A stretch of 34,862 nt of DNA from Prevotellaceae bacterium UBA7028 (GTDB lineage Bacteria; Bacteroidota; Bacteroidia; Bacteroidales; Bacteroidaceae). Of this stretch, positions 1 to 34,862 are shown piece by piece. Location of the stretch: contig DLBF01000050.1 in the NCBI GenBank assembly GCA_002494215.1, positions 1-34,862 of the forward strand, read 5' to 3'. The translations under genes were made by a program, and so were the position numbers. The notes under the pieces are model-generated. The model was not told the DNA's origin. It did not search any database and saw only the letters and a program-made list of their open reading frames with translations. Position 1 is the stretch's first letter, and every line of letters begins with the position of its first letter.

Positions 1-603
1 CCTGCCCTGCAGATTATCAAGTGCGCTCCTGGCATCACATGTGTCAGCGGTGCCATGCTGCTGATTACTGATAAGCCTGAGTATGGCGAGGATGGAGTTG
101 TTGTATTGGGTGATGTAGCTGTAACACCCGTTCCTGATGCTTCACAGCTGGCTCAGATTGCTGTTTGTACCGCTCACACAGCACGCAGCGTAGCTGGTTT
201 CGCAGATCCTCGCGTGGCTATGCTGAGCTTCAGTACCAAGGGTAGCGCCAAGCACGAAGTAGTTGACAAGGTTATCGAGGCTACTCGTCTGGCTCATGAG
301 ATGGAACCCTCTCTGAAGTTGGATGGCGAGCTGCAGGCTGATGCTGCTCTCGTTCCCTCTGTAGGTGAGAAGAAGGCTCCTGGCTCAGAGATTGCCGGTC
401 ATGCCAACGTATTGGTTGCTCCCAGCCTCGAGGTTGGTAATATTGGCTATAAGTTGATACAGCGTTTGGCTGGTGCCGATGCTCTTGGCCCCATCCTGCA
501 GGGTATCGCTCATCCCGTGAACGACCTCTCTCGTGGATGCTCCGTTGACGACATCTACAAGATGGTTGCCATCACTGCCTGCCAGGCAATGGATGCGAAG
601 TAA
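1..603 (+). CDS. pta: Phosphate acetyltransferase, C-terminal 200 residues (5' end outside window)
   Basis: The frame is open from the first base and ends at TAA. It encodes the last 200 residues of a PTA_PTB-type phosphate acetyltransferase, which interconverts acetyl-CoA and acetyl phosphate in the cytoplasm. Visible family segments are PALQIIK...GITCVSGA at the start, DVAVTPVPDASQLAQIA near residue 40, the central PRVAMLSFSTKGSA and the C-terminal region from NVLVAPSLEVGNIGYK through GPILQGI to PVNDLSRG. The full family protein is about 330 residues, so roughly 130 N-terminal residues lie upstream; the ATG at 55 is internal, not the start. ackA follows 197 bp downstream in the usual pta-ackA order. 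The gap is filled by G/C-rich repeats rather than a clear promoter, so co-transcription is likely but inferred. Confidence 0.95.
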   Translation, partial: PALQIIKCAPGITCVSGAMLLITDKPEYGEDGVVVLGDVAVTPVPDASQLAQIAVCTAHTARSVAGFADPRVAMLSFSTKGSAKHEVVDKVIEATRLAHEMEPSLKLDGELQADAALVPSVGEKKAPGSEIAGHANVLVAPSLEVGNIGYKLIQRLAGADALGPILQGIAHPVNDLSRGCSVDDIYKMVAITACQAMDAK

Positions 604-800
604 GAGCCCCTCACCCCCAGCCCCTCCCCCCCAAAAAATGGAAGGGGAGAATAAAACGGAATATTAATAATTAATAATAGCCCCTGCTTGCAGTTCTCTC
701 CCATTGGGGGAGGCTTAGATAAAGGGGTGTAACTAAACTGCCCAAGCCCCTGCTTGCAGTTCCCTCCCATTTGGGGGAGGGTTAGGGAGAGGGGCCGAAT
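604..800. repeat. G/C-rich hairpin repeats between pta and ackA (three units)
   Basis: The gap from the base after the pta stop to the ackA ATG holds three related units at about 604-650, 679-713 and 745-780. The last two are near-identical direct repeats beginning agcccctgcttgcagtt and containing a ctccc...gggag hairpin. The first resembles the elements after leuD and leuB, including the tail ggagaataaaac. The final gggagagggg ends about 8 nt before the ackA ATG and could act as a purine-rich ribosome contact. This is a member of a dispersed family (see also 11682-11787, 19028-19080, 21723-21777). Confidence 0.75.
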
Positions 801-1991
801 ATGAAGATTTTAGTCTTGAACTGCGGGAGCAGTTCCATTAAGTACGCATTGTACAACATGGATGACAAGAGTGTCATCACAAGTGGAGGTATAGAAAAGA
901 TTGGTTTGCCAGACAGCTTTATCACCGTTAAACTCAACGGCGAGAAGCACAAGATGGAGCGCCCCATAGCAGAGCATACTGCCGGCGTTCAGTGGATTTT
1001 CGAGGTACTGACAACAGGCGAGTATGCTGTATTGAAGAGCCTCGAGGAGTTGGATGCTGTAGGTCATCGTATGGTGCATGGAGGTGAGAAGTTCAACCAG
1101 AGCGTTCGCCTGACCCCCGAGGTTATGGAGGCTTTCGCTGCCTGCAACGACCTGGCTCCTCTGCACAACCCTGCTAACATCAAGGGTGTGAATGCAGTAA
1201 CAGCTTTGCTGCCTAACATACCTCAGGTAGGTGTGTTCGATACCGCATTCCATCAGTCAATGCCTGACTATGCTTATATGTATGCCCTTCCTTATAAGTT
1301 GTATAAGGAGTATGGCGTTCGTCGTTATGGCTTCCACGGAACCAGCCACCGCTATGTTTCACAGCGTGTATGCGAGTTCCTGGGTGTAAAGCCCGAGGGT
1401 AAGAAGATTATCACCTGCCACATTGGCAACGGTGCCAGCATCGCTGCTGTTAAGGATGGCAAGTGCGTGGATACTTCTATGGGCTTGACTCCCCTGGAGG
1501 GTCTTATCATGGGTACCCGTAGTGGTGATATCGATGCTGGTGCTGTTACATTCCTGATGGACAAACTCAACCTCGATACCAAGGGTATCAGCAACCTGCT
1601 GAACAAGCAGAGTGGTTTGGCTGGTGTAAGCGAGGGTAGTAGCGACTTCCGCGATATCCTGGCTGGTATTGCCAATGGTAACGACAAGGCTCGTCTGGCT
1701 AAGGAGATGTACACCTATCGTATCAAAAAGTACATTGGTCAGTATGCTGCCGCTATGGGTGGTGTGGATATCATCCTCTTCACTGGCGGTGCTGGCGAGA
1801 ACCAGTGGGAAGTACGCGAGGGTGCTACCCAGGGTCTGGAGTTCATGGGTGTTAAGATGGATGCACAGAAGAACCGTTCATGTCGTGCCACAGAGTCTAT
1901 CCTCAGTGCCGATGACAGTAAGGTTACCGTATGCTGTATCCCAACTGACGAGGAGCTGATGATTGCCCTCGATACTCAGGCTCTCTGCTAA
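801..1991 (+). CDS. ackA: Acetate kinase
   Basis: Encodes 396 residues, the usual length of acetate kinase, which transfers phosphate from acetyl phosphate to ADP, giving acetate and ATP. It follows Pta in the fermentative acetate pathway. The N-terminal phosphate-binding motif is VLNCGSSSIKY. Later family motifs are VGHRMVHGGEKF (around residue 80), VFDTAFHQSMPDYAY, YGFHGTSHRYV, the adenosine/phosphate loops HIGNGASIAAV and TPLEGLIMGTRSGDID, and the C-terminal ILFTGGAGEN. The substrate-contact Arg, the catalytic Asp of FDTAFH and the catalytic His of FHGTSH are present. The ATG at 801 gives the canonical N-terminus. No Bacteroidetes promoter is visible in the repeat-filled gap upstream, so transcription probably comes from pta. 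Confidence 0.97.
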   Translation: MKILVLNCGSSSIKYALYNMDDKSVITSGGIEKIGLPDSFITVKLNGEKHKMERPIAEHTAGVQWIFEVLTTGEYAVLKSLEELDAVGHRMVHGGEKFNQSVRLTPEVMEAFAACNDLAPLHNPANIKGVNAVTALLPNIPQVGVFDTAFHQSMPDYAYMYALPYKLYKEYGVRRYGFHGTSHRYVSQRVCEFLGVKPEGKKIITCHIGNGASIAAVKDGKCVDTSMGLTPLEGLIMGTRSGDIDAGAVTFLMDKLNLDTKGISNLLNKQSGLAGVSEGSSDFRDILAGIANGNDKARLAKEMYTYRIKKYIGQYAAAMGGVDIILFTGGAGENQWEVREGATQGLEFMGVKMDAQKNRSCRATESILSADDSKVTVCCIPTDEELMIALDTQALC

Positions 1992-2023
1992 TAGACAGCT
2001 TAAAACATTATTCTATAAATAGG

Positions 2024-2056
2024 AAGCGTAGCCCCATCAGGGCTGCGCTTTATTTG
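2024..2056 (+). terminator. Intrinsic terminator after ackA
   Basis: An 11-bp stem pairs 2024-2034 (aagcgtagccc) with 2040-2050 (gggctgcgctt), including one G-U wobble, around the 5-nt loop catca. It is followed by ttattt. It lies 33 bp after the ackA stop and marks the probable end of the pta-ackA transcript. Confidence 0.85.
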
Positions 2057-2060
2057 TGTC

Positions 2061-2116
2061 AGATTATAGATTATAGATGATAGATAGTTTCAAGTTTCAG
2101 GTTTCAAGTTTCAGGT
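2061..2116. repeat. Heptamer repeat array, eight contiguous 7-nt units
   Basis: The stretch reads as consecutive heptamers: agattat twice, agatgat, agatagt, then ttcaagt and ttcaggt alternating twice. The internal sequence tagatgatagat (2074-2085) is a perfect 12-bp inverted match of 2313-2324, so this array faces a second array across about 230 bp. No coding content is apparent. Confidence 0.8.
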
Positions 2117-2305
2117 TTCGCTAACCGATATTTGTGTAAATAATTTTCGGAAACACCTTTTCGCCCCTGTTTGTTGCCCAGTTAGAGAATATTTACTGTC
2201 TCACTAGAGAAATTTTGTTCCCTAACGTGGGAGCAAATACTTATGGCTTATAGCGTTGTGAGGAGAATGAGGCATGCGTCGCCATTGTCAAATTATTTCA
2301 GAAAC

Positions 2306-2326
2306 ATCTATAATCTATCATCTAAC
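2306..2326. repeat. Heptamer repeats atctata/atctatc/atctaac, inverted partner of 2061-2116
   Basis: Three consecutive 7-nt units. Bases 2313-2324 are the reverse complement of 2074-2085. The stretch between the two arrays (2117-2305) holds no gene I can recognise. It contains a short inverted motif, tccctaacgtggga, near 2220, and nothing else I can support. Confidence 0.65.
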
Positions 2327-2336
2327 TTAAGTCTAA

Positions 2337-2521
2337 CATTCACAGTATTCACAATTCACAGTTAAATTTTAAAGGGGTACCCTGCTCAGAGAAGGATAGA
2401 TATACCTTATTTATATCTATATAATTATATATAATATATATTAATAAATATTAACATTCCGAACGCAAGTCTAGAGGGGGTAGGGTATAAAAGAAACTGT
2501 GAATTGTGAATACTGTGAATG
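2337..2521. repeat. MITE-like element: perfect 27-bp inverted repeats around a 131-bp A+T-rich core
   Basis: The left arm 2337-2363 is the exact reverse complement of the right arm 2495-2521. Within each arm the heptamer attcaca (or tgtgaat) occurs three times. The core is very A+T-rich (runs of ta/at between 2400 and 2455) with no open frame, and it holds gggtaccc near its left end. No target-site duplication is visible outside the arms. The element lies between the ackA terminator and the 3' end of the convergent S41 peptidase gene, so it could also act as a long bidirectional stem-loop. Confidence 0.75.
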
Positions 2522-2559
2522 CTTGCCGTCAAACATGCCCTACAGCATCTTCAGGGCAA

Positions 2560-4515
2560 TCACTTTTTCTTCATCTTTTTTGCAACCCATAATACCCATT
2601 CGTCTATGTTGTCAGTCAGTTGCTTGGGGTAAGGTAGGGGGATGATAACGTCTGGCTTATGGCCGGGATTACGTTCCAGGCAACCTTTTTCGAATTTCTC
2701 ATCAACGGTCATAGGAAAGACTAGGGTAATGTCTGTATGCGGCAAGCTGATGGAATTACAGTTGCCGGTCTGGTCACAGCCACTAGTGCGTTCGCGACCA
2801 TAAACCTTAGCATGACTCAGGGAGAAGTTCCGTACCATCCGTACAGGTGTTTCGGCAGCGCTAGCGGTTTCGTTGTCTATTATAATGGCCCCCTTGCGTA
2901 CCAGCGGTGTATAAGGGTCAGTTCTTTTCTTAATAGTAAGCCAGTTGATGAGACTTCCTTCCTCTGTTCTTAAGGCCTCTTCCATCACTTGATCATAATA
3001 CTCACCAGGAGCTGCCATGCACCGGTTCTTTAGTTCCCAGTAGTTTTCCATACTGTTACGGTAGTAGTAGTGTTGGTCTTCCAATCCACTGCAATCACAC
3101 ATAAGTGCAGTAAATAAGGTACTGTACCTGTCACCTCCGCCTCCGTTGCCACGAAGGTCTAAAATCAGGTACTTGCAGCCTGAGAGCTTAAACTCCTGCT
3201 CCTTCTTCTTCAGCCAATCCCACGTTGGTACTATGCCCCCGCACGATGGCAGACGTAGGAGGTAGGTGTCTGCATCAACCTTGCAACCAACGGGCTCTGG
3301 AGCATATTTAGGGATGAGGGTTTTGTAATCAACACGAACTTCATTCTTTAGCTTCCCGAAGAACTTGGAGTCACAATTGGTGTGACGGTCAAAATTCTTA
3401 TAAAACCAGAAAACGTAGCGTCCTACAGCCTCATCAACATTTATTTTGCCCTGCATCAGACGTGAAAGCAGCGAGTCTTTCATGGCCTTGTATTCGGCTT
3501 CGAAGCCATTGCGCATCAGGACGGGGAAAATGGCATTGTTACGTTCGTTGGCATCCACGCAATAGTCGAAGGTCTCAAACGCTTTGCAGATAGAGTCCGG
3601 CTGAACTCCGTATTTATCTGTGAAGCCGTTGGCATAGAAGCGTGAGATGTCCTTCGTCATCACAGGGGTATCTGTGCCAAAGGTTCTTTGGATGTTCTGC
3701 GGTAAACCGCAACGGTCCCAGACGGTAACGTATGGGTGACCTGTGTCATCAATACAGGTAAGGGAAATGACATCACCGTTAAACCAATGTACAATGTTTG
3801 TCTGGTTATAAAGCTCAAAAGCATTGTCACTCAGATAATTGCAAGGCGAAAATATGCATTCCATGGAACCTTTGGGGAATCTGGTATTGGCATAAACGGA
3901 AACAGTTTCGTGGCTGCCAAAGATCAGATAGAAGTCCTGGGTACTTCGCTCTATCCAATACTGCGAAGCGGCGTTATTATCCTGCTGCATGCCTCGCAGT
4001 TTCCAGACGCCCTGCAAAAGATGCGTCTTGGCTCCCAGCTTCATCTGCAGGAGGTTCAGTGCTCTCTGCATGAGGTCCGAGGAGTCTCTTACCTGTGTAT
4101 ATAGTTCATCTGTATTTGTCTGGTAGGGAAACAAATGCTCGTTGAAAGCGCTCCTGTCGTTAAACCAGCGCAATGTGAAAGTGCTGTCTGTAACATCAAA
4201 TACCTGCTCTCCTTTGTTCTCTGTTTTAGATAGCTCGCCCGTGTAAACCAGTGGCTTGTTACTATAGATGGTGAAAGAAAAAGGGTAATTATATGGTCCA
4301 GGGCGATAAGTAAACAAGAGCGCCAGCGAATCAAGTCCAAGCTTATACTGTTTGAAGCCTGTCTCCACATGTTTTCCGTCTTGATGGACTACTTCCGTGA
4401 GTTTGTAAAGCCCCTTGGGATTGGATGTTTGCGCTGTTATAGACTGAATAGAAATCCCAAATACCATGACAGTGAGTAAGAACTTCACTTGCCAGGCGGT
4501 GTGTAAATGTTTCAT
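2560..4515 (-). CDS. Secreted S41-family peptidase with duplicated N-terminal domain
   Basis: 651 residues. The N-terminus is a clear signal peptide (KFLLTVMVFGISI core, likely cut after SITAQ near residue 29), so the protein is exported, probably to the periplasm. The first third looks like two tandem copies of a beta-rich module. One begins GLYKLTEVV, the other GVWKLRGMQ, and each ends in an RWFND/HWFNG motif, resembling the small GVWKL lipocalin-like domains common in Bacteroidetes. The last third is the S41 (C-terminal processing/tricorn-like) catalytic domain: LILDLRGNGGGGD near residue 448 and the nucleophile loop NETASAAETP near residue 552. The Lys usual after the nucleophile in CtpA-type enzymes is not obvious (GRERTSGCDQTGN instead), so a Ser/His-type catalytic arrangement is possible. 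It is a single gene with its own promoter; the substrate is unknown. Confidence 0.85.
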   Translation of the reverse strand: MKHLHTAWQVKFLLTVMVFGISIQSITAQTSNPKGLYKLTEVVHQDGKHVETGFKQYKLGLDSLALLFTYRPGPYNYPFSFTIYSNKPLVYTGELSKTENKGEQVFDVTDSTFTLRWFNDRSAFNEHLFPYQTNTDELYTQVRDSSDLMQRALNLLQMKLGAKTHLLQGVWKLRGMQQDNNAASQYWIERSTQDFYLIFGSHETVSVYANTRFPKGSMECIFSPCNYLSDNAFELYNQTNIVHWFNGDVISLTCIDDTGHPYVTVWDRCGLPQNIQRTFGTDTPVMTKDISRFYANGFTDKYGVQPDSICKAFETFDYCVDANERNNAIFPVLMRNGFEAEYKAMKDSLLSRLMQGKINVDEAVGRYVFWFYKNFDRHTNCDSKFFGKLKNEVRVDYKTLIPKYAPEPVGCKVDADTYLLRLPSCGGIVPTWDWLKKKEQEFKLSGCKYLILDLRGNGGGGDRYSTLFTALMCDCSGLEDQHYYYRNSMENYWELKNRCMAAPGEYYDQVMEEALRTEEGSLINWLTIKKRTDPYTPLVRKGAIIIDNETASAAETPVRMVRNFSLSHAKVYGRERTSGCDQTGNCNSISLPHTDITLVFPMTVDEKFEKGCLERNPGHKPDVIIPLPYPKQLTDNIDEWVLWVAKKMKKK

Positions 4516-4568
4516 ATAATTTGTGCGTGAGAAATCTAATATAATGTGTGTATCTATTTATTTAAAGA

Positions 4569-4576
4569 CAAAGGTA
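4569..4576 (-). promoter_or_regulatory. -7 box of the S41 peptidase gene
   Basis: On the minus strand this reads TAccTTTG, the Bacteroidetes -7 consensus, about 54 nt upstream of the ATG at 4515. A good TTTG -33 box is not visible at the expected distance, so the call rests on one box. Confidence 0.5.
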
Positions 4577-4674
4577 TAAGAAATTTTTGAAATCACCTAC
4601 TTTTTAATCATTTATTACACAAATTGACGAAATTAGTGAGTCGGGAACATTTCAAAATATTAATGTACTTACCT

Positions 4675-4706
4675 TTTGGCGGGCTCATTATTTCTTTGTA
4701 CCTTCG
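4675..4706 (+). promoter_or_regulatory. Promoter of the rhuM-family pseudogene
   Basis: TTTG at 4675-4678, a 20-nt spacer, then TAccTTcG at 4699-4706. This is the Bacteroidetes sigma-A pattern with one mismatch. It ends 18 nt before the ATG at 4725, supporting 4725 as the ancestral start of the broken gene. Confidence 0.65.
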
Positions 4707-4724
4707 CATAAAATATAGGATTAT

Positions 4725-5327
4725 ATGGCAAAAAGAAGAGAGATACGTAATAGTACTGCAGAGTTTCTGATTTTTTAGATTGAAGGAAAGGAAAGGGGGG
4801 TTGGGGTCTATTATAAGGATAAAACCATATGGTGTACCCAAAAGGCAATGGGGACGCTGTTCGATTGTTCTACAGACAATGTGGGGCTCCATTTGAAGAA
4901 CATCTTTGCAAGTGAGGAACTTATCAAGGATTCAGTTACCGAGAAAATCTCGGCAACTGCCTCAGATGGGAAAAACTACATGACGCAGTTCTATAATCTT
5001 GATGCCATTATTAGCGTTGGTTATCGCGTAAACAGCGTACGTGCTACACAATTCCGCCAATGGGCCACCAGTGTGTTGAGGGACTTCGCTATTCGTGGTT
5101 ATGTGTTGGATAGAAAACGAATGGAGATGGAGGATTGGAGCAAACAGATAGATACCATATTAGCAGCAGGTAGAAATGAAGTGCTACAGGGTGCCGGTTC
5201 TGTTACTGCTGAGGAGGCGAAGCAACATGCAGAAACGGAATTTGAGAAGTATCGCATTGTGCAAGACCGCTTGTTCCAGAGTGATTTTGACAGATATCTT
5301 GATGAATTGCCAGTAATAGAAGACTGA
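4725..5327 (+). pseudogene. RhuM-family (virulence protein RhuM/Fic-neighbour type) gene, inactivated
   Basis: Read from the ATG at 4725 (18 nt after a good promoter), the frame gives MAKRREIRNSTAEFLIF, a TAG at 4776-4778, then continues in the same frame as IEGKE...GVGVYYKDKTIWCTQKAMGTLFD...NVGLHLKNIFASEEL and FRQWATSVLRDFAIRGYVLDRKRME. These are the DNA-binding N-terminal half of RhuM-family proteins. Homologues usually have Gln where the stop is, so CAG to TAG is the likely change. TAG is a genuine stop elsewhere here (hisS ends in TAG). After LDRKRME the frame jumps directly to MEDWSKQIDTIL...AEEAKQHAETEFEKYRIVQDRLFQSDFDRYL, the family's C-terminus. The usual middle of about 130 residues is absent, apparently joined at a repeated ATGGAG. 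A shorter protein from the internal ATG at 4848 (159 residues) is possible but would lack the start of the domain. RhuM proteins are linked to mobile and restriction-modification loci. Confidence 0.75.
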
Positions 5328-5387
5328 CATTAGTTTTTTTTGAAGCTTACTCGTTTTTTGTCGAAATAGATATAAGAAAGATGTGAA

Positions 5388-5879
5388 ATGCAGGACTTTG
5401 CGGCAATAGATTTTGAGACGGCGAATAACGAACGAAGCAGCGTTTGCTCCGTAGGAGTCGTCATTGTGCGTGGTGGTGAGATAGTTGATTCTTTTTACTC
5501 ACTCATACAACCAGAGCCCAATTATTACAACTATTGGTGCAGCCAGGTTCATGGCCTTTGTCGGGAAGATACGGACGATGCACCGGTGTTCCCAAAGGTA
5601 TGGGCACAGATAGAGCCGTTGATTGAAGGTCTGCCCCTTGTGGCTCATAACAAGCCCTTTGATGAAAGTTGCCTGAAAGCGGTGTTTCGTGTTTACCAGA
5701 TGGATTATCCCGATTATGAGTTTTACGATACCCTGTGTGTCTCACGCAGAGTTTTCCCGTACCTCTGTAATCACCAACTTCATACAGTGGCCGAAGAGTG
5801 CGGTTACTGCCTAAAGAACCATCACCACGCCCTCGCAGATGCCGAAGCCTGTGCCTGGATTGCAAGGGAGATATTGTGA
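5388..5879 (+). CDS. DnaQ-like 3'-5' exonuclease (DEDDh family)
   Basis: 163 residues, an almost bare exonuclease domain of the RNase T/DNA polymerase III epsilon superfamily, which removes 3'-terminal nucleotides using two metal ions. The acidic motif I is AAIDFETA (Asp8, Glu10). Motif II is LVAHNKPFDESCL with its Asp near residue 93. Motif III is HHALADAEACA with the DEDDh His and Asp near residues 147 and 152. VHGLCREDTDDAP is the typical segment between motifs I and II. The ATG at 5388 is preceded by aagaaag about 8 nt upstream. It sits in a small accessory patch between the RhuM-like pseudogene and a frameshifted gene, so it is more likely a standalone repair or processing nuclease than the replicative proofreading subunit. 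Confidence 0.88.
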   Translation: MQDFAAIDFETANNERSSVCSVGVVIVRGGEIVDSFYSLIQPEPNYYNYWCSQVHGLCREDTDDAPVFPKVWAQIEPLIEGLPLVAHNKPFDESCLKAVFRVYQMDYPDYEFYDTLCVSRRVFPYLCNHQLHTVAEECGYCLKNHHHALADAEACAWIAREIL

Positions 5880-5901
5880 GAAGAAAATTTGCTACTGAAT
5901 A

Positions 5902-6626
5902 ATGAAATTAGCTAAAAATAGTATGGATAAAGAAAAAAGACTACAAGCGTTTAAACAATACATTGAAATTTGCAAAAAAAGAAAGAGTATGTAGGTCTTG
6001 GTAATCCTTGTGCTGATATTTTATTAATTGGAAAAGAACCTAGTATTAAGGGGAATGACGAGGAGCATATCCTCAGGAATATTCGTGATGTGAAAGCCTG
6101 TTTTGAAAATAATGATCTGTCATGTCTTTATAAACAAGATAAGCCTGCGATTGCAAACCACACTTGGAATCTATATCAGAAATTAATTGGTTACGTTTAT
6201 AATTATAAATGCGAGGATAATAAAAAAACAGATTTTGGTACTTTCGCATTTACAACAGAAATGAATAACACCGTAAGTTTGAGAACTGCTACGGCTGATC
6301 GAAAGTACAGACTTGATACATTTAAGAAGTCTTCTTTTATTCAGGATTTCCCTGTTGTTGTTCTTGCTTGTTCTAACTATATTCACAATATCGAAGGAGA
6401 TTGGCAAATAAATGAAACGTTTAACGTTACATTTGATGTGGAAGATGGTGCCCACATTAATTATTCTCCAGGTAATTGGTTTTATACTCATCATAGTCGT
6501 CCTGATAAGAAAAGGTTGGTTATTCACACTCGCCAACTTAGCCAGAATTGTAATGATGAACTCTTGCGTGATATAGCAGAAAGTATAAAAAGTCATTTGG
6601 ATTTTTTGAATAAAATAACCAAATAA
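5902..6626 (+). pseudogene. Hypothetical protein, apparently frameshifted at an A7 run; weak UDG-superfamily resemblance
   Basis: The long open part starts only at a TTG (5970). Directly upstream, in another frame, ATGs at 5902 and 5923 open MKLAKNSMDKEKRLQAFKQ, which runs through YIEIC and then hits TAG at 5992-5994 after an A7 tract (5974-5980). One extra A would fuse the two frames smoothly into ...YIEICKKKKEYVGLGNPCADILLIGKEPS. So either an A was lost, or slippage on the run restores the frame, or the base call is wrong. The body is about 220 residues with conserved-looking blocks GLGNPCADILLIGKE, TWNLYQKL, FPVVVLACSNYI and a C-terminal KRLVIHTRQLS. The first and last blocks weakly recall the nucleotide-pocket and His motifs of uracil-DNA-glycosylase-like proteins. 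This is a guess only. The region is markedly A+T-rich compared with its neighbours, suggesting acquired DNA. Confidence 0.6.
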
Positions 6627-6644
6627 TGCCCCCAGTATTCAGGC

Positions 6645-7856
6645 TTAATGATTGATGACTTGATTGTCTGGACCTATGCAACCGATAGTTTGAAGGTGAG
6701 CGTCATTTGATACATGAATGGGGGAGGCGGCTTTGTATCCCTGCATGCGACAGGCTGTTAGGGTGACACTGGCCTCGTCGCGAACGGTGATGAAATCCCA
6801 TGAGGCTCCAAGGGTGGTAAGGGCTGCATTGCCACCTGAGAAACATTCCACATTTGTTATCGAGGTATGTCCCTTTCTTTCAATAAGAATGGGGTGTACG
6901 TCCTCCACACGTTCACCAATATTGGCAATGATGCTTCCTTGGGCAATCTGCCAGTTGCGGTTCTTCCATTGGCTACCCTGTTTGTGAATGCCGAGGCTGA
7001 CACAATCAAAATTGAAATTCGTCAGCTGGCCGTATGTCTCACTCCCCAAGTAGATGCCGCCATAGACACCAAAGGTAAAGAGGTCCATAAGCTGGGCATT
7101 ATCTGTGTGGTCTATCCAATAGGTGTAGGCCTTGTTGCGTACCACTGCATCAATGACACTGGGTGTGAAGGAACGGCGGAACTCTCTCATGTTTGCTGGG
7201 TTTACGTGGCAATGCAGAATGCGCGGAACATCGTAGCAGCGGTCTATGGCTATGAACTGGCCACTGAGGGGGTATCCGTAACAATGCTCGAAAAGAATCT
7301 GCTCGCAGATATGTGGAGCCTTAGCCCGAAAATCCATAGCCATATATTCGCCATAGAAAGTCAGGCTGCTGAGGGTTACACCTTGAACGGCTTGGTCGGT
7401 AGCCATACGGATAGTAGGTGGATAGGCGATAATCTGGCTGCCGTCTTTCCATGTCTGTTCAGGGTAATAGAATTGTATGCCAGATATTTGTGTGGCGGAT
7501 TCCACAGTTATAAAAGGATGTTCGCGATCACGGATGACAAATAATGAACCAGTTGGGCCAGAGCGGTCGGGGAGTGCAGTTCCTCGGCCTGTTGGACCAT
7601 GAGCGCCCAGTAGGGTGACGTTCCGTCTTAGTATGATACCGCCTTGCATGGGATAGCCGCCTTTGGCTGGTTCTATATACAATACACCGCCTAAAGCGCT
7701 CATCTTATCTATGGCTTCCTGCAGATGCTCTCGGTTTTCTTCTGCAGAGTTCTGGGGCAGTACGCCCACGGTTTGCACAGAAACCCATCCTTGGGCCTTT
7801 GCCAATCCTATTGCTGAGAAGAAGATTAGAAATAATGTGATGATGTTTTGTTTCAT
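6645..7856 (-). CDS. Secreted right-handed beta-helix (pectin lyase-fold) protein
   Basis: Starting at the ATG at 7856 the protein has 403 residues and a clean signal peptide (MKQNIITLFLIFFSAIGLAKAQ). A longer frame reaches 7910, but a TAtaTTTG -7 box lies inside that extension at 7876-7883, so the inner start is preferred. NREHLQEAIDKMSALGGVLYIEPAKGGYPMQGGIILRRNVTLLGA is split over the entry to a pectate_lyase_3-like parallel beta-helix: a repeated index segment, GGVLYIE and a rung with LLGAHG. Further rungs (ISGIQFYYPEQ, VTLSSLTFYGEYMAMDF, YGGIYLGSE) follow. No standard pectate-lyase calcium or catalytic cluster is identifiable, so the substrate is not assigned. It is transcribed divergently from a GH27 gene 90 bp away, suggesting a shared glycan-degrading role. 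Confidence 0.75.
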   Translation of the reverse strand: MKQNIITLFLIFFSAIGLAKAQGWVSVQTVGVLPQNSAEENREHLQEAIDKMSALGGVLYIEPAKGGYPMQGGIILRRNVTLLGAHGPTGRGTALPDRSGPTGSLFVIRDREHPFITVESATQISGIQFYYPEQTWKDGSQIIAYPPTIRMATDQAVQGVTLSSLTFYGEYMAMDFRAKAPHICEQILFEHCYGYPLSGQFIAIDRCYDVPRILHCHVNPANMREFRRSFTPSVIDAVVRNKAYTYWIDHTDNAQLMDLFTFGVYGGIYLGSETYGQLTNFNFDCVSLGIHKQGSQWKNRNWQIAQGSIIANIGERVEDVHPILIERKGHTSITNVECFSGGNAALTTLGASWDFITVRDEASVTLTACRMQGYKAASPIHVSNDAHLQTIGCIGPDNQVINH

Positions 7857-7875
7857 TGTATTTTGGTTCGGCATA

Positions 7876-7883
7876 CAAATATA
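7876..7883 (-). promoter_or_regulatory. -7 box of the beta-helix gene
   Basis: Minus strand TAtaTTTG, 19 nt upstream of the ATG at 7856. No clear TTTG is found at the -33 spacing. Its position argues against the longer upstream start at 7910. Confidence 0.5.
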
Positions 7884-7893
7884 CATATTAATA

Positions 7894-7925
7894 TTTGGCT
7901 TTTCCTTCATTTGTTCGTACTTTTG
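7894..7925 (+). promoter_or_regulatory. Promoter of the GH27 gene
   Basis: TTTG at 7894-7897, a 20-nt spacer and TAcTTTTG at 7918-7925. It ends 21 nt before the first ATG at 7947. Together with the minus-strand box at 7876-7883 it forms a compact divergent control region. Confidence 0.75.
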
Positions 7926-7946
7926 TCAGCAAATTAATGAAAATTT

Positions 7947-10625
7947 ATGATAATGAAACATTTTCTTTTTATATCTAGTGCATTGTTGCTCAATTCGCTG
8001 GGCATGAATGCACAGGTTGAAGGTCCTACGATGGGATGGAGTTCATGGAACACCTTTTCTGTTAACATTTCGGAGGATATTATAAAAGGTCAGGCTGATG
8101 CTATGGTCTCGCAGGGACTGAAGGACGTTGGCTACCAATACATAAATATAGATGATGGCTTTCAGTATGGCCGCTTGTCCAATGGAAAAGTACGCATTCA
8201 CCCTCAGCGATTCCCCAACGGCCTGAAGGTGGTAAGTGATTATATTCATTCCAAGGGCTTGAAGGCTGGCATATACAGCGATGCGGGTGACTGCACTTGT
8301 GGCAGCATCAGCAATGGTGATACGCAGAACACGAATGTGGGAATGTATGGCTATGAGCAGGTGGATGCCGACTATTATTTCAAGGAGTGTGAATTCGACT
8401 TTATAAAGGTGGATTATTGTGGTGGCAGGCATCTTGCCCTGAATGAACAGGAGCAGTACACAGCCATCCATGATGCAATTGTTAATACTGGTCGTGATGT
8501 GCGTTACAATCTATGCCGATGGGCTTTCCCTGGTACCTGGTGCCATGACATATCCACATCTTGGCGTACCACGGGCGATATTTATGACGGATGGGCTTCT
8601 GTGAAGGGCATTCTGGAAGAAAACCTGTATCTGTCTGCTTATTGTTACGGAGGCACATACAATGATATGGATATGCTTGAGGTCGGGCGCTCGATGACGG
8701 AGGAAGAGGACAAGACGCACTTTGGCATGTGGTGTATTATGGCCAGCCCCTTGCTGATTGGCTGTAACATGGCAACTATCAAGGAGCGTCCGTTGGAGTT
8801 GCTGAAGAATCGCGAACTGATTGCCCTGAATCAGGATCCCTTGGGACTGCAGGCTTATGTGGTACAACATGTGGGCGAGACTTATGTGTTGGTGAAGGAT
8901 ATTCTCACGCTGCACGGAAATACGCGTGCTGTGGCGTTGTATAATCCGTCGGATAGGGAAGAGGAGATGTGTATCAGTTTCAGCGAGATTGATTTGGGTG
9001 GTAAGGTGAAAGTGCGTGATTTGTTCGAACATCAGGATTTGGGCGAAAAAGAGGGCTCGCTTTCTGTTGTGGTACCTGCTCATGGAACACGTATCTATAA
9101 ACTAGAAGCTGAGAGCCGTCGGGATCGTTATATGTATGAGGCGGAAACTGCGTTCCTGCACGACTATCAGGAGATTTCTAACAATCAAGCCTTGGGAACA
9201 GCTATCTATGAGACCGGCTCAACTGCTGCCAGCGGAGGTGCCTTTGTTGGTTGGCTGGGAAGTAAGAGAAGCAACTCTCTGGAATGGAGAGATGTGTATG
9301 TTGTGGAAGAGGCTGACTACACGGTTCACTTCTGTGGAAGTTCGGGCGAGAATCGTTCGTTCTCTGTGGTACTGAATGGGGAAGAGGTGAACTCTATTAC
9401 AATGAATACATCTGGCTGGACGACTTTCAAGGAGTACAATACGACCCTTCATCTGAAAGCCGGCTCTAATAGTATTCTGCTATACAATGAGAATGGCTGG
9501 ATGCCAAACATGGACTACATGAGCATAGAAAAGGCAGGAGACAATACTGTCTTGGGAAGGAGATTGGAAGAGGCTGTCCAGCATCTTGAAGTAATGGGGC
9601 ATAATAGCTTGATTCCTGAAAAGCTGCGTAAGAATATTGCTAGTCTTCAGACGAGGGCCACAGCGGAGGGACTTACGGATACCAAGATAAAATCGATACT
9701 CACGGAAACGCAGAACATGCAGAATACTGTTGCCATGATTATTCCGCTTTGCGAGGAATACCGATTCTGGAAAGCATATGCTGAGAAGAATGTGCAGGCC
9801 AGCATGGAATCTTCAGCCCTGACTTCTCTCGTGACAAAGATTTCGAGAAGCGATAATTCGCTGTCGCAGTCTACGACAGAGACGCAGGTAAATAGTGCGT
9901 TGACGAATTTGAAGTCGGCAGTAAACACTTATCTGAAATCTACCAGTGCAGTTCCTAAGGAGGGTGAATACCTGGATATGACTCTTTTACTTGCCAATTA
10001 TGATTTCTCTGTAAAAGAGGGGTGGGAGGGTGAACCCACCTACCGCGATGGATGTGGTGAGGAGTTTAACAAATCCTTCGATATGAACCAATCACTTGCC
10101 AATATGCGTCCCGGCGTTTACACCGTTCGCTGCAATGCTTCTTATAGAACGGGGGAAAATGATGGTGGGGCAGCCTACAGAAATGGTAAGGAGAATATAC
10201 AGGCTTATTTGTATGTGAATGATAAGAAGGTGAAGGTTAAATCCTTGTATTCCGAGAGCTGGCCTGAGGCTTCTCAGTATGGCTCTGTTGACAACCAGAA
10301 CGGCTACCCGCATAGTATGCGTGCTGCAGGTATTCGGTTTGTCGAAGGGTGCTATATAAATGAATTGGCTTTTCCGCTACAAGAAAAAGGTACGCTGACT
10401 TTGGGATTGAAGTGCGACAAATACACAGCAAGTAACTGGTGCTGCTTTGACAACTTCTCGTTGCTTTACCAACCGCTTCCAGATTTCTATGACGGGCTAG
10501 AAGCCGTTGTAAAGCCAACATTGAAAAAGGAACATTCCAGCTATGACCTGAGTGGTCGTAAAATAGGTGATGACGATTCCTCAAAGGGTATTGTCATCCG
10601 AAACGGAAAGAAGGTTTTAAACTAA
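7947..10625 (+). CDS. Multidomain secreted GH27 glycosidase (alpha-galactosidase type)
   Basis: 892 residues. It has a signal peptide (KHFLFISSALLLNSLGMNAQ) and could equally start at the second ATG, 7953. Residues about 28-390 form a GH27 catalytic barrel with its C-terminal beta domain: PTMGWSSWNTF, YINIDDGF, LKAGIYSD, nucleophile Asp156 in FIKVDYCGG, acid/base Asp242 in NDMDMLEVG, and ASPLLIGCNM...LNQDPLG. Next comes a CBM6/35-like jelly roll (about 396-530, beginning YEAETAF with GGAFVGWLGS). A helical linker (about 535-670) follows, then a second beta-sandwich-like module (about 675-850). The end, YDLSGRK...KGIVIRNGKKVL, is the short tail typical of secreted Prevotella/Bacteroides proteins, perhaps a sorting signal. 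It would release terminal alpha-galactose (or beta-L-arabinopyranose) from plant or host glycans. It is divergent from the beta-helix gene. Confidence 0.9.
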   Translation: MIMKHFLFISSALLLNSLGMNAQVEGPTMGWSSWNTFSVNISEDIIKGQADAMVSQGLKDVGYQYINIDDGFQYGRLSNGKVRIHPQRFPNGLKVVSDYIHSKGLKAGIYSDAGDCTCGSISNGDTQNTNVGMYGYEQVDADYYFKECEFDFIKVDYCGGRHLALNEQEQYTAIHDAIVNTGRDVRYNLCRWAFPGTWCHDISTSWRTTGDIYDGWASVKGILEENLYLSAYCYGGTYNDMDMLEVGRSMTEEEDKTHFGMWCIMASPLLIGCNMATIKERPLELLKNRELIALNQDPLGLQAYVVQHVGETYVLVKDILTLHGNTRAVALYNPSDREEEMCISFSEIDLGGKVKVRDLFEHQDLGEKEGSLSVVVPAHGTRIYKLEAESRRDRYMYEAETAFLHDYQEISNNQALGTAIYETGSTAASGGAFVGWLGSKRSNSLEWRDVYVVEEADYTVHFCGSSGENRSFSVVLNGEEVNSITMNTSGWTTFKEYNTTLHLKAGSNSILLYNENGWMPNMDYMSIEKAGDNTVLGRRLEEAVQHLEVMGHNSLIPEKLRKNIASLQTRATAEGLTDTKIKSILTETQNMQNTVAMIIPLCEEYRFWKAYAEKNVQASMESSALTSLVTKISRSDNSLSQSTTETQVNSALTNLKSAVNTYLKSTSAVPKEGEYLDMTLLLANYDFSVKEGWEGEPTYRDGCGEEFNKSFDMNQSLANMRPGVYTVRCNASYRTGENDGGAAYRNGKENIQAYLYVNDKKVKVKSLYSESWPEASQYGSVDNQNGYPHSMRAAGIRFVEGCYINELAFPLQEKGTLTLGLKCDKYTASNWCCFDNFSLLYQPLPDFYDGLEAVVKPTLKKEHSSYDLSGRKIGDDDSSKGIVIRNGKKVLN

Positions 10626-10665
10626 AGTGGTCAGTTTAACGACTGTCTTTTGGCGCCTTGTCGGG

Positions 10666-10893
10666 TTATTCTTCGTTTCTGCTTACTTCTTTTTCGACGT
10701 CTCTATTTACGATTATACTGGCGCCAAAAATAAAAGCAGAAATAACGATTCCCGCAGCAAAGGCAATTAAACTATCTGGCCAGGAGTAACCCCTGCCGGC
10801 AAAATAGCCTCCCAAAGGGAATGTAAGGCTAAAAGTAATGGTGTATGCGATAGAAGTTTTAATTATTGATACTTGATTTTTGCTTAGTTTCAT
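10666..10893 (-). CDS. Small two-TM membrane protein, unknown function
   Basis: 75 residues with two hydrophobic segments (SIIKTSIAYTITFSLTFPLGG and SLIAFAAGIVISAFIFGASII) separated by a short Arg/Tyr-containing turn, and a charged tail ending EKEVSRNEE. The start ATG lies 14 bp after the lpxH stop, so the two are probably one transcript. I do not recognise a family; nothing catalytic is visible. It converges with the GH27 gene 40 bp away. Confidence 0.65.
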   Translation of the reverse strand: MKLSKNQVSIIKTSIAYTITFSLTFPLGGYFAGRGYSWPDSLIAFAAGIVISAFIFGASIIVNRDVEKEVSRNEE

Positions 10894-10907
10894 ACCTTAT
10901 TAATGTG

Positions 10908-11672
10908 TTATAGTGGATAATTGTCAAGTGTCATCTGTCCTTCAGAGAACTCGGCGTAGGTGAATTGGGTTACCCAGTCTCCAAGGATGAGGAGGCGGTT
11001 CTGGCGGGTAAGCATGAGGTCGAGTTCTATATGACGGTGCCCGAAGATGAAGTAGTCTATCTGTGGATTCTTCTTTAAATATTCCTTGGCAAAGAGAACC
11101 AAGTGTTCTTTGTTTTCGCCCATATAGGGAGGCTCGCCTAACGGGTTCTCAGCCGTGGGCTCGTGTTTCATGCGGCTATGCTTGGCCCAGTTTAGGCCAA
11201 AGGGCATGCCTAAGTCGGGATGCATCCAATGGAAAGCCCATTGGCAAAGTTTGTTATGGAAAATGGAGCGCAGAAAGCGGAACGACTTGCTGTCGTCGCC
11301 CAGTCCGTCGCCATGTGCCAAGAAGAAAGTCTTGCCCTGAATCTCAACAACCTCTGGCTGATAGTGCATGATAACGCCGCACTCCTTGGTCAGGTAATCT
11401 TTGCACCAGATGTCGTGATTGCCAGTAAAGAAGTGAATGGCAATGCCCATGTCGGTAAGCTCTGCCAACTTGCCCAATAGACGAGTGTAGCCCTTGGGCA
11501 CCACATGCTTGTACTCGAACCAGAAGTCGAACAGATCCCCCAGCATGTAAATGCTCTCAGCCTGTGTCTTTATCTCGTCGAGGAAACGACACAGGTGCTT
11601 CTCTTGTTCTATGGGGTTGGCAATAGCCCTACTTCCCAGATGAGCATCACTTATGAAATAAATATGTTTCAT
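10908..11672 (-). CDS. lpxH: UDP-2,3-diacylglucosamine diphosphatase
   Basis: 254 residues of a calcineurin-type metallophosphoesterase with all five metal motifs: DAHLGS at the N-terminus, GDLFDFWFEY, GNHDIW, LAHGDGLGD and the C-terminal FGHRH. The long insert between HGD and GHRH (FHNKLCQWAFHWMHPDLG and following) is typical of LpxH-type lipid X-forming enzymes. These hydrolyse UDP-2,3-diacylglucosamine to lipid X and UMP on the cytoplasmic face of the inner membrane, an essential lipid A step. It is separated from the upstream DUF59 gene by a 115-bp repeat-filled gap, and probably cotranscribed with the small membrane protein downstream. The call could be mistaken for SbcD-like phosphoesterases, but the length and motif spacing favour LpxH. 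Confidence 0.88.
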   Translation of the reverse strand: MKHIYFISDAHLGSRAIANPIEQEKHLCRFLDEIKTQAESIYMLGDLFDFWFEYKHVVPKGYTRLLGKLAELTDMGIAIHFFTGNHDIWCKDYLTKECGVIMHYQPEVVEIQGKTFFLAHGDGLGDDSKSFRFLRSIFHNKLCQWAFHWMHPDLGMPFGLNWAKHSRMKHEPTAENPLGEPPYMGENKEHLVLFAKEYLKKNPQIDYFIFGHRHIELDLMLTRQNRLLILGDWVTQFTYAEFSEGQMTLDNYPL

Positions 11673-11681
11673 AATAAAAGA

Positions 11682-11787
11682 CCCTCTCCCTAACCCTCCC
11701 CCTCTATGGGGAGGGAACTGCTTTGCAGGGTCGATGTCAGTTTCTTTTATAGTGTTCTCCCCATATAGGGGGAGTTAGAGGGGGGGC
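11682..11787. repeat. G/C-rich hairpin repeat between lpxH and the DUF59 gene
   Basis: Two hairpins lie in inverted arrangement. One pairs ccctcccc (11694-11701) with ggggaggg (11708-11715) around a 6-nt loop. The other pairs ctcccc (11757-11762) with ggggag (11769-11774). The outer parts (ctctccctaa and ttagaggggg) are also roughly complementary. The element ends exactly at the stop codon of the minus-strand DUF59 gene. It is the same family as 604-800, 19028-19080 and 21723-21777, and is very close to the last in sequence. Confidence 0.75.
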
Positions 11788-12105
11788 TTAGAGGAATCCC
11801 AGTTCCATTTTTGCTTCTTCACTCATCATGTCCTTGTTCCATTCGGGTTCGAAGACCAGTTGTACATCCACCTTTGTGAGACCTGAGATGGCTTCCAACT
11901 TCTGGCGGACATCCTCGAGGATGAAATCGGCAGCCGGACAGTTGGGGGCTGTAAGTGTCATATCCACGGACAACTCGGTAGCATCATCGTTAAGTTCTAT
12001 ACGATAGATGAGGCCCAGGTCGTAGATGTTGACTGGTATTTCGGGGTCATAGACAGTACGTAAGACTTCAATGACGCGTTCTTGTGTCTGTAATGTATCG
12101 TTCAT
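11788..12105 (-). CDS. DUF59/MIP18-type Fe-S cluster assembly protein (SufT/PaaD-like)
   Basis: 105 residues, a single DUF59 domain: VIEVLRTVYDPEIPVNIYDLGLIYRI near residues 11-36 and the conserved Cys loop MTLTAPNCPAADFI near 70-83. Family members help deliver or maturate iron-sulfur clusters in the cytoplasm. Its ATG overlaps the radC stop by 4 nt (ATGA), so translation is probably coupled to radC. No Suf genes are adjacent in this window, so the partner machinery must lie elsewhere. Confidence 0.85.
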   Translation of the reverse strand: MNDTLQTQERVIEVLRTVYDPEIPVNIYDLGLIYRIELNDDATELSVDMTLTAPNCPAADFILEDVRQKLEAISGLTKVDVQLVFEPEWNKDMMSEEAKMELGFL

Positions 12106-12782
12106 ATTCTTCCTTGTTCTGTATAGCTGAAATAATTATTGTCTGCCACGATGAGGTGGTCGAGAAACTTGATGCCCATCATCTTACATGCATCGGCAGC
12201 TCTATGGGTCAGTTCGTCGTCATGTTTGCTGGGTCTGAGGCTCCCGCTGGGATGATTGTGGCAGAGAATGACACTTGTTGCCTGTGCCAATAGAGCATGG
12301 CGCAGCAGCTCGCGCAAATCCACCGCAGTGCCTACCAGTCCGCCATGACTGAGCATCACGCTGTTGATAATCTCCAGATGGTTGTTGAGCATCATCAGGT
12401 GGCACTCTTCAACAGTCAGGTCCTGTAATCTGGGACGGAAGTAAAGGAAGGCATCCTTCGTGGCAGTAATCTTCTGGCGTGGTTGCAGATCTTCCTTTAG
12501 TCGTTCGTTAGCCAGCTGGCAGGCTGCCAGAACGGTGATAGCCTTGGCCTTTCCCATACCCTTGTAACGTATCAGGTCGTTGACGGTTGCTTTGCCCAAC
12601 AATTTTAGGCTGTCGTTATAGTCGTTCAGAATCTCGCGCATCATCTCCACTGCACTTTTGCCTGGCACGCCGCTGCCTACCAGGATGGCCAGCAACTCTG
12701 CTTTGCTCAGCACGCTGGCACCGTGAGATTCCATCTTCTCGCGTGGTCTGTCGTCTAATGCCCAGTTCTTGATACTCTCCAT
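12102..12782 (-). CDS. radC: RadC family JAB1/MPN-domain protein
   Basis: 226 residues. The N-terminal UPF0758 helix-hairpin part (WALDDRPREKM, LSKAELLAILVGSG, LIRYKGMGKAKA) is followed by the C-terminal JAB/MPN metalloprotease-like domain with the zinc motif CHNHPSGSLRPSKHDDELT (His175, His177, Asp188) and an upstream active-site region at SVMLSHGGLVGTAVDLRELL. RadC proteins are widespread; despite the name, a repair role has not held up, and their activity is unclear. Neighbouring starts and stops are tight: 3 bp after the glycosyltransferase stop upstream and a 4-nt overlap with the DUF59 gene downstream, so the three genes form one transcript. Confidence 0.93.
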   Translation of the reverse strand: MESIKNWALDDRPREKMESHGASVLSKAELLAILVGSGVPGKSAVEMMREILNDYNDSLKLLGKATVNDLIRYKGMGKAKAITVLAACQLANERLKEDLQPRQKITATKDAFLYFRPRLQDLTVEECHLMMLNNHLEIINSVMLSHGGLVGTAVDLRELLRHALLAQATSVILCHNHPSGSLRPSKHDDELTHRAADACKMMGIKFLDHLIVADNNYFSYTEQGRI

Positions 12783-12785
12783 TGT

Positions 12786-13901
<1,116 letters not shown>

Positions 13902-13923
13902 CTGTTAGTCTTTATTATGGGCA

Positions 13924-13954
13924 CAAAAGTAAAAACTTTCTGTCAGAATTCAAA
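13924..13954 (-). promoter_or_regulatory. Promoter of the glycosyltransferase-radC-DUF59 operon
   Basis: On the minus strand: TTTG (13954-13951), 19-nt spacer, TAcTTTTG (13931-13924). The -7 box ends 22 nt before the ATG at 13901. It matches the Bacteroidetes consensus fully. Confidence 0.8.
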
Positions 13955-14004
13955 GGTTTTATTGTTTAACTTCCTTTTTTACTCCCTAACGAAAATTCTA
14001 CTCC

Positions 14005-14712
14005 CTATTTATTTATAAGAAATATCGCCGGAACCTTGCTTATGTCGGGCAGTTCAATCTTCTTCCACTCCGCAATGGTGTGGGTGTGGATGTATTCGTC
14101 TTCCGTTGTGATGCCCGCAGCTATGCACATTCGGGTCTGTGGCCGCAGATTCTGTACTAAGGTCTGGAACATCTTTAGGTTGCGATAGGGCGTTTCTATG
14201 AACAGCTGTGTCTGGTGCTCGTTCCAAGCTCGTGTCTCCAGAGCTTTTAGTTTCTTGGCCCTATCCTGTGGGTCAACAGGCAGGTAGCCGTTGAAGGCGA
14301 AGCTCTGTCCGTTCAATCCGCTTCCCATTACTGCCATTATCATGCTGCTGGGTCCCACCAGAGGGATGACCCTCAGGTTTTGACGTTGGGCAATAGCCAC
14401 CACATCAGCTCCAGGGTCAGCAACGGCAGGGCAGCCCGCCTCGCTGATAACACCCATGGGCTTCCCGTCACGAAGTGCTTGCAGGTACTGAGTGAACATG
14501 CGTTCGTCGGCATGCTTGCCCATTTCATAGAATACGGAGTCGTCAATGGGGAACTCGCGGTCCACCTGACGCAGAAATCGTCGGGCAGAACGGACATTCT
14601 CTACAATGAAGTGCCTGATGCCCATGATAACATCGTGGTTGTATGAGGGCAGGACTTGGTCTATCTCTGTAGAGCCCAAGGTGACGGGTATAAGGTATAG
14701 AGCTATTTCCAT
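14005..14712 (-). CDS. SAM-dependent tetrapyrrole-methylase-family methyltransferase (RsmI-like)
   Basis: 235 residues. Family features are ALYLIPVTLG at the N-terminus, the SAM-binding loop VISEAGCPAVADPGADVV near residue 88-105, RVIPLVGPSSMIMAVMGSGLNG, and FIETPYRN near residue 170. These match RsmI (16S rRNA C1402 2'-O-methyltransferase). However, the N-terminal portion (STEIDQVLPSYNHDVIMGIRHFIVENVRSARRFL) is the variant seen in a second, uncharacterised Bacteroidetes paralogue, so I do not assign rsmI. The ATG overlaps the end of the phosphopantetheinyl transferase gene by 10 bp, implying coupled expression. Confidence 0.8.
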   Translation of the reverse strand: MEIALYLIPVTLGSTEIDQVLPSYNHDVIMGIRHFIVENVRSARRFLRQVDREFPIDDSVFYEMGKHADERMFTQYLQALRDGKPMGVISEAGCPAVADPGADVVAIAQRQNLRVIPLVGPSSMIMAVMGSGLNGQSFAFNGYLPVDPQDRAKKLKALETRAWNEHQTQLFIETPYRNLKMFQTLVQNLRPQTRMCIAAGITTEDEYIHTHTIAEWKKIELPDISKVPAIFLINK

Positions 14713-15308
14713 AATTGTATCTTTGCGTCTGAATATTGTGCTACACTCAGTATGTAGCCGTGGTACAGATTGGGAACTGTCTGGATACAGATTCCCTCTG
14801 TATTGCGAGGGGATAGTATATCCTTGATGTCATCGTTAATGCCCGTTCCCTTAAGCTTGAAGACAGCCTCTTTCTTGGTCCATAGTGTGATGAAAGCCTC
14901 ATCTGGGTTGGGAGCCGAGAAGATCTGCTGGTATTCCTTCTCGTTCATGCAGTACTTCACCAAAGAGTCCTTGGCCGAGCGTATGCCTTCGATGTCCAGT
15001 CCGCAGGGGGCTGAGCTGATGTAGCATCCAATGGCTTTCTTGCAGTGGCTCAGGCTGAAGTGTATGTTGGGATGCTCTGGCAGGAAGGGTTTCCCGCTCT
15101 GGTTGTAGGAGAATGTAGGCATCTCTGTAATGCCGTATTCCAACTGCAAACCGCGGCATAGCTCCAGGTATGCCAATGCGCATTCCCTTTTGCCTTCCGG
15201 GAACTTGAATTTCTGTGCCAGCTCTTGCCTCCAGGGGGGTAGGGAAGAGATGGCTTTCTCCAACAGCTCTGCCGAAATGTCTTCTAAATGGTCGTTGATA
15301 TACAGCAT
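14703..15308 (-). CDS. 4'-phosphopantetheinyl transferase superfamily protein (Sfp/AcpT type)
   Basis: From the ATG at 15308 the protein has 201 residues. The frame is open further upstream to 15446, but a TAatTTTG -7 box at 15318-15325 and the start of the family domain favour the inner start. Catalytic motifs are PNIHFSLSHCKKAIGCYIS, the Mg2+-binding GLDIEGIR, and WTKKEAVFKLKGTGI. It would transfer the phosphopantetheine arm from CoA to a carrier protein. It could be the housekeeping activator in place of AcpS or serve a specialised ACP; no carrier protein gene is in the window. It is divergent from leuA. Confidence 0.88.
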   Translation of the reverse strand: MLYINDHLEDISAELLEKAISSLPPWRQELAQKFKFPEGKRECALAYLELCRGLQLEYGITEMPTFSYNQSGKPFLPEHPNIHFSLSHCKKAIGCYISSAPCGLDIEGIRSAKDSLVKYCMNEKEYQQIFSAPNPDEAFITLWTKKEAVFKLKGTGINDDIKDILSPRNTEGICIQTVPNLYHGYILSVAQYSDAKIQLWK

Positions 15309-15317
15309 ACGTAAGAA

Positions 15318-15325
15318 CAAAATTA
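15318..15325 (-). promoter_or_regulatory. -7 box of the phosphopantetheinyl transferase gene
   Basis: Minus strand TAatTTTG ending 9 nt before the ATG at 15308. No TTTG is visible at -33, so this is tentative. Confidence 0.4.
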
Positions 15326-15407
15326 TACATTTTATTTCATTTAGGCGTACGAATCGCACTTTTTTCTTGTCTAAGTCGTTCATTTGCATGCTTTTATTCT
15401 TAATATG

Positions 15408-15439
15408 TTTGCGCACGCGGGTTTTATTTTGTAACTTTG
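15408..15439 (+). promoter_or_regulatory. Promoter of the leu operon
   Basis: TTTG at 15408-15411, 20-nt spacer, TAacTTTG at 15432-15439, ending 40 nt before the leuA ATG. The short leader has no Leu-rich peptide or hairpin, so attenuation is not supported. Confidence 0.8.
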
Positions 15440-15479
15440 TCCCCACTTTCAGTAAAAAGATTTAAACAAAAGACCTAAA

Positions 15480-16979
15480 ATGAGTGACAGATTGTTTATT
15501 TTCGACACCACATTGCGTGACGGCGAGCAGGTTCCCGGATGTCAGTTGAATACGGTGGAGAAAATTCAGGTAGCCCGCCAGTTGGAGGCTCTTGGCGTTG
15601 ATGTTATCGAGGCAGGATTCCCTATCAGTAGTCCTGGCGATTTCAACTCAGTAATAGAAATCAGTAAGGCTGTAACATGGCCAACCATTTGTGCGCTGAC
15701 ACGTGCTGTTCAGAAGGATATTGACGTAGCTGCCGATGCCCTGAAGTATGCCAAGCACAAGCGTATCCATACGGGTATTGGTACTAGCGAGAGTCACATC
15801 CGCTATAAGTTCAACTCTACTCCCGAGGAGATTATCGAGCGTGCTGTGGCTGCTGTTAAGTATGCCAAGAAGTATGTAGAGGATGTTGAGTTCTATGCCG
15901 AGGATGCCGGTCGTACCGACAATGAGTATCTGGCCCGTGTCATAGATGCTGTTACCAAGGCTGGTGCTACGGTTTGTAACATTCCCGACACAACGGGTTT
16001 CCGTATTCCCAATGAATATTTTGAGAAAATCAAGTATCTGTATGAGCACGTAGATGCTTTTGCGGCAGGAAAGAGTATCCTGTCCACTCATTGTCATAAC
16101 GACTTGGGTATGGCTACCGCTAACACTGTAGCTGGTGTATTGGGTGGTGCCCGTCAGGTTGAGGTTACCATCAACGGTATTGGCGAGCGTGCCGGTAATA
16201 CTTCTTTGGAGGAGATTGCCATGATCTTTAAGACGCATCCCGACCTGGGCATCGAGACCAATATCAACACCACTAAGATATATCCCACCAGCCGTATGGT
16301 CAGCTCTTTGATGAATATGCCTGTTCAGCCTAACAAGGCCATCGTGGGTAAGAATGCCTTTGCTCATAGCTCTGGTATCCATCAGGACGGTGTGTTGAAG
16401 AATGCTTCTACCTACGAGATTATGGATCCCAAGGATGTGGGTATCGATGATAATGCGATCGTGCTGACGGCCCGTAGCGGACGTGCCGCCCTGAAACATC
16501 GTCTTAGCGTGAATGGTGTGGAGATTGACGGCGAACGTCTGGATAAGGTTTATCAGGAGTTCCTGGTTCTTGCTGACAAGAAGAAGGAGGTTACCGACGA
16601 CGATATCCTGGTACTGGCTGGTGCCGACAGAAGTGCTTCACATAGTGTTAAGCTTGACTACCTGCAGGTTACTACCGGCAAGGGTGTGAAGAGTGTTGCC
16701 AGCATCGGTCTGTTGGTGGCCAACGAGAAGTTCGAGGCTGCCGCATCGGGTAACGGTCCCGTTGATGCCGCTATCAATGCCCTGAAGCGTATCATCAAGC
16801 GTAAGATGACGCTGAAGGAGTTCACCATCCAGGCTATCAGCAAGGGCTCTGACGATATGGGCAAAGTACACATGCAGGTGGAGTACAACGGCCACCTCTA
16901 TTATGGCTTCGGTGCCAACACAGATATCGTAACCGCCAGTGTGGAAGCATATATTGATTGTATAAATAAGTTTAGGTAA
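15480..16979 (+). CDS. leuA: 2-isopropylmalate synthase
   Basis: 499 residues. The TIM-barrel domain carries [14 protein letters not shown] (metal Asp and catalytic Arg) at residues 8-21, [51 protein letters not shown] (metal His pair), and [34 protein letters not shown] is the linker motif of LeuA proper. The C-terminal third is the regulatory LeuA dimer domain (SVASIGLLV...[10 protein letters not shown]), implying leucine feedback. It condenses acetyl-CoA with 2-oxoisovalerate to start leucine synthesis. It is first in the operon leuA-leuC-leuD-cimA-like-leuB, with leuC 17 bp on. Confidence 0.96.
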
Positions 16980-16996
16980 AAGCCCCTTTTTAACTA

Positions 16997-18385
16997 ATGA
17001 AGACTTTATTTGACAAGATTTGGGACGCACACGTTGTGCAGAACGTGGAGGACGGCCCAACACAACTTTACATAGACCGCCTTTATGCGCATGAAGTAAC
17101 CAGTCCACAGGCATTTGATACATTGAGGGACAAGAATATCAAGGTGTTCCGTCCCGACCATGTGTACGCTATGCCTGACCATAACACCCCCAGCGACCAG
17201 CAGGAGCGTATTGATGATCCCGTAGGTCGTAACCAGGTAGAGACATTGGCCAAGAACTGTGCCGAGTTTGGCATTACCCACTTTGCTATGGGAACCAAGG
17301 ACAATGGTATCATCCATGTTGTTGGTCCTGAGAAAGCTCTTTCTTTGCCCGGTATGACCATCGTCTGTGGCGACTCTCATACCAGCACTCACGGAGCCGT
17401 AGGTGCCATTGCCATGGGTATCGGCACCAGCGAGGTTGCTCAGGTGCTGGCTTCACAGTGTATCCTGCAGAGCAAGCCCAAGACTATGCGTATTAATATA
17501 GAAGGTACCTTGCAGCTTGGCGTTACTGCCAAGGATGTAGCCCTTTACATCATGGCTCAGATGACCACCAGCGGTGCTACTGGCTATGCTGTAGAGTATG
17601 CAGGCAGTACCATCCGTAATATGAGTATGGAAGGCCGACTTACGTTGTCTAACCTCTCTATTGAGATGGGCTCACGCGCTGGCCTTATTGCTCCCGATGA
17701 GATTACTTTCGCTTACCTGAAGGGTCGTGAGTATGCACCTAAGGGTGAGGCTTGGGACAAGGCCGTTGAGGAGTGGAAAAAACTGCGTAGCGACGATGAT
17801 GCTGTCTTCGATAAGGAGGTAACTTATCGTGCCGAGGATATCAAGCCCCGTATCACTTACGGAACAAACCCCGGTGCAGGTATTGCTATTGACGAGTGCA
17901 TTCCTACCTTGGAGAGCATCCCCGAGACTGAGCGCCCTCAGTTCCAGGCTATGTTGGATTATATGCAGTTCCAGCCCGGTCAGAAGTTGGAGGGCACACC
18001 CGTTGACTATTGCTTCTTGGGTGCATGCACCAATGGACGTATCGAGGATTTCCGTGCTTTTGCTTCTGTAGTAAAGGGTAAGAAGAAGGCTGACAACGTT
18101 GTTGCCTGGTTGGTTCCCGGTAGTTGGGTGGTACGTCAGCAGATTATTGACGAGGGTATTGATAAGATTCTCGAAGAAGCAGGTTTTGAATTGCGTTTGC
18201 CCAGTTGCTCTGCCTGTCTGGCCATGAACCCCGATAAGGTTCCTGCCGGCAAGCTCAGCATCAGTACTAGCAACCGTAACTTCGTGGGGCGTCAGGGTCC
18301 AGGTGCCCGCACCGTACTGGCTAGTCCCCTTGTAGTGGCTGCAAGCGCGATAACTGGCGTTATCACTGACCCAAGAAAGCTTTAA
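16997..18385 (+). CDS. leuC: 3-isopropylmalate dehydratase large subunit
   Basis: 462 residues of the aconitase family. The [4Fe-4S] cluster cysteines are Cys344 in [13 protein letters not shown] and Cys404/Cys407 in [12 protein letters not shown]. Other motifs are [33 protein letters not shown] split across residues 121-147, and the C-terminal [20 protein letters not shown]. With LeuD it isomerises 2- to 3-isopropylmalate. In organisms with citramalate synthase the same enzyme handles citramalate, relevant because a CimA-like gene is in this operon. Its stop codon lies within the first unit of a heptamer repeat that runs into the leuD start. Confidence 0.96.
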
Positions 18386-18415
18386 TGTTCAATGTTCAAT
18401 GTTCAATGATCAATG
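18384..18415 (+). repeat. Heptamer array spanning the leuC stop and leuD start
   Basis: aatgttc occurs three times (18384-18404), then aatgatc (18405-18411), then aatg. The array begins inside the leuC TAA and its last partial unit supplies the leuD ATG. Each unit carries an ATG. The one in frame with leuD (18392) meets TGA at 18407-18409, so only 18413 is productive. No Shine-Dalgarno sequence is present. Confidence 0.85.
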
Positions 18416-19027
18416 AAAGAAAAATTCGACATTATACAGTCAACTTGTATTCCCATCGAGATTGACAACAATAATACAGATAACATTATTCCTGCACGTT
18501 ATCTTGCTTTCACTACCCGTGATCCTAAGTTCTACGGTGATGCCTTCATGCACGACCTCCGTTACGATGCAAACAACCAGCCCATAGCAGACTTCGTGAT
18601 GAACAAGCCTGAGTTCTCTGAAGCTCCCCACAAGGGTGTGCACGAGATTATTGTGGGCGGTCAGAACTGGGGCTCTGGTTCCAGTCGTGAGCACGCAGCC
18701 TGGGCTATTGCCGGCTACGGCGTCAGAGTGGTCATCAGCAATAGCTTTGCCGATATCCATCGTAACAACCTGCTCAACTGCTTTGTGCTGCCCGTTATTG
18801 TCAGCCGTGAGTTTCAGCAGGAACTTTTCCGCAGCATTGCTGAGGATAGCAACACCCTGGTAACGGTAGATGTTCCTAACCAGACGGTAAAGAACGAGAA
18901 GACAGGTAGTGTGGAGCACTTCGAGATTAATGCTTATAAGAAGTATTGCCTCATGAATGCCTACGACGATATCGACTTCCTCTTGGCAAACAAGGATAAG
19001 ATAGAGGCGTGGGAACAGAACTCCTAA
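18413..19027 (+). CDS. leuD: 3-isopropylmalate dehydratase small subunit
   Basis: 204 residues, the swivel domain of the aconitase family. Motifs are IPIEIDNNNTDNIIPARYL near the N-terminus, FADIHRNNLLNCFVLPVIV in the middle, and the substrate loop GGQNWGSGSSREHAAWAI near residues 80-97. It forms the heterodimer with LeuC. The start is the last ATG of a heptamer array; a change in repeat number would alter the leuC-leuD spacing by 7 nt. A G/C-rich hairpin repeat follows directly after the stop. Confidence 0.95.
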   Translation: MKEKFDIIQSTCIPIEIDNNNTDNIIPARYLAFTTRDPKFYGDAFMHDLRYDANNQPIADFVMNKPEFSEAPHKGVHEIIVGGQNWGSGSSREHAAWAIAGYGVRVVISNSFADIHRNNLLNCFVLPVIVSREFQQELFRSIAEDSNTLVTVDVPNQTVKNEKTGSVEHFEINAYKKYCLMNAYDDIDFLLANKDKIEAWEQNS

Positions 19028-19080
19028 GGACCCTCTCTAACTTTCCCCTTTAAAGGGAATATATAGAGGAGAATAAAACT
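19028..19080. repeat. Hairpin repeat between leuD and the CimA-like gene
   Basis: Starts at the base after the leuD stop. It contains the perfect 12-bp palindrome ccctttaaaggg and flanking ccctctctaa/atagagg, ending gagaataaaac, the same tail as the unit after pta. It is a divergent member of the 604-800/11682/21723 family. Confidence 0.65.
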
Positions 19081-19090
19081 CTGTAATTAT

Positions 19091-20671
19091 ATGTCCGAAT
19101 TGGAAAATAACCATAACCAAAACTTCCCCCTAAAGAAGGATGGAGGGTATGTCGAAATCATGGACACCACGCTACGCGATGGTGAGCAGACCAGTGGAGT
19201 GAGCTTTGTGCCCCACGAGAAGTTGCTCATTGTGCGTATGCTGCTGCAAGAACTCTGCGTTGACAGGGTAGAGGTAGCCAGCGCCCGTGTGAGCGAAGGT
19301 GAGAAGGATGCTGTAACCATGATATGTCGATGGGCACGTCAGGCCGGCCGGCTGGAACAGGTCGAGGTGCTGGGCTTTATAGACGGGCATACCTCTGTTG
19401 ATTGGGTAAAGAATGTTGGGTGCAAGAATATCAACCTGCTTTGCAAAGGTTCGGAGCGCCATTGTAAATACCAATTACAGAAGACCCTTGCCGAGCATCT
19501 GGCAGATATCAAGCAATGCATCCAGTATGCCCACGAACAGGACATCAACGTTAATCTGTATCTTGAGGACTGGTCCAACGGAATGAAGGACAACCCTCAG
19601 TATGTATTTGATTTTGTTGACGCACTTCGTACGGCAGGCGTAAAGCGTTTTATGCTGCCCGATACGTTGGGAATCCTGAACCCTTTCCTTACAGCTCAGT
19701 TTATGACGCAGATGGTGGAGCGTTATCCTGAGTTGCACTTTGACTTTCATGCACATAACGATTACGATATGGCTGCCGGCAATGTCCTGGCGGCTGTGAA
19801 AAGTGGCTGTAAGGGTATTCATACTTCGGTCAACGGACTAGGTGAGCGTGCTGGTAATGCACCGCTCTCTAGTGTGCAGGCTATCCTGAAGGACCATTTT
19901 CATGGTAACACGGGCTTGGTAGAGGAGAACCTGAACAAGGCCAGCCGCATGGTAGAAAGCATCAGCGGTATTGCCGTGCCACCTAACAAGCCTATTATTG
20001 GCGAGAGTGTCTTTACGCAAGTGGCAGGTGTGCATGCTGATGGTGATAAGAAACATAGCCTTTATTGCAACGACCTGATTCCCGAGCGTTTCGGTCGTAA
20101 ACGTGAGTACGCCCTTGGTAAGAACTCTGGAAAGGCTAATATCCTGAAGAACCTCGAGGAACTGGGCTTTGAACTCACCCCCGAACAGATACGCCGTGTT
20201 ACGGACCGCATCATAGAGTTGGGCGATAAGAAGCAGCTTGTTACTCAGGAAGACCTTCCCTACATCGTTAGTGATGTATTGAAACATTCGGCACCTGTTG
20301 ATAAGGTTAAACTTAAGAGCTATATGGTTTCTACCGCCTATGGCCTGAAGCCTATGGCCAGCGTGAAGCTGGAGGTCTGCGGAGAGGTATATGAGGAATC
20401 TGCTATGGGAGATGGTATGTACGATGCCTTTGTACGTGCCTGTCGCCATATATACCGCGATCGTTTGAACCGCGAGTTCCCCTGGCTTGACAACTATCAA
20501 GTAAGTATTCCACCAGGTGGACGTACCGATGCCTTGGTACAGACCACCATTTCGTGGGTATGGGGTGATAAGACCTTCCGTACCCGTGCCCTTGATCCCG
20601 ACCAAACAGAGGCGGCCATCAAGGCAACCATTAAGATGTTAAACATAATAGAACAAGAATATGAAGCTTAA
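19091..20671 (+). CDS. cimA: LeuA-family acyltransferase, probable (R)-citramalate synthase
   Basis: 526 residues, a second HMGL-like/LeuA-like enzyme. The barrel has [62 protein letters not shown] (metal His pair) and [18 protein letters not shown]. The linker is [24 protein letters not shown] LeuA regulatory dimer domain ends the protein. The motifs differ from the true LeuA upstream (for example [10 protein letters not shown] instead of [10 protein letters not shown]), pointing to another 2-oxo acid. Citramalate synthase (acetyl-CoA plus pyruvate, for isoleucine) is the likeliest, because LeuCD and LeuB can process citramalate and sit in the same operon. Homocitrate or a second isopropylmalate activity is not excluded. 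It overlaps leuB by 11 bp. Confidence 0.75.
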
Positions 20672-21722
20672 GATTGCAGTTTTGGCCGGTGATGGTATCG
20701 GTCCAGAGATTATGGAGCAGGGCGTAGCCGTTATGAGTGCTGTAGCCCAGAAGTTCGGACACGAGGTTTCTTACAAGGAGGCTCTTTGTGGCGCTCATGC
20801 TATTGATGAGGTGGGTGATCCCTTCCCCGAGGAAACTTTCCAGACTTGTATGGATGCTGATGCTGTACTCTTTGCCAGTGTAGGCGACCCCAAATTCGAT
20901 AACAACCCAACAGCCAAGGTACGCCCTGAGCAGGGTCTTTTGGCTATGCGTAAGAAGCTGGGCCTGTTTGCCAATATCCGTCCCGTTGAAACCTTTGACT
21001 GCCTCGTGCACAAGTCTCCCCTGAAGGACGAACTGGTACGTGGTGCTGATTTTATTTGCATCCGCGAGCTGACCGGTGGTATGTACTTTGGTGAGAAAAA
21101 GGAGGGTACAGATGAGGCTTACGACACCAACTTCTACAGCCGTCCCGAGGTAGAGCGCATTCTGCGCGTAGCCTATCAGTATGCTCGTCAGCGTCGTAAG
21201 CACCTGACTGTTGTTGACAAGGCCAACGTATTGGCCAGCAGCCGTCTGTGGCGCAAGGTCGCTCAGGAGATGATGGGTGAATATCCTGATGTCGAGACCG
21301 ACTTTATGTATGTTGACAATGCTGCCATGCGTATGATTCAGGATCCCAAGTTCTTCGACGTTATGGTAACAGAGAATACCTTCGGTGACATCCTTACCGA
21401 CGAGGGTTCTTGCATCACAGGCTCTATGGGCTTGCTGCCTAGTGCCTCTACAGGTGAGCATACTCCCGTATTCGAGCCTATCCACGGATCATGGCCTCAA
21501 GGCAAGGGCTTGAATATTGCCAACCCCTTGGCTCAGATCTTGAGCGTAGCTATGTTGTACGAGTACTTCAATCTCAAAGCTGAAGGTGCTCTTATCCGCG
21601 AGGCAGTGAATGCTTCTCTGGACCAGAATGTCCGTACTCCCGAGATTCAGGTTGAGGGCGGTGCCAAGTATGGTACCAAGGAAGTTGGTCAGTGGATTGT
21701 TGACTATATTAAGAATAAGTAA
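20661..21722 (+). CDS. leuB: 3-isopropylmalate dehydrogenase
   Basis: 353 residues. Motifs are [17 protein letters not shown] at the start, the substrate-contact region [11 protein letters not shown]...[30 protein letters not shown] (catalytic Lys), and [30 protein letters not shown] split near residues 235-265 with metal-binding Asp residues, then EPIHGSWPQ. It oxidises 3-isopropylmalate (and likely 3-methylmalate from the citramalate route) with NAD+. Its ATG lies 11 bp inside the CimA-like frame, indicating translational coupling. A G/C-rich repeat begins right after the stop. Confidence 0.96.
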
Positions 21723-21777
21723 GAGACCCTCTCCCTAGCCCTCCCCCTCTATGGGGAGGGGAAGGGGAGAAAGTGAC
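21723..21777. repeat. G/C-rich hairpin repeat between leuB and the TPR gene
   Basis: ccctcccc, a 6-nt loop and ggggaggg form an 8-bp stem preceded by accctctcc. This is nearly identical to 11682-11715. It runs from the base after the leuB stop to the ATG at 21778, so it fills the whole gap. An ATG inside it (21751) extends the next frame but adds only repeat-encoded residues. Confidence 0.75.
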
Positions 21778-22629
21778 ATGTTAAATGGAATGAGTAAGGC
21801 CGGCGTTATATATAAGGTATGTTTTTCCGTTAGAGGAGGTTTTTTTTGTCTCTTCCTCTTGTTTGCCCTGTGCACCAACGCACAGCGATACCAGCAGTTG
21901 GTGAAGCAGGGACTAGAACAAATGCAGAAAGACAGCCTGCAGCAGGCTGAGGCGACCTTTCGCGAGGCCTTAGAGGTAGACCCCCTTATGAAGTCCAACG
22001 CCCTGCTTTATCAGTATATTGGCAATATTCAGGAGCGTAGGGGAGAATATCAGCGAGCCCTCGAATCTTATAATCAGGGCCTGGCTATTTCGGGCACCAC
22101 CATCAGCCTTTTGCTCAACAGGGCCTCCCTTTATATGCATTTGGATAATACCGGTCGTGCAATGGCTGATTATACTGAGGTGCTGAATTTGGAGCCTAAT
22201 CAGACAGAAGCCCTCTTCTTCCGTGCCTATCTCTATAGTCAACGACGCGATTACAAATTGTCGCGTGCAGACTACGAACGTCTCGTAAAGCTTGAACCTC
22301 TGAACGAGAAGGCACGCCTTGGTTTGGCTATTCTAAACGATAAGGACCGTCGTCCACGTGAGGCTATGGAGCAGATGGATGCCCTTATTCAGCTTTTTCC
22401 CAAACATGCTTCGTTGTATCTGGTACGTGGCGGTATATATCAGGGTCGCAAGCATTACGACCTTGCCCTTGCCGATTTCAATCGTGCCATTGAACTGGAA
22501 CCGGAGAATTCAGACTGCTACGTCTCCCGCTCCCTTTTGTATAAGGACATGAAAAAGAAAAAGCAGTCCCGTCAGGATGCCCAGACCGCCCTTCGTTTAG
22601 GCGCCAATCCATCCTTTCTGTCTTTCTGA
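21778..22629 (+). CDS. Secreted tetratricopeptide-repeat protein
   Basis: 283 residues from the ATG at 21778 (alternatively 274 from 21790). The N-terminus carries a signal peptide (GGFFCLFLLFALCTNAQ), so it is exported. The rest is a run of about six TPR units: QLVKQGLEQMQKDSLQQAEA, LYQYIGNIQERRGEYQRAL, LLLNRASLYMHLDNTGRAM, ALFFRAYLYSQRRDYKLS, SLYLVRGGIYQGRKHYDLAL and SDCYVSRSLLYKDMKKKKQS. Such proteins are periplasmic or outer-membrane scaffolds; the partner is unknown. It follows leuB after a hairpin repeat only, so it may be read from the leu operon, but functional linkage is not implied. Confidence 0.8.
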   Translation: MLNGMSKAGVIYKVCFSVRGGFFCLFLLFALCTNAQRYQQLVKQGLEQMQKDSLQQAEATFREALEVDPLMKSNALLYQYIGNIQERRGEYQRALESYNQGLAISGTTISLLLNRASLYMHLDNTGRAMADYTEVLNLEPNQTEALFFRAYLYSQRRDYKLSRADYERLVKLEPLNEKARLGLAILNDKDRRPREAMEQMDALIQLFPKHASLYLVRGGIYQGRKHYDLALADFNRAIELEPENSDCYVSRSLLYKDMKKKKQSRQDAQTALRLGANPSFLSF

Positions 22630-22636
22630 TTTATGA

Positions 22637-22702
22637 GATATGCCGTATCGCTATGAGCGATATGCCGTATTGCTGTGAGTGATATGCCGTATCGCTGTCA
22701 GA
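22637..22702. repeat. Three tandem 22-nt repeats after the TPR gene
   Basis: Units begin gatatgccgtat at 22637, 22659 and 22681, with a fourth degenerate unit (gaaacgccatat) at 22703. The first and third units carry a small dyad gata-tgccg-tatc, so they could form short hairpins; in the middle unit it is degraded to tatt. There are no spacers, so it is not a CRISPR. Confidence 0.8.
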
Positions 22703-22723
22703 GAAACGCCATATTGGAATTGG

Positions 22724-22748
22724 GACTATTTTCAAAATGAAAATAGTC
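22724..22748. repeat. 10-bp perfect inverted repeat with 5-nt loop
   Basis: gactattttc (22724-22733) pairs with gaaaatagtc (22739-22748) around aaaat. It lies between the 22-nt repeats and the purA terminator and may add to transcription termination for the TPR gene. Confidence 0.6.
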
Positions 22749-22752
22749 GAAT

Positions 22753-22796
22753 AAAAAAAAAGAGGACCTCAATAGGAAGTCCTCTTCTTTGTTCTT
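22753..22796 (-). terminator. Terminator of fur-purA (probably bidirectional)
   Basis: aagaggac (22760-22767) pairs with gtcctctt (22779-22786). On the minus strand the stem is followed by a run of nine T. On the plus strand it is followed by ctttgttctt, so it may also end the TPR transcript. Confidence 0.85.
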
Positions 22797-22810
22797 ATAG
22801 CATATATCTC

Positions 22811-24082
22811 TTACTTGCGCTCGATAGTCTGAGCACGGTCAGGACCTACACTGACAATGGTGATAGGAGTGGCGGTTGCCTTCTCTATATATGTAATGTA
22901 GTCCTTGAGCTGCTGGGGGAACTGAGCCTCTGATGTCATCTGTGTGAGGTCGGTCTTCCAACCGGGAAGGTCCTCATATACAGCCTGCCAGCCCTCTGTG
23001 TCGTATGGCATGTCGGTGGTGGTAACGCCGTCCTTCTGGTAAGCCACACAGACGCGGATAGTGTCGAAGGTATCCAGTACATCGCTCTTCATCATAATGA
23101 GCTGAGTTACACCGTTTATCATGATGGCGTACTTGAGAGCTACCAAGTCCAGCCAGCCACAACGACGGTTACGACCCGTTACGGCTCCGTACTCGTGACC
23201 AATCTCGCGGATCTTATCGCCTGTCTCATCGAACAACTCTACAGGGAAGGGACCTGAACCTACACGGGTGCTGTATGCCTTGAAGATACCAAAGACTTCG
23301 CCAATGCTGTTGGGGGCTACGCCCAAACCTGTGCAGACGCCACCACTAACGGTGTTACTGCTGGAAACGAAGGGGTAGGTACCGTGGTCGATGTCAAGCA
23401 TAGTGCCCTGAGCACCTTCAGCCAATACACTCTTACCCTCGGCCAGTGCCTTGCCCAACTCTATCTCTGTATCGGTAAGTTGGAACTGACGCATATATTC
23501 TATGCCTTCCATCCATACCTTCTCCTCTTCTGTGATGTCAAAGTCGGTGTAGTGGAGGTCCTGCAGGATCTGCATGTGACGAGCTTTTAGGGCTGCGTAC
23601 TTCTGTGGGAAGTCACCCAGGATGTCGCCAACGCGCAGACCAGTACGACTTGCTTTCTCGCTATAGGTGGGGCCAATGCCCTTGCCTGTTGTGCCAACTT
23701 TGTTCTTACCCTTAGCTGCCTCGTAGGCGCGATCCAGTACGCGGTGTGTGGGCAGAATTAGGTGGGCTCGCTTGCTGATGTGCAGACGGCTCTTGAGATC
23801 GTAACCGGCAGCCTCCAGTTCCTTGGCCTCCTGCATAAAGAGGTCGGGGGCAATGACGCATCCGTTACCGATGATGTTGAGTTTACCCTCGTCGAAGATT
23901 CCTGAGGGAATGCTTCTGAGGACGAACTTTTTGCCTTCGAATATAATGGTGTGGCCGGCATTCGGACCACCGGCAAAGCGGGCTACGACATCATAGCGGG
24001 GTGTGAAACAATCCACAACCTTACCTTTTCCTTCATCGCCGAAAACGATACCCAGCAGGGCATCTACTTTTCCTTTTTTCAT
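22811..24082 (-). CDS. purA: Adenylosuccinate synthetase
   Basis: 423 residues, full length. It makes adenylosuccinate from IMP, aspartate and GTP in AMP synthesis. Motifs are FGDEGKGKVVD (catalytic Asp, P-loop), RFAGGPNAGHTI (catalytic His), GTTGKGIGPTYSEKASRTG, LAEGAQGTMLDIDHGTYPFVSSS split near residues 220-240, the aspartate loop TGRNRRCGWLDLV and C-terminal KSDVLD. The usual LQWGDEGKG is IVFGDEGKG here: the conserved Gln-Trp before the P-loop is Val-Phe. Its ATG overlaps the fur stop by 4 nt (ATGA), so it depends on the fur promoter and on coupled translation. Confidence 0.96.
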   Translation of the reverse strand: MKKGKVDALLGIVFGDEGKGKVVDCFTPRYDVVARFAGGPNAGHTIIFEGKKFVLRSIPSGIFDEGKLNIIGNGCVIAPDLFMQEAKELEAAGYDLKSRLHISKRAHLILPTHRVLDRAYEAAKGKNKVGTTGKGIGPTYSEKASRTGLRVGDILGDFPQKYAALKARHMQILQDLHYTDFDITEEEKVWMEGIEYMRQFQLTDTEIELGKALAEGKSVLAEGAQGTMLDIDHGTYPFVSSSNTVSGGVCTGLGVAPNSIGEVFGIFKAYSTRVGSGPFPVELFDETGDKIREIGHEYGAVTGRNRRCGWLDLVALKYAIMINGVTQLIMMKSDVLDTFDTIRVCVAYQKDGVTTTDMPYDTEGWQAVYEDLPGWKTDLTQMTSEAQFPQQLKDYITYIEKATATPITIVSVGPDRAQTIERK

Positions 24083-24579
24083 TTCTTCTGTATTTTTGTT
24101 TTTGAATTTGCTTTCTTTTTTTTGATACTGTTCTTGACCATACAGCTACGGCACAGGCCATGGAAGTACAGCACCGGTTGCGTAATGATGAATTGCTTGC
24201 ATTTCTGCTCGCTGAGCCAGTTTTCTATTTTGCTGCTTTCCAGTTTGCGCACTAATCCGCATTGCTCGCATACCAGGCATACCATGGGGTGTGGCGTGAT
24301 GCAGCATTCGTAGTGGGCGGCACGTGAGAGGGTGTGCTTGATTACCAGCTTGGCCTCTTCTAACAGTCTTAGCGTGTTAAAGAGTGTGACCCTGCTGACC
24401 TGAAACTTAGCTTTCTTTTCCATCATCTCCTGCAACTCGTCGATGCTGAAGATGCCTGGTATCATGCAAACGACACGCAGAATCTCGAATCTTTCGGGGG
24501 TCTTGCGTGTAATCTTGCCCTTCATGAATTCCGTGAGTCGCTGGGCGGCAAGGGTGTATGTGTCTGTATTCTCACTCAT
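24079..24579 (-). CDS. Fur-family metal-responsive transcriptional repressor
   Basis: 166 residues from the ATG at 24579. The open frame extends to 24618, but that extension covers the promoter boxes and is rejected. The N-terminal winged helix includes TPERFEILRVVCMIPGIFSIDELQEMM and the recognition region VSRVTLFNTLRLLEEAKLV. The C-terminal dimer domain has HYECCITPHPMVCLVCEQCGLV and a second CXXC (CRSCM), the structural zinc pairs of Fur/PerR/Zur proteins. A lysine-rich tail follows. The regulating metal cannot be told from the sequence. Coupled to purA by a 4-nt overlap, an unusual partner for a Fur protein. Two copies of a 47-bp promoter-linked repeat lie upstream. Confidence 0.88.
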   Translation of the reverse strand: MSENTDTYTLAAQRLTEFMKGKITRKTPERFEILRVVCMIPGIFSIDELQEMMEKKAKFQVSRVTLFNTLRLLEEAKLVIKHTLSRAAHYECCITPHPMVCLVCEQCGLVRKLESSKIENWLSEQKCKQFIITQPVLYFHGLCRSCMVKNSIKKKKANSKTKIQKK

Positions 24580-24588
24580 TAGCGGGTA

Positions 24589-24619
24589 CAAAATTACGAA
24601 TAAGTGAGCGGAATACAAA
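24589..24619 (-). promoter_or_regulatory. Proximal promoter of fur-purA
   Basis: Minus strand: TTTG (24619-24616), 19-nt spacer, TAatTTTG (24596-24589), ending 9 nt before the ATG. The -33 box and spacer lie within the proximal copy of the 47-bp repeat. Confidence 0.8.
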
Positions 24620-24728
24620 ATAAAACTTGTTTATTTTTATTCCCGAGCGAGAGTAATTTCGAGACGAAGGTCTCAAAGTTTCGAATAAGTGAGCGGAATA
24701 CAAAATAAATCTTGTTTATTTTTATTCC
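24597..24728 (-). repeat. Two 47-bp promoter-linked direct repeats with intervening hairpin
   Basis: 24597-24643 and 24682-24728 are identical except for one base. Between them is cgagcgagagtaattt followed by the hairpin gagac-gaag-gtctc (24661-24674) and caaag. The distal copy also carries TTTG at the right distance, but its -7 box reads AAacTTTG, one mismatch, so it looks like a decayed tandem promoter. The distal copy contains the stop codon of the AlkD-like gene. A related element is at 32169-32246. Confidence 0.85.
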
Positions 24729-25267
24729 AAATATGATGTTGCAGCTATGATGGCTTTTCTTAGAGGCAGGTCGGCATTGGGGAGCAACGATTGTGCCTGG
24801 TCCTGAAACTCTTGGGCGGAACGTTCCTGCAACTGGGCTCCTTGTTGTAACAAGCGGGCGATGCAGAGGAAACCGCATAACTGACGCATCGGAGCAGGGG
24901 AGGCTATCCACTCGAAGGCTACGGTGGCGCACCAAGGTTCCTTGCAGAGAAGTTGCATGCAGAGGATTTGCGCTACCTCGGCCGTGGAAATTTCGTCAGC
25001 CCAAATGTCAGCCACCTCGGGCAGGAACTCCTCGGGTGGCATAAGCATTGTGGCCAGAAGTTTGCACTCGCGAATATTCTCGTTCCACAGTTGCTGAGCC
25101 AATGAGCGTGAAGGTTGGAATTCGTTTGCTATGTTCTGCAGTCGTGGCAGTTCAACGCCAAACACCAGTTTATAAGGTGCTCCAGCCTCGCGCATCTTGG
25201 CGCTGAGGATACCGTTCATGGCGGCGCGAAGTTCTTTCTTTATGTTCAGTAGGTCAGAGTTTTCCAT
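24722..25267 (-). CDS. DNA alkylation repair-like HEAT protein (AlkD type)
   Basis: 181 residues from the ATG at 25267, which overlaps the DPP III stop by 14 nt; the frame is open to 25300 but those codons lie within dpp3. The sequence is all-helical: LRAAMNGILSAKMREAGAPYKLVFGVELPRLQ split near 10-40, LAQQLWNENIRECKLLATML, VAQILCMQLLCKEPWC and LCGFLCIARLL. These match small AlkD-like HEAT-repeat proteins common in Bacteroidetes, whose prototypes remove alkylated bases. Whether this shorter form is a glycosylase is uncertain. The last codons and stop lie within a promoter-linked repeat. Confidence 0.7.
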   Translation of the reverse strand: MENSDLLNIKKELRAAMNGILSAKMREAGAPYKLVFGVELPRLQNIANEFQPSRSLAQQLWNENIRECKLLATMLMPPEEFLPEVADIWADEISTAEVAQILCMQLLCKEPWCATVAFEWIASPAPMRQLCGFLCIARLLQQGAQLQERSAQEFQDQAQSLLPNADLPLRKAIIAATSYLE

Positions 25268-27167
25268 ATCGTAGCATTTGATGGTCGTAGGCCTCGCCAT
25301 ATCGTATCTCTACATCCGTAACGTTGCCCTTCGCATCATAGATAAGTTCGTATTGGGGGTTGATGAAACCCTTGTAGGGTGAGATATTCAGTTCCTTGTA
25401 TCGTTCCAACACTTCCTGGTGCAGGTCTTTGTCAACCTGTACGCCAAATTCTTCTACTAACTGGCGTGCTGCGGAAAGGTCGCCTTCGCTCTTTATGCGC
25501 TGAATCTCTGCCAGCAAGGTGGCAAAGGCGGTACGTAGCATAGGGTAGGAATGTACCTGTATGTAATGCTTGCCGTCTTTCTCTGTGAGTTCGGCAGCTT
25601 GGGGAAAGTTTTTCAGTACCCAGCGGGCAATGAGGGCCCGGTTGCGCATGTGGGCTTCCTCTATCTGGTCGCCCTTCTCGATACGTACCAACTGTGTGAG
25701 TGCTCCGTTCATCAGGTAGCTGTAATACTGTGCCTTATAAGCCTCGGTATTGGGCGTAAGGCCTAGCTCTACAAGTTTCTCGTCGGCCAAATAGTAGAGT
25801 CCAAAGAGGTCGGCACGTGCTTCTTCGATGGTGCTGCCGTAAGCCTTCAATGCATCGGGGTCAACACCTGGCAGCAATTGTCCGCTTCCGTGTCCTAAGC
25901 ATTCGTGGAGGTCGGTATGCAGGTCGTCGCAGATGTCGTCGTACTTGTCTAACAAATCAATGGTTTGTGGGTCTATAACAAATTCCTGACGAAGTCCACT
26001 GCCTTTGGCTGCTTGAGCGTAGGCATGTGTCAGATTGCCAATGGTAACGCTCTTACTGCCGTATTCAGCTCTGACCCAGTTGCTGTTAGGCAGGTTAATA
26101 CCTATGGCGCTGCTGGGGTAGAGGTCTCCACCCAGGATAGCGGCATTGATGACTTTGGCCGAAACACCCTTGCACTCCTTCTTGCGGAAACGGGAATCTA
26201 TGGGCGAATGGTCCTCGAACCATTGTGCATTGTCACTAAGGGCTTGGGAACGACGGGTAGCAATAGGATCGATGAAGTTGACGTATCCCTCCCAGCTGGC
26301 TTTCAGTCCCAACGGGTCGCCATAGACTTCGGTAAATCCGTTGGTGAAATCCACATGGCTTTCTGTATCCTGTACCCAGAGGATGGTATATTCATCGAAG
26401 GTCTTGAGATTACCTGTTTGGTAAAACTCAATCAACTTTTCTATGACGGCATGCTGTTTCGGATTCTCGGCATACGGCAGTGCGTCCTTGAGGGATGCGA
26501 TGATGCGTTCAATGATTGGGCCGTATAGGCCTCCGCTGCGCCATATATTCTCGTACAATGTGCCGTCAGGTTTCTTCTCTAAACGGCTGTTCATACCATA
26601 CATAATGGGACGCAGGGAATCTCCCTCGGCTTTCTGATTGGCATAAAAGTCTTCTGCTTCTGCCTGGGTGATACCGTCCTGATAGTAGTTGCTGGCCGAG
26701 GTGAGCAGGAGGTCTGCTCCCTCTGTCTGATTTACACGCTTGCTCAAGACGGAAGGATCGAAAATGATGGGAAGTAAATCCTCTACGTCTAGTCCTAATT
26801 GCTCTGCCGCATCGGTAAAGAAATTCTCTGAGAATCCTGGCGTAAACTTCTGGTATCCATAGTGATGGTGTATGCCGTTACTGAACCAAACACGCTTCAG
26901 GTAAGTGGTGAATTGTTGAAAATCCTCTGTGTTGCGATTACCCTGATACTGTGTATAAATAGTTTCGAGAACCTGACGTATGCGCAGGTTGTATGCTCCG
27001 TTCTGGTCCCATAAAATGTCACGACCCAACAGTGCCGCCCTGCTCAGGTGGTAGATAAGGAGTTTCTGACGTAGAGTAAGTTCTTTGAATCCGGGAACCT
27101 GGTAACGGAGAAGTTGTATATCGGCAAAGCGTTCAGCCTGGAATGTGAAATCACTTTGTTCCTGCAT
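25254..27167 (-). CDS. Dipeptidyl peptidase III (M49 metallopeptidase)
   Basis: 637 residues. The zinc signature of family M49, HECLGH, is at residues 421-426 (His421, Glu422, His426). The third ligand is Glu449 in TIEEARADLFG. NSNWVRAEYGSKSV and the N-terminal lobe (GYQKFTPGFSENFF, IIFDPSVLSKRVNQ) also fit. It removes dipeptides from the N-terminus of short peptides. There is no signal peptide, so it acts in the cytoplasm. HECLGH, with Cys in the second variable position, is the form known from Bacteroides. Its ATG overlaps the AraC-type gene by 17 nt and its 3' end overlaps the AlkD-like gene by 14 nt: a tightly coupled trio. Confidence 0.95.
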   Translation of the reverse strand: MQEQSDFTFQAERFADIQLLRYQVPGFKELTLRQKLLIYHLSRAALLGRDILWDQNGAYNLRIRQVLETIYTQYQGNRNTEDFQQFTTYLKRVWFSNGIHHHYGYQKFTPGFSENFFTDAAEQLGLDVEDLLPIIFDPSVLSKRVNQTEGADLLLTSASNYYQDGITQAEAEDFYANQKAEGDSLRPIMYGMNSRLEKKPDGTLYENIWRSGGLYGPIIERIIASLKDALPYAENPKQHAVIEKLIEFYQTGNLKTFDEYTILWVQDTESHVDFTNGFTEVYGDPLGLKASWEGYVNFIDPIATRRSQALSDNAQWFEDHSPIDSRFRKKECKGVSAKVINAAILGGDLYPSSAIGINLPNSNWVRAEYGSKSVTIGNLTHAYAQAAKGSGLRQEFVIDPQTIDLLDKYDDICDDLHTDLHECLGHGSGQLLPGVDPDALKAYGSTIEEARADLFGLYYLADEKLVELGLTPNTEAYKAQYYSYLMNGALTQLVRIEKGDQIEEAHMRNRALIARWVLKNFPQAAELTEKDGKHYIQVHSYPMLRTAFATLLAEIQRIKSEGDLSAARQLVEEFGVQVDKDLHQEVLERYKELNISPYKGFINPQYELIYDAKGNVTDVEIRYGEAYDHQMLRYGKL

Positions 27168-27639
27168 TCTTCTCCTCTTTCTTTTTGTTTTTCTTGTTTT
27201 TCTTCAAATCTAGCTTCTCCTGCAGCATCTCCATGTTGCTGGTTCTGTACTCACGTGGAGTAATTCCCAGACGCTTGTAGAAGGCTACGTAGAAGCATTG
27301 TCTGTTCTGGAATCCTACTGCAAGGGCAATATCCTCGACAGTCATGTTCAGGTATCGACGGTCCTTGAGCATATACATGGCTTCCTTGATGCGGAACTCA
27401 TTTACCATCTGGGAGTAGTTGTCCTGATAACGCAGGTTAACAATGGCGCTGATGTACCTGACGTTGGTGTTCAACTCCTCGGCCATCTTTTTGGCAGAAT
27501 AGTTGCAGTCTCGATACTTCTTTTCAACAATGAACTTTGCCATTATCTGCTGGTAAATTTCATCTACGGTCTCCATCTTAAGCAATGACCTGTAAAGAGG
27601 TGTCTTTTGCTTTTTCTCGGTTAAATTGTACTTAGCCAT
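27151..27639 (-). CDS. AraC-family DNA-binding protein (HTH only)
   Basis: 162 residues from the ATG at 27639; the open frame begins at 27729, but the upstream part crosses a TAttTTTG box and is rejected. It has one AraC/XylS double helix-turn-helix: YSAKKMAEELNTNVRYISAIVN then FRIKEAMYMLKDRRY, and TVEDIALAVGFQNRQCFYVAFYKRLGITPREYR split around residue 115. There is no recognisable ligand or receiver domain; about 45 residues precede the HTH and a very lysine-rich tail follows. It resembles the output domain of larger regulators. It heads the overlapping array with dpp3 and the AlkD-like gene and is divergent from recQ. Confidence 0.85.
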   Translation of the reverse strand: MAKYNLTEKKQKTPLYRSLLKMETVDEIYQQIMAKFIVEKKYRDCNYSAKKMAEELNTNVRYISAIVNLRYQDNYSQMVNEFRIKEAMYMLKDRRYLNMTVEDIALAVGFQNRQCFYVAFYKRLGITPREYRTSNMEMLQEKLDLKKNKKNKKKEEKNAGTK

Positions 27640-27665
27640 CGTTCTTTTTTGAGGATTTTCCGCTG

Positions 27666-27673
27666 CAAAAATA
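27666..27673 (-). promoter_or_regulatory. -7 box of the AraC-dpp3-alkD transcript
   Basis: Minus strand TAttTTTG, 26 nt before the ATG at 27639. No convincing -33 TTTG is visible. Confidence 0.5.
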
Positions 27674-27693
27674 CAAATTTGTTTTATTAGTAA

Positions 27694-27724
27694 TGTGAAT
27701 ATTGTAAAAAAAATGATAAATTTG
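27694..27724 (+). promoter_or_regulatory. Promoter of recQ
   Basis: TAaaTTTG at 27717-27724, preceded after 19 nt by TGTG (27694-27697), a one-mismatch -33 box. It ends 23 nt before the ATG. Confidence 0.6.
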
Positions 27725-27747
27725 CGCAATTTTTTTTACATCCTCGT

Positions 27748-29586
27748 ATGGAAAATGTGTTAAAACGATATTTCGGGTATGATAGTTTCCGTCCCTTTCA
27801 GCGTGAAATTATAGAAAATATTATGCAGGGACACTCTGCACTTGTTCTAATGCCGACAGGTGGCGGAAAGAGTCTTTGCTACCAATTGCCGGCCTTGATG
27901 ATGGAAGGTACAGCTCTAGTTGTCTCACCCCTGATATCGTTGATGCAAGATCAAGTGCGACAACTTCTTTGCAATGGTATTCAAGCTGTTGCCCTGAATA
28001 GTAGTGTGGATGATTTGGACTTAATGACTCTGCAACGCGAGTGTCAGGATGGGCATGTTAAGCTTATCTTTCTTTCTCCTGAACGTTTAATGGTGGAAAT
28101 GCCCCGCCTGCTCAGGTCTATACGTGTTTCGCTGATTGCTGTGGATGAGGCTCATTGCATTTCGCAATGGGGGCATGATTTTAGACCGGAATACAGTCAG
28201 TTGGGTGTCTTGAGACAAACCTTTCCACAGGTTCCTATCATAGCCCTGACTGCAACAGCCGACAAGGTGACGCGTTTCGATATCCTGAATCAGTTGAACA
28301 TCCCTGATGCAGAAGTCTTTATTGGCAGTTTTGACCGTCCGAACTTGAGTCTGGACGTAAGACGCGGATTAGATTCATACGAGAAACGTGTTGCCATCTT
28401 GCATTTTCTAGCATCGCATAAGAATGACCCTGGTATTATCTATTGCCTGAGCAAGAAGAATGCTGAGTCTGTGGCAGCTTTCCTGCGAGCACACCATGTG
28501 GAAGCTGCCGTCTATCATGCAGGTTTGTCGTTGCTGGAACGTAACAGAGCGCAGGAAGATTTCCTGAATGACAGGGTGCAGGTGGTATGTGCTACTATAG
28601 CCTTTGGTATGGGAATTAACAAGGGAAATGTCCGTTTCGTAATTCATTACAATCTACCAAAAAGTATAGAGAATTACTATCAGGAGATAGGCAGAGCGGG
28701 TCGAGATGGTGCTCCGGCTGATACCTTGTTGTTCTATAATGCTGGGGATATTGTACAACTTACGAGGTTTGCACAGATGAGTGGACAAAGCGAGATAAAC
28801 ATGGAGCGTCTAAATCGTATGCGTGAGTATGCCGAGGCCAATGTCTGTCGCAGACGAATCCTGCTGAATTATTTTGGGCAAGAAACGGCATCGGATTGCC
28901 ATAATTGTGATGTCTGCCAGCATCCTCCTCAGTTGTTCGATGGAACAAAGTATGTCCAAATGGCGCTGAGTGCCATAGTGCGTGCCAACCAGATGATTTC
29001 CATGCATACGTGCATAGATATCTTGTGTGGTATTCCATCAGACGAGGTGGGGCGTTACCAATACTACAAGTTGAAAACCTTTGGGGTAGGAAGTGCAGTG
29101 CCAGTAAGAGATTGGAGGGATTATATGCTGCAGATGCTGCAGATGGGGTATATTGAGGTAATGTACGACCAGCACAACCATTTGCGTGTAACCGAACTGG
29201 GGCGACAAGTGCTATATGGAGAGCGTCAGGCTATGCTAGTGGTGATAAGGCGTGAGGTACAGCCACTTAAAGGGAAAAAGAAACAGCCCCGGCAAAAAGA
29301 GGTGCTGTCAGATTTGTGGAACTTTCCAAAGAATGAACCCGAGGAGGATAAGGAACTGTTCGAGATACTAAGGCAGCTTCGCCTTAGAATAGCTCAGCAG
29401 AAGGGTGAACCTCCGTTTGTGATTATGTCGGAAAAGGTGCTGCGCCAACTGGCTATGTACAAGCCTACCACCATGCAGGCGTTTGGCAATATCAATGGGA
29501 TAGGGGAGTTCAAGTGCGCTACTTACGGCCCAGTATTCCTTCCTGTGATTATTCAGCACTCCTCAGATTCTGGCTCCTCGGACTGA
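27748..29586 (+). CDS. recQ: ATP-dependent DNA helicase RecQ
   Basis: 612 residues. Helicase motifs are FRPFQREIIENI (motif 0), MPTGGGKS (Walker A, residues 35-42), VDEAHCISQWGHDFR (DEAH 133-136 plus the RecQ aromatic loop), ALTATA, and motifs V/VI with ATIAFGMGINKGNVR and EIGRAGRDG. The RQC zinc site follows (Cys in NVCRRRILLNYFG, then CHNCDVC), then a winged helix (IDILCGIPSDEV onwards). A C-terminal HRDC domain is at about 530-600 (ELFEILRQLRLRIAQQKG, PTTMQAFGNINGIGEFK). It unwinds DNA 3'-5' in recombination and fork repair. Its last 34 bp overlap tail-to-tail with the SbcC-like gene, so the two transcripts converge with no terminator between them. Confidence 0.96.
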   Translation: MENVLKRYFGYDSFRPFQREIIENIMQGHSALVLMPTGGGKSLCYQLPALMMEGTALVVSPLISLMQDQVRQLLCNGIQAVALNSSVDDLDLMTLQRECQDGHVKLIFLSPERLMVEMPRLLRSIRVSLIAVDEAHCISQWGHDFRPEYSQLGVLRQTFPQVPIIALTATADKVTRFDILNQLNIPDAEVFIGSFDRPNLSLDVRRGLDSYEKRVAILHFLASHKNDPGIIYCLSKKNAESVAAFLRAHHVEAAVYHAGLSLLERNRAQEDFLNDRVQVVCATIAFGMGINKGNVRFVIHYNLPKSIENYYQEIGRAGRDGAPADTLLFYNAGDIVQLTRFAQMSGQSEINMERLNRMREYAEANVCRRRILLNYFGQETASDCHNCDVCQHPPQLFDGTKYVQMALSAIVRANQMISMHTCIDILCGIPSDEVGRYQYYKLKTFGVGSAVPVRDWRDYMLQMLQMGYIEVMYDQHNHLRVTELGRQVLYGERQAMLVVIRREVQPLKGKKKQPRQKEVLSDLWNFPKNEPEEDKELFEILRQLRLRIAQQKGEPPFVIMSEKVLRQLAMYKPTTMQAFGNINGIGEFKCATYGPVFLPVIIQHSSDSGSSD

Positions 29587-32147
29587 AGCTGTGCCGAGTT
29601 GTTGGCTGAGTGGATTGCTTTCTCGTGATCTTCTAGTGCAACGCTATGACGGGCAATCTGCATCATAATCTCGCGACGCTTGGATTCGAGGCTTTCTAAC
29701 TGTGCGACAAGGGATTCCTGTAACGTTTCGTCGTCGGCACTATGGTAGTTGCCTTCAGCCTGCAGGGAAATAAGTCTGCTGTTCAGGTCGTCAACTCGAG
29801 CCTGGCAGAGGGCAATGTCGCGTTGTACTTTCTGAATATTGGAACGAATCTCCTCCCATTCCTTTTCTTCGCTGAAGACTTCTTGCAGTTCGGAATATTG
29901 AACAGGAGGGTGATGCATGTTGAAGTTGCGTATCCAAAGATCCAAGCGCGAGCGCTCCTGGCTTAGCTCTTCGCTCAGTTCCTTTCCGAACATAATGTGG
30001 AACTCGTCACGTCCTCTCAGGTAATCAATATCGTGCAACATCTTTTGGGTTTTCTCCTGCTCGGTTTCTTCTGCTTGACGAGCCTCTGTAAGTTGCTGGT
30101 AAACTTGGTCATATAATTGTTTGGGGCCATATTCACCTGTAGATTGCCTGATGGTCTTACTGTTCTCTTCAATCTGGTTCCTGCGATCCTCTGTACGATT
30201 GAGGGTCAGTTCGAGATAGTATCTGAAACTTTTCTGCTGTAACAGGATGGCTTCGTGCTGGGCTTTCAGAATAGCTAGTTCCTGCTGTTCCTTAAGAATC
30301 TGTTCGTTTATGGTGTCCCAGGTGTTCTTCAGCGTTATGATTTGTTCGCGCAACCCTTCGTGGGTGTTGTCCCAAATACCCTTCCAGTCTTTTATGGTTA
30401 TGCATTCCTCCAGATGGTGGTAAATCTCGCTATAACGAATGCTTTCGCTGTCTATCATTGCCGTTACCCTCTCAACTTGTCCTACTCTTACCTGACAGCC
30501 AGTGTTGACTTCGTTCAAGCGGACGTCAAGGTCTTTCTTCTGCAACTCGAGGGTCTGTAGCTTCTCGCTCAGTTTTGAGATCTGTGATATGTGATAGTTG
30601 AAAGTGTCCAACTCCTTCTGTGCTGCCTCGGCATCTGCACCTGTACTTTCTATCATGTGGCGTATCATTGCCATTCTGGCATTCTGGTTGGTGCTGGGAG
30701 AGCAGTCCTTGAAAGATGCGTCCAGCGAAGAATAGATGCCCCATTCCTTTACGTCGTCATTTTGACGAACGCGGATGGCATTGAGGGAACTCTCTTCTGA
30801 GAACTGACGACCTTTGCTTTCGGCAAGGTCAAGTCGCAACTCGTCAAGCAGCTTTCGTTTACCTCGTAGTTCTGCCGACAGCAGTTCGTAATCAGTTTTG
30901 AATTCGCCAATGAGCTTGCTTTGTTCCAACATGGTATCGCTGTGATAGGGGTGGTGCGTAGCTCCGCAGACAGAACAGCTGACGCCTTCCTTGAGGTCGG
31001 CTCTTAGTTGAATGATGTTCTGTCCCTTACTCAGAAGGTATGTATGTTCTTTTTCGTGGCAGAGGCGTGACAGCTTGCCGACCTCGTTCTCCATCTCCTT
31101 GATGTTGCGTTCTGTCTGGTCTATGTGCAGGCGCAGTTCATTCAGCGTTCTGGTTTTCTCCTCAATAGCCCGGTATCCAACAGAAATCTGGTGCCATAGC
31201 GATTGGGCAGAAATCAGCATTTGCTTCATACTCTTGAGCTGCATGGCACGTTCCTGCAGTTTGTAACTGTCCTGTCCCAAGATATTGGACTTGTGTGTTT
31301 GTAACTCGCCCTCCAGGGTTTCTATGTCTGACGTAACGTCCTGATATTTGCTGAAAACTCTCTCGAGGAGTATGTTCTCTTCCTCTTGTTTTTGAAGTGT
31401 CTCGGCTTGCAGGTTCTTGGTCCTTGCCTGTTCCTCTTCGATGTCTTGCAGGTTATCGAGTAGCAGCAGGATCTTCTCGGCATGCAGAATCGTCTGCTCG
31501 TGAATCTCCATGCTTTGGCGTCTGGACTTGTGGAGCGACAGTTGTTCGGAAATTAGGTCTATGTTTTGTTCTACTTCGTAAATGTTGCTATCCAAGGTGC
31601 TTACCTGCTGGTTGGCTTTCTCAATCAGTTTGCTCAGGTTGTCTATTTCTTCTTCGCAGGCCTGGGAATAGCCCTGAAGGGTAAAGGCGTGGAAGATATT
31701 GTCGTGTACGGCGTGGTTCTTCTCCTCCGTACTCTTGCGCTGATTTTTCATCTGAACCTGTAGCTTTTCCTGTGCACTCCAACTCTGGTTCAGGTCATCG
31801 CTTTCCCGTTTTATCAAGCTGAGACTGCGTTTGTTCTGGTCGGTAAGTTTCTCCAGGATGGCTACTCGTTGGAAGGTGCCCTGGATGGCCTCGAACATCT
31901 CGTAGCGTTCCAATTGGCGAATGTCGTTTGCCATCGAAGCCTGTTGTTTGTTTAGCTCGAAGAGTCTGGCTTTCTCTTGCTTCAGGTCCATCTTCAACTT
32001 GTTGTATCTGCGTAGGAATACCTGCTGTTTACGCAATAGTTCCAGGTTCTCCTCTATATTGTTGAGCTTGGTTTCAGCCAGCCGTTTCATCTCTTTTGTT
32101 CGCTGAAGCTGTGTATCGTTAAGTATCTTTTTGCCAAACATGTTCAT
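29553..32147 (-). CDS. SbcC/Rad50-like coiled-coil zinc-hook protein lacking the ATPase head
   Basis: 864 residues, almost entirely charged, heptad-rich coiled coil. Near the middle it has the zinc-hook motif CSVCGATHHP (Cys391, Cys394), as in SbcC and Rad50, with arms of about 390 and 470 residues. The N-terminal part (TKEMKRLAETKLNNIEENL, LERYEMFEAIQGTFQR) resembles the SbcC segment that normally follows the N-terminal ATPase lobe. No Walker A, Q-loop, ABC signature or Walker B is present. The gene starts after its own canonical promoter and stops in a plain acidic tail (EEPESEEC), converging into recQ. No head-coding sequence remains in the flanks, so it is either a complete headless protein or a stably shortened relic. 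No SbcD gene is nearby. It might bridge DNA complexes via the hook or modulate a full SbcC; that is inference. Confidence 0.8.
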   Translation of the reverse strand: MNMFGKKILNDTQLQRTKEMKRLAETKLNNIEENLELLRKQQVFLRRYNKLKMDLKQEKARLFELNKQQASMANDIRQLERYEMFEAIQGTFQRVAILEKLTDQNKRSLSLIKRESDDLNQSWSAQEKLQVQMKNQRKSTEEKNHAVHDNIFHAFTLQGYSQACEEEIDNLSKLIEKANQQVSTLDSNIYEVEQNIDLISEQLSLHKSRRQSMEIHEQTILHAEKILLLLDNLQDIEEEQARTKNLQAETLQKQEEENILLERVFSKYQDVTSDIETLEGELQTHKSNILGQDSYKLQERAMQLKSMKQMLISAQSLWHQISVGYRAIEEKTRTLNELRLHIDQTERNIKEMENEVGKLSRLCHEKEHTYLLSKGQNIIQLRADLKEGVSCSVCGATHHPYHSDTMLEQSKLIGEFKTDYELLSAELRGKRKLLDELRLDLAESKGRQFSEESSLNAIRVRQNDDVKEWGIYSSLDASFKDCSPSTNQNARMAMIRHMIESTGADAEAAQKELDTFNYHISQISKLSEKLQTLELQKKDLDVRLNEVNTGCQVRVGQVERVTAMIDSESIRYSEIYHHLEECITIKDWKGIWDNTHEGLREQIITLKNTWDTINEQILKEQQELAILKAQHEAILLQQKSFRYYLELTLNRTEDRRNQIEENSKTIRQSTGEYGPKQLYDQVYQQLTEARQAEETEQEKTQKMLHDIDYLRGRDEFHIMFGKELSEELSQERSRLDLWIRNFNMHHPPVQYSELQEVFSEEKEWEEIRSNIQKVQRDIALCQARVDDLNSRLISLQAEGNYHSADDETLQESLVAQLESLESKRREIMMQIARHSVALEDHEKAIHSANNSAQLQSEEPESEEC

Positions 32148-32168
32148 TGCATTTCGGAATTTTCAGTG

Positions 32169-32246
32169 CAAAGGTACGGGTAAGCGAGCGAAAAAGCAAA
32201 TTAATTTGTTTTTTTCCGAGTGAAAGTAATTTCGGCGAAGCCAAAG
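32169..32246 (-). promoter_or_regulatory. Promoter and promoter-linked element of the SbcC-like gene
   Basis: Minus strand: TTTG (32200-32197), 20-nt spacer, TAccTTTG (32176-32169), ending 21 nt before the ATG at 32147. Upstream of the -33 box are a T/A tract, then (plus strand) ccgagtgaaagtaatttc and a small hairpin ggc-gaa-gcc (32234-32242) followed by caaag. This matches the layout and much of the sequence of the element before fur (24597-24728). Confidence 0.8.
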
Positions 32247-32292
32247 GTGTGGCATTAATTCAAAATTCAAAAAACCTATTCTTAATCCACAC
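32247..32292. repeat. Inverted repeat between the SbcC-like and hisS promoters
   Basis: gtgtggcattaa (32247-32258) pairs with ttaatccacac (32282-32292), 11 bp with one bulged base, around a 23-nt A+T-rich loop. Confidence 0.55.
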
Positions 32293-32296
32293 TTTT

Positions 32297-32345
32297 AACT
32301 TTCCATTTCTCATTTTTCACTTTTCACTTTTCACTTTTCACTTTT
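32297..32345. repeat. Heptamer array in the hisS promoter region
   Basis: cactttt occurs four times without change (32318-32345), preceded by degenerate units (aactttc, catttct, cattttt). The TTTT of one unit (32328-32331) sits 20 nt upstream of the hisS -7 box, in the place of the usual TTTG. Confidence 0.85.
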
Positions 32346-32351
32346 AATTTG

Positions 32352-32359
32352 TACCTTTG
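32352..32359 (+). promoter_or_regulatory. -7 box of hisS
   Basis: TAccTTTG, 30 nt upstream of the ATG at 32390. The heptamer array occupies the -33 region. This box overlaps a TTG that would extend the hisS frame, ruling that start out. Confidence 0.75.
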
Positions 32360-32389
32360 CACCCGCAAAATGAAACATCTATAGATAAA

Positions 32390-33748
32390 ATGGCACAGAA
32401 ACCAAGTATACCAAAGGGAACGCGCGACTTTGGCCCTCAGGAGATGGCCTGCCGTAACTACATCTTCAACACCATTCGTCAGGTTTATGCCTTGTATGGT
32501 TTTCAGCAGATAGAGACTCCTGCCATGGAGAATCTGAGTACGCTGATGGGTAAATATGGCGAAGAAGGCGATAAGCTTCTCTTTAAGATCCTGAATAGTG
32601 GCGATTTCCTGAAGGGAATAAGTAGCGAAGATTTAGAGAAAGGTGCAACCGGACATTTGGCTGCCCAGTTGTGTGAGAAAGGATTGCGTTACGACCTGAC
32701 CGTTCCTTTTGCACGATATGTTGTGCAGCATCGTGAGGAATTGACACTTCCCTTCCGACGTTACCAGATTCAGCCCGTATGGCGTGCAGACAGACCTCAG
32801 AAGGGGCGTTATCGTGAATTTTACCAGTGTGATGCTGATGTGGTTGGTAGCGACAGCTTGTTGAACGAGGTTGAGTTGATGCAGATTGTAGATACAGTCT
32901 TTCAGCGCTTTGGTATTCGTGTCTGCATAAAGATTAACAACAGAAAGATTCTTTCCGGTATTGCTGAGATAATTGGTGCTGCCGATAAGATTGTTGATAT
33001 TACAGTTGCAATCGACAAACTGGACAAGATTGGCTTGGAGAATGTGAATGCCGAGCTGTTGGAAAGTGGATTGTCTGAGGCTCAGGTTGAGAAGCTGCAG
33101 CCTATCATCGGTCTGAGTGGTTCCAATACTGAGAAGATTGCCACCATGCGTCAAGTGCTGAAGGATAGCGAGACGGGTTTGAAAGGACTTGATGAGGTTG
33201 AGTATGTCCTCTCTAAACTCTCAACTCTCAACTCTCAACTCGAACTCGATTTGACTTTGGCTCGTGGTCTGAACTACTATACAGGCTGCATCTTCGAGGT
33301 GAAAGCCTTGGATGTTCAGATTGGTAGTATAACAGGTGGTGGTCGTTACGACAACCTGACAGGTATCTTTGGCATGCCAGGCATCAGCGGTGTAGGTATC
33401 TCCTTTGGCGCCGACAGAATCTACGATGTCCTGAATCAACTGGAACTTTATCCTGAGGAGGTGACAACTGCAACCCAGTTGCTGTTCATCAACTTCGGAG
33501 AGGCTGAGGCCAATTATTGTTTGCCCATTGCCGACAAGGCACGTAAGGCTGGTATCCGTACGGAAATATATCCCGACAGCGTGAAGATGAAGAAGCAAAT
33601 GCAGTACGCAAACGCAAAGTCAATCCCCTTCGTTGCTATTGCTGGAGAGACGGAGATTGCCGAGGGTAAGGTAATGTTGAAGAATATGATAACCGGTGAG
33701 CAGAAACTGCTTGTCGCAGAAGAAGTAATAGCGGAAATTTTGAAATAG
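32390..33748 (+). CDS. hisS: Histidine--tRNA ligase
   Basis: 452 residues from the ATG at 32390 ([14 protein letters not shown], the canonical class II N-terminus). Motif 1 lies around [12 protein letters not shown]. Motif 2 is [29 protein letters not shown]. This contains the ATP-contact Arg; residues are given as one family motif split at [13 protein letters not shown]. The His-binding motif is [10 protein letters not shown]. Motif 3 is [13 protein letters not shown]. The C-terminal anticodon domain runs from [13 protein letters not shown] to the end. It charges tRNA-His in the cytoplasm. Immediately before [10 protein letters not shown] the protein has [11 protein letters not shown], encoded by a heptamer array (33216-33241) identical in unit and peptide to that in the glycosyltransferase gene. 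It ends in TAG. Confidence 0.95.
33216..33241 (+). repeat. In-frame heptamer array (aactctc, 3.7 copies) inside hisS
   Basis: aactctc three times plus aactc, translated as KLSTLNSQL in the segment joining the insertion domain to the histidine-binding motif. Same unit and peptide as 13564-13594. Confidence 0.9.
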
Positions 33749-33778
33749 TTTAACTATTCAACTTCCGAAATAGAATTT

Positions 33779-33817
33779 AGCCTTAAGGTGGATGCTTTTC
33801 TCCTTGAGGCTTTTTTA
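33779..33817 (+). terminator. Terminator of hisS
   Basis: agccttaagg (33779-33788) pairs with ccttgaggct (33802-33811), 10 bp with one wobble, 13-nt loop, then five more T. Confidence 0.88.
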
Positions 33818-33831
33818 TGTTTTAGAGTTCT

Positions 33832-33863
33832 CGATATTTCGGTATATCGATATTTCGGTATTT
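33832..33863. repeat. Two tandem 16-nt repeats
   Basis: cgatatttcggtatat (33832-33847) followed by cgatatttcggtattt (33848-33863). Non-coding, between the hisS terminator and another heptamer array. Confidence 0.75.
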
Positions 33864-33872
33864 CGCCAACCA

Positions 33873-33893
33873 ATTCTTCATTCTTCACTCTTC
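33873..33893. repeat. Heptamer array attcttc, attcttc, actcttc
   Basis: Three 7-nt units, followed by a degenerate attttta. Intergenic, upstream of the rplM promoter. Confidence 0.65.
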
Positions 33894-33963
33894 ATTTTTA
33901 ATTCCCATTAGGGGGCTACTTCTTATATAATGGTACTTTTTTGTAAAAAAAGAGGTCTAATGG

Positions 33964-33994
33964 TTTGTCAGTTTGAGAAATAGTTGTACCTTTG
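33964..33994 (+). promoter_or_regulatory. Promoter of rplM-rpsI
   Basis: TTTG at 33964-33967, 19-nt spacer, TAccTTTG at 33987-33994: a full match to the Bacteroidetes consensus. Confidence 0.85.
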
Positions 33995-34000
33995 CACGCC

Positions 34001-34135
34001 GATTATTATCAAGGGGGGACAGAAATGCCCTCCATGCATGTAAGAATAGCTTGTTCTTTGGCCAGACAGGTGGTTCGTAAAAGCATGCAGAATTGAGAAA
34101 ATAGTAGTTAAAAACAAAAAGAACAAAAACAAAGA
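34001..34135 (+). promoter_or_regulatory. 5' leader of rplM, candidate ribosomal-protein autoregulatory RNA
   Basis: About 135 nt between the promoter and the rplM ATG. It begins with a G-rich stretch (aaggggggac pairing potential with gccctcc 15 nt on). tgcatg near 34036 can pair with catgca near 34085, enclosing agaa...ttct and cca...tgg pairings. The last 40 nt are A-rich and unstructured. Length and structure suggest feedback control by L13 or S9. I do not recognise a named leader family. Confidence 0.45.
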
Positions 34136-34597
34136 ATGGACACTTTGAGTTACAAGACCATCTCTATCAACAAGGCAACCGCCAAGAAGGAATGGGTTGT
34201 AGTAGATGCTACAGATCAGATTCTGGGTCGCCTCTGTACTAAGGTGGCAAAATTGCTGAGAGGTAAGTACAAGCCCGAGTTTACTCCCAATGTAGACTGT
34301 GGTGACAATGTTATCATCGTTAATGCCGAGAAGATTCGTCTGACAGGTAAGAAGATGACAGATCGTATCTATTATTCTTACACAGGTTATCCCGGTGGTC
34401 AGCGTGAGGCTACTCCCGCTAGCATCCTGGCTAAGCCCAACGGCGCAGACAAGCTGTTGCGTAAGACTGTAAAGGGCATGCTCCCCAAGAATAAATTGGC
34501 AGATCGTCTGTTGAACAACCTCTACATCTACGAGGGTGCAGAGCACAAGCAGCAGGCACAGAGCCCCAAGGCAATTGATATTAACCTGTATAAATAA
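34136..34597 (+). CDS. rplM: 50S ribosomal protein L13
   Basis: 153 residues. L13 hallmarks are WVVVDATDQILGRLCTKVAKLL, GDNVIIVNAEKIRLTGKK, YYSYTGYPGGQRE and the C-terminal VKGMLPKNKLADRLLNNLYIYEG, split at KNK. It binds 23S rRNA early in large-subunit assembly. rpsI follows 9 bp downstream, the standard rplM-rpsI pair. The A-rich leader directly before the ATG is typical of strongly translated Bacteroidetes genes. Confidence 0.97.
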   Translation: MDTLSYKTISINKATAKKEWVVVDATDQILGRLCTKVAKLLRGKYKPEFTPNVDCGDNVIIVNAEKIRLTGKKMTDRIYYSYTGYPGGQREATPASILAKPNGADKLLRKTVKGMLPKNKLADRLLNNLYIYEGAEHKQQAQSPKAIDINLYK

Positions 34598-34606
34598 TAG
34601 TAAGAG

Positions 34607-34862
34607 ATGGAAGTAAAGTATATTGCAAATGCACTGGGTCGCCGCAAGAGTGCTGTGGCTCGCGTATATGTTGCTGATGGTACTGGTAAGATTACTATCA
34701 ACAAGAGAGATCTTACAGAATATTTCCCCAGCCCCATCCTGCAGTATGTGGTTAAGCAGCCCCTGAACCTTTTGGATGCTGCTGAGAAGTATGATATTAA
34801 GGTAACCTTGTTCGGCGGTGGTTTCACAGGCCAGTCTCAGGCCCTGCGTCTGGCTATTGCCC
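34607..34862 (+). CDS. rpsI: 30S ribosomal protein S9, 5' part (runs off window)
   Basis: 85 residues before the window ends. MEVKYIANALGRRKSAVARVYV and TGKITINKRDLTEYFP are the S9 N-terminal signature, and FGGGFTGQSQALRLAIA is the conserved central helix. The C-terminal third, including the basic tail reaching the P-site tRNA, lies outside the window. It is co-transcribed with rplM. Confidence 0.95.
   Translation, partial: MEVKYIANALGRRKSAVARVYVADGTGKITINKRDLTEYFPSPILQYVVKQPLNLLDAAEKYDIKVTLFGGGFTGQSQALRLAIA

Follow-up and report, generated by a model that had tools for sequence, protein, structure and literature searches.

The window analyzed here is a 34,862-nucleotide stretch from Prevotellaceae bacterium UBA7028 (contig DLBF01000050.1), and its reverse strand carries a gene (29553..32147, -) predicting an 864-amino-acid, headless SbcC-derived protein, which is defined by its open frame, by matches across a family of relatives, and by a BLASTP alignment to intact SbcC. 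Two genes, named from a first reading of the sequence, flank it: recQ (27748..29586, +), which converges on it and overlaps its 3' end by 34 bp, and hisS (32390..33748, +), a divergent neighbor 243 bp from its start. The overlap and the short gap leave no room for remnants of an ATPase head on either side, which agrees with an earlier note on this DNA that had described an intact 864-codon frame between recQ and hisS without flanking head-coding remnants.

That note also gave the gene a consensus promoter, which holds insofar as a TAnnTTTG element, TACCTTTG (32169..32176, -), lies 29 bp upstream of the start; an ordinary sigma-70 promoter scan is blind to this element and returned nothing at the headless gene. 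We take the element to be the -7-type promoter element of Bacteroidota. It recurs 26-38 bp upstream of the start in 20/20 family loci, which were picked by the analyst, and the background frequency of TAnnTTTG was 601 in 15,632 pieces (110 nt, one strand) cut from the loci that had been fetched. The gap that separates this gene from hisS also contains a tandem repeat of short CACTTTT units (32318-32345), and other short repeats occupy the equivalent place in L003, L006, and L007.

The hisS gene adjoins the headless gene in all eight close relatives and recQ does so in seven of them. Among 36 headless-bearing genomes of a wider family sample described below, hisS is directly adjacent in 30, lies within about 3 kb in G187 and G261, and is on a different contig in G118, G229, G242, and G289. 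No constant neighbor other than hisS was seen at the family loci, and no sbcD adjoins the gene in the window or in the relatives' loci that were read.

The center of the protein is a zinc-hook motif, CSVCGATHHP, which reading of the sequence places at residues 391-400 (30948..30977, -), as had been claimed, and which is also the peak of conservation: the majority fraction reaches 0.88 for residues 381-400 in a set of 39 members, from which two with over-extended frames had been dropped. An ascending arm of predicted coiled coil (about residues 12-385; 30993..32114, -) leads up to the hook with no net length change relative to the SbcC arm, and a descending arm, placed by alignment (about residues 402-846; 29610..30944, -), leads away from it and has conserved patches at W469-R491, W588, and D736-R768. 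The heptad-like periodicity is clear in parts of the arms only, for example at residues 160-280, and hydrophobic periodicity was significant in 3/7 arm stretches tested. With 116 K/R against 153 D/E residues the protein is acidic, which makes direct DNA binding by the arms less likely and leads us to expect a partner at the free ends.

The protein lacks the features of an ATPase. Neither Walker A (G-x4-GK[S/T]) nor the ABC signature SGG[EQ] is present in the window protein, which upholds the earlier reading, or in any of 73 unique family members. In the profile searches proposed at that time, Pfam found no family for the window protein at E<=1 (AAA_23 and SMC_N included), no family, hence no AAA_23 or SMC_N, for 20 family members at E<=0.001, and no recognizable DNA-binding domain, and NCBIfam gave weak matches to Rad50_Sulf (E 7e-4; 17.5 bits, where the cut-off is 1000) and SMC_prok_B (E 0.0015). 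TIGR00618 and TIGR00619 with their curated cut-offs are a poor test in this lineage, where an intact SbcC scores 251.6 against a cut-off of 478.5, and custom profiles for the SbcC N-lobe (A2) and SbcD (A3) were used instead. A search of solved structures returned just coiled coils and unrelated chains, including one SMC chain at E 0.16, and none from SbcC or Rad50.

A scan of GTDB species genomes recovered eight relatives at 69-86% identity, all headless. Their ends agree with those of the window protein except at the N-terminus, where a stretch of as many as ~30 residues varies; this answers a check on length and ends that had been suggested before. To sample the family more broadly, 301 genomes belonging to the same GTDB family were searched with profile A1, which matched 86 of them; these were sorted by frame length and by reading of the loci. 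The headless gene was found in 36 genomes (all 36 loci read), full-length SbcC of 1195-1323 aa in 34 (all read), another headless protein in two (L102, L103), and a shorter, hookless coiled-coil protein in three (G046, G132, and G270, the last a weak match that may be unrelated); the remaining 11 matched marginally, in frames of 946-1272 aa that encode other SbcC types, with 8/11 loci fetched. In none of the 301 genomes did the headless form occur together with the long SbcC, its headed parent type. In the genus of G001, the closest relative found, 57/61 genomes have a headless match, which in G132 and G580 lacks the hook apex. Of 14 loci that were fetched following this search, 12 had a hooked body without an internal stop, one was apex-less, and one had no match. 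An order-level sample of 247 genomes gave a full-length headless match in G001 only; nine other genomes matched in part, with frames of 1005-1274 aa in eight and 575 aa in one.

The profile search flagged stops in 11 matching genus genomes. Six hooked ones were refetched (G564, G576, G592, G590, G591, G599), and five have no stop in the matched body; in G599 three stops precede the likely start, within an over-extended part of the query. Two further flagged genomes, G242 and G118, are open over a slightly shorter match in the family-sample search, and in G187 an 880-aa frame reaches window residue 838. The headless copy in G299 (L110) is split over two frames, by either a frameshift or an assembly error. 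That homologues retain frame, length, and hook takes the gene beyond a chance open frame. A mobile, phage, or plasmid origin was considered and rejected, as viral contigs held no confirmed relative and plasmids and phages held none.

The hook is nearly invariant in the family. CxxCG is present in 72/75 members read, and CxxCGAxHHP was found by pattern in 69/73 unique members, with L105, L245, and L247 reading as CxxCG[S/A]xxHP. The hookless members are L249, from within the 73, and L119 and L179 from outside that set; these three proteins of 615-626 aa keep the outer arms and have lost most of residues ~250-520, and two of the genes were located at hisS (L119:3484-5331(+) and L179:5102-6949(-)).

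The ends of the protein are more variable. The window protein begins with MNMFGKK (32127..32147, -), which the conservation alignment identifies as a form of the family motif M[NK][FIL]F[GKR]K. By regular expression a motif of this type occurs in 41/73 members and is absent or changed in 32/73, some of which are near-matches or mis-called starts. In outer headless members (alignment A5, 12 rows from L067-L108) an M[NK]FF[RK]K peptide comes first, then a linker that varies, and then a conserved segment of 40 residues, EEAARQWFxxxFGTxMPEEVxxxFRxxAxxEAKR, located where the ATPase N-lobe was. Some outer members have this segment without the peptide, and the window's clade is without the segment, most of its members keeping MNMFGKK, MNIFGK, or MNIFSK. 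Pfam gave no match for the N-terminal segment in the outer proteins tested.

By both sequence and tree, the headless protein is a derivative of SbcC. BLASTP aligned the window protein with the intact SbcC L088 at 25% identity over 831 columns (E 2e-69), pairing window residues 41-845 with L088 residues 265-1069; both spans are 805 residues long, and the 52 gap positions balance to a net change of zero. In a joint alignment of 34 headless, 26 intact, 7 degenerate-head, and 2 other headless proteins, shared conserved residues hold an offset of 224 from 79 to 841; L088 residues past ~1080 are uncovered by headless proteins, and residues 1 to ~224 are uncovered or face only stray N-terminal letters without conserved head motifs. 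The unchanged net length and the constant offset indicate that the missing parts are the two ATPase lobes. The headless set has 96 columns with conservation of >=90%, of which 45 are common to >=70% of intact SbcC and 28 are specific to the headless proteins. In a tree of the hook-proximal region (78 rows), 41 headless rows form one clade (100/100) nested in a 64-row clade of headed and derived SbcCs (96/85), and a tree of the arms alone (56 rows, short search) agrees with this nesting. Close relatives with ATPase lobes, which the earlier note took as a sign of recent truncation, were sought and not found: relatives down to ~28-30% identity are also headless, and headed SbcC falls solely outside the headless clade.

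Loss of the head happened more than once in this lineage. A second headless group consists of L102:5945-8518(-) and L103:6749-9319(-), proteins of 856-857 aa with the hook CPVCG, whose genes lie directly downstream of genes that, from their sequence features, we presume to be nrdD-nrdG-like, and which are closer to L123/L124 in the trees. Forcing the two headless groups into one costs 116 log units in an AU test (p 1e-57), which rejects a single clade, and adding the degenerate-head rows to the constraint costs 766, these groups having been named after the tree had been seen. On these trees L102 and L103 lost their heads separately from the first group, within one and the same SbcC lineage; their two genomes gave no match to an SbcC head or SbcD. 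The 34 long SbcCs of the family sample were also read for their motifs (a table of 36 rows, with one genome twice and one extra outgroup), and seven of them (L095, L097, L100, L162, L163, L164, and L185) have degenerate ATPase motifs, having lost residues of Walker A, the signature, and/or Walker B, although L100 retains Walker A. All seven keep CxxCGxxHHP. Lobe identity between these proteins and the nearest intact SbcC is 0.35-0.45, compared with averages of 0.60-0.74 for intact pairs of like arm identity, and their hook identity of 0.57-0.76 is within the intact range. The arm tree requires at least six state changes, or seven on the assumption that a loss cannot be reversed and that L100 and L185 do not pair as sisters.

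Set beside intact SbcC of the family (1247-1323 aa, 27/34 of the long ones), the headless protein has colinear arms of equal net length and the same hook, CxxCGxxHHP; unlike them it lacks the N-lobe, the C-lobe, Walker A/B, the signature, and an adjacent sbcD, and its gene is at a different locus, that of hisS. Of the features by which SbcC/Rad50 is recognized, it has the apex CxxC hook and two long flanking arms homologous to those of SbcC, but neither an N-terminal lobe with Walker A, nor a C-terminal lobe with signature and Walker B, nor an SbcD/Mre11 partner gene at its locus. Since these ATPase features were looked for and are lacking, we regard it as SbcC by descent and do not class it as a member of SbcC/Rad50. 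The degenerate-head SbcCs share its lineage, hook, and arms, with motifs wholly or partly gone, but they still have their lobes and an sbcD next door (in L164 cut by a contig end). L102 and L103 have arms and hook without lobes, as this family does, but differ in origin and locus. SMC proteins have a hinge and heads, whereas the headless protein has a CxxC hook apex and no SMC_N match.

A further comparison is LmuB of the Lamassu systems, described in one report as Rad50-like, with a zinc hook in many cases and an E-to-Q change in Walker B (PMC10586767). It is likewise a hook-bearing, SMC-like protein in which ATP hydrolysis is thought to be reduced, but it keeps its ATPase motifs, has short coils, and works with an effector (PMC10586767). 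Membership of the headless protein in Lamassu was rejected: it has no lobes, its neighbors are hisS and recQ, and the PADLOC match was weak (E 4e-5, 20 bits, residues 229-711). A headless SbcC family was not described in the titles and abstract openings listed from the open-access literature, a scope that leaves out most subscription journals and preprints, and this variant of SbcC by descent is apparently undescribed within that coverage.

Most carriers of the headless gene appear to have no other SbcC. In the genus sample the N-lobe head (A2) was found in 6/61 genomes, all six headless-bearing, and SbcD (A3) likewise in 6/61, five of them headless-bearing with a head; G597 has an SbcD fragment and no headless gene. 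No head was found in 51/57 headless-bearing genus genomes when all first-look candidates were scored, nor in 27/36 family-sample headless genomes when the best 10 first-look candidates of each were scored, counts in which absences may be too many, the titled relatives being metagenome-assembled and without a stated completeness. The other nine family-sample genomes (G077, G111, G126, G140, G146, G167, G181, G195, and G242) have both a head and SbcD. Their headed SbcCs (L145-L153) are a separate type of 1133-1171 aa with an adjacent SbcD, Walker A, the signature, and a hook that is mostly of the kind CPLCGQ or CPVCGQ; this type falls outside the headless lineage in the tree, in which four of the nine were included, and its sporadic occurrence suggests horizontal gain. 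Of the six genus-sample heads, the type was read for G242 alone, which is shared with the family sample.

We think it somewhat probable that the gene encodes a decapitated SbcC that kept arms and hook, lost both lobes, and serves as a likely ATP-independent tether or scaffold, a rod formed by a predicted dimer around one zinc. Stable dimerization through the hook is known for Rad50/SbcC (PMC6969161, PMC9569753), and in HS-AFM the hooks remain joined while the heads open (PMC6969161). With the hook near unchanged and the net arm length unchanged, a zinc-clamped dimer is the simplest expectation: by analogy with Rad50 hooks, the motif would pair two proteins through one zinc ion, and the arms would extend as a rod of roughly 55 nm each, an estimate based on the rise of a helix. 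The lack of an ATPase and the scarcity of SbcD point to a passive bridge or scaffold. More speculatively, the free ends may attach to a partner or surface, in which case the dimer would link two objects, for example two DNA-bound partners; candidate binding parts are the M[NK]FF[RK]K peptide and, in outer members, the 40-residue segment that replaces the N-lobe. The three apex-less members, the acidity of the arms, the partial periodicity, and the lack of any constant neighbor except hisS all count against a tether.

Of the readings in the earlier note, that of a defined headless family stands, now with its descent from SbcC, and two others fared worse. A decaying, functionless remnant of sbcC might explain why divergence among the headless genes is roughly threefold that of hisS (mean distances of 0.56 and 0.19 at the same 19 loci), why dN/dS in the closest pair, L005-L006, is 0.131 and so exceeds recQ (0.045) and hisS (0.089) for that pair, and why the G299 copy is split. 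Yet NG86 dN/dS between the window and L001 is 0.056 (dS 1.4; recQ 0.044 and hisS 0.074 for the same pair), and two further window pairs gave 0.062 and 0.065, these being the three with a defined dS, which was saturated in 5/8. Across 19 loci the headless distances also follow those of hisS (Mantel r 0.936, a value reached in 0/2000 permutations), suggesting that the gene was inherited vertically. Purifying selection, open frames at those loci that were read, the near-invariant hook, the promoter element, and presence in 57/61 genus genomes contradict the fixed relic that had been proposed: the headless gene is an old, selected family, and a pseudogene, ruled out by dN/dS, open frames, and presence, is left with a negligible probability. 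A decoy, regulator, or inhibitor acting on full-length SbcC through hook-to-hook pairing is very unlikely. Some carriers do have a headed SbcC (6/57 in the genus sample, 9/36 in the family sample), but none was found in the others, the nine of the family sample are of another type, and the parent type co-occurs in 0/301 genomes. Subject to assembly gaps, in most carriers no SbcC was found for the headless protein to regulate, and the proposal fails as a general role.

Two other explanations keep the protein at work without a passive tether between DNA-bound partners. In a split SbcC the rod would receive an ATPase head in trans and the complex would still be ATP-driven. An ATPase may act in trans, and the unchanged net arm length looks as though head-to-hook geometry still mattered. 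The genomes of the eight close relatives also encode AAA_23 proteins (558 and 371 aa), presumably RecN and RecF to judge from their sizes. Against it, no SbcC-type N-lobe was found in 51/57 headless-bearing genus genomes, and we judge a split SbcC rather improbable. A role away from DNA, for example as an envelope or cytoskeletal spacer anchored by the aromatic-basic N-terminal peptide with zinc as a structural clamp, seems unlikely but a little less so. The position of M[NK]FF[RK]K ahead of a variable linker would suit an anchor, and the blank Pfam search for DNA-binding domains and the rarity of SbcD fit as well; against it, the ancestor is a DNA-repair protein and the motif is not constant across the family.

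It is about evenly balanced, in our view, whether a genus with rumen members has swapped ATP-driven SbcCD for a headless zinc-hook rod as a core gene, in a lineage that repeatedly lost the ATPase and kept hook and arms. In that case the hook-and-arm part of Rad50/SbcC would do something that selection can act on without ATP or a nuclease. For annotation the matter is practical, as 0/20 members match Pfam and a majority of the 61 genus genomes gave no SbcCD match. Rad50 function is held to depend on the binding and hydrolysis of ATP (PMC4494100). The two beheadings and the several inactivated heads seen here, with hook and arms retained each time, amount to a natural removal experiment, and the family would offer a natural model for zinc-hook tethering in which hook-linked arms alone can be tested for function. 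The degenerate-head SbcCs may themselves be a family of pseudo-enzyme SbcCD complexes: the active-site motifs of the adjoining SbcD are lost or altered in L095 and L097 and, in part, at L163, the L164 gene is cut by the contig end, and the metal motifs are intact in L100, L162, and L185.
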